A stretch of DNA of 64,000 nucleotides from Candidatus Hydrogenedentota bacterium. GTDB taxonomy: Bacteria > Hydrogenedentota > Hydrogenedentia > Hydrogenedentales > JAJRTN01. The notes under the pieces were generated by a model. The model was not told where the DNA came from. It ran no database searches and saw only the letters and a program-made list of their open reading frames with translations. A program made the translations under genes and the position numbers. The stretch spans positions 1 through 64,000 of the forward strand of contig JAJRTN010000002.1 of assembly GCA_024278275.1 (NCBI GenBank). The letters run 5' to 3'. Shown here one piece after another: positions 1-64,000 of this stretch (its first letter is position 1; each line of letters opens with the position of its first letter).

Positions 1-159
1 CACTGGTCCCTGTCCAACCTGGCCGCCATGCTGCGTCTTAACCTCTTCACCTATCGGGACTTGCGCGAATGGCTCGACGACCCCTTCAAAACGCCACCCA
101 TCGAGCCCGCCCAACAACAATTGGAATTACCCTTGCCCGGTCTTGGACAGGCCCCTTAA
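1..159 (+). CDS. IS4-family transposase, C-terminal end (cut by window edge)
   Basis: The reading frame is open from base 1 and stops at TAA 157-159, giving 52 residues. The segment LRLNLFTYRDLREWLDDPF is typical of the last helix of IS4-type DDE transposases, followed by a proline/glutamine-rich tail. The DDE catalytic core lies outside the window. The stop codon is embedded in CTTAACCG, a string also present at 54783-54790 beside an N-terminal fragment of an IS4 transposase on the other strand, so it may be part of a terminal repeat. Family assignment rests on this short C-terminal piece only. Confidence 0.6.
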   Translation, partial: HWSLSNLAAMLRLNLFTYRDLREWLDDPFKTPPIEPAQQQLELPLPGLGQAP

Positions 160-295
160 CCGGGCAACAGGAAAACGGGAAACCTGATCCCAAAAAAAGT
201 GATTTCAGAAGGAAAGAACCCTATTCTATGCGGGTCGAAGCGTTACGGCGATTCTATCTTGGACAGCAGTGTTCATGGTTGTTTTCTCTTTCGCC

Positions 296-1348
296 TCATG
301 CCAGCCAGGCATCAAGGTGTTCCGCCACGAAAGCGTCGTCGTTCAGGTGTGGGTAGGATCTGTAAACACGGTCGATTTCATCCCGCTGACCCGGCGACAA
401 CGTTTCATCCGGGTCAAGACAATGGCGATGTGCCATCAACCTCTGCCGGCAAAGCACCTCGTGCAGGCCCGCGATACAACCCCGGAAGCCATGAGCCGCG
501 TCGAAAAAAGCAGCGTTGCAGTCGGTGATTTCCTGTGAAAGCCGAAGCACGTCAGGGTTGGCACCAGTCTCAACCGCCTGGTGACACGTCCTCAGCAGCG
601 CCACGGCGCGTTCGGTCCACACGGCCCAATGGCCTAGCAGTCCGCCCACCAGGCGGCGGGTCACCTTCCGCCCGTCGCCACGGCGCAGGGGGTAGGGCGT
701 GATCAGGTCGATCACGATATTGTCATCATTGCCCGTGTACAGGGCGATGTCATCCCGGTCCGCCTCGGCCACGGCACGCATGACATCGAAGGTCTGGTAG
801 CGGTTGAAGGGGGCCATCTTAATGGCCACCACCGACGGTATCTCGGCAAAACGCCGCCAGAAGCGATAGGGTAACACGCGCCCGCCCACGGCGGGCTGGA
901 GGTAGAAGCCAAACAGGGGGATGATCTCCCCCACGGTGCGGCAGTGCGTGATAAGGGCATCCTCCTCCGCGTCGGCCAGGGCCGCCAGGCTGAGCAGGCC
1001 CGCGTGATAGCCCAGGTCGCGCAACAATTCGGCCTCCCCCGCCGCCTGGGCCGTATCCCCGCAGATCCCGCCAATACGCAACACGGGGGTCTCCCGTTGC
1101 CTATCGGCGCGATCCATTTCCTCCGCCGCCAACTGCAAGACCGGTTTGAAGAAGCCGATCTCCGGCCTGCGAATGGCGAACTGGGTGGTATGCACCCCGA
1201 CGGCGAGCCCACCCGCGCCCGCGGCCAGGTAATAGCGCGACAAAGCGCGTTGATGCTTTTCATCGAGCCTGCGCGATGCGTCCAACGCCAGCGGGTGGGC
1301 CGGGACCACCAGCCCCCGCTGTAAAGCGGTACGTACTGTTTCGTTCAT
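296..1348 (-). CDS. dihydrodipicolinate synthase (DapA)-family aldolase
   Basis: A 350-residue TIM-barrel protein of the DHDPS/N-acetylneuraminate lyase superfamily, a class I aldolase family that forms a Schiff base through lysine. Visible family features are the GAGGLAVGVHTTQF strand-loop near residue 45, the tyrosine in FGFYLQP, and the lysine in VVAIKMAPF, the expected Schiff-base residue. The chosen ATG at 1348 follows GGGGAAGAACC; an in-frame extension to 1387 would overlap the upstream gene. It lies 13 bp downstream of an NAD-binding epimerase-like gene and is probably co-transcribed with it. It is longer than true DapA (about 290 residues) and lacks context for lysine synthesis, so a sugar-acid or other 2-oxo-acid substrate is more likely. 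The substrate is unknown. Confidence 0.8.
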   Translation of the reverse strand: MNETVRTALQRGLVVPAHPLALDASRRLDEKHQRALSRYYLAAGAGGLAVGVHTTQFAIRRPEIGFFKPVLQLAAEEMDRADRQRETPVLRIGGICGDTAQAAGEAELLRDLGYHAGLLSLAALADAEEDALITHCRTVGEIIPLFGFYLQPAVGGRVLPYRFWRRFAEIPSVVAIKMAPFNRYQTFDVMRAVAEADRDDIALYTGNDDNIVIDLITPYPLRRGDGRKVTRRLVGGLLGHWAVWTERAVALLRTCHQAVETGANPDVLRLSQEITDCNAAFFDAAHGFRGCIAGLHEVLCRQRLMAHRHCLDPDETLSPGQRDEIDRVYRSYPHLNDDAFVAEHLDAWLA

Positions 1349-1361
1349 GGTTCTTCCCCGT

Positions 1362-2408
1362 TCAGTAGACCCCGTCGCGAACCTCAAAATGGGTGGGCTT
1401 GGCCAGGGACGGCCCCCCGTGCATTACCCAGTGAGCCACCCACCGGATAAGCCGCTCTGCCCCGACCTGGGGCGCGCCGTAATTCTTCAACGCCCATGTC
1501 GCATCACTCAGCAGGGCATCGGTTTTTTCTTCCCCCGCTAAACGCAACGGCTTGCCCATGATTTCGGCGAACGCTTCACACACGCTTCGACAGCGCAGGA
1601 TTTCCGGTCCCGTGAGGTTTATTTTACGCGCCGGACTCTCGGCCTGGGCGAGCATGCACAGGGCCATGGCGTTGGCATCGCCCTGCCAGAGGATGTTGAA
1701 GTGGCCCATGCTCACGTCGATGGTGTCGCCGTGCCACACCCGTTGCGCCAGGTCCACCAGCACCCCGTAGCGAAGTTCGCAGGCATAATTCAGTCGAATG
1801 ATACAGATGGGCGTTCGGTTGACCCGCGAAAAATGCTCCAGAATACGTTCCCGTCCGAGGCAGCTCATGGCGTATTCTCCGTCGGGGCGGGGCGCGTCGG
1901 TTTCCAGTGAGCCGCCACGATGCACCGGGACCAGGCCATAGACATTGCCCGTGGAGAAGGCCGCGATTCGACTGTTCCTGTATTGCTCCGCGATGACGCC
2001 CGGCAGATAGGTGTTCATGGCCCAGGTATGCGATTCATTGCCGGTGGCCCCGAACTTCGTTCCCGCCATGTACACGACGTTGGGCGCATCCGGCAGGGCC
2101 TTGCGCCGTGACGGATCCAGCAGATCGCAGGCGACACACTCCACACCCCACCCTTCGAGCTGGGCGCGCGCTCCGGGTGAAGAAAAACGGGACACGGCGA
2201 TGACGCGGCGTTTTGCCCCGCCCTCTGCTTCGACCGTATGGCAGGTGCGGCGTGCCATGCGGGCCAGCGTAGGCCCCATCTTCCCGCCCGCGCCCAGGAT
2301 GAGCACATCCCCCGTCAAGTCACGAAAAGTGTCAACAACACCCGGGGTGGGCCGGCTGAGCAGTTCATCCAATTGGACTTCATCTTCGATGCAGTCAGGT
2401 ACGTTCAT
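1362..2408 (-). CDS. NAD-dependent epimerase/dehydratase family protein (extended SDR) with altered active site
   Basis: A 348-residue Rossmann-fold protein. The dinucleotide-binding loop GAGGKMGPTLA is seen near residue 40, an acidic CDLLD follows a second beta-alpha unit, and STGNVYG carries the usual SDR serine/threonine. The catalytic tyrosine lies in EYAMSCLGRE, where the canonical YxxxK lysine is replaced by cysteine, so normal epimerase chemistry is doubtful unless another lysine substitutes. The gene heads a two-gene leftward unit with the DapA-family aldolase 13 bp downstream, which suggests a shared small-molecule pathway. The start at 2408 has no strong Shine-Dalgarno sequence. A role in sugar or sugar-acid metabolism is inference. 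Confidence 0.75.
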   Translation of the reverse strand: MNVPDCIEDEVQLDELLSRPTPGVVDTFRDLTGDVLILGAGGKMGPTLARMARRTCHTVEAEGGAKRRVIAVSRFSSPGARAQLEGWGVECVACDLLDPSRRKALPDAPNVVYMAGTKFGATGNESHTWAMNTYLPGVIAEQYRNSRIAAFSTGNVYGLVPVHRGGSLETDAPRPDGEYAMSCLGRERILEHFSRVNRTPICIIRLNYACELRYGVLVDLAQRVWHGDTIDVSMGHFNILWQGDANAMALCMLAQAESPARKINLTGPEILRCRSVCEAFAEIMGKPLRLAGEEKTDALLSDATWALKNYGAPQVGAERLIRWVAHWVMHGGPSLAKPTHFEVRDGVY

Positions 2409-2520
2409 GGGATTATCATAGCGAGCTGGGCAGGGGAAAAAGAAGGCCTATCCGGCCCGTGGGCACGCTCCTGGTTCTTTTGACGGTTACCTTTTTTCTC
2501 TCGCTTTTACGCTGTCGGGT

Positions 2521-2545
2521 CGTTCTCATGCTCTGTGTGGGAACG
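2521..2545. repeat. REP-like hairpin
   Basis: CGTTCTCAT and GTGGGAACG face each other across the 7-base loop GCTCTGT and pair over nine positions with two G-T wobbles. The sequence resembles the CGTTCCCA...TGGGAACG intergenic palindromes common in environmental bacterial genomes. It sits in the 343-bp gap between the epimerase gene and the small gene at 2752, in which no gene was seen. Confidence 0.5.
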
Positions 2546-2560
2546 AGCGAATCAGCGTTC

Positions 2561-2620
2561 ATCTGCGCAATCTGCGGATGAAATAGGAAGTATCCGCAGA
2601 TGACGCCGATTGGCGCAGAT
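2561..2620. repeat. nested palindromic intergenic repeat
   Basis: ATCTGCGGAT (2570-2579) is perfectly inverted as ATCCGCAGAT (2592-2601), and an outer pair ATCTGCGC (2561-2568) / GCGCAGAT (2613-2620) encloses it. It looks like a REP-type element or a small structured RNA segment. Apart from this and the neighbouring hairpin, the gap 2409-2751 shows nothing recognisable. Confidence 0.5.
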
Positions 2621-2751
2621 AGCGATGTACCGGCGCCGGTGTACCCGGATTGCTTCGTCGTTCCTCCTCGCAATGACGATCTTTGTTCGGGGTCTCTTCC
2701 TGATGGACACCTACTCTATTAGCCTTTGAGACCGTGAACGGTTACACCGGC

Positions 2752-2985
2752 TCACCGTTGTTTTCGTGGGTCGGATTTCATGAAGATGCGCTGCATCTCG
2801 ATGAGGCCCTCGCCGTTGTGTTTGTTTGCCGGGATATGGTCCCCAAGCGACAGAAGCGCATCCACATCCTCGCGGTTGTAGGGCATGCCCCGCAACGCCG
2901 CCCGGTGAATGCGCTCCAGTTCACGACCGGTTTCTTCCCATTGGCGAACCAGCTTTTGTTGTTCTTTGCGATTGGGCGTTTTCAT
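2752..2985 (-). CDS. small protein downstream of a nucleotidyltransferase remnant
   Basis: A 77-residue, charged, probably soluble protein, with a helical N-terminus rich in K, R, E and Q followed by MPYNREDVDALLSLGD. I do not recognise a catalytic motif. Its ATG overlaps the natural stop codon of the upstream (frameshifted) nucleotidyltransferase gene in an ATGA arrangement, so the two were once translationally coupled. That suggests it was the partner of an AbiEii-like nucleotidyltransferase, perhaps in a toxin-antitoxin-like pair. With the partner broken, its present function is uncertain. Confidence 0.55.
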   Translation of the reverse strand: MKTPNRKEQQKLVRQWEETGRELERIHRAALRGMPYNREDVDALLSLGDHIPANKHNGEGLIEMQRIFMKSDPRKQR

Positions 2986-3391
2986 GGCGCACTCCGAAGC
3001 AGTCGCGTCGCACGCTCAAGTGTTTCCGGGGATTCCTTCAGTTCGCCAGCTCGGTTAAGTGCGCGAGCAGGTAATCGGCATCAAGGCTCGGTTGGCGGCA
3101 AACGATACTCTCCGCGTCCACCCAATCCCGTGGGCGACCAGCAAGAGCTTTCATGATAAACAAGTCTTCCGCGGTGCAGCAGGGCAGCGCCAGCCCGGAC
3201 GCGAACTCCACCTTCACGGCGCGCCGAATCATATCATGCTCCAAGGGCAACGTCCCCAGCGCGATGTCCACGTCCTTGCCGTTCGATGCACGCAGCAGCA
3301 GGATCCGCCGCGACAGGGCAAAGTCATGGGCGTCGGCAAGCCGTGATTCGAAGTGTTCCAGCAGTGCCGCGACGTATGGTTCTTCCTCTCC
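2982..3391 (-). pseudogene. AbiEii-like nucleotidyltransferase remnant (5' truncated, frameshifted)
   Basis: Translation from 3391 reads GEEEPYVAALLEHF..., through LLLRASNGKDVDIALG, to AEDLFIMKALAGRPRDWVD, the conserved pattern of the nucleotidyltransferase (AbiEii/DUF1814-like) family. No start codon precedes it: an in-frame TAG lies directly upstream at 3392-3394, and the expected N-terminal GG...D-rich catalytic segment is absent. Near 3041-3046 one base appears to be missing. The current frame stops at 3038 after TELAN, while the next frame continues ELKESPETLERATRLLRS to a TGA overlapping the ATG of the small gene downstream. The gene is therefore damaged at both ends. An internal GTG at 3271 could still start a short product, but the catalytic part would be missing. 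Confidence 0.75.
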
Positions 3392-3464
3392 CTAAACTAC
3401 ACTTTGCAAACACCCTCTAAGCGGCCCCGTCCGTTCCTACATGCCGTCTTGAGCGTGTCCGGGG

Positions 3465-3716
3465 TCACGTTGGACGGTACGCGCAGTGATTCACGTCCGA
3501 TACCGCCAGCGCGATCAGCTCCCGCGTTTTGCGATCCAAGCCACCGGCGGACAGCATGATGTGCTTGGTCATTTGCCAGTTGAGATCGAGCCAACCGGGG
3601 GCGACCGCGGCTTGGACCTTGAAGAAATAGGGGACCATGCCGAAGCACGCCTTGATATCCTCGTAGACTTCCGCGACCTGTCCCCGGGCTTCCGCTTCGC
3701 TCAGCAGTTTGCCCAT
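3465..3716 (-). pseudogene. carboxymuconolactone decarboxylase (AhpD-like) protein, C-terminally truncated
   Basis: The ATG at 3716 follows AGGAAAATACAG. The product MGKLLSEAEARGQV... reads like a CMD/AhpD-family protein with EVYEDIKACFGMVPYFF and DRKTRELIALAVS. The frame ends just after NHCAY, exactly where the family places its CxxC-containing helix, so the redox cysteine pair is lost. The remaining 83 residues are about half the usual length. The break lies some 75 bp from the truncated 5' end of the nucleotidyltransferase remnant, so one deletion or rearrangement at about 3391-3475 may have removed both ends. Confidence 0.7.
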
Positions 3717-3805
3717 TCTGTATTTTCCTGTGCGTGTTTTTTCGTGATCCGGGACATGCTCTTGCAAAGTCACGGGGCGCCATTGCGGTGCGTTTCGATG
3801 GGCCG

Positions 3806-3845
3806 TCGGCCCCACAGCCGAGGGTGGCTGTGTCACAGAAGAGCG
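3806..3845. repeat. repeat family A, solitary half-element
   Basis: CCACAGCCGAGGGTGGCTGT with its flanks (GTCGGCC before, GTCACAGAAGAGC after) closely matches the right-hand ends of the paired elements at 17575-17752 and 32470-32640. The core CACAGCC/GGCTGTG forms a 7-bp hairpin. No inverted partner was found within a few hundred bases. Confidence 0.7.
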
Positions 3846-3914
3846 CATGGGCATTCTTATAGCAACAACGCAACGTCCTGGAAATATGGGCGTTCCTCGT
3901 CGTGAACGGTTACC

Positions 3915-4466
3915 TCAAGCGGTTGTTCTCGGTTCCCCGCGTTCGCTTCGCTCTTTTTCGCCTTCATACAGAAACCACAAACCGGCCAGCAGGAAGAATT
4001 CTCCCAGAGGGACATGGAGTACGCGAACCTGAACGGCCGGCGTCTCCCATGTCACCCTCCCCGTGGGGTCTCCCGAAAGGATAGGCGATTCCACTTCACG
4101 TTCAAGTTTCTGAACCGACATGGGCGGTGCGAAAGACCGGGTAGCACGGACGCCCGCCTGTTGCGCCACCTGCAACAGGAAAAAGGCCAGAATGAAGAGG
4201 TAGGCTTTCTTTCCAGATTTCCGAAACGCTTTCCATGTGACGGCAATGCTGAGAAAGAAAATGATGACCGTGCCGAGGACGCACAGCAGTTCCACCGGCC
4301 CTTGCGTCCATCCCCAAAAATCACCGTCCAGCATATTACGCAACCCGGACCAGCAATCGGACAAGGCAGGAAGGAGTTTTGGCCACGTGAACAGCCAAAG
4401 GTACAGCAGAGCCGCCAAGGCGAGGGCAAGTGTTCGTGGGCGTTTCATTGTATCCGGCAACTTCAT
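3915..4466 (-). CDS. hypothetical inner-membrane protein
   Basis: A 183-residue protein from the ATG at 4466 (GGTGGTGAACGATTACTG upstream); an ATG at 4448 is an alternative. Hydrophobic stretches are seen around LALALAALLYLWLF near the N-terminus, VELLCVLGTVIIFFLSIAV, AYLFILAFFLL and LGEFFLLAGLWFL near the C-terminus, so about four membrane helices are likely. The tail EGEKERSERGEPRTT is charged and probably cytoplasmic. No family is recognised. It lies between the repeat A half-element and a transposase fragment, and its conservation is unknown. Confidence 0.5.
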   Translation of the reverse strand: MKLPDTMKRPRTLALALAALLYLWLFTWPKLLPALSDCWSGLRNMLDGDFWGWTQGPVELLCVLGTVIIFFLSIAVTWKAFRKSGKKAYLFILAFFLLQVAQQAGVRATRSFAPPMSVQKLEREVESPILSGDPTGRVTWETPAVQVRVLHVPLGEFFLLAGLWFLYEGEKERSERGEPRTTA

Positions 4467-4651
4467 CAGTAATCGTTCACCACCTTGAAAACCCAATACG
4501 TTGAAGGAGTTTTGCGTCGAGCGCATCACCTTTATTACGTGACACGCGGCAAGCATATCCGCCCCGGTCTGGCAATGCAACAGGGCGTTCCAGTCGGTGT
4601 CGCGACTCTTTGGTAATGTCACCATTGGAGCCTTTCAACCGGAGGGTTCGC

Positions 4652-4801
4652 ATGGAAGGACATATGTTTATGAGTCGCAAGGAGTTGGATCGCCGTTGGG
4701 TTCTTGAACTGGTTCGGGAAAGTCGAATGACGCTGGTGGAGGCCTCGATACGCATGAAGCTGAGTTACCACCAGACGCTTCGGGTCTATGCACGCTCCCC
4801 G
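4652..4801 (+). pseudogene. ISNCY-like transposase, N-terminal HTH fragment
   Basis: MEGHMFMSRKELDRRWVLEL followed by RMTLVEASIRMKLSYHQTLR matches the N-terminal helix-turn-helix of ISNCY-type transposases (pattern M-S-x-K-E-L...T-L-x-E-A...L-S-Y-R-Q). Resemblance ends at about residue 50 (VYARS), and the sequence then runs into the 3' end of the DUF547 gene on the other strand. No DDE core or inverted repeats were found. It is a dead relic. Confidence 0.55.
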
Positions 4802-4822
4802 GCACTTCGGCTTGCTTTCTCT

Positions 4823-5572
4823 TCAACGGTCGTTCAAAGACCAATCGTAATCGGTATACCGCAACCGTACGGGGCGTCCCGCAAGCCAGGCACGGTCTTC
4901 CGACCGCAGGTACTGGCGAAGATATTCGATACGATCCGCTTCCGTGACGCCGAAATCCTTACCGTACCACTTGAGAATGGGCGAAAGGTACAGGAAGCCC
5001 CCATCCCTGTCCAGCCGGTTCTTCCGCGTGTCGCGAAGAAAGATCCGCGCCTGCTCGTCAAGTTGCGTGTCCAGTTCGGTGCCGGTGTAGGCGTGACCGC
5101 GCAGTGGCGGACAGCCCCTGGCGGCGCACACGAGGGCGAAGTGAATGCGGGGCTTCTTGAAACGCCTGCGAATAAGCCCGTGTTCCAGGTCGTTCAGGGT
5201 GATCACGCCGCCAAAGAGATGGACGGACGGCTGCCTCCAGGGACCGCGCAGGAAGGAACCGATATCCCTGATCGAAGCCACCGGGTAATGGTCGATGATC
5301 AACTGGAGTGTCGTCCCGTTGTAGACATTGATGAGGAAAGCCAACTGTTGCTTCCGCGTCCAACCGTCAAAAGCGGTGCGGCCGACCCGGGCCGTCCGGG
5401 CGAGGTAGCCGTCCAGTCCCTCGCGGTGCTTCTTGAGAGCGGCATAGTCCACCAGGCCATCCTTAACGTAGGTAGCGAGGACGGTCTCCAGCGCGGTATG
5501 CCGCTGATCGAAGGGTTCCGCCCACGCCGTGGCGGCCACAGACAACCCGATACAAACACGTAGCAAACGCAT
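4823..5572 (-). CDS. DUF547 domain secreted protein
   Basis: A 249-residue protein beginning MRLLRVCIGLSVAATAWA, a clean Sec signal peptide with a likely cut after AWA. The DUF547 pattern is evident: KQQLAFLINVYNGTTLQLI, a PxxSIRDIG segment, LNDLEHGLIRR, and HFALVCAARGCPPLRG with the family's conserved cysteines. The family is common in Gram-negative bacteria and plants; its biochemical role is not established, though a papain-like fold has been suggested. The start at 5572 was chosen because it begins the signal peptide. It lies 59 bp downstream of the secreted glycosidase-like gene and may be its operon partner. Confidence 0.8.
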   Translation of the reverse strand: MRLLRVCIGLSVAATAWAEPFDQRHTALETVLATYVKDGLVDYAALKKHREGLDGYLARTARVGRTAFDGWTRKQQLAFLINVYNGTTLQLIIDHYPVASIRDIGSFLRGPWRQPSVHLFGGVITLNDLEHGLIRRRFKKPRIHFALVCAARGCPPLRGHAYTGTELDTQLDEQARIFLRDTRKNRLDRDGGFLYLSPILKWYGKDFGVTEADRIEYLRQYLRSEDRAWLAGRPVRLRYTDYDWSLNDR

Positions 5573-5631
5573 GACCCTATAATCACCCGACCAGTGATCC
5601 CATGTCGGGAGAACACCGGAATGGGCCTCTT

Positions 5632-7659
5632 TCATGCCGCCGGCCCCGGGCAGAAGCGGTCTTCCCGGGGTGGAGCGGCGTCGTAACAATCCCGGTAGCC
5701 GCCGGCGTTAACGAACTGGACCAGGCGCAATAACTCCGAGAGACTGATGGACCAGTTTTGGGGGGCGTAGTCACTGTCATGGGGCGTGCAGGTGGTGTCG
5801 CCGGGCCCCGGGGCGTAGCCGCCTTGCGCGTCGCAATGGTAGGCGCCCAGCCTGTAAAGATGGATAGCCTCCAGCAATTCCGGCGTGTCAATCCTGCCGT
5901 CCTCATCGAGGTCGGCGCTGTGATACATCGGCACGGACTCAACGGCGTTGACCAGATATTGGGCGCGGCGGTTCGGCGCGCTGTCACCGGTAAGGGAGAA
6001 TCCGATGATATCACCCTCTTCCTGGACATTGTCCGACCACTTGAAGGCATAGTGCAGCGAATCGCCGAAAAGCGTCCGGGGTATGGCCAACTCCATTTCG
6101 GCGCCCGCCACCCGGTATGCCACCTCGCCCGCAGGCGCCCAGGACCAGCCGCCCAGGTGCCGTTCGACACGGGTCACTGTGTCGCTGATGACGTTGCGGT
6201 TGACCAGGAGGTCGTAGCCGTTCCACCCGGTGGACGTGTCTTGATCCGTGTCAATGTAGAGCATCATCCAATGGGGATCGGTCCAGGGGGTGATGTCCTC
6301 CTCGCAACGCACCTGGAAATACACGTAATCCCGTCCCACCGCGGTCTTCGCGGCGATGATGTCGTTGCGGCCGGTCGCGTTGGTGTAGGTTTCCGCGCCG
6401 CCCCACTTCGGGTGATTCCGGTGGAAGGTATCCTTGCGCTGATCGCGGTATTCCGGCACGACACCATCCCAGTCATCGAAAATACCGTCCACCTCGATGG
6501 CGCCCGGCGCGGTAGCCGGCTCCAGGGACCGAACGCCCTTGTAGCGGCGCACGAAGCTGATGAGCTGGTAATAATAGTTGTCCGTGTAGCCGCCCTTCAT
6601 CGGTTCGATATCACGGCTGTATTCCTGGCTGTAGAGATCGACAAAATAGGAGCCCCCGACGGGTACGGGCACGCCGGCCAACCACACGCCACCCTCGCTG
6701 ATGAAACGCTGGGCGGTCCATTCATTCCAGCCGGTAACGAAAACGAATTCGGGATCTACCGCCAGGGCGCGTTCGATCTGTTCGTTGAAACACAGACCCA
6801 GCGCGGGTTGCTTGACGGTCGGCTCGCTGCCGTCGTGAAAACTGCGTCCGATATTCGTTACCGGATGTTGCGCCACGCAGACCGGCATTTCCTCCGGAAC
6901 CCCGGCGACATGCCACCCGTAATTCTGGGGGTGGTGATCCAGCCAGGGCCACTTGTCCCGACCATCGCCAAACCAGCCGCCCGGGTCCGACCATGCCCAC
7001 GACTCGCGTATGGTGAAGAAGTCCTTCATGGCCTGGCTCAAAGCATCCGGGTCCGCCAGCAGGAGGGGTTTGCCCTGCCACCGGAACCATAAATCGGGAT
7101 AGAGATTCCGGCTGTAGAAGTCGTCGTAAAGCGATTGGACTGTGTTGGCCGTATAGCTGTGGGTGACAAAACAGAGTTGCGGGGTCTTGCCGCCGTTGGC
7201 ACGAATGTCGGTGTAGATGCGGCACAATTCCAGGTAATTGTCCTTGTAGGTGAACGCATTGGTTACGTCGAGGAGCAAGGTGTCCACCCCGGCATCCGCC
7301 AGTTCCTGCGCATGCTTTCGGATCACATACTCGTCGTCCGAAACGTAATAGCCTCGTTCCGGCTCGCCCCAATGATGGAAATGATGTTCCGGACCCCATT
7401 GTGGATCCGTCGGGTTCGCGGCGAGAATCTTCGTGATATCCCATGGCCCGGTCGTGGAATGCTCTCCGAGCCAGAGGAAGTAGAAGATCCCCACGAAGCG
7501 GTCGGTACGCGGCGGCCCCACCTCCTCATAGCCGGGCAATTTCCGCCCCAGCGCGTCCACCGCGCCCCACGTATCCGCGTGAACATCCCACGACTGGGCG
7601 TCCGCGCTCCCCGCGGCCACGCACAACGGAATCATCAGCCACGCCCATTGCTTCACCAT
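5632..7659 (-). CDS. secreted GH99/GH71-like protein with DOMON (CBM9-like) module and dockerin-like tail
   Basis: A 675-residue exported protein. The ATG at 7659 follows a strong GGAGGAGTT site and begins the signal peptide MVKQWAWLMIPLCVAAGSADA. Residues about 40-400 resemble the glycoside hydrolase 71/99-like TIM-barrel family: RFVGIFYFLWLGEH, ADAGVDTLLLDVTN and VFVTGWNEWTAQRF, with candidate acidic residues in the last two. Residues about 410-570 start with IEVDGIFDDWDG and resemble a CBM9/DOMON beta-sandwich. The C-terminus has an EF-hand-like DLDEDGRIDTPELLEAI and a second half-repeat SISLSELLRLVQFVNAGGY, a dockerin-like arrangement that may mediate anchoring. The substrate is unknown. 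The neighbouring sulfatase and GH106-like genes suggest complex polysaccharides. Confidence 0.7.
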   Translation of the reverse strand: MVKQWAWLMIPLCVAAGSADAQSWDVHADTWGAVDALGRKLPGYEEVGPPRTDRFVGIFYFLWLGEHSTTGPWDITKILAANPTDPQWGPEHHFHHWGEPERGYYVSDDEYVIRKHAQELADAGVDTLLLDVTNAFTYKDNYLELCRIYTDIRANGGKTPQLCFVTHSYTANTVQSLYDDFYSRNLYPDLWFRWQGKPLLLADPDALSQAMKDFFTIRESWAWSDPGGWFGDGRDKWPWLDHHPQNYGWHVAGVPEEMPVCVAQHPVTNIGRSFHDGSEPTVKQPALGLCFNEQIERALAVDPEFVFVTGWNEWTAQRFISEGGVWLAGVPVPVGGSYFVDLYSQEYSRDIEPMKGGYTDNYYYQLISFVRRYKGVRSLEPATAPGAIEVDGIFDDWDGVVPEYRDQRKDTFHRNHPKWGGAETYTNATGRNDIIAAKTAVGRDYVYFQVRCEEDITPWTDPHWMMLYIDTDQDTSTGWNGYDLLVNRNVISDTVTRVERHLGGWSWAPAGEVAYRVAGAEMELAIPRTLFGDSLHYAFKWSDNVQEEGDIIGFSLTGDSAPNRRAQYLVNAVESVPMYHSADLDEDGRIDTPELLEAIHLYRLGAYHCDAQGGYAPGPGDTTCTPHDSDYAPQNWSISLSELLRLVQFVNAGGYRDCYDAAPPREDRFCPGPAA

Positions 7660-7850
7660 AACTCCTCCGGGGCCGGACAGGCGCCAGTTGTGAAAAGACG
7701 AACTTCGGCACCGCCGTCCCGTCCGAAACAGGGGACCGGGCGCGGTTTCACGAAGGGTACGTAAACAGCGCCCATTTCGCGGGTATCTCAACGGGAACAA
7801 CGGTTTCACGGCGTAACGGACAGTATAGCACAGGCGGAAACGTGCCATGG

Positions 7851-8003
7851 ACGAGAAGGAAGTAACGAGGCATTTGCGAAATTGGGGATCTTTTCACGTG
7901 CCATCCTGTATGTTGCGGCCAAGATAGCCGCAACATACGGGATCATGTGGCGGTTACGCTGGAAATCGTCTTTTCGCAAATGGCACTAACGAGAAGGAAG
8001 TAA
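7851..8003. repeat. repeat family B, copy 1 (MITE-like) with 15-bp flanking direct repeats
   Basis: ACGAGAAGGAAGTAA occurs at 7851-7865 and again at 7989-8003. Just inside are inverted ends, CATTTGCGAAA on the left and TTTTCGCAAATG on the right. In the centre GTATGTTGCGGC (7908-7919) pairs perfectly with GCCGCAACATAC (7927-7938) around a 7-base loop. The same sequence in the opposite orientation is at 45676-45826. Inverted ends, a central hairpin and a flanking duplication fit a small non-autonomous mobile element. The rest of the gap 7660-8152 shows no gene. Confidence 0.7.
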
Positions 8004-8152
8004 TCAGCGAACCGCCCCGGGACGGCCCGTAAAATGATCCGTCATGTCGCAACCTCCTCGAAAAAATCCTCGATTTTTCCCGTGTTTTTGCGTACGCTGC
8101 CCAGAAACAGGGTCCGATGTTCTTGCGCGCCCTTAACCCAAAGGAAAGTACC

Positions 8153-8551
8153 ATGAATCAATACAACCCCATGCTCGCGCCCGCGCCGAAGGCGTGGAAG
8201 GCCCTGGACGAACAGGAACGGATAGATATGGTCGAGGCCTATCACGACCGCGCCGGCGTGGCATTGCCCAACCCTCGCCTCCACGCCACCCTCCATGTCG
8301 TCGTGGAGAACCAGGTCGCCCTGGGCGACGAGACCCCCATCCGCGGCGAACTCGCCCGGCTGATGCGCGAGGGGCTGGACCGCCACCAGGCTGTTCACGC
8401 CGTCGGCACCGTCCTCGCCGGGATGATGTTCAACATGCTCCAGGGCGATTCAGCCGAAGGTCTTGGTGAACCTAATGAGAAACTCTTTGACGAGGTTCGT
8501 GAACTGACCGCGGAGAAATGGTTTGCCATGGGCAGGGAGAACGATGATTGA
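8153..8551 (+). CDS. DUF1841 family protein
   Basis: A 132-residue soluble acidic protein. The ATG at 8153 follows AAAGGAAAGTACC; an upstream in-frame ATG at 8117 lacks a ribosome-binding site. LHATLHVVVENQVALGD followed by LMREGLDRHQAVHAVGTVLA is the hallmark of the DUF1841 family, small bacterial proteins of unknown function with conserved histidines (H in HVVVEN, H in DRHQAVHA). It stands alone between a repeat element and the sugar-metabolism cluster. Confidence 0.8.
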   Translation: MNQYNPMLAPAPKAWKALDEQERIDMVEAYHDRAGVALPNPRLHATLHVVVENQVALGDETPIRGELARLMREGLDRHQAVHAVGTVLAGMMFNMLQGDSAEGLGEPNEKLFDEVRELTAEKWFAMGRENDD

Positions 8552-8668
8552 CTTTTGGGCGGGACCGTTCCTCCCATTGTCCCTTCCCCTTCATTGCCCC
8601 ACGCGCCATTGACGCCGCCCCACCTCATGGTTTAGCCTAACGGTGCAACCCCCCGGGAGGACCGAGGC

Positions 8669-9892
8669 ATGGCGACGCGGGACACGAAGCCGGAATCGCG
8701 GCGAAGCTTCTTGAAGTTGGCGTCGGTGGCGGCGGGGCTGAGCCTCGTCCCCGCCCGGACGGTGCGGGGCACGACGGCCAATTCCCGCGTCGAACTGGGC
8801 ATCATCGGTTGTGGGAACCGGGGCACCTGGCTCGGGGGACTCTTCGAGGAGAACGCCCCGGCCAAGGTGGTGGCGCTCCATGATTACTTCCGAGACCGCG
8901 TGGAGGCCGCGGGCCAGGCCCTGGCGGTGGGCCCGGCGCGCCGTCACGTCGGCCTGGACGGTTACCACGACCTGCTGGCGGGCGCGCTGGACGCGGTGGC
9001 GGTCATCAGCCCGCCCTACTTTCATCCGGAACAGAGCCTCGCCGCCGTGGAGGCGGGCAAACACGTCTACCTCGCCAAACCCGTGGCGGTGGACGTGCCG
9101 GGCTGCCAGGACATCATCCGCGCGGGCGAAGCGGCGGGAAACCGGCTCAGTGCCTGGGTGGACTTTCAGACCCGGAACAATGAATTCTTCCGCGGTGCGG
9201 CGCGCCGGGTTCATGAGGGCATGATCGGCGCTCCCGTGAGCGGCCAGTTCTCCTACCACTGCGGGCGCCTCGGCATCAAGACGCCCCCCGGCTCGGAAGT
9301 GGCGCGCCTGCGCAACTGGTACTTCGACATCGCCCTGTCCGGCGACATCATCGTGGAACAGAATATCCATGTCCTCGACGTGGCCAACTGGTTCCTCCAG
9401 GGACACCCCGTGAAGGCCACGGGCACGGGCGGACGCAAGGCCCGCGTCGATGTCGGCGACTGCTGGGACCATTTTCTCGTCCAGTACACCTACCCGGACG
9501 AGGTACGCATCGACTTCAGTTCCGGGCAATTCGTCCATGGATACGGCGACCTCTGCATGCGCCTCTTCGGCACGGAGGGCACGGTCGATGCGCACTACGG
9601 CGGGGACGTGTCCATCCGGGCGAAGTCCACCGGCTGGAAGGGCGGCAAGACCAACCGCATCTATCACGATGGCGCGGTGAACAACATCAAGGACTTTTGC
9701 GCCGCCATTCTGAAAAGCAACCCTATCAACAACACGCGCGAAGCGGCCGAAAGCACCCTGACCAGCATCCTGGGGCGCATGAGCGCCTATACCGGGCGTA
9801 CCGTCACCCGGGAAGCCATGCTGGCCAGTACGGAGCGCCTCGACCCGAAGCTGAACCTGCCCGCCGACGGGCCGGATCAGCGCATGGCCTGA
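8669..9892 (+). CDS. twin-arginine exported Gfo/Idh/MocA family oxidoreductase
   Basis: A 407-residue protein with a Tat signal (SRRSFLKLASVAAG) followed by an NAD(P)-binding Rossmann fold, LGIIGCGNRGTW. EAGKHVYLAKPVAVDV carries the conserved (E/A)KP motif whose lysine takes part in catalysis in this family, and the C-terminal alpha/beta domain follows from about residue 170. The start follows CCGGGAGGACCGAGGC. Family members oxidise or epimerise sugars and inositols, and exported members bind NAD(P) before Tat transport. It is followed 80 bp later by a GH106-like enzyme and a sulfatase on the same strand, so a periplasmic sugar-processing role is a fair inference. A possible promoter, TTGACG-18-TAGCCT, lies at 8609-8638. 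Confidence 0.9.
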   Translation: MATRDTKPESRRSFLKLASVAAGLSLVPARTVRGTTANSRVELGIIGCGNRGTWLGGLFEENAPAKVVALHDYFRDRVEAAGQALAVGPARRHVGLDGYHDLLAGALDAVAVISPPYFHPEQSLAAVEAGKHVYLAKPVAVDVPGCQDIIRAGEAAGNRLSAWVDFQTRNNEFFRGAARRVHEGMIGAPVSGQFSYHCGRLGIKTPPGSEVARLRNWYFDIALSGDIIVEQNIHVLDVANWFLQGHPVKATGTGGRKARVDVGDCWDHFLVQYTYPDEVRIDFSSGQFVHGYGDLCMRLFGTEGTVDAHYGGDVSIRAKSTGWKGGKTNRIYHDGAVNNIKDFCAAILKSNPINNTREAAESTLTSILGRMSAYTGRTVTREAMLASTERLDPKLNLPADGPDQRMA

Positions 9893-9899
9893 CGGTGGA

Positions 9900-9950
9900 A
9901 GAGGTGGACATCATGGACCGGCTGTCCACTACGTCCACCAGGCCCACCGG
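9900..9950. repeat. GTGGAC/GTCCAC short-repeat cluster upstream of the GH106-like gene
   Basis: GTGGAC, GTCCAC, GTCCAC and a degenerate GCCCAC recur within 50 bp directly before the GH106-like gene. A similar cluster follows the same gene at 13484-13530. It reads as a degenerate intergenic repeat, not a coding segment. Confidence 0.45.
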
Positions 9951-9972
9951 TTTTACCCGGAGAGGAAAGACC

Positions 9973-12900
9973 ATGAAATCCCTTCGCCCCATCGCGATCC
10001 TCCTCCTGGCCGCGGCCCTGTCTTGCGGGCCCGTCGCCGCGGAGACGCCCTCCCTGGCGGAAGGCTTCCAGGACCCGCCCGCCTCGGCGCGGCCCTGGGT
10101 CTATTGGTTCTGGCTCAACGGAAACATTACACGGGAGGGCATCACCGCCGACCTGGAGGCCATGGCGCGGAACGGCGTGGGCGGCGTGCTCATCATGGAG
10201 GTGGATCAGGGCGTGCCCCTTGGCCCCGTGCCCTTCATGAGCGATGCCTGGCGCGACCTTTTCAACCACGTGGTGCGCGAGGCGGACCGCCTCGGCCTCG
10301 AAGTGAACATGAACAACGACGCGGGGCGGAACGGCAGCGGCGGCCCCTGGATTACGCCGGAACAGTCCATGCAGAAGGTGGTGTGGACCGAAACCGCCGT
10401 GACGGGCGGCAAGACCTTCGACGGCGTTCTGCTCCAACCGGAGACCGTGGCGGGATACTACGGCGACATCGCCGTGTTGGCCTTCCCCACGCCGGGGGCC
10501 ACCCGTATCCAGGATCTCGCGGTCAAGACCAGCCTTCGCGTGGGCTCCGTGCGCCCCGAGGTGAACCAGGCGGTTCCGGCGGGCGATACCGTCGCGCGAA
10601 ACCAGGTCCGGGACCTGTCCGCGCGCATGACTGCGGACGGCCGTCTCACCTGGGACGCGCCTCCGGGCAACTGGACCGTCCTGCGCATGGGCCACACCGT
10701 CACCGGCGCGATGAACGCCCCCGCCCCGGCCAGCGGACGCGGGCTGGAGTGCGACAAACTCAGCCAGGCGGGCATTGAGGCCAACTTTGCCGGCATGATG
10801 GACAAGCTGGCCGCGGACGCGGGGCCCCTGGCCGGGCGCGCCCTGGCGGCGACGCACATCGACAGTTGGGAGAATGGCGCGCAGAACTGGACGGCCCGCA
10901 TGCGCGAGGAGTTTGCCGCGCGTCGGGGCTATGACATGACGCCCTTCCTGCCGGCCTATGGGGGCTTCATCGTGGACAACCTGGAGGTGACCGAGCGCTT
11001 CCTCCGCGACCTGCGTCAGACCGTGTCGGACCTGGTGGTGGACCATTACGCCGGGCGCATGAAGGAACTCGCCAACGCGCGGGGCCTTCGCTTTACGGTG
11101 GAGGCCTATGGCGGCCCCTGCGACGACCTGCCCTACGCGGGGCGGGCCGACGAGCCCATGTGCGAGTTCTGGATCGGCGGGGGCGCCTTTGAAACCTGCA
11201 AACGCATGGCCGGCGCCGCCCACGCCTATGGCAAAACCATGGTCGGTGCCGAGGCCTTCACGGCGGCGGGCCAGGAACGTTGGCTGGAGCACCCCGCCAC
11301 GATCAAGGCCTTGGGGGACCGTGCCTTCTGCGCGGGGGTGAACCGCTTCGTCTTCCACCGCTACGCCATGCAGCCCTGGTTGGACCGGAAGCCGGGCATG
11401 ACCATGGGGCCGTGGGGCCTGCATTACGAGCGCACCCAAACCTGGTGGGAATCCACGGGCCCGTGGCACGCCTATCTCGCGCGGTGCCAGTTCATGCTGC
11501 GCCAGGGCCGTTTCGTGGCGGACCTGTGCTACCTCCAGCCGGAGTCCGCGCTGAAGGCCTACGCCGCCCCGGGCGCCGCGGGCTACGACTACGACATGGT
11601 TCCCGCCGAGGTGGTGCTGACCCGCATGACCGTGAAGGACGGTCGGCTGGTCCTGCCCGATGGCATGCGCTACCGGGCCCTCGTGCTGCCCGACGATCCC
11701 CTCATGACCCCCCGACTCCTGACCCGCGTTCGGGACCTCGCGCGCGGGCGCCACGGTCATCGGCGCGCCGCCCAACAAGTCGCCCAGTCTCACGGGCTAC
11801 CCGGAATGCGACCGGGAAGTGCAACGCCTGGCGGCGGAACTCTGGGCCGGCTGCGACGGACAAGAGGTGAGGGAAAAGCGCTTCGGCGAGGGCCGTGTCA
11901 TTCGGGGCAAGACCCCCGGGCAGGCCTTGCATGACCTGGGGATTCCCAGGGATTTCACCACCTCGGGGAAGCTGGGATACATCCATCGGAGAACGCCCGA
12001 GGCCGACCTGTATTTCGTCGCCAATCCGGAGCCTTATGGGCAAACCACGGTCTGTACCTTCCGGGTATTCGGCAAGCGCCCCGAACGCTGGAATCCCGAA
12101 ACGGGCGAAAGGACACCGGTCGCGATATACGCCGCATCGGCGCAAGGCACGTCCGTCTACCTCGCCTTCGGGCCAAGCGAATCCGCGTTTATCGTCTTCC
12201 GGGAATCCGTCGGCGCGGACGACTCCGTCATTGCCCTGGCCCGCGACGGCGAGGTACTGGCCGGGACCAGGGCGCGCGTGCCCAGGATCCGGGTCACGGA
12301 AGCCCGGTATGGCGTTTCCGGGGACCCCGGGCGAAGCCGGGACGTGCGCGACCTGTTACAACAGCGCATCAACGCGGGCAACTACACCTTGCCCGTGGCC
12401 GAGCTGGTCCGGTCGGGCGACCCGGCGGAGAACGTGGTGAAGACCCTGCGCGCGCGGCTCGTCGTGGATGGCGAGGCGGTCACCCTCCAGGGGCGGGACA
12501 TGGATACGGTGCATCTCGACTACGCCGGGCCGTGCATCACGGTGATCCGAGCCTCCTACGGCGTGCCCGGCGATCCGGCACGCACGCGGGACGTGCGGGA
12601 AAAACTGCAACGCCTCCTCGACACGGGCCGGGATGCCTTTCGCGTCGCCGAAATGGCGGAGGGGGACGACCCGGCCTATGGGGTGGTGAAAACCCTCGAT
12701 GGATTGTATGAGATCGATGGCGACCGATTCCCGCTCCACGGGCTCGACCCCGACACCCTGAAGCTTTACCTGCCCGAAGGGGAGACGCCCGGGGCCACGT
12801 TGCGACGGGGCGCGGGGGAGGCCCTCGTCCTCGAGACGGCCCAAGCGGGACGGTACGACATCGCCTTCGCTTCGGGCAGGACCACCGGCGTCACGGTGCC

Positions 12901-13483
12901 GGAGGTACCGCCTGCCATGTCCGTCACCGGTCCCTGGTCGCTCCGTTTCCCGGAGGGCTGGGGCGCGCCCGAAGCGGTCACGCTGGACCGCCTCGTTTCC
13001 TGGAGCGATCACGGCGATCCGGGGGTTCGGCATTTTTCGGGCACGGGAACCTACCGAAGCACCTTCGTCATGCCCGGTCCGTTCCCGGGCCGGCAAGTCC
13101 GGCGCTACCTGGACCTGGGCGATGTGCGGGTCATGGCGCGGGTGACCCTCAACGGCCGGGACCTGGGCATCCTCTGGAAGCCGCCTTTCCGCGTCGAGGT
13201 CACCGACGTACTGAAGGCCGGCGAAAACACCCTTGAAATTGCCGTGACCAACCTCTGGGTCAACCGCATGATCGGCGACGAAGGGTTGCCCGAGGACAGC
13301 GCGCGCAACCAGAACGGCACGCTCAAGGAATGGCCGGCGTGGCTGAAGGAGGGAAAGCCCGGCCCCACGGGCCGCTTCACCTTTACCACGTGGCGACTGT
13401 GGGGGAAAAACGATAAGCCGCAACCCAGCGGACTGCTTGGGCCCGTGGTGGTGACGGCGGAGCGCGTGATGGAAATAGATTGA
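9973..13483 (+). pseudogene. GH106-like glycoside hydrolase (alpha-L-rhamnosidase type), interrupted by a frameshift
   Basis: The ATG at 9973 (AGAGGAAAGACC upstream) begins a signal peptide MKSLRPIAILLLAAALSCG. The first frame carries the family-typical ARPWVYWFWLNGNITREGI, GVGGVLIMEVDQG and NNDAGRNGSGGPW. Near 11740, in a GC-rich run, the frame shifts by one net extra base (or two missing): the first frame runs to a late stop at 11934, while homologous reading resumes as RAGATVIGAPPNKSPS in the next frame and continues to TGA 13481-13483. The full product would be about 1170 residues. The distal part holds two tandem DUF3395-like units (YGVSGDPGRSRDVRDLL, YGVPGDPARTRDVREKL) and a C-terminal beta-sandwich (TLNGRDLGILWKPPF). 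Both halves are otherwise intact, so a recent mutation or a sequencing/assembly error is likely. It lies between the Gfo/Idh/MocA gene and the sulfatase gene. Confidence 0.8.
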
Positions 13484-13530
13484 GTGGACCAGGTGGACCC
13501 GGCTCAACACCGCTCCACGCCGTCCACTAA
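13484..13530. repeat. GTGGAC/GTCCAC short-repeat cluster downstream of the GH106-like gene
   Basis: GTGGACCAGGTGGAC begins directly after the stop codon, followed by CTCCAC and GTCCAC. It mirrors the cluster at 9900-9950, so the hydrolase gene is bracketed by the same short repeat. Confidence 0.45.
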
Positions 13531-13559
13531 GGCCGCCAAACCAACAAAGGATCTTCGCA

Positions 13560-15110
13560 ATGCCGCACCCTACCTTAAGCCGACGCACGTTTATGAAGAG
13601 CACGGGCGCCACCTTCGCCCTCGCTTCGCTTACTTCCCGAGCCGTCCCGAGCCGAACCCATCTCGTCATCATCACCACCGACGACAACGACGCGGACTCG
13701 CTGGGCTGTTTCGGTTGCCCCCTGCCGGGGATCACGCCGCACATGGACCAACTGGCGGCGGAAGGCGTGCGCTTCGAACACGCCCACACGGTATCCCCCA
13801 CCTGCCAGCCCACGCGCCTCTCCCTCATGACGGGATGCTACCCCCAGAACAACGGCAACACGGGACACGTCGATCCCCTGCGTCCCGGCGTGCCCACGCT
13901 GGCCTCGGAACTGAAGAAAGCGGGCTACTTCACCGCTATCGTGGGCAAGGGCTCGAACTACCTTCCCTCGTCGGCCTTCCAATGGGATCGGTCCGGCTTG
14001 ACGGCGGACGACTGGGACGACACCTCCGACGGCTACTGGTCCATGTGGCGGTCGCCCGAGGGGATCTACAAAGGCACGAAAGAACTCATCGGCAACGCCC
14101 GCGACGCAAACAAGCCTTTCTTCCTCCACCTCAACACCTCCGACCCGCACCGTCCCTGGCCGGGCAGCGTGGATGAAGTGTGGTTCATGAAACGCTTCGA
14201 GAAGCAGTGGGGCAAGAACAAGTACATGCGGCCCTACCCCAGGAACTACTCGCCCGTCGAGGTGCCCGTGCCGGGCTACCTGCCCGACCTGGCGGGCGTG
14301 CGCGTGGACCTGGCCCAGTACTATTCGGGCCTGCACAACGCCGACAGGTTCGTCGGAAAGATCCTTGCCGCCCTGGAGGAAGAGGGATGCCGCGAAAACA
14401 CCATCGTGGTCTGCTTCGGTGACCAGGGCATGTCCATGCCCCCCTCCAAGCAGAATCTCTACCCCTTCAGCACCCGCATCCCCCTGATCATCCGTTGGCC
14501 CGGGGTCACCCCACCCGGCCACGTGGTGTCGGACACCATGGTGGAAGTCATCGACATCATGCCCACCCTTCTCGAAGGACTGGGGCTGCCCGTGACCCCG
14601 GGGATGGACGGTAAAAGCATGCTCGGCCCGCTGCGGGGCCGCGGCGAACCCTGCCGCGATTACGTTCAGAAATCCTATAACTACGCTTTTCGGGGCGTGC
14701 AATGCTTCCCCATGCGGGCCGTGCAGTCGAAGGATTTCCTCTACATCTACAACGCCTGGCCGGGCGAAAAAAACATCAACCCGGCCGGTCCCCTCAAGTA
14801 CGACGGCCTCATGGATCCCCTCACCGGCTTGTGTTGGAAGTCCATGAAAGAGGCCGCGAAGAAAGACGAAGCGCTGGCCAAGCGCGTGGCCTTCATCCGC
14901 GACCGCGTCCCCGAGGAGTTTTATGACCTTCGCACCGACCCCTTCTGCCTGAACAACCTGGCCGGCGATCCCGCCCACGCGAAACGCATGGCCAACATGC
15001 GGGACATGGTGGTGAAGCAGATGGAGGAAACGAACGATCCCCTGTTGGCCAAGTTCCGCGGAGAAGGCCCCATCCCCGAGGCGTGGCTTACCTACACGCC
15101 AAGAACCTGA
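13560..15110 (+). CDS. twin-arginine exported sulfatase (S1 / alkaline phosphatase superfamily)
   Basis: A 516-residue arylsulfatase-type enzyme. The N-terminus has a Tat motif SRRTFMKS. The metal-binding start LVIITTDDNDADSLGCFG is followed by TCQPTRLSLMTG, the C-x-P-x-R signature in which cysteine becomes formylglycine in type I sulfatases. Later GDQGM and the C-terminal subdomain are present. It needs a formylglycine-generating enzyme, which is not in this window. The start at 13560 begins the Tat signal. It follows the GH106-like gene by 76 bp and is the last gene of the rightward sugar cluster, consistent with desulfation of a sulfated glycan before glycosidic cleavage. The substrate is not readable from sequence. 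Confidence 0.9.
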   Translation: MPHPTLSRRTFMKSTGATFALASLTSRAVPSRTHLVIITTDDNDADSLGCFGCPLPGITPHMDQLAAEGVRFEHAHTVSPTCQPTRLSLMTGCYPQNNGNTGHVDPLRPGVPTLASELKKAGYFTAIVGKGSNYLPSSAFQWDRSGLTADDWDDTSDGYWSMWRSPEGIYKGTKELIGNARDANKPFFLHLNTSDPHRPWPGSVDEVWFMKRFEKQWGKNKYMRPYPRNYSPVEVPVPGYLPDLAGVRVDLAQYYSGLHNADRFVGKILAALEEEGCRENTIVVCFGDQGMSMPPSKQNLYPFSTRIPLIIRWPGVTPPGHVVSDTMVEVIDIMPTLLEGLGLPVTPGMDGKSMLGPLRGRGEPCRDYVQKSYNYAFRGVQCFPMRAVQSKDFLYIYNAWPGEKNINPAGPLKYDGLMDPLTGLCWKSMKEAAKKDEALAKRVAFIRDRVPEEFYDLRTDPFCLNNLAGDPAHAKRMANMRDMVVKQMEETNDPLLAKFRGEGPIPEAWLTYTPRT

Positions 15111-15172
15111 TTCCCGGCCGCTATTCCGCAAACGCGGGCAGCCAGTCTGTACCTGGATCCGGGGACACGATT

Positions 15173-15202
15173 TTGACTTCCGGGGCCTTCCTGGGCTAGG
15201 AT
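15173..15202 (+). promoter_or_regulatory. candidate promoter of the acyl-CoA dehydrogenase/ETF operon
   Basis: TTGACT (15173-15178) and TAGGAT (15197-15202) are 18 bp apart. Transcription would start near 15210, leaving a leader of about 100 nt before the GTG start at 15314. Confidence 0.5.
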
Positions 15203-15313
15203 TCAACGCCCTGTCTGGGGGACGGCTGGTCCTCGCCGTCGAGTTCGTGTGCGGTGGTCATGATGCACGCGGAAGGTGGAACCCCTCATTACTCTGTTGA
15301 AAGGGATTGTATT

Positions 15314-17545
15314 GTGACTGATAACGCAACAAGCGCCGCACCGAAAACGTTGCAGACCCTTCCGGGCGACGATATCCGCCAGATCATGTGGCGCTTCGCC
15401 GACCGCTATGATTTGCAGATGATTGTCCAGTCCACACGGGCCGTGGCACGCGGTCCCGTGGCGCGGCTGGTGGCGGAGGGCGGTCGGAACACCCACGAAT
15501 GGACCGAGGGCAAGGCCGAACTCTTTAAGCATTATGACGAGGCGGGTATCACGGGCGCCATTCTCGAACCGGAGCAGGGCGGGCTCTTTGCCAGCCCGAA
15601 GAACCTGCTCTTCGGTCTTATCGCCTATGAATTGTCCTGGGTGGACGCGGGCGCGGCCACGGCCAGCCTGGCGAGCAACCTGGCTTTTGCCCCCATCCAT
15701 GAGAAAGGCACGGAAGAGCAGAAGAACCATTACCTCAACGCCATGAACCCCGAAGCGGGCGACCGACAGATGCGTGGATCCTTCGCACTCACCGAGCCCA
15801 TCCCTTACGTGGGCGTTGATACGGGCACCCTGGGCGGCAAGGTCCGCGTGGCGGAGTGGAACGACGAGGGCGAGCCCATGCTCCAGGTGGAGAAGCGGGG
15901 ACGTTTCATCACCAACATGGACACGGCAAGCTACGTCACCGCGGCGGTCGATTCCGACGATGAGCGGATCAAGGGCTCGTGCATGATTATCCTCGAAGAA
16001 GGCGACGAGGGCCTTTTCGACCGGGGCGCGCCCACGTTAAAGCTGGTGCATCAGCTTTCCTCGACCCGCGATCCCATTCTCAACCTCAAGGTGCCCGCCA
16101 GCCGGATCATCGGCGGTTACACCATCAAGGACGGGGTCATCATTCCGAACTTCAGCCATGGCGAAATCATCGAGGCCGTATTCCGCCGCACCCGCGCCAC
16201 GGTGGGCGTCATGACCGCGGCCAAACTGCTCTCGGCCATCGAGCCGGTGATTCGATACCAGCGGGGCCGTTTTCGCGGGGGCGCGTCCACCCGGGAAGGC
16301 ACTTCCCGCTACGAGATGGGCCTTCAGCAGCGCGAGGATTCCCTGCACCGCCTGATCGATATCTGGGCCACGGGCGAGGCGGCGGCTTCCTTTGGCTTCG
16401 AAACGGTGCGCCTTCTCGATGACTACGATGTGCTGGAGAAGGAAGTGGACGCCCTTCTGGCGGAGCAGGGAATACGCGGCGGGCGCGGCAAGATGAAAGC
16501 GCTCCGCGCCGTCACGAAAGATGCCATCAAACTGATCGGCCTGCGGGCGCGGACCGGGGAATCCCGCGACGAGGCGCGCCAAGCCGAGCTTGAGGGGAAC
16601 CCGCTGGTGCGTTTCCTGCTGCTCGATGCCCAGTCAAACGTGATCTGCCCGGGGTCGAAGCTCTGGAACACGGGCTACGGCGCCACCATGATGCGCGAGG
16701 CCCTCAGCCTCATGGGCGGCTACGGAATCACCGAGGACTGCCCCGGCTTCCTGGCGAACAAGTGGATGGACGCCCAGCTTGAGGCCACCTATGAAGGCCC
16801 CGAAGCTGTGCAGCGGCGGCAGTTGAGCCTGACCATGACGAACGAGGTTTTTCTGGCACTCTTTGAGCAATGGACCCGCGACATGCGGTGCGTGGCTTCC
16901 CAACACCCCGGCACGGGCGCCTGCACGCTGGCCACCGCCATGAAGATGTGGCTCTGGACCCTCAGGCACCTGAAGGTCGCCCGCGACGCCAACAACACCA
17001 AGCTCTACAACACGCCGCGCCAGGGCGTGACCTTCCCGCTGGCCGATGCGTTGTGCTGGATCCTCGCCTCGCGGCAGTACATCCTCGACGTGCTGGAACT
17101 GGCGGAAAAAGGCCCGGAGAATCCCGTCGTTGCCGAGGGACTGGAAGGCACGCTCAATTTCCTCATGGACCTGGGCCATGTCCAGAGTGCGCGGGCCGCC
17201 GGTGAAGTGGGCCGCATTTGCGCCGAATTGGTCTTTGGCTACAATCGCCATCCCGCGTGGGACGATGATGCCCGCGGCTGCTATGGCGAGGCGGAGGTGG
17301 AAGGGCTGGAAGGCGTGATGCCGGGTTTGGAGGCCATGGCCGACGGCAAGGCCGAGGTGCTCCACCCCGATAGCGCGAAGCCCTGCAAGGCGGGGCCGTG
17401 CGTGCATTTCGACGGCTATGAAGCCTTTACCCAATTTCGAACGAAAATGGACGGGTGCCTCACCGGATCGCGGTTGGCCAAGGATCGTGCCGCCCACGCG
17501 CTGACGCAAGTGATGATTCCCGAGGCGCTGGATTACCCCATGTAG
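15314..17545 (+). CDS. large acyl-CoA dehydrogenase-family protein
   Basis: A 743-residue flavoenzyme of the acyl-CoA dehydrogenase family, expected to oxidise an acyl-CoA and pass electrons to ETF. FALTEP and the middle beta-domain lie near residues 155-290. The C-terminal helical domain includes MREALSLMGGYGITEDCPG and YEGPEAVQRRQLS, the usual FAD/ETF-facing segments. It is much longer than the 380-residue classical enzymes and closer to FadE-like or two-domain forms, with an extra C-terminal helical region. The GTG at 15314 is preceded by AAAGGG at good spacing; an in-frame GTG at 15254 lacks a site. Three electron-transfer genes follow on the same strand, so the operon is self-contained. 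The chain length of the substrate is unknown. Confidence 0.85.
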   Translation: MTDNATSAAPKTLQTLPGDDIRQIMWRFADRYDLQMIVQSTRAVARGPVARLVAEGGRNTHEWTEGKAELFKHYDEAGITGAILEPEQGGLFASPKNLLFGLIAYELSWVDAGAATASLASNLAFAPIHEKGTEEQKNHYLNAMNPEAGDRQMRGSFALTEPIPYVGVDTGTLGGKVRVAEWNDEGEPMLQVEKRGRFITNMDTASYVTAAVDSDDERIKGSCMIILEEGDEGLFDRGAPTLKLVHQLSSTRDPILNLKVPASRIIGGYTIKDGVIIPNFSHGEIIEAVFRRTRATVGVMTAAKLLSAIEPVIRYQRGRFRGGASTREGTSRYEMGLQQREDSLHRLIDIWATGEAAASFGFETVRLLDDYDVLEKEVDALLAEQGIRGGRGKMKALRAVTKDAIKLIGLRARTGESRDEARQAELEGNPLVRFLLLDAQSNVICPGSKLWNTGYGATMMREALSLMGGYGITEDCPGFLANKWMDAQLEATYEGPEAVQRRQLSLTMTNEVFLALFEQWTRDMRCVASQHPGTGACTLATAMKMWLWTLRHLKVARDANNTKLYNTPRQGVTFPLADALCWILASRQYILDVLELAEKGPENPVVAEGLEGTLNFLMDLGHVQSARAAGEVGRICAELVFGYNRHPAWDDDARGCYGEAEVEGLEGVMPGLEAMADGKAEVLHPDSAKPCKAGPCVHFDGYEAFTQFRTKMDGCLTGSRLAKDRAAHALTQVMIPEALDYPM

Positions 17546-17574
17546 GGAATTGGCCGGAGGACGCCATATTCTTA

Positions 17575-17752
17575 TCTTATGTGGCACAGCCGCCCTCGGC
17601 CGTGGAACCCGGAAGGGCTTCATCTCCGACTTTCACCAGTATCTTCTATCCACGAGCAAGAGCGTCTTTTTCCTACGCCCAACAACCCGATGGCTCAAAT
17701 CCTGTTGAGGCTTGTCGGCCCCACAGCCGGGGGCGGATGTGCCACATAGGAG
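17575..17752. repeat. repeat family A, paired inverted element 1
   Basis: The left end, TCTTATGTGGCACAGCCGCC..., and the right end, CCACAGCCGGGGGCGGATGT...CACATAGGAGA, are inverted relative to each other and bound about 178 bp. Each end can itself form a CACAGCC/GGCTGTG-type hairpin, a REP/BIME-like organisation. The element sits inside an operon, between the acyl-CoA dehydrogenase and the ETF:quinone oxidoreductase-like gene. A second paired copy is at 32470-32640 and a half copy at 3806-3845. Confidence 0.75.
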
Positions 17753-17809
17753 AAGAGCCTTCGGGCATGAAAGCGGACATCGACGAAGACCGCAAAACGG
17801 ATAACGGAC

Positions 17810-19675
17810 ATGAACGAACTTCCCGAAGGAATCGAACGGCAGGGCATGGACGTGGACATTGTCTGTGTCGGCTTCGGACCCGCCGCGGGCGGCTTCCTCA
17901 CCACCCTCTCCCGCGCCATGATGAACGACGACGGTACCCCGGCCATCGAGAGCAGGACCATGCCGGGCATGCCGCCCCAGGTCATGTGCTACGAGCGTGC
18001 CGACGATGTGGCCTTCGGCGTCTCCGGCGTGGTCACGCGGGCGCGGGGCATTCGCGCCACCTTCCCCGACCTCAATCCCGGGGAGATTCCCCTCACCGCG
18101 CCGGTGAAGGACGAGAAAGTAATCTATCTCCTTGATCCCCACGGTGCGAGCCGACGTTCGGGTATGTTGAAACTTGCGGACAAAACGCTGGGACTCTTGA
18201 AGCCCGTGCTCGGCGTGAAGGATCACGCCTACGAACTGCCCTACATTCCGCCCTTCCTCCGGAAACACGACGGCCTGCTCCTTTCCATCGGCCAGTTCAA
18301 CCAGTGGGTGGGCGGCCAGGTGATGGGCTCCGGCCTGGTGCAGGTCTGGCCCGGTACGCCGGTGACCAAGCCTCTCGTCGAGAAGGACACGGTGGTGGGC
18401 GTACAGCTTACCGACCAGGGCGTGGACAAGACCGGCGCGCCCGGGGCGGGTTTCATGCCGGGCATGGAGATCCGCGCCCCCCTGACCGTTGTGGCCGACG
18501 GGCCCATCGGTCCCGTGGGTCGCCAGCTCGATGAACATTTCGGCATGCCCGAGGGCCACCACCAGCGCGATTGGGCGGTGGGCATGAAAATGGTGGTGGA
18601 CCTGCCCGAAGGCTGCGAACTCGAGCCGGGCACGGTACTCCACACCCTGGGCTACCCCGAGCCGGAAATCTTCGGTTTCCTCTACGTCTATCCCGGCAAC
18701 GTCGCTTCCATGGGCATTTTCGTGCCCTCGTGGTTCGACAATCCCGTACGCACTTCCTATCGCTACCTGCAACACTGGATGCTCCATCCCTACCTGTGGA
18801 AACACCTCGAAGGCGGCACCCTGCGCAGTTGGGGCGCCAAGAGCATCCAGGAGGCCGGAAGGCGCGGCGAGCCCCACCTCGTCGGCGATGGCTACGCCCG
18901 TATCGGCGAAGGCTCGGGCAGTACCAACGTGCTCACCAACTCCGGCGTGGACGAGGCCTGGACCACGGGCACGCAGTTGGCCGAAGCGGTCATCGAACTG
19001 TTGAAAGAGGGCAAGGATTTCTCCCGGGAAAACCTGGAAGCGACCTACGTGAAACGCCGCCGTGAAAGCTGGGTCGAGGAAGAGGGCCGCATCGCCGAGC
19101 ACGCCCGCGACGGTTTCCAGAAGGGTTTCATTCGCGGCCTCATCGGCACCGCCCTCGCCGGGATGACCAGGGGCAAGCTGAACCTGGCGTGTACGGCGCC
19201 CCGGCCCCACGAACGCATCCCGTCCATCGAGGAATACTACAAGGGCCGCATCCCGCCCGGGGAAATCGCCGCCATCCGCAAAGAATGCGTCCGCAAGGGC
19301 CTGTCACTTCATGATGCGCTAATGGAGCGCGCGGGCTGGCCCGAGATTCCCCTGGACGGCCAACTGCTCATGTCGCACCAGGACGCGCTGCTCGTGGGCG
19401 GCAAAGTCCAGGCCATGGAGGGCTACGCCGACCACGTGGTCTTCATCTATCCCCACCTCTGCGAACGTTGCGGCACCAAGACCTGCGTGGAGATCTGTTC
19501 CGCCCAGGCCATCACCATGAATCCCGAGGGCGACGTACCCTTGTTCGACCGGGAGAAATGCGTCCACTGCGGCGCATGCATCTGGAGTTGCAGCGAAGGC
19601 CGGGAAGACGACCCCGAACACGGCAACATAGAGTTCCGCGCCGGCGCCGGCGGCCTGCACTCGGCGGAAAACTAA
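17810..19675 (+). CDS. ETF:quinone oxidoreductase-like flavoprotein with eight-cysteine Fe-S domain
   Basis: A 621-residue protein. The FAD-binding start VDIVCVGFGPAAGG is at residues 14-27, and the middle region TLGYPEPEIFGFLYVYPGN resembles the FixC/ETF-QO quinone-binding part. The C-terminus has CERCGTKTCVEIC and CVHCGACIWSC, eight cysteines in two motifs. Canonical ETF-QO carries one [4Fe-4S] cluster, so a two-cluster or FixC-FixX-fusion form is possible. It should transfer electrons from the ETF encoded just downstream to the membrane quinone pool. The ATG at 17810 has a weak ribosome-binding site. It is followed 25 bp later by etfB. Confidence 0.85.
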   Translation: MNELPEGIERQGMDVDIVCVGFGPAAGGFLTTLSRAMMNDDGTPAIESRTMPGMPPQVMCYERADDVAFGVSGVVTRARGIRATFPDLNPGEIPLTAPVKDEKVIYLLDPHGASRRSGMLKLADKTLGLLKPVLGVKDHAYELPYIPPFLRKHDGLLLSIGQFNQWVGGQVMGSGLVQVWPGTPVTKPLVEKDTVVGVQLTDQGVDKTGAPGAGFMPGMEIRAPLTVVADGPIGPVGRQLDEHFGMPEGHHQRDWAVGMKMVVDLPEGCELEPGTVLHTLGYPEPEIFGFLYVYPGNVASMGIFVPSWFDNPVRTSYRYLQHWMLHPYLWKHLEGGTLRSWGAKSIQEAGRRGEPHLVGDGYARIGEGSGSTNVLTNSGVDEAWTTGTQLAEAVIELLKEGKDFSRENLEATYVKRRRESWVEEEGRIAEHARDGFQKGFIRGLIGTALAGMTRGKLNLACTAPRPHERIPSIEEYYKGRIPPGEIAAIRKECVRKGLSLHDALMERAGWPEIPLDGQLLMSHQDALLVGGKVQAMEGYADHVVFIYPHLCERCGTKTCVEICSAQAITMNPEGDVPLFDREKCVHCGACIWSCSEGREDDPEHGNIEFRAGAGGLHSAEN

Positions 19676-19700
19676 TCTCGAATAGGAGAAAAGACAGAAA

Positions 19701-20510
19701 ATGAGTAATGGATATCACATCGTAGTCTGCGCGGGGATCGTTCCGGATCCCCTGCAGACGCTTGAACCGGTGCAGACCCCGCAGGGGTGGGGCCTGAAGA
19801 ACGAGATGATGCTGCCCGCGGTGCTGGACCCGTGGGCAAGCCACGCGTTGTATGAGGCGGCAAACCTGGCGAAGAACGCGCCGGGCAGCAAGGTAACGCT
19901 GGTGAGCGTGGCGCCGAAGGCGAAGCTGCAACAGGTCATGATGACCCTCGCGCAGAAGGTGCCTTTTGAATTGGTGGCGGCGGATGCCCCGGCGGGCGGC
20001 TTCACCGATGCCAACGACGTGGCGGCGGTGCTGGCCGAAGCCATCCAGGCCATTCCAGACCTCGACATGGCGAACCTCCTCCTCTTCGGCGGTTGGGAGT
20101 CGGCCTCGCGCGGCGCGGGCGCCACGATGCAGATCCTCGGCGAGATGCTGGGCATCACGGAGCAGTTCCAGGGCGTCGATGAAATCACCGTGACGGCCGA
20201 GGGAAAGCTCCAGATCCTCGAACGTATCGAGGGCGGCAGGCACCAGGTCTCGGAGTGCGCGGGCGCCCCGGTGGTTTTGGGCTGGGCGACGGGCAACCTG
20301 CCGGAGCCGAAGAACAACCCGCAGGTGGGCATGCAGAACATGCGCACCGTCATGCCAAGCCTCCAGAAGGCCAGGCCCGCCGCGCTGTCGGGCGAGGACC
20401 TGAACTACGCGGGTATCGAGGTGCCCAAGGCCACGCGCGAAACACGCATTGAGAAAAACATGTCGGCCGACGAGATCGCCCAAGAGATCGTCGCATGGAT
20501 AAAAGGGTAA
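19701..20510 (+). CDS. etfB: electron transfer flavoprotein, beta subunit
   Basis: A 269-residue EtfB-type protein. IVVCAGIVPDP at the N-terminus, ALYEAANLAKN and KVTLVSVAPK correspond to the nucleotide-binding alpha/beta fold that holds AMP in ETF. The start at 19701 follows AATAGGAGAAAAGACAGAAA, a good Shine-Dalgarno. Its stop is 6 bp before etfA, so the two subunits are co-translated. With the acyl-CoA dehydrogenase and ETF-QO-like genes upstream, the operon encodes a full electron path from acyl-CoA to quinone. The sequence is divergent from mitochondrial-type EtfB, so symbol use is by family and context. Confidence 0.85.
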   Translation: MSNGYHIVVCAGIVPDPLQTLEPVQTPQGWGLKNEMMLPAVLDPWASHALYEAANLAKNAPGSKVTLVSVAPKAKLQQVMMTLAQKVPFELVAADAPAGGFTDANDVAAVLAEAIQAIPDLDMANLLLFGGWESASRGAGATMQILGEMLGITEQFQGVDEITVTAEGKLQILERIEGGRHQVSECAGAPVVLGWATGNLPEPKNNPQVGMQNMRTVMPSLQKARPAALSGEDLNYAGIEVPKATRETRIEKNMSADEIAQEIVAWIKG

Positions 20511-20516
20511 ACGCTC

Positions 20517-21536
20517 ATGGAAACCATTCTATATCTCGCGCATACGGAATCCGACGGAAGCCTGGGCAAGGCCGCGCTTGAATCGCTCACCGCCGCGAAA
20601 GCATTGGCGGAACAGACCGGCGGCACACTCGTGGCCGGCCTGGTGGGTGAAGACGTGCAGGCGGCGGCAAACACCATCGCGGGCGCGGGCGCCTCGAAGG
20701 TCCTGAGCGTGTCCGGCGCGGATTTCGCCCAAGCCCGTTACGCCACCGACGCCGCCGCGGCGGAAGCGCTCTGCAAGGCCGCCGGGGCGACCCTCGTCGT
20801 TGCGGCCGGAGACAGCCGCTGGAATCGCGTGCTGCCCGGCGTAGGACACCGCCTGGGGGGGCGCGCCGACCTGCACATCACGCAGGTAAACGGCGCGGGC
20901 GACATCTCCGTGACACGCTGGTTCTACCGCCAGCGCATGGAAGGCAGTTTCACCCGCACCCAACGGCCCTGGTTGTTGGGCATCGATCCCGGGACCCAAA
21001 CCCCGTGGCAGGGCGATGCGGGCGACACGGTCGTCGAGGCGGTTACCGTAGAGACTGGGGACGCGCGCACCACCGTGACCGGCGTGAAGGCCCCCAACAC
21101 GGACGAGCAGACCATTCGCCCCGACGCGAACGTGTTGTTCGTGGCGGGCGCGGGCTGGACCAAGAAGCAGGCCGACGGCCAGACCCATGTCGCCGACGCG
21201 GAGAAGAACATTCTCGGTTTCCTCCAGGCTGCCCAAGCCTCTCTCGGAAGCAGCAAGTCCCTCGTCGATCTCAGCAGTGAGGGCGGCGAAGTGCTGTCCT
21301 TCATGACCCACCTCAACCAGGTCGGTCAAACGGGCGCCACGCCGCGCCACCCCAAGGGCCTGTCCACCTGTTGCCACGGTGAAGAGCCGCACGTGGTGGG
21401 CTGGCGTTTCATCAACGAGCGCCGCGCCGTCAACCTGGACGCCAACTGCGGTTGGGCCCAGGGTAAGGCCGACGTGCTCTACGTAGCCGACGCCTTCGAG
21501 GTCATGGAGAAGGTTAACGCCCTTTTGGCCGAGTAG
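20517..21536 (+). CDS. etfA: electron transfer flavoprotein, alpha subunit
   Basis: A 339-residue EtfA-type protein. The N-terminal Rossmann-like domain (ETILYLAHTESDGSLGKAAL) and the FAD-domain motif QVGQTGATPRHP are visible. The C-terminal RFINERRAVNLDANCGWAQG, followed by the final helix, takes the place of the classical INxDxxAPIF...ADYG segment, so the FAD-binding loop is clearly divergent. It closes the operon and ends 106 bp before the convergent ABC transporter gene, with a GC hairpin between them. Confidence 0.85.
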   Translation: METILYLAHTESDGSLGKAALESLTAAKALAEQTGGTLVAGLVGEDVQAAANTIAGAGASKVLSVSGADFAQARYATDAAAAEALCKAAGATLVVAAGDSRWNRVLPGVGHRLGGRADLHITQVNGAGDISVTRWFYRQRMEGSFTRTQRPWLLGIDPGTQTPWQGDAGDTVVEAVTVETGDARTTVTGVKAPNTDEQTIRPDANVLFVAGAGWTKKQADGQTHVADAEKNILGFLQAAQASLGSSKSLVDLSSEGGEVLSFMTHLNQVGQTGATPRHPKGLSTCCHGEEPHVVGWRFINERRAVNLDANCGWAQGKADVLYVADAFEVMEKVNALLAE

Positions 21537-21572
21537 GCGTTGATTCAACACAGCCGTTTACCCCACGGCATT

Positions 21573-21594
21573 GGGCGGGCCGCAAGGCCCGCCC
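21573..21594. terminator. bidirectional hairpin between convergent operons
   Basis: GGGCGGGCC (21573-21581) pairs perfectly with GGCCCGCCC (21586-21594) around a GCAA tetraloop, between the 3' end of etfA and the 3' end of the leftward ABC operon. There is no U-run, so terminator strength is uncertain; a repeat origin is possible. Confidence 0.5.
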
Positions 21595-21642
21595 TGCCTG
21601 TGGTGGGGCACGATTGAAACGGCCGGCCCGTGGTGTGTTTCC

Positions 21643-23547
21643 TTATTCTTGCGCGAGTTGATCCTTGTACTGCAACTCGTACAGCGTGCGGTAAAGTCCG
21701 TCCCGTGCAAGCAATTCCTGGTGCGTGCCCATCTCGTGGATCTCGCCGTGATGCAACACCACGATGCGGTCGGCGTGCTGAATGGTGGACAGGCGGTGGG
21801 CGATGACAATGCAGGTACGCCGGCGTCCATCGCCGTCAAGGAGGCGGTTGATGGCGTCCTGAATGAGCATTTCGGTTTCGGTGTCGATGCTGGAAGTCGC
21901 TTCGTCAAGCACGAGGATGTCGGGCTCGTGGGCCAGGGCACGGGCGAAGGCAATCAACTGGCGCTGACCGGTGGAGAGGTTGCAGCCCCGTTCCCCCACT
22001 TTGTGACCATACCCGCCCGGAAGACGTTCGATGAAGGGCGCGGCGTTCACGTAGGCGGCGGCCGCCCGGATTTGCTCGTCCGTAATGGCGGCGTCGCCAA
22101 GACGAATATTGTCCTCCACACTGCCGGAGAAGAGGAAGACATCCTGCAGCACAACCCCGATGCGGCTCCGGAGGGCACGCTGCCGGTATTTGCGCACGTC
22201 CACCCCATCGACCAGGATGCGTCCCTCCTGCACGTCGTAAAAGCGGCTGATGAGGTTGATGATGGTGCTTTTGCCCGCGCCGGTGTGCCCCACGATGGCG
22301 ACGCGCTCGCCGGGGTCGATATGGAGATTGATGTTCTTCAGGATCCATTCGCCCTCTCCGTAGCGAAAGGAAACATTCTCGAAGGACACGGCCCCTTCCA
22401 GGTGATCGCAAGGCACGGCGTCGGGCCGGTCGTCCACGTCGGGAGGCGTATCGAGCAGTTCAAAGACCCGCTCGGAAGACGCCATGGCTTCCAGCAGCAT
22501 GTTGTACCGGTCGGCCAGGGCGCGGATGGGACCAAAGAGCCGCTCCGAGAGGGAAATGAAGGCGAAAAAAGTGCCCACCGAGGCGGTGCCGCTCACGTAA
22601 CCGCCCAGCTTGAGAACATTCCAGCTACAGTAGAGAATGATGAGGGAAGTGCTGAGGCTGCTGAAGAATTCGATGGCGGGAAAGTAAATGGCGAAGTAGC
22701 GAACCTGGCGCAGCCATTCGTCGCGGTGGTCGGCGTTCAATGCACGAAACCGGTTATAGTTGGCGTCTTCCCGACCGAAAATCTGCACCACGCGCATGCC
22801 ACTGATGCTTTCCTGCATGCTGGCGCTCACCGCCGCGATCTTCCTGCGAATCTCCAGGAATGAATGGCGGGCAAACTTGCGGAAGATAAAGCTCGTGGCG
22901 AAGATAAAGGGGACGGGCACGATGGCCACGAGGGTCAACTCTTTATTAACGGACAGCATGATGGCGAGCACGACAAAGATGGTGATGAAGTCGCTGGCCA
23001 CCTGGACCCCGCCGGAAACGACGGTCTGCTGGATCTTCTCGATGTCGCTGGTCACGCGGGACATGAGCCGGCCCACGGGATTGCGGTCGAGAAACTGGAG
23101 CGACATGGTCTGCAAGTGGGCGAAGAGGCCCATGCGCATCTCGAACATGGTGCGCTGCCCCACGTGGGCCACTATGAGGAGCTGCGCGTAGCGAAAACCG
23201 GACTCGACGATAATCAGCGCGCCCAGGAGCAAGACGAGCAGGAAAAGCAGCCGCTGGTCCCGTGAAACCATGCCGGCCAGTGCATCCAGTTGCACCGGAT
23301 CCGGTGTTTTCTGTTTCGCGATCTCCTGTTGCAGGCCGCTTCGCTCCGCGTTGGCCAGGAAGTTATCGACGCCGTACATGACCAGGAGCGGACTGACGCT
23401 GCTGACCAGCGACGCGATGAGCAGCAGGACGAGGGCCAGGATCAGCTTCGTGCGGTACGGGCGCAGATAACCCAATAACCGCCGCATGAGCGTACTGTCG
23501 TAAGCGCGCTGCTGGACTTCGTCCTCCATGTGGTAACCGCCGCTCAT
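21643..23547 (-). CDS. ABC exporter subunit, catalytic half (heterodimer, second gene)
   Basis: A 634-residue fusion of a six-helix type IV exporter membrane domain and an ATPase domain. Walker A is GHTGAGKST, Walker B ILVLDEATSSIDT with a catalytic glutamate, and the H-loop is IVIAHRLST. The signature motif reads LSTGQ instead of LSGGQ. Its ATG overlaps the stop of the upstream ABC gene (ATGA at 23544-23547), so the two half-transporters are made together. Paired with the aspartate-bearing Walker B of its partner, this fits an asymmetric heterodimer with one degenerate ATP site. The likely cargo is a lipid, drug or peptide; sequence alone does not tell. It ends the two-component/ABC operon. 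Confidence 0.9.
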   Translation of the reverse strand: MSGGYHMEDEVQQRAYDSTLMRRLLGYLRPYRTKLILALVLLLIASLVSSVSPLLVMYGVDNFLANAERSGLQQEIAKQKTPDPVQLDALAGMVSRDQRLLFLLVLLLGALIIVESGFRYAQLLIVAHVGQRTMFEMRMGLFAHLQTMSLQFLDRNPVGRLMSRVTSDIEKIQQTVVSGGVQVASDFITIFVVLAIMLSVNKELTLVAIVPVPFIFATSFIFRKFARHSFLEIRRKIAAVSASMQESISGMRVVQIFGREDANYNRFRALNADHRDEWLRQVRYFAIYFPAIEFFSSLSTSLIILYCSWNVLKLGGYVSGTASVGTFFAFISLSERLFGPIRALADRYNMLLEAMASSERVFELLDTPPDVDDRPDAVPCDHLEGAVSFENVSFRYGEGEWILKNINLHIDPGERVAIVGHTGAGKSTIINLISRFYDVQEGRILVDGVDVRKYRQRALRSRIGVVLQDVFLFSGSVEDNIRLGDAAITDEQIRAAAAYVNAAPFIERLPGGYGHKVGERGCNLSTGQRQLIAFARALAHEPDILVLDEATSSIDTETEMLIQDAINRLLDGDGRRRTCIVIAHRLSTIQHADRIVVLHHGEIHEMGTHQELLARDGLYRTLYELQYKDQLAQE

Positions 23548-25382
23548 GATTCGAGAGCCTCCTCCAACAGTTGCCGGGCGTGCATGCGCGCATACAAACC
23601 GTCCAGCGCCAGGAGCTCCTCGTGCGTGCCCCGCTCCACGATGGCCCCGTTGTCCATGACCAGGATAAGGTCCGCCCGCCGGATGGTGGAAAAACGGTGG
23701 GCCACGACGAAGCTGGTTCTTCCCGCCATGACCCCGCGCAGGCCGTCGAGGATGCGTTCCTCGGTCTGGGTATCCACCGCCGAAAGGGCGTCATCCAGGA
23801 TAAGGATCCTGGGATCGCGCAGAATGGCCCGGGCCAGCGCCAGCCGCTGCTTCTGCCCGCCGCTGAGATTGATGCCCCGCTCACCCAGCATGGTATCCAG
23901 CCCCTTCGGGAGGTCCGCCAGGGCCTCCGTGAGTTGCGCCACGGCGCAGGCGGCCAGGATCTCGTCGTCCGTCGCCTCGGGACGGCCCAACCGGAGATTC
24001 TCGCGCACCGTGTCGGAAAAGATGAACGTGTCCTGAAGCACATAGCCGATGGCGGACCGCAACCGGCGAAGGGGGATCGCGCGAAGTTCATGCCCGTCAA
24101 TCTGGATGCGCCCCAGGTCCGGATCATATTCCCGTGCCAGCAGGGAGACGAGGGTGGTCTTGCCGCAGCCCGTGGGGCCGACGATGGCGACCATGGCCCC
24201 CTCGGGCGCCTCGAAGCTGATGTCACGCAGGGCAAGGGCGGAATCCGGGACCGTGCCGTAGGCGAAGGAGACCCCCTCGAAACGGACATGGCCCCGGCTT
24301 ACCCGGGCGTCCGGATCGGTATGATCGCCATCCCAAATCCCGGGGGCTTCACCCAGAATTCGGGCGATGCGGTTCATGCCGACGGCCCCGCGCTGGTACA
24401 AGGTGAGGACCCAGCCCAGGTGGGCAAGCGGAAAGGCCAGCATGACCAGGTAGATCATGAAAGCCGTGTAATCCGCCAAATCCAGCTCACCCCGGATCAC
24501 CATGCTCCCGCCGCGCCAGGTAACCAGCAACATGATGACGCCGATAACGGAGCCGATGAAGGGGAAGGCGAAGGACATGAAGGAAACGAGACGGATGTTG
24601 GCCTTCATGTAGCGCGTGGCGTTCTCGCGGAAACCCGCCACCGCGCGGTCGCCCATGCCATGGGCTTTCACCACGCGCGCGCCCGCCAGGTTTTCCTGCA
24701 CCTCCGTGGTCACGACGGCGAAAAGTTCCTGCACCTTCTTGGACCGCCGGTGGGATATGCGCACAAAGGTGAAGACCAGCAGGGAAATAAAGGGCATGGG
24801 AATCAGGGCAACCAGGGTGAGGCGCCCGCTCAGGTAGATCATCATGGCCAGCGTGAAGGGAAGCCGGATGGTGTCGATGGTGCCCATGATGCCCGGGCCG
24901 ATGAAATCGCGAACGTAGTTGAGATCGTTTGTGGCGCGGGCCATGATCTCGCCCGTGGGCGTGCGGTTGAAGAAAGACCGGGAAAGGCGCTGGACGTGGG
25001 CGAAAAGATCGTTGCGCAGGTCGTACTCGAACTTGCGCGAAGCGCCAATCATGAGGGTGCGCTGAAAATAGCGCGCCACGCCGCTCACCAGGGAAAGGAC
25101 GATCAGGCCGGAAACCAGCAGCACCAGTTTACCATGCCCGAGATTGCCCCGCTCGAACCCGTCGATAATGTACCGGATGACCATGGGCATGACCAGGCCG
25201 ACCAGGCTGAAGAAAACGGCGATCAGCGCCCCGAAGATATAATTCCACAGGTACGGACGGTTATAACGCAGCAATGAAATAAAAGGGCGGCCTTCCCGGG
25301 CCTTGCTCGCGGGGGGCGGCGGAAGTGTTCCGGGGAAGTCATGTCGTACCGGTATCTCGCTTTGGCCATGCTCCACCTTCAC
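23544..25382 (-). CDS. ABC exporter subunit, degenerate-site half (heterodimer, first gene)
   Basis: A 612-residue exporter half-transporter. The membrane domain (RPYLWNYIFGALIAVFFSL onward) is followed by Walker A GPTGCGKTT, the canonical signature LSGGQKQR, and Walker B ILILDDALSAVDT with aspartate in place of the catalytic glutamate. That exchange is the mark of the non-catalytic site in heterodimeric exporters. I chose GTG 25382 because it overlaps the kinase stop as GTGA and follows GGAGGAGGA at good spacing; a second GTG at 25376 is possible, and the frame extends further upstream inside the kinase gene. Gene order kinase - ABC - ABC suggests that signalling and export are linked. Confidence 0.9.
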   Translation of the reverse strand: MKVEHGQSEIPVRHDFPGTLPPPPASKAREGRPFISLLRYNRPYLWNYIFGALIAVFFSLVGLVMPMVIRYIIDGFERGNLGHGKLVLLVSGLIVLSLVSGVARYFQRTLMIGASRKFEYDLRNDLFAHVQRLSRSFFNRTPTGEIMARATNDLNYVRDFIGPGIMGTIDTIRLPFTLAMMIYLSGRLTLVALIPMPFISLLVFTFVRISHRRSKKVQELFAVVTTEVQENLAGARVVKAHGMGDRAVAGFRENATRYMKANIRLVSFMSFAFPFIGSVIGVIMLLVTWRGGSMVIRGELDLADYTAFMIYLVMLAFPLAHLGWVLTLYQRGAVGMNRIARILGEAPGIWDGDHTDPDARVSRGHVRFEGVSFAYGTVPDSALALRDISFEAPEGAMVAIVGPTGCGKTTLVSLLAREYDPDLGRIQIDGHELRAIPLRRLRSAIGYVLQDTFIFSDTVRENLRLGRPEATDDEILAACAVAQLTEALADLPKGLDTMLGERGINLSGGQKQRLALARAILRDPRILILDDALSAVDTQTEERILDGLRGVMAGRTSFVVAHRFSTIRRADLILVMDNGAIVERGTHEELLALDGLYARMHARQLLEEALES

Positions 25383-28300
25383 CTCGGGCTGTCCTCCTCC
25401 GCGCCGCCGGGATGCCCCGGACGGATGCCTTGTAGCAGGCTGATCAGATCTTCCGGTTTGAAGGGCTTCAGCAGATAGCCGTCGGCGCTGCATTCTTTCA
25501 CCTTGGCCAGGTTTTTCTCGATGGTTTTGGCTGTGACCAGGTAGACCCGTATTCCCGCCAGGGACACGTCCTTCTTAATGCGCCGGCATGTTTCGAAACC
25601 GTCCAAACCGGGCATGGCGATGTCGAGGAGCACAAGCCAGTACGCCCCACGGGCCACTTCTTCCAGCGCTTCCTCGCCACTGGAGCAAGTCACCGTTTCG
25701 TAGCCCTCCGTATTCAGGCAACGCGCGATGAAACGGACGATTTCCTCGTCGTCATCAACGCAGAGCACCTTCGAGCCGAGTTGCTCACCCGCGGGAACAC
25801 CCTTGCTCAGGGCGTAATGGATGCCGCTCAACAAGGTGCTTTTCCGGAACGAACGTTTCACCCGGCCCGACACATAAGGGCGATAGCGCTCAAAAAGGGC
25901 GTCGTCGCTCGTGAGCAGCACAATGGGGGCCTGCACGGGCGTGAGACCGCCCTCCGCGCTGAAACCGGAGGCCGTCCTGAGCATGTCCTCCACCAGCACG
26001 TGCCCGAGAGGCCCCGCCTCCGTGTCGAGGAGGATGCAATCGGGACTGTAGCGCTGGGCCAGATCCACGGCCACGGAAGGATAGGCGGCGTGGATAACGT
26101 CCATGCCCTCGCTGATCAGCAAGCTCCGAATCTGTGCGCTCAGGGCGCGATCCTGGGTGATCACTTCGATCAGCAGATGAGTTTCGGTCGGCAGGGGAAG
26201 CAACGCACCCGCATCGCCCCGCGAGCGTTTCCGGGCCATGCTCAGGGGTAGGGTGAAGCGGAAAGTGGTTTCTCCGGGTTCCTCCGGCGTCTGTTCCCGG
26301 CTCTGGACGGTAATGCGGCTTCCATGGAGGCGCATGATGTCCTGGGAAATGGCCAGGCCGATGCCCGTGCCGCCATATTTCCGGGTGGAGGAGCCGTCGT
26401 ATTGATAGAATCGTGTGAAGATCTTGTCCTGGGCCTCGGCGGGAATGCCAATGCCATTGTCGGTGACGCGAACCTCCACGTCCTCCTCACCCACGTCGAT
26501 ATCAATGCGAACAAAACCGCCCGGCTGATTGAACTTCACGGCATTGGAAAGCAGGTTGTTGAATACCTGCCCCACCTTTCCCTTGTCACCCTCCACGTAC
26601 ACGGGATCTTCCGGGGCCACAAGGTCAAGGCGGATGTTGCGGCTGTCGGCCACGGGCTGCACGATCTGGAGGCTCATGCGGGCACAATCGCTAATGTCGT
26701 AGGTGTCAAAGACCAATTCCTCCGCGCCGCGATGAAGCCTGGAGAAGTCGAGCAGATTCTCAATCAGGGTGACGAGCTTCTCGATGTTGCGCAGGCTGAT
26801 CTGGAGAAACTCCTCCTGTACGTCGTTGATGACACCGGCCTTCCCGTTGAGAATCATATCGGTGTAACCCATCACCGCGACCAACGGCGTGCGCAATTCA
26901 TGGGACACGTTGGACAGGAGATTGGTCTTCATTTCGTCGAGGGTTTTCAACTCCTCGATGGCGGCATGCAGCTTCTCCCGCGCTTGTGTCACTTCCTCGA
27001 GGGAAGCCTGGAGATTCTCCAGCAACCGGGCGTTGCGAATGGCCACGGCCACGTGGGGCGTAAGCTGCTCAAGCACCTCGGCGTCATGGCGGGTGAAGCC
27101 CCCGGGCATGCGGGATCCCACATTGAGGGTCCCGATGATCTTGTCCGCCGCGTAAAGGGGCGCGCACAGGCAACTGCGAATGTCCCCGGGGAACTGGCCG
27201 GCGAAGGACGAACCGTTCTTGTGAAGGTCCGTCACCAACAGGGCCTTCTCCTCGCGGGCCACCCATTCGGCGCAATGATTCGGGCCGGAAGACGGCGCCG
27301 CCCCCCGGTCGGGCCAGAGTTGATGGGTCAGGAAACCGGACGTACCTTCGGCGGCCAACGCCACGGACGCATAATCAAAAGTGATCAGTTTGCGGACTTC
27401 GACGGCAATGCTTTCGTACACACGGCCCGCCTCGAGGCTTGAGTTGATGGCATTGGCAATCTGATTGATTACCTCGATACGCTCGGACCGTTCCCGCGCT
27501 TCGTGTTCCAGCCGAAGACTCCGGGTCACATCCCGAAACGTGCCTTCCATGCCCATGAAGCCGCCTTCATCATCGAAAACACGGTTGGCCGTGAGTTCGA
27601 CACAGATAGAGCGCCCCCGTCGTGTTTTGACCCAGGCGCGAACCCGCTCGGCGAAGCGGTGTTCTTCCAGGTCGCGCATGAAGCGCCGGTATTCCGGACC
27701 TTCCACAAAAAGATCGTGCAGGGACACGCCGTGGGCGTCGGCGGGAGACGGAAACCCGAGTATGCGGGCGCCGGCGGGATTGAGGAGCGCGATTCGTCCG
27801 GAAGGGTCGGTCTGGTAAATGCCGTCGCGCATGGAGTTAATGACACTTCGGTATTTTTCCTCCGACTCCTCCAGGCGGGAGATGTTCTGGCGGAGCGCCG
27901 TGGCCATGCGGTTAAACGAATTGGCCAGCCCCTCGATCTCGTCGCCCGTGTCGATCTTGAGCTTCAGCTCGAGGTCGCCTTGCCGGATAATCTGGGCGCC
28001 TTCGTTGAGCAGGGACACGGGACGGATGATATTGTTGTTGACGAAGCGGTAGGCGATAACGCAGAAGGACCCGATGATAAGCGCCGACAAAGCGATGATG
28101 ACCAAGGCGCCCAGGTCCACCTTGGCATACACATCGGAGGTGGGACGGTAGACCAGTACATAGAGGTCGCTCCCGGGCATAAGGCGGTGATAGGCCATAA
28201 GCGCCGAGAGGACGGTCCCATGGGTGCTGTAGCGTCCCATGGCAAACTCGTCGAAGTCCCGCTCCGGATACTTGCGTATCCGCGCGATGAGCCGGGGGTC

Positions 28301-29059
28301 GGGTGCCGCGTAAACCGGCTGGAAACGGTCCCCGCCTGCCGGGCCGGCGTGGACCACGAACTCGCGGTCCTCTCCCACATAGACAATCTCACGGGAATTG
28401 ACATGCCCCCGTGACGGCCCTTCGCCCAGGGCGAACCGCAGGATATCTTCCAGTCCCTGGCGTTCTTCGAGAAAACCCAGGATCTCACCCGTGCCCGGAT
28501 CCGTGACGGGCGCCACGATACTGGCCGCGTAACGCTGTTCGTCGGCAAAATAGTCAAAATCCGTGAAGCGCAGTCCGGGCGGGGTTTTCGCCCATTCCGG
28601 GTGGCCGGGAAGATCCACGGTCCCGGAGAGACTGCTGCCAAGGAAGGCGCCGTCACGGTCATAGAGGTTGTAAACGGCGCCGATATCCCCGGAATACCGC
28701 GCCTGGTGGCCCAGAAAACGCCGCGCCTGCCCGAGTGCAAGGGCCCGCTTGCCCGGCTCCGCCGTCAACGCCGACAGCAGGTACGGCGAAAGAGAGGTTT
28801 GCGCCGTGAGCCGCAGGCGGCTGTCCATGGCCAGTCCCACCCCTTCGGCGGTCTGCCGGGCCGTGGTGGAAAGGGTCTGTATAATAGCAATGCGCTGGGC
28901 CTGGCGGGCCAGGAAATAGCCGATCAGGGCAAGAATAAGCGGGGTAACGCCAACCCACAAAATTGACGTCAGAAACTTGCGTTCTATCCCGCCCCGGGCC
29001 TGTTTCCGCTTGAGCATGGCATTCCACACCGACGTGAGAGAAGAAAAGAGGGGGATCAC
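25379..29059 (-). CDS. hybrid sensor histidine kinase (HAMP-PAS-GAF-HisKA-HATPase-REC-REC)
   Basis: A 1226-residue membrane sensor. Order read from sequence: first membrane helix (about 30-50), a large periplasmic sensor region, second helix (about 318-340), HAMP, PAS (from about 400), GAF (from about 530), dimerisation domain with SNVSHELRTPL (about 720), ATPase with NNLLSNAVKF and GGTGIGLAI, a first receiver-like domain (CILLDTE, about 960-1090) and a second receiver KVLCVDDDEE...LVLLDIAMPG ending with a KPFK motif. The first receiver lacks the usual acidic pair, so it may be inactive. The GTG at 29059 is the outermost start; ATG 29017 is an alternative. It lies 40 bp after the response-regulator gene and its stop overlaps the first ABC gene. 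Confidence 0.85.
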   Translation of the reverse strand: MIPLFSSLTSVWNAMLKRKQARGGIERKFLTSILWVGVTPLILALIGYFLARQAQRIAIIQTLSTTARQTAEGVGLAMDSRLRLTAQTSLSPYLLSALTAEPGKRALALGQARRFLGHQARYSGDIGAVYNLYDRDGAFLGSSLSGTVDLPGHPEWAKTPPGLRFTDFDYFADEQRYAASIVAPVTDPGTGEILGFLEERQGLEDILRFALGEGPSRGHVNSREIVYVGEDREFVVHAGPAGGDRFQPVYAAPDPRLIARIRKYPERDFDEFAMGRYSTHGTVLSALMAYHRLMPGSDLYVLVYRPTSDVYAKVDLGALVIIALSALIIGSFCVIAYRFVNNNIIRPVSLLNEGAQIIRQGDLELKLKIDTGDEIEGLANSFNRMATALRQNISRLEESEEKYRSVINSMRDGIYQTDPSGRIALLNPAGARILGFPSPADAHGVSLHDLFVEGPEYRRFMRDLEEHRFAERVRAWVKTRRGRSICVELTANRVFDDEGGFMGMEGTFRDVTRSLRLEHEARERSERIEVINQIANAINSSLEAGRVYESIAVEVRKLITFDYASVALAAEGTSGFLTHQLWPDRGAAPSSGPNHCAEWVAREEKALLVTDLHKNGSSFAGQFPGDIRSCLCAPLYAADKIIGTLNVGSRMPGGFTRHDAEVLEQLTPHVAVAIRNARLLENLQASLEEVTQAREKLHAAIEELKTLDEMKTNLLSNVSHELRTPLVAVMGYTDMILNGKAGVINDVQEEFLQISLRNIEKLVTLIENLLDFSRLHRGAEELVFDTYDISDCARMSLQIVQPVADSRNIRLDLVAPEDPVYVEGDKGKVGQVFNNLLSNAVKFNQPGGFVRIDIDVGEEDVEVRVTDNGIGIPAEAQDKIFTRFYQYDGSSTRKYGGTGIGLAISQDIMRLHGSRITVQSREQTPEEPGETTFRFTLPLSMARKRSRGDAGALLPLPTETHLLIEVITQDRALSAQIRSLLISEGMDVIHAAYPSVAVDLAQRYSPDCILLDTEAGPLGHVLVEDMLRTASGFSAEGGLTPVQAPIVLLTSDDALFERYRPYVSGRVKRSFRKSTLLSGIHYALSKGVPAGEQLGSKVLCVDDDEEIVRFIARCLNTEGYETVTCSSGEEALEEVARGAYWLVLLDIAMPGLDGFETCRRIKKDVSLAGIRVYLVTAKTIEKNLAKVKECSADGYLLKPFKPEDLISLLQGIRPGHPGGAEEDSPR

Positions 29060-29099
29060 GGCACGCGCCGGACCCTGCCCCTCCGCGGCTGACGTCCGG

Positions 29100-29684
29100 T
29101 TAGTCTACCACGCGGCCACGGCCGATTAACTCGCGAACTTTTTCCAACAGCCCGTCCACTTTGAAAGGCTTGGGAAGGTACTCATCGGCACCACAGGCAA
29201 AAATCCGCTCGATGTCACGCTCCTTGGTGAGACAGGTCACGGCCATGATGGGGATGCTGCGGGTCGTCTCATTGTTACGGAGCGCTTTGCACACCTCGAA
29301 TCCGTTGATCTCGGGCATGAGGAAATCCAGGAGGATCAGGTCAGGCGTCATTTGGGCCGCCTTCAGCCCCACCTCGGTGGCATTACTCACCTTGATGAGC
29401 TCAAAACCCTCGTCGATCAGGATCTTCTCCATGAGCATAAGGGCATCGGGGTCATCGTCAACGACCATCACCCGCTTTTTGCTGGGGCCCTTGTCACGGG
29501 GGAACATGTCGTACTTCTCGCGAAACGCGTCCAGGTCACCTTCGAGAATTCGGTAGTGACCGCCCGGGGTTCGCGAGGCCTTGATCAGCCCCTGTTTGAT
29601 CCAGTTCTTGATGCTGTGATGGGTAACATGGCAGATCTTGGCTGCCTCGAAGGTGGTGTAAGCTTTTTGCTCTCGGTCGCTCAC
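29100..29684 (-). CDS. response regulator with N-terminal MerR/excisionase-type HTH
   Basis: A 194-residue protein from GTG 29684 (GGGAGGAG upstream); an ATG at 29726 would add 14 residues. YTTFEAAKICHVTHHSIKNW followed by GHYRI is a MerR/excisionase-type DNA-binding domain. It precedes a CheY-like receiver with VMVVDDDPDA, phospho-acceptor LILLDFLMP, and lysine in PKPFK. This order is the reverse of most response regulators, where the receiver is N-terminal. The hybrid kinase gene follows 40 bp downstream and is the presumed phosphodonor; the ABC pair beyond it may be its target. A strong promoter lies upstream. Confidence 0.85.
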   Translation of the reverse strand: MSDREQKAYTTFEAAKICHVTHHSIKNWIKQGLIKASRTPGGHYRILEGDLDAFREKYDMFPRDKGPSKKRVMVVDDDPDALMLMEKILIDEGFELIKVSNATEVGLKAAQMTPDLILLDFLMPEINGFEVCKALRNNETTRSIPIMAVTCLTKERDIERIFACGADEYLPKPFKVDGLLEKVRELIGRGRVVD

Positions 29685-29811
29685 CGGACGCGCTCCTCCC
29701 TTGTCAAGTGTCCCGCCAAAATACATTGAGAATACCTTGAATCCAAATGGACACGAGACACCCAGGTTAGGGAATGTAACAGATTTCTCAGTTTACTCAA
29801 GATTCTAAGTG

Positions 29812-29841
29812 ATTATACCGCGCTATTTGAAACCTTGTCAA
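29812..29841 (-). promoter_or_regulatory. promoter of the response regulator - kinase - ABC operon
   Basis: On the minus strand a perfect TTGACA (29841-29836) and a perfect TATAAT (29817-29812) are 18 bp apart. Transcription would start near 29805, giving a leader of about 120 nt to GTG 29684. The rest of the gap 29685-30227 is AT-rich near this promoter, carries the pdxJ promoter at its right end, and shows no gene. Confidence 0.75.
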
Positions 29842-30107
29842 CTTCTTTCAGGCAAAAATCGCCCTTTTCGCCTTTCCCGCAAAAAACACTCCTGCTTCCA
29901 GGGGCAAGCGATCACGCCCTGAATCCGTTTTCAAACACAAGGCCAACCCTTCCCATGACCCCGCTCCCACGCACGCCCGCATGGGGCCCCACTTCTCGGA
30001 AGCATACTTCACCTCGTGGAAGAAATACAACTTTATGAAGATACGGTGTGGCCCTCCCATGGCCTCCCGCGGGTGCGGAAATGAATCCGGGAATAGTGCC
30101 AGGTCCG

Positions 30108-30136
30108 TTGCCGGCTTTTTCCCGGGTGCGTATAAT
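30108..30136 (+). promoter_or_regulatory. promoter of pdxJ
   Basis: TTGCCG (30108-30113), a 17-bp spacer and a perfect TATAAT (30131-30136). Expected start near 30143, leader about 85 nt. Confidence 0.65.
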
Positions 30137-30227
30137 ACACAGATGAAAGGCGCAGGGTTTCGATCGTATCGGCGTGGGCGCCCGTACTCGTGCCACGGCT
30201 CCGCCCTTTCCCCGAAAGGAGATTGAC

Positions 30228-30947
30228 ATGATCAAACTTGGTGTGAATGTTGACCACGTGGCCACCCTGCGCGAGGCACGAAAAGGCGTCGAGCCGGACG
30301 TGGTCGAAGCGGCGTTGGTGGCCCAACGGGCCGGTGCTCACCAGATTACCGCCCACCTGCGCCAGGATCGCCGTCACATGCAGGACCGCGACATCCACGC
30401 CCTCACGGAAGCGCTGGATATTCACCTGAACCTTGAAATGGCCGCGGTGAAGGAAATCATCGGCATCGCCCACCAGGTCAAGCCCTACACGGTCTGTCTC
30501 GTGCCCGAGAAACGGCAGGAGGTTACCACTGAGGGCGGGCTTGACGTGGCGGGACAGCGGGACTACCTCACCGACGTGGTGGCGGGCATGCACGATCACG
30601 ACATCCGGGTGAGTCTGTTTATTGATCCCGACGCTGCACAGGTAACCGCCAGCGCCGCCACCGGCGCGGATGCCGTGGAACTGCACACGGGGGCGTACGC
30701 CAATGCCGGGGGCGCGGCCGTGGGCGAAGAACTGGCGCGCCTCGAGCGGGCAAGTGCCCTCGTGCGCGAAGCGGGCCTGGCCCTGCACGCCGGTCATGGG
30801 TTGACCGTGGGAAACCTGGCACCGGTTGTACGCATCCCGGGGCTGCGGGAAGTAAACATCGGCCACAGCATTATCGCCCGCGCGATCTTCATCGGGCTGG
30901 AGGCCGCCGTGGGAGAAATCCTGGAGGCGCTGAAGGCCGGGGAGTAA
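30228..30947 (+). CDS. pdxJ: pyridoxine 5'-phosphate synthase
   Basis: A 239-residue PdxJ, the enzyme that joins 1-deoxy-D-xylulose 5-phosphate and 3-amino-2-oxopropyl phosphate in the DXP-dependent vitamin B6 route. IKLGVNVDHVATLREARKG is the diagnostic N-terminus, and the barrel continues with LNLEMAAVKEI, CLVPEKRQEVTTEGG with its conserved glutamate region, ADAVELHTGAYA and GHGLTVGNL. The ATG at 30228 is preceded by AAAGGAGATTGAC; the upstream in-frame ATG at 30174 lacks a site. Length is normal for the family. It is a single-gene unit with its own promoter and converges on the porin gene. Confidence 0.96.
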   Translation: MIKLGVNVDHVATLREARKGVEPDVVEAALVAQRAGAHQITAHLRQDRRHMQDRDIHALTEALDIHLNLEMAAVKEIIGIAHQVKPYTVCLVPEKRQEVTTEGGLDVAGQRDYLTDVVAGMHDHDIRVSLFIDPDAAQVTASAATGADAVELHTGAYANAGGAAVGEELARLERASALVREAGLALHAGHGLTVGNLAPVVRIPGLREVNIGHSIIARAIFIGLEAAVGEILEALKAGE

Positions 30948-31000
30948 GGCGCTCAACCAACCTCCCGATGGGGGCTCCTGTCGCGGTCTCCCGGGATCAG

Positions 31001-32401
31001 TCAAAAAGACGCCCGCACGTTCGCGTAAATGTTTGAGTCGTCCTCGAATTGACCGAAGAAGGTGTGTTGCGCGATTCCCAGGAAGATATTCGCGCCGCCC
31101 TCCACGATCCAGGTGTCGTTCACCTTGTAGGCTGCCTTTGGCCGCAGATACCCGTCGCCATCGGAGGGGCTGTAAAAGACAAAGAATGACAGGGTCAGAT
31201 CCTGGTTCATGAGCAGTTTCGTGAGGCGTACCGTAAAAACATGACGGTTTCTGTCGCGGGCATCGACGAAGAAGGGTAAGGTGTCGCGATAATCGTCGTA
31301 GTCCATCATGTGCTCAAGGTAGTACTGAAAACCGCCGGTGAACTCCCTGGCCAACTCCTGTTCGTAACCGATGAGCAGGCGGATCTCGCTGTTGTTGATG
31401 AAGGGATTGCCGCCGCCCCGGTCCTGGCGCGAGTCGTAGTACCCCGCCTCGATATTGCCGATACCCTTGCCCACCGTGCCGCGCAGGCTCGCACCGTACA
31501 CGTTCAGCTTCGGAAAAGTGGCCTGCATGGGAAGGAGACGCTGACCGCCGGGGCTTTTCCAGTAGCCGGAATAGGCATAGAGTGCGAACTCGTAGGCGCC
31601 GATGTTGCGGTAGAGGCGCAGGGCGAACTCGTCATCCTGAAACCAGGTGCTGGGCGCGTCGAAATCGGCCTGCTCATCCCGGCCCGACGTGCGGCCTTTC
31701 ATGGGGTTGTAGAAACTGATGCGCTCGCCCGTGATGAAGCGATCATGGTCGAATTGGGGGGTGTAGACGAAGTTTACGTTGACCCAATCCGTGAACAGCC
31801 CCACGCGAAGGGCGTCCGACGGGGCTTTCAGGTATTCCTCGTCCCGGCCGGCGAGAAACGATTGCCAGTCTTTCGGAAACATGTCGTTGATGAAAATGAG
31901 GTCGCCCGTGCCCCAGGTCAGAACTTGCCGGCCCATGCGCAGGTCCAGGTTGTCCAGGGGGGACCAGGTGAGCCGCAACCGGCGCAGGTCGAAATCGGCC
32001 TGCTCCAGGACGCCATCAAGCATAAAATCGGCCCGAAGGCCCACCTCGACCGGTCCCCAATCCCGGATGGTCTCCAACTGCAAGCGCGATTCCGCCAGCG
32101 GCGTGTCCTTCGACTGGGCCGGGTCGGACTGGGTGCGCACCCCGGCGCGGGTTTCCCAGAATCCGTGCAGCCCGAGGCGTTCCCTCATCCCTTCGGAGGG
32201 TGGCTTCTTCGCGGAATCGTCGACGATTGTGTCGTCCCCCAGCCCGGCGGGCAGGGCCGGTTCTGCCGTGCCCCCCAGCCCGGCGGGCAGGGAAGGTTCT
32301 TCGCCGCCCAACCCGGCGGGCAGGGCGGGCTCCTCCGCCCATGCGCCCGCAACGATGAGGACCATGGCGAGTACTGTTGTGAAAAATGCTGATCGAAACA
32401 T
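31001..32401 (-). CDS. DUF1302-like outer-membrane beta-barrel protein with N-terminal LPAGLG repeats
   Basis: A 466-residue outer-membrane protein. The ATG at 32401 follows AAAAAGGAACTTCC. A signal peptide ending in GAWA is followed by three copies of EPxLPAGLGG (about residues 23-57), then a barrel with many alternating aromatic strands and a C-terminal phenylalanine (NVRASF), the assembly signal for BamA. RLRLTWSPLDNLDLRMGRQV and GTGDLIFINDMFPKDW resemble DUF1302/alginate-export-like porins. It is the last gene of the ArsR-RND-LolA-porin cassette, separated from the LolA-like gene by 380 bp containing a repeat A element. A role as the outer-membrane end of a lipid or hydrophobic-compound export path is inferred from the neighbours. 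Confidence 0.75.
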   Translation of the reverse strand: MFRSAFFTTVLAMVLIVAGAWAEEPALPAGLGGEEPSLPAGLGGTAEPALPAGLGDDTIVDDSAKKPPSEGMRERLGLHGFWETRAGVRTQSDPAQSKDTPLAESRLQLETIRDWGPVEVGLRADFMLDGVLEQADFDLRRLRLTWSPLDNLDLRMGRQVLTWGTGDLIFINDMFPKDWQSFLAGRDEEYLKAPSDALRVGLFTDWVNVNFVYTPQFDHDRFITGERISFYNPMKGRTSGRDEQADFDAPSTWFQDDEFALRLYRNIGAYEFALYAYSGYWKSPGGQRLLPMQATFPKLNVYGASLRGTVGKGIGNIEAGYYDSRQDRGGGNPFINNSEIRLLIGYEQELAREFTGGFQYYLEHMMDYDDYRDTLPFFVDARDRNRHVFTVRLTKLLMNQDLTLSFFVFYSPSDGDGYLRPKAAYKVNDTWIVEGGANIFLGIAQHTFFGQFEDDSNIYANVRASF

Positions 32402-32469
32402 GGAAGTTCCTTTTTGCTGATAAGATCAACAAGCGCGTAAAGTGTGCCCTGGCGCGTCCTTGTTCCTCA

Positions 32470-32640
32470 TTATGTGGCACGGCGCCCCCGGCTGTGGGAT
32501 CCGTAGGATCTCATCCCAAGGTCACAGCGATGCCAAGGTCCCACAGATGGAAGCAGACATTACCACGACCTACAAGGTGAAGGATTAAACTCAATTGGAG
32601 TCCTGCGGACTCCACAGCCGGGGGCGGCTGTGCCACATAA
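32470..32640. repeat. repeat family A, paired inverted element 2
   Basis: TTATGTGGCAC...CCCCGGCTGTGG at the left and CCACAGCCGGGGGCGGCTGT...GCCACATAA at the right are inverted copies about 170 bp apart, matching element 1 (17575-17752) in size and ends. The inner sequence differs. It fills much of the gap 32402-32781 between two genes of one cassette; no gene is seen there. Confidence 0.75.
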
Positions 32641-32781
32641 GAATAGAGCCTCCGGCTCCGGGTATTCGAGCACCCCGACTTTTGCCGGTTCCGTCTTTGT
32701 TCTCGTTCGCACGTGGTGGCACGTTTGGCCTGGTGCGCTGAAGCACACCCTGATACGGGCCGAAGAGCCACTCACATTCTT

Positions 32782-33573
32782 CTACTCCAGATACTTCCTG
32801 GGGGCCTTCCGCAGGTAGCGTTCCGTGAAGATCGCTTCGGGCAGCCCGACATCATAGCTCACCGAGGCGTATTCCAACACGGTTTCGCTGCCGCTGTTCA
32901 GGTCTTTCATGCGCGATTTGGTGACGGTTTTGTGCCCCTGGATATCCTCCACCTTCAGCGCCTCGGAAACACGATAGACCGTTCCGTTTTTTTCGTACTC
33001 CACCTTCACGGGGATGAAGGTCGCCTTGTGAATGTACATGGTGTAGGAGTCGAACTCCACCGCGGAAGGGTCCTTCGGCGTGTTTTTCAAGACGTAGTAG
33101 TTGTTCGTCGTATCGACCAATTCATGGGTGTCTTCATCGAGCCCGCGGCCGGACACGTCTTCGTAAAAGAAATCGGAACCCACGAAACTGGTGCGTTCGT
33201 CGGAAGCCGCGATGCGCTTCACCACGTCCAGGGCGGGCAGATAGAGCCACCGGTCGTCGTCGCCGCCCACGTGCTTCCACACCATGAAGACCATCTCGCG
33301 CACATCGGCCGGACGGTGGAAGTAGACGTAGAACTTCTGCTCCTCGTCCCTGGTGTCCGTGTTGAGACGAAGGATGGTGAACTCCCGCGTCCGCGTTCGC
33401 CCCTGGCTGTCGGTGATGGTCATCTTCACGCGGGCGCGGCCGTCCTTGCCCTGGTAGTAAACGGCATGGTTCGTCTTCTTCACGATTTCGCCGACGGAAA
33501 GGTCCTGGGCGAAAACGGGCGCGGTCCACAGCGCCGCGATAGCTATCAGAAGTCCAACAAGGCTTGTCTTCAT
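32782..33573 (-). CDS. outer-membrane lipoprotein-sorting (LolA-like, COG2834-type) protein
   Basis: A 263-residue periplasmic protein with signal peptide MKTSLVGLLIAIAALWTAPVFA. The ATG at 33573 follows GGAGGATCACCTC. The body, from IVKKTNHAVYYQGKDGRARV through REMVFMVWKHVGGDDDRWLYL to RMKDLNSGSETVLEY, matches the LolA/LppX-fold proteins that accompany RND/MMPL exporters. Such proteins shuttle hydrophobic molecules across the periplasm. The RND gene ends 16 bp upstream, so they are co-transcribed. The cargo is unknown. It differs from LolA proper in size (about 200 residues in LolA) and in the conserved DRW/L segment. Confidence 0.85.
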   Translation of the reverse strand: MKTSLVGLLIAIAALWTAPVFAQDLSVGEIVKKTNHAVYYQGKDGRARVKMTITDSQGRTRTREFTILRLNTDTRDEEQKFYVYFHRPADVREMVFMVWKHVGGDDDRWLYLPALDVVKRIAASDERTSFVGSDFFYEDVSGRGLDEDTHELVDTTNNYYVLKNTPKDPSAVEFDSYTMYIHKATFIPVKVEYEKNGTVYRVSEALKVEDIQGHKTVTKSRMKDLNSGSETVLEYASVSYDVGLPEAIFTERYLRKAPRKYLE

Positions 33574-33589
33574 GAGGTGATCCTCCAGG

Positions 33590-36475
33590 TTACTGTTCGT
33601 CGTCGATAGGGTCGAGACCGCAACGATAGATTCGGCCCACGATCCAGCAGCCCCCCATCCACGCCACCATGGCGGCAATGGCGGTGCCGGCCAGCGAGTT
33701 GATGCCAAGCCCCATGAATTGATGCACGTTCACCGCCACGAGGGCGGCGAACGCCAGGGCGGCAATGATACAGGTGCCGCGCTGGCAGGCCAGGGCACGG
33801 GGCCGGGTTTTGGGAAAGAGCATGGGCTCGCCCAAATGGATCAATGCGGGTAACAGCAGCAGCGTGGCCGCGCCCGACACGGCCAGGATGGCGGCCAGGA
33901 AGAAACCCACGGTCACGTAGGGCAGCAGCGGCGCGGCCAGCAGGGGCAGGAAACCGATGGCGATAACCAGCACGTTGCGTGTAATGGCGCGGGCCGGTTC
34001 TCCGAACACGTGGGGAGAGGTGGCCGCCCAATGCCCATACTTCTCATAGAGCGCGCGTGTACGGGACAGAAAGTGAATGGCAAAGTCCACCGCCAGCCCC
34101 AGGCTCAACGAGGACAACACCGCCACGGGCATATCGTAATCCTTGCCGATGAGCCCGATAACCCCATAGCTCAGCCCCACAGTCAGGGTGAGGGGAATCA
34201 TGGAGAGAATGCCCCACAGGGCAGACCGGTAGAGGATGGTCATCATGAGGAAGACCACCAGGAAACTGCCCAGGAAAGCCTGCAACATGCCCGAAACCAT
34301 CTTCTCCTGCCAGATGACGTTGATGTAGGTCAAACCGAACCACCGGGTTTCCAATCCCATGGGAGGCGGGTTTTTCGCCACGAAATCATCCAGGGAAGCG
34401 ACCACGGCCGACATGTCCCGGTTGTCGCCGCTGTTGAGCTGAATCCACAGGCTCGACGTGCGGTAATCGGGCGTGACGAAATGCCACAGGTCGTTGGGCC
34501 GGTGGCCGCCCTGGTAGGTGATGAGGCACTCCGCCACGGCGCGCGCCGAGTCGGGTATGCGGTAGTATGCCTCCTTGCCCTCGAACAATTCGCGGTGTAC
34601 CGTTTTCACCAGGTCCGCGAGGGAGTTTGACTTGCCCACGACCCCCGTGGCAAGCAGGGCCTCCTGCAGGCGCGCCATGTACCGCAACACCTCGGGCTGT
34701 TTGAAGATCTCGTCGCGCTGACGCTCGCCGTCGATAAAGGCGATAAGGTCGTCCCAGGCGATGTCTTCGCCCACCCCGGCGTCGTCGTATTTTTTCCGCG
34801 CATACGTCTCCCACGCGTCGAGCAGGGCGGTTTTGGTCTCGACGCCGGCCACCAGCGTGCCGAGTTGCTTCTTCGCTTCCGCCGCCACGGCCGCATATTC
34901 GGGCACGTCCCCGGCTTCCTTCCCGGCTTTGGCATCCAGGCGGGCGAACATGCCCTCGGTGTAATCCGAGAGGCTTTCCTGCCTGCCTTCTCCGGGCGTA
35001 AGGGCCAGGTAGGCCATGTAAGTACCCGCGAAGTGCTCGTTCAGCACCTTGTCCGCAATGCGAATCTCGTGCGTCTTCTTAAACCACCGGGTCGGATTGT
35101 CATTGATTTGGATCTGGCTGATGCCGTACACCGAGACGGCCGCCAGCAGAAGCGCCCCCGCCACAATGAACCGCGCGTGGCTGTTTGTGAACGCCCCCGA
35201 CATCCGCAAAATACGGCCCACCAGCGTTGCGTTGGCCGTGTTTTCCTCGTCTTCATGGTTCTTCGCGCCGAAGTTCGCAAGGGTTCTTTCCGGGAGGAAC
35301 ATGACATACGCCGGGATGAAGGTGATGGTCAGGACCCAGGCCAGCATGATGCCCAGCGAAACAAACACGCCGAAGACCTGTACCGGCGGGATGGGGGTTA
35401 ACGCCAGCGAGGCGAAACCCGCCGCCGAGGTCAGCGAAGTGTAGAGCATGGGCATGTGAAGATCGGCCATAACCGCGGTAATGGTCTTTTTCCGGTCCCG
35501 TGTCTGTTGGTAACGGTCGAAGAAATCCGACAGAATGTGGATGGAGTCCAGCACCGCAATGGGCATAATGAAGATGGGGATCATGCTGCTCATGATATGC
35601 ACCGTGTTGCCGGTGATAATGAGCGCGCCCATGGTGCCGATGACCGAGACGATGGCCACGATCATGGGGGAAATGATCAGGGTCAGTTTGCGGAAGAAAA
35701 AAAGCAGCAGCAGGAAGATTACCAGCATGGCCATGGGCGCCGAGATGCCCATCTGGATGAACATCTCCACGCCAAAGGTGTCCTCCGCCACGGGCAAGCC
35801 GGTGATATGATACTCATCGTCGCCGCCCAGCTCCGCGATTTTCGCCTTCAGCTTGGCCGACACCTCGTAACTCAAATCCTTTGAGCTGAGGGGAATGTAA
35901 AGGGCCACGGCCTTGCCGTCCTCCGACACCAGCGTACCCTCGAGAAAGGGCAGGCGCGCCGCTTTGTCGCGCACGGCCAGGGCCTCTTCATCCGTTTTGG
36001 GCGGATCCTTCATGAGCCATTCGAAGCGCACCTCCCCCAGTCCGCCCGGCTCGATATTGTCCACCGTGGACGGCGCAATAAGGTCCACGCCGATGACACC
36101 CGCCCGGGGATCGTCCAGCCCCAGCGCCTCGCCCTTGAGGCTCTTCGCGTAGGTGGCCAACGCGTGGATGCGTCCCAGCGAGGCCGCGTTGAACACGCCA
36201 TTGGGGTTCTCATTATTGACCACGCCCACCACCAACATGTCGTAGAGCGACAAGGTCTTTTTCATCCGGTCATGAAACACGCGCACCGGTTCATCATGAT
36301 CCAGCATGTTCTCCGGGTCCGTGTCCACTCTCACCCCGTTCAGGAAGGGTGCCTCGGCGGGCCATAAAGAAGGCACCGCCACCATGGCAACAATGATGAT
36401 GGAGGTCACCAGCATCACCCCGGCCACCACCCACGGCCGTCGGGTCACAAACGCGGTTATCCGTTCACTTGACAT
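33590..36475 (-). CDS. RND/MMPL-superfamily exporter
   Basis: A 961-residue transporter with two homologous halves. An N-terminal helix (RRPWVVAGVMLVTSIIIVAMV) precedes a large periplasmic loop containing FLNGVRVDTDPENML. Helices cluster around ISAPMAMLVIFLLLLFFFRKL and again in the second half (AFLGSFLVVFLMMTILYRSA, LSSLSLGLAVDFAIHFLSRT). The last segment is typical of MMPL/HpnN-like lipid exporters. The ATG at 36475 follows AAGGAGTGTAAGAGCC. No membrane-fusion protein or TolC gene is nearby; the LolA-like and porin genes downstream take that place, which suggests lipid traffic to the outer membrane and not drug efflux. Confidence 0.85.
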   Translation of the reverse strand: MSSERITAFVTRRPWVVAGVMLVTSIIIVAMVAVPSLWPAEAPFLNGVRVDTDPENMLDHDEPVRVFHDRMKKTLSLYDMLVVGVVNNENPNGVFNAASLGRIHALATYAKSLKGEALGLDDPRAGVIGVDLIAPSTVDNIEPGGLGEVRFEWLMKDPPKTDEEALAVRDKAARLPFLEGTLVSEDGKAVALYIPLSSKDLSYEVSAKLKAKIAELGGDDEYHITGLPVAEDTFGVEMFIQMGISAPMAMLVIFLLLLFFFRKLTLIISPMIVAIVSVIGTMGALIITGNTVHIMSSMIPIFIMPIAVLDSIHILSDFFDRYQQTRDRKKTITAVMADLHMPMLYTSLTSAAGFASLALTPIPPVQVFGVFVSLGIMLAWVLTITFIPAYVMFLPERTLANFGAKNHEDEENTANATLVGRILRMSGAFTNSHARFIVAGALLLAAVSVYGISQIQINDNPTRWFKKTHEIRIADKVLNEHFAGTYMAYLALTPGEGRQESLSDYTEGMFARLDAKAGKEAGDVPEYAAVAAEAKKQLGTLVAGVETKTALLDAWETYARKKYDDAGVGEDIAWDDLIAFIDGERQRDEIFKQPEVLRYMARLQEALLATGVVGKSNSLADLVKTVHRELFEGKEAYYRIPDSARAVAECLITYQGGHRPNDLWHFVTPDYRTSSLWIQLNSGDNRDMSAVVASLDDFVAKNPPPMGLETRWFGLTYINVIWQEKMVSGMLQAFLGSFLVVFLMMTILYRSALWGILSMIPLTLTVGLSYGVIGLIGKDYDMPVAVLSSLSLGLAVDFAIHFLSRTRALYEKYGHWAATSPHVFGEPARAITRNVLVIAIGFLPLLAAPLLPYVTVGFFLAAILAVSGAATLLLLPALIHLGEPMLFPKTRPRALACQRGTCIIAALAFAALVAVNVHQFMGLGINSLAGTAIAAMVAWMGGCWIVGRIYRCGLDPIDDEQ

Positions 36476-36534
36476 GGCTCTTACACTCCTTGCATGGAAT
36501 CTGCGGTATTGCCTTGAAAAACAACAGCGGGCCC

Positions 36535-36858
36535 TCAGGAGGCGGAATCCGTTTCGCCGTAATGACACTGCACGCAGGCCATAATGCCCACCAGGCCCTC
36601 GGAAGCCGCCCGGTAATAGATGCACCGGCCCCGGCGCTCAAAGGCAAGCAAACCCCGGTCCTTCATCAATCGCAAGTGCTCGGAAGCCATATGGCTCGGA
36701 ATCCCGCAGGCCTCCGCCAATTCGCCCACCGTATGCTCCTGCTTCAACAGGAGCTGCACCATGTGCAACCGGTGCGGGTGCGCCAGGGTTTTCAGGCACT
36801 CCGCCGCCCGCGTGAGGCCTTCCATGTCCACTAGCTCCGCTGGCCTGAGTTTGCTCAT
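36535..36858 (-). CDS. ArsR-family winged-helix repressor with C-terminal CxxCH
   Basis: A 107-residue ArsR/SmtB-type regulator. LKTLAHPHRLHMVQLLLKQE and VGELAEACGIPSHMASEHLR form the winged helix-turn-helix, with GRCIYYRAA in the wing. The classical alpha-3 CxC metal box is absent, but the C-terminus has MACVQCHYGE, a CxxCH that could bind a metal or sense redox state. The ATG at 36858 follows GGACGGAAAGG closely. It heads the leftward operon with the RND exporter 59 bp downstream, and a palindrome overlaps its promoter, so autoregulation of the whole cassette is likely. Confidence 0.85.
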   Translation of the reverse strand: MSKLRPAELVDMEGLTRAAECLKTLAHPHRLHMVQLLLKQEHTVGELAEACGIPSHMASEHLRLMKDRGLLAFERRGRCIYYRAASEGLVGIMACVQCHYGETDSAS

Positions 36859-36882
36859 CCTTTCCGTCCCTCCATCACACTC

Positions 36883-36912
36883 ATTATATATCGGGACATT
36901 TAGATATGTCAA
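36883..36912 (-). promoter_or_regulatory. ArsR-operon promoter with overlapping operator
   Basis: On the minus strand a perfect TTGACA (36912-36907) and a perfect TATAAT (36888-36883) are 18 bp apart, leaving a leader of about 18 nt before ATG 36858. The inverted repeat GACAT-TTAGAT-ATGTC (36895-36910) overlaps the -35 box and spacer, where a repressor would block RNA polymerase. That site is the natural candidate operator for the ArsR protein encoded by this operon. Confidence 0.75.
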
Positions 36913-36989
36913 ACTCTGGCGGGGCGCTGATTATTCCCCGCCCGGTGCTTCGGTGGACCGTATGGACGAAGGGGGGACGGTCTTTCTGT

Positions 36990-38078
36990 TTACGCCCCGT
37001 AGTTCCGCCCTTCATCGACCATGGCAAGGTAGTTATCCACAGGAATGTAATTGGCCACGCTGTTACCGGTCCCGAGGCAGTAGCCACCGCCGGGTTGGCA
37101 CACGTCAAGGGTTTCGCGCACGCGCCGGCGAACGGCGGTTTCGTCGTGGCGGCACATGAAGTCCACGTCAATGCCCCCCAGCAGGGCCAGCCGATCCCCA
37201 TAGCGTGCTTTGTTGTCCGTCACCTTCTCGATGGTATCCTCGAAAGAATGCTTGCCGTCGATCTTCACGTCGTTGAGGAGATCGGGCATGATGGCTTCCA
37301 GGTTGCCGCAGGAGTGAAGAATGTAAGGAAGACCGGCGGCGTGGGACATTTCGGCCATGCGCTTGTGTCCGGGCAACACGAATTCGCGCATGTCGTCCGG
37401 GCTGATGAGGGTTCCCATGCGGAAGCCCATGTCGTCGCTGCCCCAGACAATCTTCACGCGGTCGAACTCGAGAAGCCGGGCGAGAAAAATTTCATAGTGA
37501 TCATTGAGCCGCCTGGCAATGGCTTCGACGAGGTCGCGTTGCTCACAGAGCGCGACACAGAGGGTTTCGTAGCCCATGAGCCAGGTGAGGAACTCGGCGA
37601 AATGAGCGAAGCCCCCGCTTCCCACGACGCACATATTGTCCGGCAGGTTTTTTCCGTACCACTCCAGCATACGCGTGCTTCCCTTGGCCGCGTCGGGCCA
37701 GGGATAACGCTCGAAGGATTCCCAATCGGTGATGGGGCCCTGGTGGCTGTCCACGAAACTTCGCCCGTCGGCACGGGCCAGGCCGGCCACGTCGTCGGTT
37801 TGGTGATAATTCATCGGCCATTCGAGCCCCTCCAGGCTGCACCGCACGAAGTCATAGCCAAGGAAAGACTGGAGACGGATCTGTTTCTTTCCCTCGAAGA
37901 ACGGGTCGGTTGCGTCCAATCCGTCAAGCAGGTCGAAGCGCCCGCAAATGGCGTCCTGCACCTCCGCGTCCAGGAAGAGCTCGATATGATGCACCCGCTT
38001 CGGTGTGCCCTCCCGGCGAATGCAGGCCACCAGTTCTTCCCAATCCGGCGTGACCTCCGTGGCAAAGTTCGTAAACAT
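36990..38078 (-). CDS. uroporphyrinogen decarboxylase (UroD)-family protein
   Basis: A 362-residue UroD/MtaA-like barrel protein. The ATG at 38078 follows AAGGAGCTTGATC. GYDFVRCSLEG, HQGPITDWESFERYPWP, GGFAHFAEFLTWLMGYE and IVWGSDDMGFRMG are patterns of the large uncharacterised UroD-like family seen in anaerobes and planctomycete-like genomes. LPYILHSCGNLEAIMPDL carries the H-x-C pair that in MtaA/MtbA-type methyltransferases helps bind zinc. It is therefore more likely a corrinoid- or thiol-linked methyltransferase or a sugar-pathway enzyme than a heme enzyme; no heme genes are near. It is transcribed alone between the ArsR promoter and the terminator hairpin of the PKD gene. Confidence 0.8.
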   Translation of the reverse strand: MFTNFATEVTPDWEELVACIRREGTPKRVHHIELFLDAEVQDAICGRFDLLDGLDATDPFFEGKKQIRLQSFLGYDFVRCSLEGLEWPMNYHQTDDVAGLARADGRSFVDSHQGPITDWESFERYPWPDAAKGSTRMLEWYGKNLPDNMCVVGSGGFAHFAEFLTWLMGYETLCVALCEQRDLVEAIARRLNDHYEIFLARLLEFDRVKIVWGSDDMGFRMGTLISPDDMREFVLPGHKRMAEMSHAAGLPYILHSCGNLEAIMPDLLNDVKIDGKHSFEDTIEKVTDNKARYGDRLALLGGIDVDFMCRHDETAVRRRVRETLDVCQPGGGYCLGTGNSVANYIPVDNYLAMVDEGRNYGA

Positions 38079-38189
38079 GATCAAGCTCCTTTTCCTTCCT
38101 ACAGGGATAGTGACAGGGGTATGTTGAACGGCGGGAACCGTGCCATTATCCGCGAAGCATCCCGGTGCCGCAAGTCCGTAATCCGGAAA

Positions 38190-38220
38190 GCCGGCGCACG
38201 GCCTGGAGCCGTGCGCCGGC
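38190..38220 (-). terminator. hairpin terminator of the PKD-repeat lipoprotein gene
   Basis: GCCGGCGCACGGC (38190-38202) and its exact complement GCCGTGCGCCGGC (38208-38220) enclose the loop CTGGA, 28 bp beyond the stop codon at 38249. The 13-bp GC stem is strong; only a short T-stretch follows on the minus strand. Confidence 0.7.
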
Positions 38221-38248
38221 GGAACAGAAGGGATTGCGCGTCATGAAC

Positions 38249-41200
38249 TCATGGCGTGGGTTCCGGCGAGGCGTAGACCGTCACGTTGTCCACCGCGAAG
38301 CCCGGGAGGAAGTTGATGTTCTGATCACCGGAATCAAAGAGGAACTGTACGTTGATGTCGGAACCCCGGAAGCGGGAGATGTCGATGACCGCCGTGTACC
38401 AGTTCACCACGGAACCGGGAGGAAGGATTTTCGCCTGGCCTCCATCGGGGATGGGAGCATCATCGCAAAGTTGGAAGATAACGGCTTTCACGACACCCGC
38501 GCCGTCGCTGTTGTCGGCCAGGGTTTCAAAGCCACTGCCGGACTCGAAGACAAGCACCGCGGCGTAGTCCGTCGTGCTGCCGGAAGCGCCTTCCGTGATG
38601 AGGAAATAATTGAACACGAGCGTCGCGGTCCCCGCGCCACCCGGCAGGGAAATGGTGGGCGAGGTGGCCAGTCCGCCCGTCGCCTGCCCCGTATCATAGT
38701 CGCATGTGTCGTCCTGGCCGAAATAGAGCATGGTGGGGGTGCCGTCGATGGCGTTGGGCCCGTAACACGCCGCCGAGCGGTGCCACAGTCCGTTGCCGCT
38801 GCCCGCGGTGTTGTCCAGAATGAAGCCGTCGAGATCCACCTCAAAGCCGGCCTGGTAGACCAGGGCGCCCCGAGGCAAACCGCCGTCGGGACAAACGGTC
38901 CCGTTCTCCAGTGGGCAAATACCCTCGATAAACACCGTCCGAATGGATTCACCCGTGTTGCCCGCGTTATCCGTGGAACGATAGATGACCTGGTACTCTC
39001 CGCGTGTCTGCATGTTCACGCCGGACACGTCGATCTGAACCACGGTCTCTCCATCGCATTGGTCGATGGCGGTTGCGCCGGGAATCAGGAGATATCCCCC
39101 ACAATTCAGGTGGAGTGGTCCCGGATCAACCTGGGTAATCTCCGGTGGAATCGTGTCCTCGACGATAACCGTACGCGTGCGCGAAGCGGTATTGCCCGCG
39201 GCATCGGTAGCCGTGTAGACCACCAGGAAGCTGCCGGTGACGCTGGTGTTTTCGTCGATGACATTTATCTCCAGGAAGGGATCAGGATCACAGTTGTCTT
39301 CGGCCACGGCACCCAGTTCCTCGTAAGACGTCCCGCATTCAACGGTCTGCACCGAGGGGCCGATGAAGGTTATGCCTGGCGGCGTCGTGTCTTCCACCAC
39401 CACCGTTCGGCTTCCCGTGGCCGTGTTCCCCGCGCCGTCCGACACACTGAACCCGACGGCGTACGTACCGGGTACGGTCGTGTCCACCTGGCTGTCATCA
39501 ATGGTTACATTGTTCAGGTCGCCTTCGCAGGTGTCGGTCGCCACGGCACCCGGGTCGACATAGGGATCGCCGCACTCCACGGTGAGAGGATCCGCCCCAA
39601 GAATCTCCAGCACCGGTGGAGTGGTGTCCTCGACGATGACCGTGAGTTCCACGGTGCCCGTGTTTCCGGCGCCATCGGTGGCGGAATAGGTTACCGTGTA
39701 GGTGCCGGGCGCAAACAGGTCCAGGCCGCCCGTGTCCCGGTCGACCGGGATGGGGGTCTGCGTGTCGCACGTGTCGGTGGCGGACGCGCCCGGTATGGGC
39801 GTATTGCTTCCACACTCGATATGAAGCGGGGGACCATCGAATGGCTCAAGTTCGATATCCGGCGTCGTCGTGTCTTCCACGGTCACGGTTCTCGTGACCG
39901 GATCGGCCTCGGCCCCGAAAATATCCGAGGCGGTATAGGTGAGCGTGTACTCGCCCGGCGTGCCCGCATCGACCGTGCCGCTGATGTTCAAGCGATGGCT
40001 GATATCACCACTCTCGGGATCGCTGACAACAGCACCCGCTTCTTGATAGGGGGTGCCACATTCCAACGTGAGGGCCCCGTCGCCGATAAGCGTGATCGTG
40101 GGCGGCTGGTTGACCGCCGTAATCACCACGCCGTCGGGCAGACTGTCCACCGTGCCGTCGTTCACAATAAGCTGGAACACGTAGTCGCCGGGCGCCTCGG
40201 GGAAGAAGGACGGGGTGGGCGAAGTCACGTCGTCCAGAATAAAGTCGAAGGGGCCGGCTTTTTCCTGCTGATCCCCGCCGAGAGGAACAGACAACACGCT
40301 CCATCGATAGGTAAGCGGGTCATTGTCCACGTCGAAGCTGCCCGTGCCGTCCAGCATGACATCGTCGGTGATGGGCACCTCGCGATCAGGCCCGGCGTCG
40401 GCCACCGGCGGCGTGTTCTCCGTGGTCACCTGCACCGTGTCCGGCGCGCTGTCCGCCGTACCGTCGTTCACGATGAGTTGCAGCACGTAGGTGCCCGCCA
40501 CATCGATGATAAAGGACGGTGTCGCCGTGTCCGCACCCACGAGTTGCGCGGTGCTTTTCGCCGGCCCGCCCTGCTCCGGTTTCGACAGGAAGCTCCAGGA
40601 ATAAGTCAGGGGGTCGTTGTCCACGTCGAAGCTGGCCGTGCCGTCCAGGGTAATGGTATCGAACACGCGGCCGGTCTGATCGGCCCCCGCGTCGGCCACG
40701 GGCGGGGTGTTCTCCGTGGTGACCACCACCGTGTCCGGCACACTGTCCACGGTGCCGTCATTCACGACCAGTTGGAAGATGTACGTGCCCCCGGCTTCAA
40801 TCGTGAAGAACGGCTGCACCGCCGTGGCGTCGTTCAACAGTGCCGACGGGTCGGCCACGCCATCGGGCGAAGAAACAACACTCCATGCGAAAATGAGGGA
40901 ATCACCATCCACGTCGGAACTGCCGCTGCCGTCCAGGGTGATGGTGTCAAACACGCGACCGGACTGATCCGGGCCGGCGTCGGCCACGGGCGGGCTGTTT
41001 TCCGTGGTGATCACCACCGTGTCCGGCGCGCTGTCCACCGTGCCATCGTTTACGATGAGCTGCACCACGTAAGTACCGGGCAGATCAATGACGAAAGTCG
41101 GCGTGGGCGAGGCTGGGTTGCTCAGGGTGGCCGTGCTTTGATCAGGGCTTACCCCGGGCACGGAGAGGAAGCTCCAGGCGTAGGTCAGGGGATCGCCGTC

Positions 41201-44200
41201 CACGTCATGGCTCCCCCCGCCGTTGAGGGTCACCATGTCGGTAACGAAGTGGGTTTGATCGGGACCCGCGTCGGCTACGGGCGGGCTGTTCTCCGTGGTG
41301 ATCACCACCGTGTCCGGCGCGCTGTCCACCGTACCGTCGTTCACCACCAGTTGCAGCACATAGACACCCGGCAGGTCGATCACAAAGGTGGGCGATACTG
41401 CGGTGGGGTCGTCAAGCACGGCGGCACTCTTGGTGGCGCCCCCCGACGGCTTCGATACGAAACTCCAGGCATAGGTGAGCGGATCGCCGTCCACATCGGA
41501 GCTTCCGCTGCCGTTAAGGGTCACCGTTTCCGTGACCAGCCGGGTCTGGTCTGGGCCCGCATCGGCCACGGGCGGGCTGTTCTCCGTGGTGATCACCACC
41601 GTGTCCGGCGCGCTGTCCACCGTACCGTCGTTCACCACCAGTTGCAAAATATAGGTGCCCGGCAGGTCGATAACAAAGGTGGGCGATACCGCGGTGGGGT
41701 CGTCAAGCACGGCGGCACTCTTGGTGTCGCCTCCCGACGGCTTCGATACGAAACTCCAGGCATAGGTGAGCGGGTCGCCGTCCACGTCGGAGCTTCTGCT
41801 GCCGTTGAGGGTCACCGTTTCCGTGACCAGCCGGGTTTGATCAGGGCCCGCGTCGGCCACGGGCGGGCTGTTCTCCGTGGTGATCACCACCGTGTCCGGC
41901 GCGCTGTCCACCGTACCGTCGTTCACGATGAGTTGCAGGACATACTGGCCGGGAAGGTCAATGACGAAAGACGGGCCAACAGCGGCGGGATCATCGAGCG
42001 CGGCCGTGCTTGTCGTCGTGCCGTCCGCGCCCCGTGGCACGGGAAGGAAGCTCCAGGAATAGGTGAGGGGATCGCCGTCCACATCGCTGCTGCCACTGCC
42101 GTCGAGCGTGACTCTTTGGGTTACGAGGCGGGTCTGGTCCGGCCCCGCGTCGGCCACTGGAGGACTGTTTACCGTACTCACCACCACCGTATCGGGGGCA
42201 CTGTCCACGGTGCCATCGTTCACCACCAGTTGGAGAATGTACTCGCCGGGGAGATCCACCACGAAGCTCGGACTGACGGCGGTGGGATCGTCGAGAACGG
42301 CGTTGCTTTTTGCGCCGCCCTCATCTCCCGGCTTGGAGACAAAACGCCAGGAGAAAGTGAGCGGGTCGCCGTCCACGTCGCTGCTGCCCCGGCCATCCAG
42401 CGTGGCCGTCTCGGTGACCCGCCGCGTCTGGTCCGGCCCCGCGTCGGCCACGGGAGGACTGTTTACCGTGCTCACCACCACCGTATCGGGGGCACTGTCC
42501 ACGGTGCCATCGTTCACCACCAGTTGGAGGATGTACTCGCCGGGGAGATCCACCACGAAGCTCGGGTTTACCGCGGTGGGGTCATCCAGGGTGGCCGTAC
42601 TCTCACCCCCCTCGCCCCCTCCCGGCCGGGACACGAAACGCCAGGAATACGTCAAGGGATCGCCGTCCACATCGCTGCTGCCTCGGCCATCCAGCGTAGC
42701 CGTTTCGGTGACCCGCCGCGTCTGGTCCGGCCCCGCGTCGGCCACGGGAGGACTGTTCTCCGTGCTCACCACCACGGTATCCGCTTCGCTGTCCACCGTG
42801 CCGTCGTTGACGACAAGCTGCAAGACATAGTTGCCGGGGAGATCCACCACGAAACTCGGGCGCACGGCGGTGACATCGGTCAAAGCCGCGGCGCTGCCCG
42901 CCGGCATGGAGACAAAGCGCCAGGCATAGGCCAGGGGATCACCATCCACGTCACTGCTGCCGCTGCCATCCAGCGTGGCCGTCTCCGTCACGAGGCGGGT
43001 TTGATCCGCCCCCGCGTCGGCCACGGGCGGACTGTTCTCCGTGCTCACCACCACGGTGTCCGGTTCGCTGTCCACCGTGCCGTCGTTGACGACAAGCTGC
43101 AAGACATAGTTGCCGGGGAGATCCACCACGAAACTCGGGTTTACCGTGGTGGGGTCATCCAACGTGGCCGTGCTTTTCCCGCCCTCATCGCCTTCGGGCC
43201 GGGACACAAAGCTCCAGGAATAGGTCAGGGGGTCACCATCCACATCGCTGCTGCCGCTGCCGTCCAGCGTGGCCGTCTCGGTGACCAACCGCGTCTGGTC
43301 CGGCCCCGCGTCGGCCACGGGAGGACTGTTGTCCGTGCTTACCACCACGGTGTCCGCTTCGCTGTCCACCGTGCCATCGTTGACGACAAGCTGCAAGACA
43401 TAGTTGCCGGGGAGATCCACCACGAAACTCGGCGTGACGGAGGTGGGATCGTCCAGAACCGCCGCGCTTTTATCGCCTGAGTTCCCTTCGGGTTTGGAGA
43501 CAAAGCTCCAGGCAAAGGTCAGGGGATCGCCGTCCACGTCGCTGCTGCCGCTGCCATCCAGCGTGGCCGTCTCCGTCACGAGGCGGGTTTGATCCGCCCC
43601 CGCGTCGGCCACGGGCGGGCTGTTGTCCGTGCTCACCACGACGGTGTCCGGCTCGCTGTCCACCGTATCGTCATTAACGACAAGTTGCACCACGTAATCG
43701 CCCGGCACATCAATGGTGAAACGCGGACTCACCGTATCCGCGCCGTTCAGCGCGGCGGCACTGCCCCCGGGGATGGAAACAAAGCTCCAGGAGAAGGTCA
43801 GGGGATCGCCGTCCACGTCGCTGCTGCCGCTGCCGTCCAGCGTGGCCGTCTCCGTCACGAGGCGGGTTTGATCCGGCCCCGCGTCGGCCACGGGCGGACT
43901 GTTGTCCGTGCTCACCACGACGGTGTCCGGCTCGCTGTCGGCATCACCGTCGTTCACCACCAGTTGAATCACGTAATCACCGGGCGCGTCGATGGTGAAA
44001 CGGGGAGACACGGAGGCCGCGTCGCTCAGCTCGCTCGAACTGAGCGCGGGACGGGAGACGAAACTCCAGGAAAAAGTCAGGGGATCGCCATCCGCATCTG
44101 AACTGCCGCTGCCGTCAAGCGTGGCCGTTTGCCCGACGAGACGGGTCTGATCCGGGCCGGCATCGGCCGTGGGGACCGTGTTGAGCGTACTCACCACGAC

Positions 44201-45463
44201 GGTGTCCGGGGCGCTGCTGTCCCAGGGATCGCTTACAACCAGCCGCGCCGTGTAAAGCCCCGGCAGGTCCGCCGTGAAGGTGGGTTGGGCCGAAGCCGGG
44301 TTATCCAGCGCGGCCGTGCTGCCCGCCGGAAAACCCACCAGTTGCCACGCGAACGTAAGGGGGTCGCCATCCGGGTCGAAGCTGCCCCGGCCGTCGAGCG
44401 TGACGGCGGCCCCCAGCACCACGCGATGATCCGGGCCGGCCTTCGCCACGGGAATCCCGTTGGTCGCCGTCACCACCACGGTGTCGGGGGCGCTGTCGTT
44501 CCAGGGGTCGCTTACGACCAATTCCACCGTATAAACGCCCGGCAGATCCGCCGTGAAAGCGGGTTGCGAAGCCGCGGGATCGTCCAGCACGGCCGTGCTG
44601 CCCACCGGGACATTGACCAACAGCCAGGCAAACGTCAGGGGATCCCCGTTCGGATCCGAACTGTTGCGGCCGTCCAACGTGACCACCGTCCCCGGTGACA
44701 CATTCTGATCATTCCCGGCGTCGGCCATGGGTATTCCGTTGGGCAGCATTTCAACGGTCACGGTATCGCTGTCCGAGAGGCTTCCGTCATCGACGGTAAG
44801 CTCGAATACATAGGCACCCGCCACATCCGGCGTCACGGTGGGATTCGCGCTGTTGGCCCCGTTTATGTTTTCGGTGGAAAGCCGGCTGGCCTCCGGCACG
44901 GTGAGCAGCACCCACGCGAAAGCCAGGGGATCCCCGTCGGGATCTTCCGAGCCGCTGCCATCGAGTTGTACTTCCGTGTTGAAGCCGACCTGCTGGTCCA
45001 CGCCCGCGTCCGCCACCGGCGGTTGATTCGGATCGGTGATGGTGATGAACGCCGGTTTCTTCAGTTCAATCACAACCGTTTCGTCCGCCTTGGCGCCCGG
45101 CGGATTCTCGGAAACCGTTACGGACAGGGTAATGTCGAAAACACCCGCGGTGTTGTACACATGCGTGGCGGTCCGACCGGCACCCCGGGCGCCATCGCCA
45201 AAGTCCCACGCCCACCCCCGGACATAAAGCATGGACGCGCCGGGGTCCTCACCGCGAAACTTCTCCGCGAGCACGTAGGGATCCACCGCCTCGGCCGTGC
45301 CCACGAAAGTAACCGATGTTCCGGGCGGGCCGCTGTGGGGCGCGCCGTCGAAATCGATGATGACACGGTCTCCCACGGGACAACCGGCGAGCATGCACGC
45401 CGCGAAGAGAACCACTGCCACACCGAGGGTCTTGGATGATACCCGCCAGTGCATTCTATTCAT
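38249..45463 (-). CDS. giant PKD-repeat surface lipoprotein (2404 residues)
   Basis: The ATG at 45463 follows a good GAGGAG site. The N-terminus ends in CMLAGCPVG, a lipobox, so the protein is lipid-anchored. Residues about 35-140 form a classical PKD domain (WAWDFGDGARGAGRTATHVY). Residues about 144-1780 hold 17 tandem PKD/REJ-like units of about 96 residues, most starting NSPPVADAGPDQTRLV and containing LDGSGSSDVDGDPLT. Five DUF5011/HYR-like units follow (ECGTPYQEAGAVVSD; VEDTTPP linkers). From about 2180 to the end a jelly-roll-like domain (ALVYQAGFEVDLDGF...) resembles lectin or MAM-type binding modules. An adhesin or a carbohydrate-binding surface stalk is likely. Calcium sites are suggested by the DxDGDPL loops. 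No peptidase or sorting motif was seen. The central repeats are nearly identical in DNA, so copy number may vary or be mis-assembled. Confidence 0.85.
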   Translation of the reverse strand: MNRMHWRVSSKTLGVAVVLFAACMLAGCPVGDRVIIDFDGAPHSGPPGTSVTFVGTAEAVDPYVLAEKFRGEDPGASMLYVRGWAWDFGDGARGAGRTATHVYNTAGVFDITLSVTVSENPPGAKADETVVIELKKPAFITITDPNQPPVADAGVDQQVGFNTEVQLDGSGSEDPDGDPLAFAWVLLTVPEASRLSTENINGANSANPTVTPDVAGAYVFELTVDDGSLSDSDTVTVEMLPNGIPMADAGNDQNVSPGTVVTLDGRNSSDPNGDPLTFAWLLVNVPVGSTAVLDDPAASQPAFTADLPGVYTVELVVSDPWNDSAPDTVVVTATNGIPVAKAGPDHRVVLGAAVTLDGRGSFDPDGDPLTFAWQLVGFPAGSTAALDNPASAQPTFTADLPGLYTARLVVSDPWDSSAPDTVVVSTLNTVPTADAGPDQTRLVGQTATLDGSGSSDADGDPLTFSWSFVSRPALSSSELSDAASVSPRFTIDAPGDYVIQLVVNDGDADSEPDTVVVSTDNSPPVADAGPDQTRLVTETATLDGSGSSDVDGDPLTFSWSFVSIPGGSAAALNGADTVSPRFTIDVPGDYVVQLVVNDDTVDSEPDTVVVSTDNSPPVADAGADQTRLVTETATLDGSGSSDVDGDPLTFAWSFVSKPEGNSGDKSAAVLDDPTSVTPSFVVDLPGNYVLQLVVNDGTVDSEADTVVVSTDNSPPVADAGPDQTRLVTETATLDGSGSSDVDGDPLTYSWSFVSRPEGDEGGKSTATLDDPTTVNPSFVVDLPGNYVLQLVVNDGTVDSEPDTVVVSTENSPPVADAGADQTRLVTETATLDGSGSSDVDGDPLAYAWRFVSMPAGSAAALTDVTAVRPSFVVDLPGNYVLQLVVNDGTVDSEADTVVVSTENSPPVADAGPDQTRRVTETATLDGRGSSDVDGDPLTYSWRFVSRPGGGEGGESTATLDDPTAVNPSFVVDLPGEYILQLVVNDGTVDSAPDTVVVSTVNSPPVADAGPDQTRRVTETATLDGRGSSDVDGDPLTFSWRFVSKPGDEGGAKSNAVLDDPTAVSPSFVVDLPGEYILQLVVNDGTVDSAPDTVVVSTVNSPPVADAGPDQTRLVTQRVTLDGSGSSDVDGDPLTYSWSFLPVPRGADGTTTSTAALDDPAAVGPSFVIDLPGQYVLQLIVNDGTVDSAPDTVVITTENSPPVADAGPDQTRLVTETVTLNGSRSSDVDGDPLTYAWSFVSKPSGGDTKSAAVLDDPTAVSPTFVIDLPGTYILQLVVNDGTVDSAPDTVVITTENSPPVADAGPDQTRLVTETVTLNGSGSSDVDGDPLTYAWSFVSKPSGGATKSAAVLDDPTAVSPTFVIDLPGVYVLQLVVNDGTVDSAPDTVVITTENSPPVADAGPDQTHFVTDMVTLNGGGSHDVDGDPLTYAWSFLSVPGVSPDQSTATLSNPASPTPTFVIDLPGTYVVQLIVNDGTVDSAPDTVVITTENSPPVADAGPDQSGRVFDTITLDGSGSSDVDGDSLIFAWSVVSSPDGVADPSALLNDATAVQPFFTIEAGGTYIFQLVVNDGTVDSVPDTVVVTTENTPPVADAGADQTGRVFDTITLDGTASFDVDNDPLTYSWSFLSKPEQGGPAKSTAQLVGADTATPSFIIDVAGTYVLQLIVNDGTADSAPDTVQVTTENTPPVADAGPDREVPITDDVMLDGTGSFDVDNDPLTYRWSVLSVPLGGDQQEKAGPFDFILDDVTSPTPSFFPEAPGDYVFQLIVNDGTVDSLPDGVVITAVNQPPTITLIGDGALTLECGTPYQEAGAVVSDPESGDISHRLNISGTVDAGTPGEYTLTYTASDIFGAEADPVTRTVTVEDTTTPDIELEPFDGPPLHIECGSNTPIPGASATDTCDTQTPIPVDRDTGGLDLFAPGTYTVTYSATDGAGNTGTVELTVIVEDTTPPVLEILGADPLTVECGDPYVDPGAVATDTCEGDLNNVTIDDSQVDTTVPGTYAVGFSVSDGAGNTATGSRTVVVEDTTPPGITFIGPSVQTVECGTSYEELGAVAEDNCDPDPFLEINVIDENTSVTGSFLVVYTATDAAGNTASRTRTVIVEDTIPPEITQVDPGPLHLNCGGYLLIPGATAIDQCDGETVVQIDVSGVNMQTRGEYQVIYRSTDNAGNTGESIRTVFIEGICPLENGTVCPDGGLPRGALVYQAGFEVDLDGFILDNTAGSGNGLWHRSAACYGPNAIDGTPTMLYFGQDDTCDYDTGQATGGLATSPTISLPGGAGTATLVFNYFLITEGASGSTTDYAAVLVFESGSGFETLADNSDGAGVVKAVIFQLCDDAPIPDGGQAKILPPGSVVNWYTAVIDISRFRGSDINVQFLFDSGDQNINFLPGFAVDNVTVYASPEPTP

Positions 45464-45675
45464 GAGATGACTCCTCGTAGTGCTCAGGTCACACACAGGC
45501 ACCAGGCACACCACCTCCCCGCCGGTCCCGGCCAACGCGATGACCGTACACACTTCCGATAGTACGCATGCTGCTCAAATCTATATCGTTATGGGGCATT
45601 TTATCATGCCTCGTGCCATTGGGCAACGCGACAAAAAACAAGGCAAAAAACAAGGCCGATGGTTGTCGATTGTTT

Positions 45676-45826
45676 AGTGCCAGTTGCGAAAAGGCGATTT
45701 TCAGCGTAACCGCCCCATGCTCCTGCATGTTGTGGTTATCCTGGCCGCAACATACCAAGAATCAGGACCAAACGCGGTCCTGTGGATGGCACGTGAAAAG
45801 CTCCTCCATTTTTCGCAAAATGCCTC
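45676..45826. repeat. repeat family B, copy 2
   Basis: AGTGCCAGTTGCGAAAAGGC at the left, TTTTTCGCAAAATGCCTC at the right, and a central GTTGTGG...CCGCAAC hairpin match the element at 7851-8003 in reverse orientation, including GCGTAACCGCC and GGCACGTGAAAAG inside. This copy has an insertion of about 20 bp (AAGAATCAGGACCAAACGCG) between hairpin and right end and no obvious long direct repeat. It lies in the 576-bp gap before the alginate-export gene, where no gene is seen. Confidence 0.7.
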
Positions 45827-45924
45827 TTTATGCAAATGTCCTGTAAACCGTAGTATACTCCGGCTTGACATGCAGCCCGGCAAAAGGCGTCCCGATTGGG
45901 CAGGGGTCTCCCCAGGCCGGAATG

Positions 45925-45953
45925 TTGACAGGCTTGTGAACCTCTGGTAGGTT
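45925..45953 (+). promoter_or_regulatory. candidate promoter of the alginate-export-type porin
   Basis: A perfect TTGACA (45925-45930) is followed after 17 bp by TAGGTT (45948-45953). The leader would be about 80 nt to ATG 46040. Confidence 0.5.
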
Positions 45954-46039
45954 ACCGTTTGGGGCAAGGGAGGCTGTATGCCGGATGGACCGCACAACGT
46001 GCCCAGCTCCCGGCAAAACCGGGAAGGAGATATGGACCA

Positions 46040-47635
46040 ATGCGCCACCCACGGACACTCAGGATTGTCGCGCTGCTGACCATGGCTCTTTCTTTTGCCC
46101 CCGGCGGACGTGCCGCGTTGCAGAACGTCCAGGTGGGCGGCGAAGTGCGCATTCGCGGAAACTATTGGTACAACACCTTTAACGGCGGGCTGGCGCCTGG
46201 TGTCGTGCGGCCGGTCGCCCGTATCCCCGGTGCCTTCTTTGGCGGCCGGGCCATCGGGGACGCCCTGGGTGGTCAGCGTCCCACGAGTTACTACGATTGG
46301 GATTCCCGGGGGGCGGATTACCGGCTCACGGAGCAGCGCACCGTGCTCAACCTCCAGGCGGATTTCTCCGATGGCGTATCCACCCATGTCGCGTTGGAGT
46401 CCTTCGACATCTGGGGAGAGGACTTCCGCTCAAACTATGTAACCGGCGTGGATGGACGTGCGGCGAGCGTGGACGATGTTGAAGTGTACGAGGCCTATAT
46501 GGACGTGTCCGATCTCTTCGGCTCTCCCCTTCGTCTGCGCGTGGGACGTCAGGAACTGGTTCTGGGCAGGGGCTGGCTGGTGGGCAACGGCGACGCCCAA
46601 CCCGAGTTTCGCGGGCTTTCCTTTGACGGCGTGCGCCTGACCTACGTTCTCGACAACCTGGCGGTCGATGCCTTCTGGGCCAAACTCGCCGAACGCAGTC
46701 CCGTCGAGACGGACGGCGATATTGATTTCTACGGCATCTACGGCAGTTACACGGGCGTGAACAACCTGGTGCTGGACGCCTATTGGCTGTTCCTGCGCGA
46801 TGCGCGTCACATTGAAGACACCCCAAGCGTGCCCCTGCGCAACGCGGTCGAAAACCTGGCAGGCGTCGATGACTATGGCGTGACACGCCTCCACACCCTC
46901 GGCGCGCGCGTGGCGGGAACCTGGGGCGCCTTCGACCTGGAAGCCGAAGTGGCCTACCAGTTTGGACAGGCCGATCAGGTCGGCCGCCTTTTCCGGCCTT
47001 TCACCTACGGGGATGACGGTGCCACCTTCGACGCCCTGGCCGCCACGCTTGAATTGGGCTACACCCTCGACATGGCCTGGCAGCCGCGGTTTTTCGCCGG
47101 CGGCGCCTACTTCGAGGGCGAAGACAACCGCGGCCAGAGTTTCGGCGAATGGCTCAACCCCTTGGACAAGCCCAAAGCCAGCATCAGCTTTAACCGGCTT
47201 TTCTCGAACGTGTCCTACAGCTACTTTCTCGACGACATGGCGCAACTGTCCAACGTGTGGACCCTGCGTGCCGGTCTTTCCGCGTCACCCACCGAGCAGC
47301 TTGCCTTGAAGGCGCACGTGGCCTGGTTCGGCGCCCTGGAAACCTTCGACCTGCCCCGCCCGCTCATTATGTTCCGGGGCGCGCCCCTGGGAATCGTGAA
47401 TCCTTTTACCTTTATCACCCGCAACGCGGACGACAACCTCGGTTGGGAGACCAACCTCGCCGCGACCTATCGCTACACAGACGACCTCGAGGTGGAAACC
47501 GGCTGGTCCCACCTCTTCACGGGGGACGGGCTGAAAGACGGGAATTACGTGGATCTGAACGGCCTGCTTTTCAACCGCGGCACGGACAACCAGGACGCCG
47601 ATTATCTCTACTGGCAGTTCCTGGTGCGGTTCTAG
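46040..47635 (+). CDS. alginate-export (AlgE-like) family outer-membrane porin
   Basis: A 531-residue outer-membrane barrel. The ATG at 46040 follows AAGGAGATATGGACC, and MRHPRTLRIVALLTMALSFA begins the signal peptide. GEVRIRGNYWYNTF, RLTEQRTVLNLQADFSDGV, LRLRVGRQELVLGRGWLVGN and ARVAGTWGAFDLEAEVAYQF are typical of the alginate_exp family. The chain ends in phenylalanine (YWQFLVRF), the BAM signal. Family members include alginate exporters and many general porins, and no alginate genes are near, so substrate is open. It is followed 28 bp later by a HAD hydrolase gene on the same strand. Confidence 0.85.
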   Translation: MRHPRTLRIVALLTMALSFAPGGRAALQNVQVGGEVRIRGNYWYNTFNGGLAPGVVRPVARIPGAFFGGRAIGDALGGQRPTSYYDWDSRGADYRLTEQRTVLNLQADFSDGVSTHVALESFDIWGEDFRSNYVTGVDGRAASVDDVEVYEAYMDVSDLFGSPLRLRVGRQELVLGRGWLVGNGDAQPEFRGLSFDGVRLTYVLDNLAVDAFWAKLAERSPVETDGDIDFYGIYGSYTGVNNLVLDAYWLFLRDARHIEDTPSVPLRNAVENLAGVDDYGVTRLHTLGARVAGTWGAFDLEAEVAYQFGQADQVGRLFRPFTYGDDGATFDALAATLELGYTLDMAWQPRFFAGGAYFEGEDNRGQSFGEWLNPLDKPKASISFNRLFSNVSYSYFLDDMAQLSNVWTLRAGLSASPTEQLALKAHVAWFGALETFDLPRPLIMFRGAPLGIVNPFTFITRNADDNLGWETNLAATYRYTDDLEVETGWSHLFTGDGLKDGNYVDLNGLLFNRGTDNQDADYLYWQFLVRF

Positions 47636-47663
47636 CGGAGAAACCCATGCGCCGGACTTCCCC

Positions 47664-48284
47664 ATGAAGCGGCTGCTCCTTTTCGATTTCGACGGTGTGA
47701 TCGCGGATTCCCTCGATGTGTTTGCCCGGGTTTTCATGGCGCAATGCCGTGCCCGGGGCTTCGACCGGATCGCCACCACACAGGATTTCCTGGCGTTTTT
47801 CGACGGAAACTTCGTGCAGGGTTTGCGCAAGGTCGGCTTCCATCCCTTCAAAATACGCCGGCTCCTCAGGGCCTTTACACCGAAAATTGCCGAAGCAATG
47901 TCGGAGGTCCAGCCTTTTGACGGAATGACCCCGCTCCTCTCCGACGCGGCCCGCACGCACCCCACCTACGTGATCACTTCCAGCATGACGCCGGTGGTTG
48001 AAGATTTTCTCACGCACCATGGGGTAACGGGGCTGCGGGCCGTCCTTGGCGCGGACCGGGAACCAAGCAAAGTAAAGAAGATCCGTGGCGCCGTCCGCCG
48101 CCATCCCGGCCTGCCGGCCTACTACGTGGGCGACACCCGGGGCGACATGATCGAGGGGCGTGAGGCGGGCAGTATCACCGTAGCGGTCACCTGGGGATGG
48201 CACGAAACATCCCGCCTTCGTGGCGCGTGTCCCGACCATGTGGTCCACACGCCTGACGATTTACGGAAATTGCTCGGGCTGTAA
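47664..48284 (+). CDS. HAD-superfamily hydrolase (phosphatase-like)
   Basis: A 206-residue haloacid-dehalogenase fold protein. Motif I is LLFDFDGVIADS, with the nucleophile and acid aspartates; motif II is the serine pair in VITSSMTP; motif III lysine is in SKVKKI; motif IV is YVGDTRGDMIEG. The all-helical cap between motifs I and II marks subfamily I, as in phosphoglycolate phosphatases (Gph-like). The substrate is not predictable. It follows the porin gene by 28 bp and may share its transcript. Confidence 0.9.
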   Translation: MKRLLLFDFDGVIADSLDVFARVFMAQCRARGFDRIATTQDFLAFFDGNFVQGLRKVGFHPFKIRRLLRAFTPKIAEAMSEVQPFDGMTPLLSDAARTHPTYVITSSMTPVVEDFLTHHGVTGLRAVLGADREPSKVKKIRGAVRRHPGLPAYYVGDTRGDMIEGREAGSITVAVTWGWHETSRLRGACPDHVVHTPDDLRKLLGL

Positions 48285-48343
48285 ATCCGCGTCAACCGCC
48301 CCATGAACCGGGAAAAATAGTTTTTATCATTGTGCGCCTGAAC

Positions 48344-48372
48344 TTGGCTTTACGTGAGTTCCATGGTATAGT
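48344..48372 (+). promoter_or_regulatory. promoter of the HTH/zinc-finger gene
   Basis: TTGGCT (48344-48349), a 17-bp spacer and TATAGT (48367-48372), with transcription starting near 48379, about 16 nt before ATG 48395. Confidence 0.6.
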
Positions 48373-48394
48373 TTATTGGATTGATGGGAATCCA

Positions 48395-48757
48395 ATGGAG
48401 AACGTGTTGGACCGTGACATCCTCACCATGGCCCAAGTGGCCGAAGCCCTTTCCATGGAAGCGCCCTCCGTTCGGGCCTTGCTTGAAGCGGGAGAACTCC
48501 CCGGCCGGCGTATTGGCTATCAATGGTATGTCACCCGCCGCAAGCTGCTGGCCTTCATCGAAGGCGGAGAGGCCGGCTCAGACCGGTCGGCGTCCGCGCC
48601 CAAACCGCCGCCTTCGGTGGACACCAATGTCTTCCCGTTGAATAATGGATGGCGTTGCGGTCGCTGCGACCAGGCGAACGAGCCCGACCGAGTGGAATGC
48701 GCACACTGCGGACGGGCCCGCTCCGTGCCGCTGATCAACTTTCGGTTGGGGACCTGA
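48395..48757 (+). CDS. excisionase-type HTH fused to a RanBP2-type zinc finger
   Basis: A 120-residue protein. Residues about 6-55 (ILTMAQVAEALSMEAPSVRA...YVTRRKLLAFIEG) form an excisionase/MerR-like winged helix. A proline/serine linker follows, and residues about 89-110 read WRCGRCDQANEPDRVECAHC, which fits W-x-C-x2-C-x3-N-x6-C-x2-C, the RanBP2-type zinc ribbon. That finger is best known in eukaryotic RNA- and ubiquitin-binding proteins and is uncommon in bacteria. The function is unknown; nucleic-acid binding by both ends is plausible. The start at 48395 was chosen by the domain edge and promoter; the Shine-Dalgarno is weak. Its 3' end overlaps the convergent VanZ gene by 23 bp. Confidence 0.7.
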   Translation: MENVLDRDILTMAQVAEALSMEAPSVRALLEAGELPGRRIGYQWYVTRRKLLAFIEGGEAGSDRSASAPKPPPSVDTNVFPLNNGWRCGRCDQANEPDRVECAHCGRARSVPLINFRLGT

Positions 48758-49136
48758 CCGCCTCGGTTACCCCCGGTTTCCGCCGCCACCAGCGCCACAA
48801 GAAGGTTCGCATGAGCAGCGCGCCCACGCCGTCCGCCAACAGATCGAAGTAATCAAACGTGCGGTGGGGCACGAAACGCTGGTGGAATTCATCGGTCAAC
48901 GCGTAGAGCACGGCGAAAAGAACAGGCCCCCAAAAAGCCTTCCATCCCCGTGTACGCCCTCCCGACCAGTACACCCCCATGGATACCACGGCGGTCAGCC
49001 CGGCGTAGATCAAGGCATGGACGATTTTGTCCAGGTGAGGGATGGACAGGCCCACATCGGGAACATGGGACCGGGCGGAGAGTCCGAAGATCAGGGCGCA
49101 GTAGATCGCGGTCGGCAGCCAGTAACGCAGTTTCAC
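48735..49136 (-). CDS. VanZ-like membrane protein
   Basis: A 133-residue protein with about four membrane helices: YWLPTAIYCALIFGLSA, VHALIYAGLTAVVSMGVYW, WGPVLFAVLYALTDEFHQ and a last one near DLLADGVGALL. The pattern DKIVHALIYAGL...LTDEFHQRFVPHRTFDYFDLLAD is characteristic of the VanZ family (named for teicoplanin resistance in enterococci; most bacterial homologues have unknown roles). The GTG at 49136 follows GAGGAGAAACC; the frame extends to a TTG at 49175. It ends inside the 3' end of the convergent HTH/zinc-finger gene. Confidence 0.85.
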   Translation of the reverse strand: MKLRYWLPTAIYCALIFGLSARSHVPDVGLSIPHLDKIVHALIYAGLTAVVSMGVYWSGGRTRGWKAFWGPVLFAVLYALTDEFHQRFVPHRTFDYFDLLADGVGALLMRTFLWRWWRRKPGVTEAVRSPTES

Positions 49137-49293
49137 CGGGTGGGTTTCTCCTCTGGGCGGTGGCGGAGAAGGCAACGCGTGAATGGATGGAGACCGGCCC
49201 GGACATGGTCAGGGGGCCGTGCCTGTCCGTGTTGACTCGTGTTCGTCCTCTCCCTCGCTTGCGGCGTGTCGCCGGATTCCGTATGCTTTTGTC

Positions 49294-50289
49294 ATGGCAG
49301 GGCGATTATACACCCCCCAGCGGCTGCCGGGAATACGCGAGGTGCTGTTACGCCTGGCTTTCGTGGTGGTGCTGATCCTGGGCGCGACCCTAATCGTGTA
49401 TTTCGAGGGCGGGCTGGTTGATACGCGCAGTGGCGCACGACCGGGCATTCTTGACAGCTTCTACTTTGCCGTGGTCACCATCACCACGGTGGGTTATGGC
49501 GACATCGTGCCCGTGGCGACCCACTCGCGCCTCATCGACGCGCTCTTGCTTGCGCCCATGCGCTTCATTTTCATACTGACCGTGTTTGGCACGGCCTACC
49601 AGATTGCCCTTCGGCGCTTTCATGAGGGATACCGGATGAAACACGCGGTAAACAAACTCAACGGGCACAGCATCATCTGCGGTTGCGGCGCCACGGGACG
49701 GGCGGCCATCCGGGAGCTGCTGCTTCAGGGCATCGCGCCCGAACAGATCGTGGCGGTGGACAACGACCCCGAGGCCCTCGAAGAGGGCGCCACCCTGGGC
49801 GTGGTCACCGTCGATGGCGACGCCACGCGCGAACACGTGCTGGGTTCCATCGCCATCGACCGGGCGGCAAGTGTGCTGGTGTGCCCTTCCCGCGACGACA
49901 CGGCGGTGCTGATCACCCTGACCGTTCGTTCCATGAACCCCGAGGCCCGGGTCATCGCCATGTGCCAGGAACCGGAGAATATGAAACTTCTGGAACGGAG
50001 CGGTGCCCACCACATTGTGAACCCCGCCCTGGCCGGCGGCACGCTCATGGCCGCCGCCACCCGCCGCCACCACCTGGCGGAGACCTTGACCGACATGCTC
50101 AGCGTGGGCGGCCGCCTCCAACTTGACGAACGAACCGCCCGCGACGATGAAGTGGGACGGGCACCCGGCGACTTGGCCGGCCTTTCCGTTATCCGCATCT
50201 ATCGGGGCGACCGGCACTTCGATGTGCGCGACCTGCCCGAAATCCAAGCCGGTGACGTGCTGGTCTACGTGGCCCCCGCATCCGCTTGA
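49294..50289 (+). CDS. two-helix potassium channel with cytoplasmic RCK/TrkA domains
   Basis: A 331-residue MthK/Kch-like channel. A first helix (LLRLAFVVVLILGATLIVYF), pore loop with selectivity filter TTVGYGD, and a second helix (FIFILTVFGTAYQIAL) are followed by TrkA-N: HSIICGCGATGRAAIRELL with GxGxxG and the acidic VAVDNDP. A TrkA-C domain (GLSVIRIYRGDRHFDVRDL...AGDVLVYVAP) closes the protein. It should form a tetramer with an RCK gating ring in the inner membrane, conducting K+. The start at 49294 lacks a clear Shine-Dalgarno; upstream in-frame starts are possible. Confidence 0.9.
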   Translation: MAGRLYTPQRLPGIREVLLRLAFVVVLILGATLIVYFEGGLVDTRSGARPGILDSFYFAVVTITTVGYGDIVPVATHSRLIDALLLAPMRFIFILTVFGTAYQIALRRFHEGYRMKHAVNKLNGHSIICGCGATGRAAIRELLLQGIAPEQIVAVDNDPEALEEGATLGVVTVDGDATREHVLGSIAIDRAASVLVCPSRDDTAVLITLTVRSMNPEARVIAMCQEPENMKLLERSGAHHIVNPALAGGTLMAAATRRHHLAETLTDMLSVGGRLQLDERTARDDEVGRAPGDLAGLSVIRIYRGDRHFDVRDLPEIQAGDVLVYVAPASA

Positions 50290-50647
50290 CAGGCATCGAA
50301 ATCCGCTAAGCGCTCACGGGCTTTCATAATCCCTCATGGCGAGAAAGCCCGGGCGACCGTGGCAATCCGGGTCCCCAAGGACGCTCCCCTACACCGGGGG
50401 ACCACATCACCGTGCCTTCGCAAAAGCATACCTTCCATCTCGCGCAACGGCTCGTTCCTTGCGCAACAGACTTTTGTCGGAGACGTCATCCCGGGTATGG
50501 AAAACCGCCGCTTCCGCGATGGCGCGTTTGAGCACATCCTGAATCCGAATTCGCTAAACGTACTCGGTAGAGCGGGCCAACGGGCGGGACGTCATGTCCA
50601 ACGCTCCCCGGAACCTGTCCCACATGAACCACCACAAAAAAATACAT
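50290..50647. other. gap without a recognised gene
   Basis: Short frames exist on both strands (for example 50359-50682 + and 50334-50537 -), but none has a recognised motif, ribosome-binding site or convincing codon pattern. It may hold gene remnants. Confidence 0.4.
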
Positions 50648-50705
50648 ACACAATATATTGTGTTATTCTTGAGAAGAAGTAAAAATATAGCCCATTATAT
50701 AGCGT
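50648..50705. promoter_or_regulatory. NrdR-box-like operator pair 1
   Basis: ACACAATATATTGTGT (50648-50663) is a perfect 16-bp palindrome and fits the NrdR-box consensus acaCwAtATaTwGtgt. A second, weaker copy GCCCATTATATAGCGT (50690-50705, 12 of 16) lies 42 bp away centre to centre, four helical turns. On the minus strand the weaker copy overlaps a perfect TATAAT. No NrdR-type target is recognised to the left; the ribonucleotide reductase operon is to the right. Confidence 0.6.
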
Positions 50706-50972
50706 CCAAATCTTGCCAAACTTTTCCGGCCCGCCCATCTTCGATCTGCCGGCACGGGGAATCATAGGGCAAAAATCGACAAGACCCACCCGTCTTGGAT
50801 CGACGATCACCAAGCGCTTCACCGGGGAAGATTCGCACCGTCTCACGGGGCGCTGATGCCGGTACCTTCCCCTTCGGACAACGCTTACCCAACCGTGCCG
50901 GGGTTTCTATTCGGTTGTTGGCCTGGTGTAGTACACGGCGCACCCAAAGCAGGCTTAGGTGCGCCCATTAAC
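50706..50972. other. gap between the two NrdR-box pairs, with a terminator-like hairpin
   Basis: No gene is recognised. GGCGCACC (50937-50944) and GGTGCGCC (50958-50965) form a hairpin just before the second box pair, so a short transcript starting near pair 1 could end here. I looked for a B12 box of a cobalamin riboswitch and did not find one. Confidence 0.4.
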
Positions 50973-51019
50973 ATACATTATATTGTGTATAACAAAAATC
51001 ATAATACCATATATAGATA
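50973..51019. promoter_or_regulatory. NrdR-box-like operator pair 2 upstream of thyX-nrdJ
   Basis: ATACATTATATTGTGT (50973-50988, 14 of 16 to the perfect box at 50648) and ATACCATATATAGATA (51004-51019, weaker) are 31 bp apart centre to centre. That is the three-turn spacing typical of paired NrdR boxes. They lie about 100-150 bp upstream of the predicted transcription start of the thyX-nrdJ operon. NrdR is the ATP/dATP-sensing repressor of ribonucleotide reductase genes; its own gene is not in this window. Confidence 0.65.
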
Positions 51020-51085
51020 TTTCAAAAAACGCTTGTGTGTGTGAATTTTACGAATAGCGTAAGTGTCGCACGGCGGATAAAGGAC

Positions 51086-51114
51086 TTGCCAAGACCGTGA
51101 TTCCCTCCTATAAT
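51086..51114 (+). promoter_or_regulatory. promoter of the thyX-nrdJ operon
   Basis: TTGCCA (51086-51091), a 17-bp spacer and a perfect TATAAT (51109-51114). Transcription would start near 51121. Confidence 0.65.
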
Positions 51115-51152
51115 GTTCTTACCTGGCCGCTTCAACGGGGTTTGAAAACAGG

Positions 51153-52043
51153 TTGGCGGAGGGTTGTATTGGGGACGGCACCCAACGGATGGTATATAAA
51201 GACTATCGGCATACCATGGATTGCGCCGAAAGTAAATTACCTTACAGGAATACGACTAGCGCGAAATCCGTGAAACCCAGAGTCTTCCTCGTGGGGGAAA
51301 CCCGCGTGAACGAGGATGGGTTGCAGGCCTACCTGGAGCATGTGGGCGCGCCCCGGTAGAAAAGCGACGCCCCCAGCGATGCCGAACGTTTGTGCGAGGT
51401 GATGGGGCGGCTGTGCTACCGGTCCTTCGAACCGGGCATGAACCCCAACGTGACGCGGGTTCGCCAGGGCAACGCGGCCTACCTTCGAAACATCATCAAC
51501 GTGGGCCACGGCAGCGTGGTGGAGCACCCGGTACTTAATTTTATCTTTGCCGACGTGAGCCGCGTGGTGACCCACGAGTTAGTTCGACACCGGGCGGGTA
51601 CGGCCATGTCGCAGGAAAGCCTGCGTTTTGTCCGGCTCGACACGCTTTCGGCCTACGTGCCCCTGTGCATCGAGGAGAACGAGACGGGCATGACGCTGTT
51701 CGCCAAAACCTTCGAGCAACTCGAAGAAGTGCAGAAGACGCTGGCGGAAATCTACGCGATAGATGATGAACGACAGTTCGCGGTAAAGAAGAAGCTGACC
51801 TCGGCTTTCCGCCGCATGGCGCCCATCGGCCTGGCCACGACCATCGGCTGGTCCTGCAACTTCCGTACCTTGCGTCATGTTCTGGAAAACCGAACGGATC
51901 CCCACGCGGAAGAAGAGATTCGCTATCTTTTTGGGGAAGTTTTCGCGCTGGTGCGGGACCGCTATCCCAACCTGTTGGGCGATTACGAAGTGGAAGAAGT
52001 GGACGGGCTGCCGTGGGTAAAGACCGCCCACGGCAAGATATAG
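51153..52043 (+). pseudogene. thyX: FAD-dependent thymidylate synthase with an in-frame amber codon
   Basis: ThyX makes dTMP from dUMP using FAD and methylene-tetrahydrofolate. RHRAGTAMSQESLRFVR is the ThyX signature (R-H-R-x7-S), and KPRVFLVGETRVNEDGLQAY, MGRLCYRS and WSCNFRTLRHVLENR also match. Reading from the ATG at 51153, the frame meets TAG at 51357-51359 (GAPR-stop-KSDAPSDAE) and then continues in the same frame without further interruption to TAG 52041-52043. Family context predicts tryptophan at or next to this place, so a TGG-to-TAG change is likely. TAG is used as a normal terminator elsewhere here, so genome-wide recoding is unlikely. Sequencing error, true nonsense mutation or readthrough all remain possible. 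A restart at ATG 51390 would lack the N-terminal strand. The exact start is uncertain (51153, 51189 or 51216). Confidence 0.85.
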
Positions 52044-52059
52044 AAGGGGGATTCATACG

Positions 52060-54162
52060 ATGTTGAAGAGCGAAACCGCGGCATCCAACACGGGAGACGG
52101 GAATATGTTTCAGGTTCGGGAACGATTCAGGCTGGACGAGTCTTTTTTGGCGCAGTACCGGGGCAAACAGCCGGATTGGGGCCCACTGGGATATATCACC
52201 TTCAAGCGAACCTACGCGCGCGTGGTGCCGGAGGAGAACGGGCGCACCGAGGAGTACTGGGAAACGGTACGGCGCGTGGTCGAGGGCTGTTACACCATTC
52301 AATGGAACCACTGCCTCAGTTTGAAGCTTCCCTGGAAGTCCCACAAGGCCCAACGGTCGGCCCAGGAAATGTTCAAGCTCATGTGGGGCTTCAAGTTCCT
52401 GCCCCCGGGCCGCGGCCTGTGGATGATGGGGTCGGACTACATCTACAAACGCGGGTCGGCCGCGCTGAACAACTGCGCCTTCGTTTCGACCGATGAGCTC
52501 GACACCGATTTTGCCGAACCCTTCTGCTTCCTCATGGACCTCTCCCTGCTGGGCGTGGGCGTGGCTTTCGACACGAAGGGTGCGGGCACGGTCACCATCC
52601 AGGAGCCGCAGGTGGGCGAGTACACCCACGTGGTGGAGGACTCCAAGGAGGGGTGGTGCGACCTGGTGCGGGTGGTGCTGAACAGCTTCGTGGGCCGCGC
52701 GCGCCGGCCCGCCCACATCGACTACGGCAAGATCCGCCCCATGGGCGCGCCCATCAAGACCTTCGGCGGTATCGCGCCCGGTCCCGGGCCGCTCATCGAG
52801 TGCATCGAGAACATGACCAAGATTCTCTCCCCCCGCGCGGGCTACCCCATCTCCTCGACCGACATCACCGACCTGATGAACGTGGTGGGCAAGTGCGTGG
52901 TGTCGGGCGGTGTGCGCCGCACGGCGGAACTCGCCCTGGGCAACCCGGAGGATGAGGAGTATCTCCAGCTCAAGGATCCGAAACTGCACGGCGACAAACT
53001 GACGGCGTGGCGCTGGGCCTCGAACAACAGTGTGGCGGCCGTGGAGGGCATGGACTACGGCGCCGTGGGCGCACAGACCGCGAAGAACGGCGAGCCGGGC
53101 TACTTCTGGCAGGCCAACGCGCGGGCCTTCGGCCGCCTGAAAGACGGTGCCAACTGGATCGACGACAAGGTGGCGGGGACCAATCCCTGCGCCGAGCAGA
53201 GCCTCGAATCCTACGAGATCTGCAACCTGGTGGAGACCTTCCCCTCGCGCCATGAAACCTTCGAGGAATACCAGCGCACCCTCAAGTTCGCCTATCTCTA
53301 CGCGAAGACCGTCACCCTCATCCCCACGCACAACGAACGCACCAACGCCATCATGCTGCGCAACCGCCGCATCGGCCTGTCTCAATCGGGCATCGTCGAA
53401 AGTTTCCAACGTCACGGGCGGCGCGAACATTTCAAGTGGTGCGACAAGGGCTACGACTACATCTGCAAGCTGGACAAGATCTACGCCCAATGGCTGTGCG
53501 TGCCCATGAGCGTGAAGAAGACCAGCGTAAAACCCAGCGGCACCGTGTCCCTCCTGCCCGGCGTTACGCCCGGCATCCACTATGCCCACTCGGAATACTA
53601 CTGGCGCACCATCCGCATCGACAAAACCAGTCCGCTCATCGAACCACTGCGCAAGGCGGGCTACCGCATCGAGGAGTCGGTCTATGGTGATAACACGTGG
53701 ATCGTGTACTTTCCGGTGAAAGAGCGCTTCTTCGAACGTTCCAAAACAGACGTGAGCATCTGGGAACAGGTGGAAAACGTGGCGCAAATGCAACACTATT
53801 GGGCCGACAACCAGGTGAGCGCCACCATCACGTTCAAGCCGGAAGAGGCGAAAGACATCCCCTATATTCTCGAGCTGTATGAAACGCGGCTCAAATCCAT
53901 CAGCTTCCTGCCGCTCACCGATCACAGCTACGCCCAGGCACCGTACCAGACCATCACCGCCGAAATGTATGACCAGGCCGTGGCCAAATTGCAGCCCCTG
54001 GACTTCGAGGCGCTTAACACGGACGAGGCACAGGACATTTTCTGTGACGGCGACAAATGCGAAATCAACGTGGCCGCCCACATGCCCGAACAACAGGAGA
54101 TCGCAGCGGAATCCGCGGAAGTCCCGCCCGCCGAGGAAAACGAGGTCGGCGTGCCTTCCTGA
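52060..54162 (+). CDS. nrdJ: adenosylcobalamin-dependent ribonucleotide reductase (class II, monomeric RTPR type)
   Basis: A 700-residue class II enzyme that reduces ribonucleotides using coenzyme B12, so it works with or without oxygen. ALNNCAFVS holds the first redox cysteine, GTNPCAEQSLESYEICNL the active-site cysteine and glutamate segment with the second redox cysteine, and SVKPSGTVSLLPGVTPGIHY the phosphate-binding region. The C-terminal FCDGDKC carries the thiol pair that re-reduces the active site. The length is close to the Lactobacillus RTPR type (about 740). It starts 17 bp after the thyX stop behind AGAAGGGGGATTCATACG, so DNA-precursor genes are co-expressed. A large hairpin follows the stop. 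Confidence 0.92.
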   Translation: MLKSETAASNTGDGNMFQVRERFRLDESFLAQYRGKQPDWGPLGYITFKRTYARVVPEENGRTEEYWETVRRVVEGCYTIQWNHCLSLKLPWKSHKAQRSAQEMFKLMWGFKFLPPGRGLWMMGSDYIYKRGSAALNNCAFVSTDELDTDFAEPFCFLMDLSLLGVGVAFDTKGAGTVTIQEPQVGEYTHVVEDSKEGWCDLVRVVLNSFVGRARRPAHIDYGKIRPMGAPIKTFGGIAPGPGPLIECIENMTKILSPRAGYPISSTDITDLMNVVGKCVVSGGVRRTAELALGNPEDEEYLQLKDPKLHGDKLTAWRWASNNSVAAVEGMDYGAVGAQTAKNGEPGYFWQANARAFGRLKDGANWIDDKVAGTNPCAEQSLESYEICNLVETFPSRHETFEEYQRTLKFAYLYAKTVTLIPTHNERTNAIMLRNRRIGLSQSGIVESFQRHGRREHFKWCDKGYDYICKLDKIYAQWLCVPMSVKKTSVKPSGTVSLLPGVTPGIHYAHSEYYWRTIRIDKTSPLIEPLRKAGYRIEESVYGDNTWIVYFPVKERFFERSKTDVSIWEQVENVAQMQHYWADNQVSATITFKPEEAKDIPYILELYETRLKSISFLPLTDHSYAQAPYQTITAEMYDQAVAKLQPLDFEALNTDEAQDIFCDGDKCEINVAAHMPEQQEIAAESAEVPPAEENEVGVPS

Positions 54163-54180
54163 CCTGCACCAGGATACGTA

Positions 54181-54228
54181 CCATGAAAAGCGGGGCGCTT
54201 CCCTTGGGAAGCGCCCCGCTTTTCATGG
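54181..54228. terminator. 48-bp near-continuous perfect palindrome after nrdJ
   Basis: CCATGAAAAGCGGGGCGCTT followed by CCC, then TT, then the exact reverse complement of the first arm: two 23-bp arms with a 2-base loop. The A-run/T-run inside the arms makes it a plausible bidirectional terminator. Its perfection and its position at the edge of an IS4 fragment also fit a mobile or recombination-derived palindrome. Confidence 0.6.
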
Positions 54229-54298
54229 CGAGTACCAATGAGGAAGGCCTTGATGTACCAAACGCAAATGTTGATGACGAGACCGCCATGTCATAAAA

Positions 54299-54706
54299 AC
54301 ATAACTCGAGCAAGTCGTGCAGCCGCACCACCGTGCCGTCGATGGCCATGAGATCGATAAACGGGGAAAGCCGTCTGCCCAAGGCGCGCGCGGGACCGGC
54401 GCTCTTCTGCAGCACCTCCAGCAGGATACGCTGGAGCCATTGGGCCAGGGCCGGGGTGAAGCGGTCGTAGAAGGCCGAGGGGACCAAGGGAGTGCCCGTA
54501 TGAAGGGCGTAGCAACGGCGCAGGCTCGCCAGGGATTTCTCCGCCCCCGCGCCAAAGCCCGGCACCAGCGTCCAGAAAAACGCCATGGCATTGACCTTTC
54601 GGGCGCGGCGGATGAAGCCCGCCTCACGCGCGGTCTGTTCCAAGCGGCTGGGGGAAATTACACTGGACAACACGCGTCGAACCTCGATAGCGTGTGTACG
54701 GGCCAT
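54299..54706 (-). pseudogene. IS4-family transposase, N-terminal fragment
   Basis: From ATG 54706, MARTHAIEVRRVLSSVISPS...RRARKVNAMAFFWTLVPGFG and then LMAIDGTVVRLHDLLE match the N-terminal and first catalytic-aspartate region (IDGT) of IS4 transposases. Resemblance stops after about 130 residues; the frame continues into unrelated sequence that reads through the palindrome at 54181-54228 and the nrdJ 3' end. The second half, including the remaining DDE residues, is missing. It is the counterpart of the C-terminal piece at 1-159, but on the opposite strand. Its upstream edge (about 54780-54800, CGCTTAACCG) abuts the BRCT fragment. Confidence 0.75.
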
Positions 54707-54753
54707 TTGGGCGCTCCTTGTTGCGTTCGTGAAAACACAATTGGAGCAATCAT

Positions 54754-55053
54754 TTGGCCCTCTGTCAATACCTCAAACAGCGCTTAACCGAACGCGAATG
54801 CGGGGCATTGAGAATGACGCGAAGCGATGCCGCCGATCTGGCGGCAAGTGTTGGATGCTCCGTTGCCTCTGGCGTTTCGAGGAAAACTACTTTATTGGTG
54901 GTTGGTGACCAAGACATCTCAAAGCTGGTAGGCAAAGCGAAAAGTTCCAAGCACCTCAAAGCAGAACGGCTTATTTCCGAAGGCCAATGCATTCGGATTA
55001 TCAAAGAGAGCGATTTCATAGAATTGGTGAGGCACGCGCAATCAGGCGTTTAG
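54754..55053 (+). pseudogene. BRCT-domain fragment of an exonuclease-like protein
   Basis: From about 54803 the frame reads GALRMTRSDAADLAASVGC, then TTLLVVGDQDISKLVGKAKS, SSKHLKAERLI and IIKESDFIELV. This is a BRCT domain of the kind found at the C-terminus of bacterial DnaQ-like exonucleases and some NAD-dependent ligases; the VVGDQD...SSKHxKAExL string favours the exonuclease group. The first beta-strand of the BRCT fold (usually ending FTGAL) is cut at GAL, exactly where the IS4 fragment's outer end lies. An IS insertion probably truncated the gene, and the N-terminal nuclease part is not in the window. The first 16 or so residues from ATG 54754 are IS-derived. Confidence 0.7.
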
Positions 55054-55379
55054 GCTGACGTGTGCGTGGGCAAGTTATCACCCTAAAAAGGGCAGTCAAA
55101 TCGCAGGATTGGTCGTAAGTCGTTGCCGAAAAGTGTTTTACATGCGTCGGTGCATTCACTTCTCGGGTGAGTGGATTTCAACTGTCACGCAGTTGAGAAC
55201 AGTCGATATAAGTAATTGCTGCATAGCGAGATAGAACGAGTAGAATCCTTTGCGATAAGGGCGCAACTGCCCTTTTTAGGATCACCGTTGCCAAGGCCGC
55301 CACAGGAATCACGTCTCTCCGAGGCTTCGTTCCAAATGTGCAGCCTACCGTCGAAGATCGGTCGGGGCGCCGAGGCACC
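55054..55379. other. gap without a recognised gene
   Basis: No coding frame with motif or ribosome-binding site, RNA gene or repeat was recognised between the BRCT fragment and the 3' end of guaA. Confidence 0.5.
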
Positions 55380-56927
55380 TTACTCCCACTCGATGGTGCC
55401 GGGGGGCTTGGAGGTGATGTCGTAGAGGACGCGGTTGATGTGTTCCACTTCGTTGCAGATGCGGTTGGCGGTGCGTTGGAGCACGTCGGGGGGAAAGCGG
55501 AACCAGTCGGCGGTCATGGCGTCTTCGGAGGTGACGGCGCGGAGGGAGCAGACTTCTTCGTAGGTTCGTTCGTCGCCCTGGACGCCGACGCTGCGCACGG
55601 GCAGGAGGCACACGAGGGCCTGCCAGATGTGGTCGTAGAGGCCGGCCTTGCGGATTTCGTCGATGAAGATGGCGTCGGCCTCGCGGAGGGTGTCGCACCG
55701 TTCGCGGGTGACTTCGCCGATGCAGCGTACGCCGAGGCCGGGACCGGGGAAGGGGTGGCGTCCCACGACTTCCTCGGGCAGGCCGAGTTCGCGGCCCAGG
55801 GCGCGGACTTCGTCTTTGAAGAGTTCGCGCAGGGGTTCGAGGAGTTCGAGGTTCATCTTCTCGGGTAGGCCGCCCACGTTGTGGTGGCTCTTGATGGTGG
55901 CGGAGGGGCCGCCGGTGGCGGAGACGGATTCGATCACGTCGGGGTAGAGGGTGCCCTGGGCGAGGAAGTCCATGTGGCCGAGACGGGCGGCTTCTTTCTC
56001 GAAGACGTCGATGAAAAGGTTGCCGATAATCTTTCGCTTCTGTTCAGGTTCGGTCACGCCTTTCAGGGCGGAGAGGAACATTTCTTCCGCTTCCACGTAG
56101 TCGAGATTAATGTGGAAGTTGTCGCGGAAGACGCGCTGCACCAGGTTGGCTTCGCCTTTCCGGAGCAGGCCGTTGTTGACGAAGACGCAGTTGAGCTGGT
56201 CGCCGATGGCGCGGTGAATGAGCGCCGCGGCCACGCTGGAATCCACGCCGCCGCTCAGTCCGCAGAGCACCTGTTTGTCGCCCACCTGGCGGCGTATTTT
56301 CTCGACCGCCAGGTCCACGAAGGAACCCATGTTCCAAGTGGCGTCGCAACCGCAGATGCCGTGGACGAAGTTTGACAGGAGCCTGGCGCCTTGGGGCGTA
56401 TGGACCACCTCGGGGTGAAACTGGACGCCGTAGAGCTGGCGGTCGGGGCGGGCGATGGCGGCGAAGGGTGAGTTCTCGCTTTCGCCGATGACAACGAAGC
56501 CTTCGGGCAGCCGTTCGATACGGTCGCCGTGGCTCATCCACACCTGCGCACGCGCCTCGATGCCTTCGAGCAGGCCCGTGCCGTCGTGTCGGGTGAGGTG
56601 GGCGATGCCGTATTCCCGTTCGCTGGCGCGGACCACTTCACCGCCCAGGCTGTCGGCCAGGAGTTGGGCGCCGTAGCAGATCCCCAGCACGGGCACGCCC
56701 AGGTCGAAGACGCGGGGATCGGGCTTGGGCGCGCCTTCGGCGTGTACGCTGGCGGGGCCGCCGCTGAAGATAAGACCTTGCGGATTGAGGCCGCGCAGCT
56801 CGTCGAGCGTTACGTGGTAGGGCACGATGAGGCTGTAGACCCGGGCCTCGCGGACGCGGCGGGCGATGAGCTTGCTGTACTGTGCGCCGAAGTCAAGGAC
56901 GACGATGGGTCTGCCCATACCTTCCAT
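55380..56927 (-). CDS. guaA: GMP synthase (glutamine-hydrolysing)
   Basis: A 515-residue two-domain enzyme converting XMP to GMP with ATP and glutamine. The class I amidotransferase domain has the nucleophile in [11 protein letters not shown] and the HxE pair (QFHPEVVHT). The ATP-pyrophosphatase domain has the PP-loop [16 protein letters not shown], and the C-terminal dimerisation domain ends [17 protein letters not shown], the invariant terminus. Length is typical. The ATG at 56927 is preceded by GAGGTGATCC and lies only 3 bp after the guaB stop, so the two last steps of GMP synthesis are translated as a unit. Confidence 0.97.
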
Positions 56928-56930
56928 GGA

Positions 56931-58403
56931 TCACCTCGGCACCTGGTAGTTGGGCGCGTCTTCCGTCATGGTCACGTCGTGGGGGTGGCTCTCGCGCAGG
57001 CCCGAGCCGGTGATTTCAACGAAGCGGGGCTTGGTCTGCATCTCGGCGATGTCCTTGCAGCCGCAATAGCCCATGGAAGCACGAAGCCCGCCCATGAGCT
57101 GGTGCAGGTAATCCGACAGGAGCCCGCGGTAGGGCACGCGCGCCTCGATGCCCTCGGGCACGAGCTTCTTGGCATCGTCCTCGAACTGCATGTAACGGGT
57201 CTTGCTGCCCCGCTGCATGGCCTTGACCGAGCCCATGCCGCGCACGAGCTTGTAGCTGCGGCCCTCGTAAAGAATCGTTTCGCCGGGGCTCTCCTCGGTG
57301 CCCGCGAAGAGCCCGCCGATCATGACGCTGTCCGCGCCGCCCGCGATGGCCTTGGCGATGTCGCCGGAATACTTGATGCCGCCATCGGCAATGACGGGCA
57401 CACCGTGTTGTTTGCAGACGGCGGCCACCTCCATCACGGCGGTAAGCTGGGGGACGCCGACCCCCGCCACCACGCGGGTGGTGCAAATGGAGCCGGGACC
57501 CACGCCCACTTTCACGGCATCAACACCCGCCTCGATGAGATCCCGCGCACCCTCGGCGGTGACGATATTTCCGGCGATTAACTCGACCCCGGGAAAGGCT
57601 TTCTTTACCTGCCGCACGGTTTCGATCACCATGACGGACTGGCCGTGGGCGGAATCAATGGTGAGCACGTCCACTCCGGCGTCGATGAGCAACGCCGCGC
57701 GGTCGAGTTCTTCCCTGCCCACGCCCAGGGCGGCCCCTACCCGCAAACGCCCCATGTCGTCAATGCAGCGGTTGGGGAAATCCCGGGCCTTCTTGATGTC
57801 CTTAATGGTCAGCAGTCCTTCGAGCTTTCCCTCGGCGTTGACGATGGGCAACTTCTCGATTAGATGTTTATGGAGCAGGCGCTTTGCCTCTTCCGTGTCG
57901 GTGCCGGGTGGTACGGTAACCAGCCGTTCCCGGGGCGTCATCACGGCGGAAATGGGAATCGCGAGGTCTTCCTCGAAACGGGTGTCCCGGTTTGTCAGGA
58001 TGCCCACGAGGGTGTTCGTCCTGTCCGTGATGGGCACACCAGAGACATGGTAGCGCGACATGAGGGCTTCGGCGTCCCCCAGGGTGTGATCAGGCGTCAG
58101 GGTGAAAGGGTCCGTAACGATGCCCGCCTGGGAACGCTTCACCCGGTCCACCTCGGCCGCCTGTTCATCGGGGGTGAAGTTCTTGTGAATGATCCCGATG
58201 CCGCCTTCCTGGGCGAGGGCGATGGCCATGCGGGACTCCGTGACCGTGTCCATGGCGGCGCTGGCCACGGGGAGTTTAATGTCGAGATTCCGCGTGAGGC
58301 GCGTTGCCAGGCTCACCTCGCGGGGAAGCACGTCGGAACGGGAAGGACACAGGAGTACGTCGTCGAAGGAAAGAGCCCTGGAAATTCGGTTCATGTCACT
58401 CAT
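56931..58403 (-). CDS. guaB: inosine-5'-monophosphate dehydrogenase
   Basis: A 490-residue IMP dehydrogenase, which oxidises IMP to XMP with NAD+. [16 protein letters not shown] starts the barrel, two CBS domains occupy about residues 95-210 ([38 protein letters not shown]), and [20 protein letters not shown] contains the catalytic cysteine. The mobile flap (around [13 protein letters not shown]) and the [14 protein letters not shown]-like segment ([13 protein letters not shown]) are present. The ATG at 58403 follows GAGGCGCC. It is first gene of the guaBA operon, with a clear promoter about 75-100 bp upstream. Confidence 0.97.
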
Positions 58404-58477
58404 GGCGCCTCGAGAAAACCGTTGAATCCCGGCGGATACATGGATCCCGGAGGCTTGCCGCTTCCCCCGGGGCCGGT

Positions 58478-58506
58478 ATTATACGGGTCGGGTTGACGCC
58501 GTTCAA
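58478..58506 (-). promoter_or_regulatory. promoter of guaBA
   Basis: On the minus strand TTGAAC (58506-58501) and a perfect TATAAT (58483-58478) are 17 bp apart. The leader to ATG 58403 is about 65 nt. The rest of the gap 58404-58814 shows the divergent promoter at 58724 and no gene. Confidence 0.65.
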
Positions 58507-58723
58507 AAATCCGAATGGAGTGAACATCCTGGATGAGGTGTGTTTGCCCACTGGGTCTGTCAATCCACCCCCATGGCGCATAACGTTAGCGGCAGCCCTT
58601 CCCCCCAACCCAAACCGTCGTTCCCGCGAAAGGGGGCTTTAGAATGGGTAATTCGGGTTATGAACAAGCCTTAACGCTTTTCATGGACCGTCATTGCGGG
58701 GGGAGGATGAAGGGCCACGGTTA

Positions 58724-58752
58724 TTGCAACGCGCCCGCTTCCCTGTTAGGAT
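58724..58752 (+). promoter_or_regulatory. promoter of the HEAT/pentapeptide/MBL trio
   Basis: TTGCAA (58724-58729) and TAGGAT (58747-58752) are 17 bp apart; the same -10 variant appears before the acyl-CoA dehydrogenase operon. Leader about 55 nt to ATG 58815. Confidence 0.55.
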
Positions 58753-58814
58753 GGAAGCCGGGTGACGCGCGTCCATTCCGGGGAGTGGGGCGCCGCCGCC
58801 GGGAAGGACTCGTC

Positions 58815-59438
58815 ATGTATGAGGAACTTCAGAAGACGATCCGGGAGTTGGGGGATAGGAAAGCGGGGTGGGTGACCCGGCGTGACGCGGCCGAAGTGCT
58901 GGGTAACCTGGCCCGGCAATCGCTGGCCGCCCTGGACGCGCACCGGGCGGATAATGATGTTGACGTGCGCATGGCCGTGGCGCGGGCGCTCGGCAACATC
59001 AATTCGCCGCCGCCCTCCGAATTGACCGACCGCACCTACAGTCTGAAAGAACTGGTGGATGGCTGTGCGAAGCCGGGATCGCGTACGGTGGAACCTCACG
59101 GCAAGGGCTACGCGATTCGGGTGAACATTGACGACGCGCGGGGCCAGGCGGTCTACGTGATGCCCCACAAACGGCGGGATGGAACCAGCCTCGTGCGGGT
59201 TTACTCCTATTGTGGCAAGCCCACGGATGAGGTGTTGAATTGGGCCATGCGGAGCAACGCGAAGCTGGTACATTGTGCTTTCGCGGTGGAACCCAATGGG
59301 GAAAAGGATCAGGTCGTGTTGGTCAACAACTTCGTTCACGGCAAGGCGACTCCGGCCATGGTGAAAGCCTCGGTAAAAGAGATCGCCTTCTACGCGGATT
59401 GGCTGGAAAAGAAACTGACGGGGCTTGATGAACTATGA
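58815..59438 (+). CDS. HEAT-like repeat protein with YbjN-like C-terminal domain (tentative)
   Basis: A 207-residue soluble protein. The ATG at 58815 follows GGGAAGGACTCGTC; the frame extends to 58644 without a site. Residues about 12-60 (WVTRRDAAEVLGNLARQSLA, DVDVRMAVARALGNI) form a HEAT-type helical pair. Residues about 75-207 are an alpha/beta domain (YAIRVNIDDARGQAVYVM, RVYSYCGKPT, HCAFAVEPNGEKDQVVLVNN, then an amphipathic C-terminal helix FYADWLEKKL). The second part resembles YbjN/type III chaperone-like folds, a tentative call. Its stop overlaps the pentapeptide gene start as ATGA. Function unknown. Confidence 0.65.
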   Translation: MYEELQKTIRELGDRKAGWVTRRDAAEVLGNLARQSLAALDAHRADNDVDVRMAVARALGNINSPPPSELTDRTYSLKELVDGCAKPGSRTVEPHGKGYAIRVNIDDARGQAVYVMPHKRRDGTSLVRVYSYCGKPTDEVLNWAMRSNAKLVHCAFAVEPNGEKDQVVLVNNFVHGKATPAMVKASVKEIAFYADWLEKKLTGLDEL

Positions 59439-60040
59439 ACACGAGTACGCATTACGCGCCGGCCCGCTGTAGCGTTTCAGGATGCGAGGCTTTCGCCTTG
59501 ACGGGCGCGGACACGTGCTGGACCCACCTCCCGGACCGGGATGGGTGGCGCGCCATGCTGGCGGACCTGGATCTGAATGCCGCGTGGCTGGCCGAAGTGG
59601 ATTTGTCGGGACGCGATCTTTCCGGCTGGGATCTGCGGTCCGCGCGGCTCTCGGAGGCGTGCCTTCGTGGCGCGAACCTATCGGGCGCCGATCTGCGCGA
59701 CGCCTTTCTCGACGGAGCCAACCTGGTTGATGCGAACCTGGAGGACGCGAACCTGGAGTTCGCCATCCTCGGAGGCGCCGACGCTTCAGGCGCCTGTTTC
59801 CGAAATGCCAACCTGCAACGTTCCAACCTGGTGGGAACACGCGCGCACGGCGCGGATTTCTCGGGCGCCAACCTCTACTATGCCCGGCCCGGCAACGCCG
59901 ATTTGGAAGGCGCGAACTTCCATAACGCCAGGATCCAGCGGACCATCTTTCGGCGGGCCAATCTCAAGAACGCGGATCTTTCGGGCGTGGAAGGCAGCGC
60001 CAACTTTGAAAACGCCAACCTGGAGGGCGCCGCTCGATGA
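59435..60040 (+). CDS. pentapeptide-repeat protein with N-terminal cysteine/histidine segment
   Basis: A 201-residue protein. Residues about 1-45 hold CSVSGCEAFALTGADTCWTH, a Cx4C...CxxH set that could bind zinc. From about residue 45 to the end it is built of A(D/N)LxxANL-type pentapeptides (LRGANLSGADLRDAFLDGAN and similar), about 28 units, forming a right-handed quadrilateral beta-helix. Such helices mimic DNA in gyrase-protecting proteins of the Qnr/MfpA type, but most have unknown roles. The ATG overlaps the upstream stop (ATGA), and its stop overlaps the next start, so the trio is translationally coupled. Confidence 0.85.
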   Translation: MNTSTHYAPARCSVSGCEAFALTGADTCWTHLPDRDGWRAMLADLDLNAAWLAEVDLSGRDLSGWDLRSARLSEACLRGANLSGADLRDAFLDGANLVDANLEDANLEFAILGGADASGACFRNANLQRSNLVGTRAHGADFSGANLYYARPGNADLEGANFHNARIQRTIFRRANLKNADLSGVEGSANFENANLEGAAR

Positions 60041-60597
60041 TTTTTCGCCATTTCCTGCTGGACGTGAACGAAGTCAACACGTTTCTCATTGGGTGCGAGG
60101 AAACCCGTGAAGCCTTGCTGGTGGATTTGGGGGCCTGGGATCCCGCTATCGAGACCTGCCTCGCCGAACACGGACTGCAATTGGCCGCCATTTTCATCAC
60201 CCACGATCACTACGATCACACCGGCGGGCTACGGGAGGCCCTGGCCCGGTACCCGGTGCGGGTTTACAGCGGAAATGGTGCTGCCGGAGATGTGCCCGGA
60301 ACGCGCATCGGACAGGATGACACCCTCACCGTGGGCAATCTGGCGGGCCGAGTTGTCGCCACCCCCGGGCACACGCCCGAAGGGATAAGCCTGGTTCTGC
60401 CCGGCATGGTTTTTACCGGAGACGCGCTTTTCGCGGGTTCCGTGGGCGGAACCACTTCCGAAAGAAACGCGCGCCGGCAATTGGACGGCATACGGGAGCA
60501 TATCTTCACGCTGCCGGATGACTATGAGATTCATCCCGGCCACGGACCCGGAAGCACCGTGGTCATCGAACGAAGCGCCAACCCCTTCTTCTGCTGA
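60037..60597 (+). CDS. metallo-beta-lactamase-fold hydrolase (glyoxalase II-like)
   Basis: A 186-residue MBL-fold enzyme. FITHDHYDHTGGL is the HxHxDH metal motif, the third ligand is in VVATPGHTPEGISL, the bridging aspartate in VFTGDALFAGSVGG, and the last histidine in EIHPGHGPGSTV. Two zinc (or iron) ions are expected. The length and TSERNARRQL segment fit small glyoxalase II-type thioester hydrolases. It overlaps the pentapeptide gene by 4 bp and ends the trio. The substrate is unknown. Confidence 0.9.
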   Translation: MIFRHFLLDVNEVNTFLIGCEETREALLVDLGAWDPAIETCLAEHGLQLAAIFITHDHYDHTGGLREALARYPVRVYSGNGAAGDVPGTRIGQDDTLTVGNLAGRVVATPGHTPEGISLVLPGMVFTGDALFAGSVGGTTSERNARRQLDGIREHIFTLPDDYEIHPGHGPGSTVVIERSANPFFC

Positions 60598-60615
60598 GCT
60601 GTCGCTAAGAGGGGG

Positions 60616-61857
60616 TCAGGACCGCGTGGTGTCCGAAAGCCCGCGGTCTTCACCACGCAGATACCGCGCCGCGTGGGCCGCCCAGGGGCGCATCTCCAGG
60701 GCGCTCCAGATCATGAAGGCCATGATGGTGTTTTTCACCCAGGGGATATAGGGCCGCCATTCGGGAAAACTGGACGAACCGGTGATGAGTTTCAGGTTCA
60801 ACAGGAGGATGAAAAGAACCATGGCAATGAGGGCGAAGCGCGTGCGCGTGTAACGCAGTACACGCCCCTCTTCGATCCGCTTCCATACCCATGCCACGGC
60901 AACGACAAGCACCCAGAGTTCGAGGAGGCAAAGCCCACCGCCCACCGCGAGACACCGGAGCGGGCTTTCCGCGATCTGCTCTTTGGTCCACCAGGCATGG
61001 ACGAACAGGTTCGCGTGGTGGATGGGGATGTAGTGCATCACCGTGCCCAGGAGGAGATTCCGGGAAAAAACGCCGATGAAGGGGAGGCAACGGAGGAGCA
61101 GGCCGGTTACCTGGCCCGCCATGTTGAAAACACAGTAGATCACCACGTTAAGGCCGCAATAGAAGAGCAGGTAGTTCGCTTCCCCCTTGACGAAATAGGT
61201 GAGGAGCACCTTGGGAACGTTTTTGCGCGCGTGGACCGCGTACCAGACCGCGAAAAGGCACAAGGCAAGCCCCGACAGGAGCATGACGGACCGGGGAAGT
61301 CCCTTGTTCTGGACAAGCCAGGTAAGATAGCCAACGGTTACGACCAGGATCCACGGGAAGAGCACGAAAGATCCCCCATCGACGGCGGCATAGAGTTCAC
61401 GGGAGAGGCGGCCGGGATCCTGGTAGGCCAAGCAGAATCCGGCCACGGTCAACAGGGCGATCAGGACATCGCCATGGCGAACCGTCTTGAGGAACACAAT
61501 GAGAAGGATTCGCGCCAGGGCCAGGAAGAGGAGGAATCGGAAGCAGAGCAAGGTCACGTCCTTGGGGGAGGAGAGGTAGAGCGTGTGAATCAGGGCGATG
61601 AAGAGGAAGATGATATTCTGCGTGGTATTAAGCGCGTGGTCTTTTTTCAGGGCGTAGATCAAGGTGAAACCGAACGCGAAAAAGAAGAACACCGGCGCCG
61701 TGTCGCAGAAACGCATGATATAGTCGGCAACGCCCCCCGTTTTGGGAATGAAGCGGGAGAAATGGGCGATGGCCATCATGGCCAACGCCATGCCCCGGAT
61801 AGCGTCCAGACCGGCATCCCGTGTTCTCTCTTTTCGTTTGCTTTCAACCAGACTCAT
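60616..61857 (-). CDS. multi-pass membrane acyltransferase-like protein (DUF1624/heparan acetyltransferase-like)
   Basis: A 413-residue integral membrane protein with about 10-11 helices. The ATG at 61857 follows AAAAGGAAAAAG. RDAGLDAIRGMALAMMAIAH, followed by FIPKTGG, resembles the start of the acyltransferase-3/DUF1624 superfamily (D-x-x-R-G, then a helix with a conserved histidine). Later MHYIPIHHANLFVHAWW includes further histidines. Family members acetylate sugars or cell-surface glycans across the membrane. It lies 54 bp downstream of the LolA-like gene on the same strand, possibly in one operon. The call is by pattern only. Confidence 0.6.
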   Translation of the reverse strand: MSLVESKRKERTRDAGLDAIRGMALAMMAIAHFSRFIPKTGGVADYIMRFCDTAPVFFFFAFGFTLIYALKKDHALNTTQNIIFLFIALIHTLYLSSPKDVTLLCFRFLLFLALARILLIVFLKTVRHGDVLIALLTVAGFCLAYQDPGRLSRELYAAVDGGSFVLFPWILVVTVGYLTWLVQNKGLPRSVMLLSGLALCLFAVWYAVHARKNVPKVLLTYFVKGEANYLLFYCGLNVVIYCVFNMAGQVTGLLLRCLPFIGVFSRNLLLGTVMHYIPIHHANLFVHAWWTKEQIAESPLRCLAVGGGLCLLELWVLVVAVAWVWKRIEEGRVLRYTRTRFALIAMVLFILLLNLKLITGSSSFPEWRPYIPWVKNTIMAFMIWSALEMRPWAAHAARYLRGEDRGLSDTTRS

Positions 61858-61911
61858 CTTTTTCCTTTTTGATATGGCATGGGTTGACGTCATCCCCCCG
61901 AAGCCGCACGT

Positions 61912-62646
61912 TCATTCATTCCCGTTCGCCTCGACGTCGGCCCCCCGGGTTTCCGGTTCGGTTGGATCGCCGCCCACGGTGAAACGCGCGGGGTCGATCA
62001 CTCCGCCCGCCCGCACGTCTTCACAAAGGATAATCACCCGTGGCGAAAGGTCCTGCCCGGCGTATATCTCCTGCTTCAACTGCAGGCCCGTGGCCTGGTC
62101 GATGTAGAAAATCCCCCGGGTAAACTGGAGGTTCGCGCCACGGGGCGTACCTTCAATCACGTAGACCGGCCGGTCTTCCACGCTATCTTCGCGCAGAAAC
62201 TTCAGTTTCAGGTTCTTTTTCAAAACGCTCAACAGAGGCTCGCCGCCGGGGGGCGCGATGCCGCGGCCAATGTCCGGCGGTGCCACGCGGGCCTCGCGCC
62301 GCCCCATCATCTCGTTGATCAGGTAAAGGCTCTTCCCGTCGTAAATGGCATCATGGCGGCTCTCCGTGCCGACGGGATCGGGGATCGTCATGGTCAAGGA
62401 CTGGCGCCATTGCTCCAGACCGTCGTCACGCAACACTTCGAGCGTGCCTTCGCCGGTCACTTGCAGCGCATTCGATCCGGCTTGAATCCTGGCGCTGATT
62501 CGGATCTTCGCACGGATGGTGGTCTGTTGCTCCCAGGCCTTGCCGATCTTTTCCTCCACATTGCGCAGGGATTCCGCCTGCACCGGAAACGCGCCGACTG
62601 TCACCAGCAAAAGGACCGTCAATAAAACGGGTCTCGCACTATTCAT
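61912..62646 (-). CDS. LolA-like outer-membrane lipoprotein carrier family protein
   Basis: A 244-residue periplasmic protein with signal peptide MNSARPVLLTVLLLVTVGAF. NVEEKIGKAWEQQTTIRAKI, WRQSLTMTIPDP, YDGKSLYLINEMM and RPVYVIEGTPRGA..GIFYIDQATGLQLKQEI follow the LolA/LolB-like half-barrel pattern, with the usual substrate-derived-coefficient and late aromatic/hydrophobic strands. The ATG at 62646 overlaps the stop of the upstream Fe-S protein as ATGA, so it is translationally coupled to a redox enzyme, an unusual pairing. The open frame extends far upstream but without meaning. The cargo is unknown. Confidence 0.7.
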   Translation of the reverse strand: MNSARPVLLTVLLLVTVGAFPVQAESLRNVEEKIGKAWEQQTTIRAKIRISARIQAGSNALQVTGEGTLEVLRDDGLEQWRQSLTMTIPDPVGTESRHDAIYDGKSLYLINEMMGRREARVAPPDIGRGIAPPGGEPLLSVLKKNLKLKFLREDSVEDRPVYVIEGTPRGANLQFTRGIFYIDQATGLQLKQEIYAGQDLSPRVIILCEDVRAGGVIDPARFTVGGDPTEPETRGADVEANGNE

Positions 62647-64000
62647 GGCATGTCTCCCACGTCCTCGGTCAATACACCGGCCAGCAGTTCCGCCATGTGC
62701 AGGGGCTTGAAGTCGGTCAGATGTTCTATCTGGTGGCGGCAGCTTGTGCCCGACGCGATCACGTGGGTGCCGGGGTCCAGGGCATTGAGTTGATCCACCA
62801 GTTCCCGCCCCACTTTCACCGACAGGTCGTACTTCTTGTCCATTTGACCGAAGGCCCCCGCCATGCCGCAGCAGCCGGTTTTCAACAGTTGCACGTCGTT
62901 CTTGGGGATCATGCCGGCCAGTTGGGGCATCCGCTCCGGCTTGGTCAATGCTTTGGCGTGACAGTGGGCATGGATGGCGGTGGCACGATTCATGGACGTG
63001 AAGGACAGGGCTTCCGGTTCTTTCTCCAGCAGATTCACCATGAAGTCTTCGAAGGTGAAGCAACGCCCGGCCACCGCTTCCGCGCCCTCCACACGCAGCT
63101 CGGCGTAGTCCTGCTTGAACATGGAGAAACACGACGGCTCCAGGAATATGATCGGGGCCTTGCCGTCGCGGAACACGCGCATATTGGTCTTCGCGAAACG
63201 TTCCACCACGTCGAGCCGCCCCATGCTGAAAGCGGGACGGCCACAGCAGGCACGCCCTTCCGGCAGAACCACCTCGAAACCGGCGGCTTCCAGCACCCGC
63301 ACGGCGGCGCGGCCGATATTGGGCTCGTAATGGCGCACGTAGCAATCGTCCCACAGAATGACACGGCCCCGCGTGGCGGGTTTGTCCGGCGCCATGCGCT
63401 TCCTGAACCACCTGTCGAAGCGCTGCCGCGCGTAGAGGGGCATGGAGCGTTTCATGGAAAAACCGCAGGTTAACTGCATGATCTTGCGCACGGGCCAGAA
63501 CTCAAGGAAAAAGTTGGTGACCCGCGGGGCCATGGAAGCCACCTTCGACACCAGGTCGAGACGGCTTACGAGCCGGGCATGAAGCGGGACGCCATGTTTC
63601 CGGAGTTTGGCGTACATCAGTTCCGTCTTCAGCAAGGTCATGTTAACGTTGGAAGGGCACTCGGAGGTGCATGCCTTGCAGGCGAGGCAATTGTCCAGGG
63701 CTTTCTCCAGGGATTCCGAGAGCAACGGCTCCCTTTCAAAATCGAGACGGCGCTCCAGTACGGCGCGGATGACGTTGGCGCGGCCTCTCGTCGCCATGAT
63801 GTCCTCGCCCGTCACGCGATACGTGGGACACATGGTGGGTTCATCTTTCCGGCAGCCGCCACAGCCGTTGCACTGCTCCAGGTTCCCGACGAAAGACGCG
63901 TCTTTTTCCACGAATCCCAGCACCGGGGCGAAAGGAAGCCGATCCAAGGCCCACCGTTCGCCCTGGCGCAGATCCCGGTCGATCCGGTAACGGCCGTCGG
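62643..64000 (-). CDS. Fe-S/FAD-linked oxidoreductase, C-terminal portion (5' end beyond window)
   Basis: The frame is open to the right edge, so the N-terminus, perhaps an FAD-binding (PCMH/GlcD-like) domain, is missing. The visible part has two ferredoxin motifs, CNGCGGCRKDEPTMCP and CLACKACTSECP, each for a [4Fe-4S] cluster. Two CCG (heterodisulfide-reductase/GlpC-type) domains follow: GRACCGRPAFS and TGCCGMAGAFG. This order matches the C-terminal half of large FAD/Fe-S oxidases of the D-lactate or glycolate dehydrogenase group (GlcD-GlcF fusion). Electrons from a 2-hydroxy acid would pass to quinone. Its TGA overlaps the LolA-like gene start. The substrate is inferred from family only. 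Confidence 0.85.
   Translation of the reverse strand, partial: DGRYRIDRDLRQGERWALDRLPFAPVLGFVEKDASFVGNLEQCNGCGGCRKDEPTMCPTYRVTGEDIMATRGRANVIRAVLERRLDFEREPLLSESLEKALDNCLACKACTSECPSNVNMTLLKTELMYAKLRKHGVPLHARLVSRLDLVSKVASMAPRVTNFFLEFWPVRKIMQLTCGFSMKRSMPLYARQRFDRWFRKRMAPDKPATRGRVILWDDCYVRHYEPNIGRAAVRVLEAAGFEVVLPEGRACCGRPAFSMGRLDVVERFAKTNMRVFRDGKAPIIFLEPSCFSMFKQDYAELRVEGAEAVAGRCFTFEDFMVNLLEKEPEALSFTSMNRATAIHAHCHAKALTKPERMPQLAGMIPKNDVQLLKTGCCGMAGAFGQMDKKYDLSVKVGRELVDQLNALDPGTHVIASGTSCRHQIEHLTDFKPLHMAELLAGVLTEDVGDMP

Follow-up and report, generated by a model that had tools for sequence, protein, structure and literature searches.

The window analysed here is a 64,000-nt stretch of a Hydrogenedentota contig (JAJRTN010000002.1, positions 1–64,000). 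It contains an open reading frame that encodes 120 residues from an ATG codon and ends in ...WRCGRCDQANEPDRVECAHCGRARSVPLINFRLGT, with a helix-turn-helix (HTH) domain, a linker, a zinc finger and a short conserved tail (Table 1). A 120-residue frame with an exact W-x-C-x2-C-x3-N-x6-C-x2-C motif had been proposed in a sequence-only reading of this DNA and is borne out, with a refinement at the N-terminus: because the relatives begin with M-[DE]-[KR]-[DE]-I-L-T in the alignment and the spacing of a GGAG element is best for TTG 48407, the true product is probably 116 aa long. The upstream neighbour is a HAD-like gene; on the other side, a VanZ-like gene runs convergently and shares 23 bp with the 3′ end of the frame. 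We consider the finger gene most likely to be a monocistronic, chromosomal regulator gene of Hydrogenedentota.

Table 1. Features of the finger gene and its upstream region in the window.
Feature	Position	Strand	Basis or remark
Sigma-70-like promoter, TTGGCT N17 TATAGT, TG before the −10 box	48344..48372	+	Two such sites in 700 bp versus 0.1 expected
Perfect 8-bp inverted repeat, ATTGGATT-GATGGG-AATCCAAT (6-nt spacer)	48375..48396	.	Over the presumed transcription start
HTH + zinc-finger protein	48395..48757	+	120 aa from ATG 48395; probable start TTG 48407 (116 aa)
Shine-Dalgarno-like GGAG	48397..48400	+	6 nt before TTG 48407; inferred from sequence
HTH_17 winged-helix DNA-binding domain, residues 10–57	48422..48565	+	Pfam E 1.1e-8; fold match
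Pro/Ser-rich linker, residues 58–85	48566..48649	+	pLDDT 49–50 around residues 61–80
RanBP2-like C4 zinc finger, W86 to C105	48650..48709	+	Alignment, profile, predicted fold
Conserved tail R-x2-P-L-[IVLM]-x-[FY], residues 109–116	48719..48742	+	R109, P112, L113 invariant 8/8

The gap between the HAD-like gene and the frame holds the promoter-like site. That the gene has a promoter of its own, as previously suggested, is plausible: besides TTGGCT-N17-TATAGT at 48344–48372, a similar TG-extended −10-like box (TGGTA...) was read by eye upstream of at least five relatives (L009, L010, L011, L013 and L014). Perfect inverted repeats like the one at 48375–48396 number 16 in the 64 kb, with ~0.03 expected in its interval. 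Since this repeat is absent upstream of all seven relatives, we rejected it as a conserved operator; it is a possible candidate operator limited to the source species.

The N-terminal domain of the 120-aa protein matches HTH_17 (PF12728) above the gathering cutoff (35.7 bits versus 27), and HTH_17 is present in all eight members of the family (Pfam, E ≤ 1). An AlphaFold2 model of the protein was obtained with a mean pLDDT of 74, values of 75–91 over the finger blocks and a pTM of 0.41. According to Foldseek, the predicted HTH fold is nearest to BldC, Pukovnik Xis, RdfS and HiNmlR, with the BldC structures 6ama and 6amk among the top matches; the very small size of both domains keeps the E-values weak, 0.035 being the best. 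Streptomyces BldC resembles the protein in its predicted winged-helix fold and in having a single small DNA-binding domain, but it lacks a zinc finger and shares ~25% identity in the aligned domain. A defence-system search with the HTH protein yielded just a weak match to the HTH of MADS mad1.

The C-terminal module carries the finger motif exactly (W86-x-C88-x2-C91-x3-N95-x6-C102-x2-C105). Seven full-length relatives, at 36–45% identity, occur in other families of the same Hydrogenedentota order, and W86, C88, C91, C102, C105, R109, P112 and L113 are invariant over all eight members, while the linker varies. Given that seven relatives at this identity all keep the Trp and the four Cys, and that ~0.005 motif occurrences per genome are expected by chance (a crude equal-base estimate), the conservation pattern indicates that the motif is not a chance occurrence. 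The RanBP2-type consensus is W-x-C-x2-4-C-x3-N-x6-C-x2-C (PMC6384913), which the window protein and three relatives match exactly; the other four replace its Asn with His or Tyr (N, H, Y, N, H, N, N, H across the eight members). The expectation that close homologues would keep the motif thus held for the Trp and the four Cys, but for the Asn in only half of the members.

We searched the PDB with a profile of the family finger alone. Its 22 best matches were RanBP2-type fingers, led by Nup153 (8e-6), MDM2 (1.3e-5) and TAB2 (3.8e-5); rubredoxins and ribosomal zinc ribbons ranked below them. With single sequences, PF00641 matched five of the eight members at E ≤ 1 (best E 4e-5; Pfam), the window protein itself not being listed; no member was shown to pass the gathering cutoff, the best relative reaching 25.4 bits versus 27 in the genome search. 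In the model, the finger has the small two-hairpin fold that in RanBP2-type fingers surrounds one zinc, and it superposes on TRABID NZF1 with an rmsd of 0.5 Å and a target TM-score of 0.86, MDM2 and Nup153 being matched too (Foldseek). In sequence and predicted fold the module is therefore RanBP2-like, and the joining of an excisionase-type HTH to such a finger, as first proposed, is upheld by the profile-to-PDB matches, the predicted fold and the relatives. The family shares with the PF00641 fingers of MDM2, Nup153, TRABID and TAB2 the W-x-C-x2-C-x10-C-x2-C pattern, the predicted fold and the best PDB matches, but differs in its variable Asn, in having neither a Thr-Phe pair nor an RNA platform, and in the additional R-x2-PL tail.

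A C4 finger of ~25 residues can arise by convergence, and RanBP2-like denotes here a resemblance rather than established descent. The module could accordingly be a generic bacterial zinc ribbon with a structural or dimerising function, its likeness to RanBP2 being convergent. Pfam Zn_Ribbon_1 also matches five of the eight members, and the hallmark Asn is missing from four. Furthermore, other Hydrogenedentota proteins of ~340–370 aa (L123, L117) contain a short C4 zinc ribbon followed by a P-x-L-x-G-Y-like tail (P-[ST]-[LM]-[IL]-G-Y) resembling that behind the family finger. Such ribbons were nevertheless outscored by RanBP2 fingers in the profile-to-PDB search, and Trp-x-Cys is invariant in the family, so we regard this explanation as unlikely.

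The nearest HTH relatives within Hydrogenedentota carry a Cys-rich tail (CC...CC...CC) in place of the finger. These HTH_17 proteins of ~76–97 aa were found at nine loci (L136–L144; e.g. L137:8729-8959). In a tree of 53 HTH columns, eight Cys-tail proteins form one clade (96/94), which joins the finger clade with a support of 88/84; the finger clade alone receives just 72/81. Their neighbourhood is strongly conserved and comprises ArsF-family and ArsG-family genes, often with NuoE/NuoF-like oxidoreductases, and PQQ-like repeat proteins were noticed nearby by eye. By these neighbours the Cys-tail proteins are candidate redox or metal regulators, and the tree suggests a single HTH lineage with exchangeable C-terminal Cys modules, the finger and the Cys-rich tail being alternatives within one largely uncultured phylum.

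The Cys tail of the sister clade and its ArsF/ArsG/NuoE/NuoF-like surroundings keep alive a reading in which the C-terminal module is a thiol or metal switch, with zinc release or Cys oxidation altering DNA binding, since both clades place Cys residues behind the same HTH. The finger clade, however, has a structured C4 site with a conserved Trp and tail, and neither in the window nor in the relatives does a conserved redox or metal system adjoin the finger gene. A sensor of this kind is accordingly quite unlikely.

No gene neighbourhood of the finger gene is conserved across families; only one genus (g13) retains an adjacency. In its four genomes (L038, L039, L042 and L043), the finger gene immediately precedes a gene for a PcrA/UvrD-type helicase, followed in L043 by a gene for a pentapeptide-repeat protein and by ruvC. 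This arrangement may indicate a role in DNA repair and not in transcription. It would also suit a nucleic-acid-binding finger that engages single-stranded RNA or DNA and works with the HTH, as would the RanBP2-like sequence and fold and the fusion to a DNA-binding domain.

The residues of the finger argue against such a role. The RNA-binding subset of RanBP2 fingers, exemplified by ZRANB2, uses D4, N14, an aromatic residue at position 17, R19, R20 and N24 (PMC6384913). The eight family members have, in order, GNGAEATR, QNEAEALE and EPGEGDSP at the first three of these positions and DEELEEED, RLIRLRYV and ASALPRPS at the last three, so that, with the numbering as we mapped it, 4 of 48 cells match. 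The aromatic residue and Arg19 are absent from all eight members, position 19 being acidic or Leu; Arg20 occurs in three, and the central loop is acidic. With the ZRANB2-type contacts missing, binding of single-stranded nucleic acid by the finger appears doubtful indeed.

Ubiquitin-binding NZF fingers are distinguished by a Thr-Phe pair after the second Cys. The pair is visible in TAB2 among the PDB matches and in none of the eight family members. The RNA or ubiquitin binding that the sequence-only reading had suggested by analogy with eukaryotic fingers is thus not supported by the residues at either set of positions. The nearest eukaryotic analogues that likewise lack Thr-Phe are the fingers of MDM2 and Nup153, and their partners in the matched structures are proteins (RPL11 with MDM2 in 4xxb, Ran with Nup153 in 7mo2; Foldseek). 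Because these analogues bind other proteins, we favour protein docking for the family finger.

The complete architecture was detected in 8 of the 68 Hydrogenedentota genomes sampled, with a patchy distribution. When named genomes of bacteria and archaea were scanned, only two Hydrogenedentota had it, the other matches being to the HTH alone, and none of 392 Planctomycetota genomes contained it at 1e-12; a single Planctomycetota match was discarded as a family member, having a stop and no in-frame finger. Phages gave no match, plasmids matched the HTH part only and never over the full length, and viral contigs contained an HTH fragment only. A possible paralogue in the same genome (C49, E 0.02) lies in a frame with no credible gene and was treated as chance. 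These searches bear on a further reading, in which the protein would serve an integrated element as its excisionase, a recombination directionality factor. The HTH_17 domain is similar to Xis and RdfS, and a PHROG excisionase profile matches at 2e-6. We nevertheless reject this role as highly improbable because no mobile element is linked: the inspected genes near the window gene and near its relatives include no integrase, the 64-kb window has no tRNA, and there was no phage or full-length plasmid match. The NCBIfam excise model (TIGR01764) also scores the 120-aa protein below its curated cutoff (22.1 versus 28.8 bits). The phage and ICE excisionases Pukovnik Xis and RdfS, alike in the HTH_17 fold, lack the extra finger.

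The finger motif itself is more widespread. Searched as DNA, the exact pattern occurred in 82 of the 193 Myxococcota genomes sampled and in 20 of the 199 from Planctomycetota, a reversed-pattern control being nearly empty in both phyla. It was also present in 6 of 68 Hydrogenedentota genomes: four correspond to the family architecture (that of the window protein and of three relatives), one to a short and apparently fortuitous frame and one to an unrelated protein. By these motif counts, RanBP2-like fingers are not uncommon in some bacterial phyla, contrary to what had been assumed of bacteria at large. The Myxococcota (L152–L163) and Planctomycetota (L164–L175) proteins that we read share the exact motif with the family but are mostly larger and have no HTH partner; those from Myxococcota contain one or more exact motifs, and several start with a second W-x-C finger. 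The proposed search for the finger and its domain partners in bacterial genomes thus recovered the motif widely, but no HTH of this type joined to it outside the family in the loci read. Among the papers searched, none was found to describe an HTH fused to a RanBP2-like finger. To call the protein a new class of regulator was an overstatement, as both modules are known; what is new is their combination, which has been met so far in some Hydrogenedentota only.

Taken together, the protein is best explained, with a probability of roughly one half, as a DNA-binding regulator of the BldC kind that has a promoter of its own and docks a protein partner through its tethered zinc finger. From the computed features (gene, promoter-like site, domains, zinc-site conservation and predicted fold), we infer a mechanism in which the BldC/Xis-type winged helix would bind double-stranded DNA and zinc held by the four invariant Cys would stabilise the finger. 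Cooperative or head-to-tail assembly on DNA, often with indirect readout, is described for HTH_17 proteins such as BldC, RdfS and lambda Xis (PMC11963761), and by analogy the family probably also binds cooperatively and head to tail. The flexible linker would present the RanBP2-like finger and the R-x2-PL-[IVLM]-x-[FY] tail; the most likely ligand of these two is a partner protein, not ubiquitin or RNA of the GGU type. The targets are probably in trans, because neighbours are not conserved between families and only one genus shows the helicase adjacency; a promoter of its own fits a regulator acting in this manner. If the finger docks a partner, the protein would represent a simple bacterial case of gene regulation by modular recruitment, and as a small and tractable bacterial protein it would open a RanBP2-like finger to study without ubiquitin or splicing. 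More tentatively, and rather less probably, the family could be a class of adaptors in which the BldC-like HTH recruits RNA polymerase, a PcrA/UvrD-like helicase or a ribosomal protein through an independently recruited RanBP2-type finger; if true, a eukaryote-like protein-docking finger would be at work in bacterial regulation.

Elsewhere in the window, a perfect 23-bp inverted repeat (54181–54228) lies inside an open reading frame on the reverse strand (54065–54706) that has no Pfam match at 1e-5 and reads like a transposase fragment. On the same strand, positions 38249–45553 encode a 2434-aa protein with ~16 PKD repeats and bacterial surface Ig-like domains.
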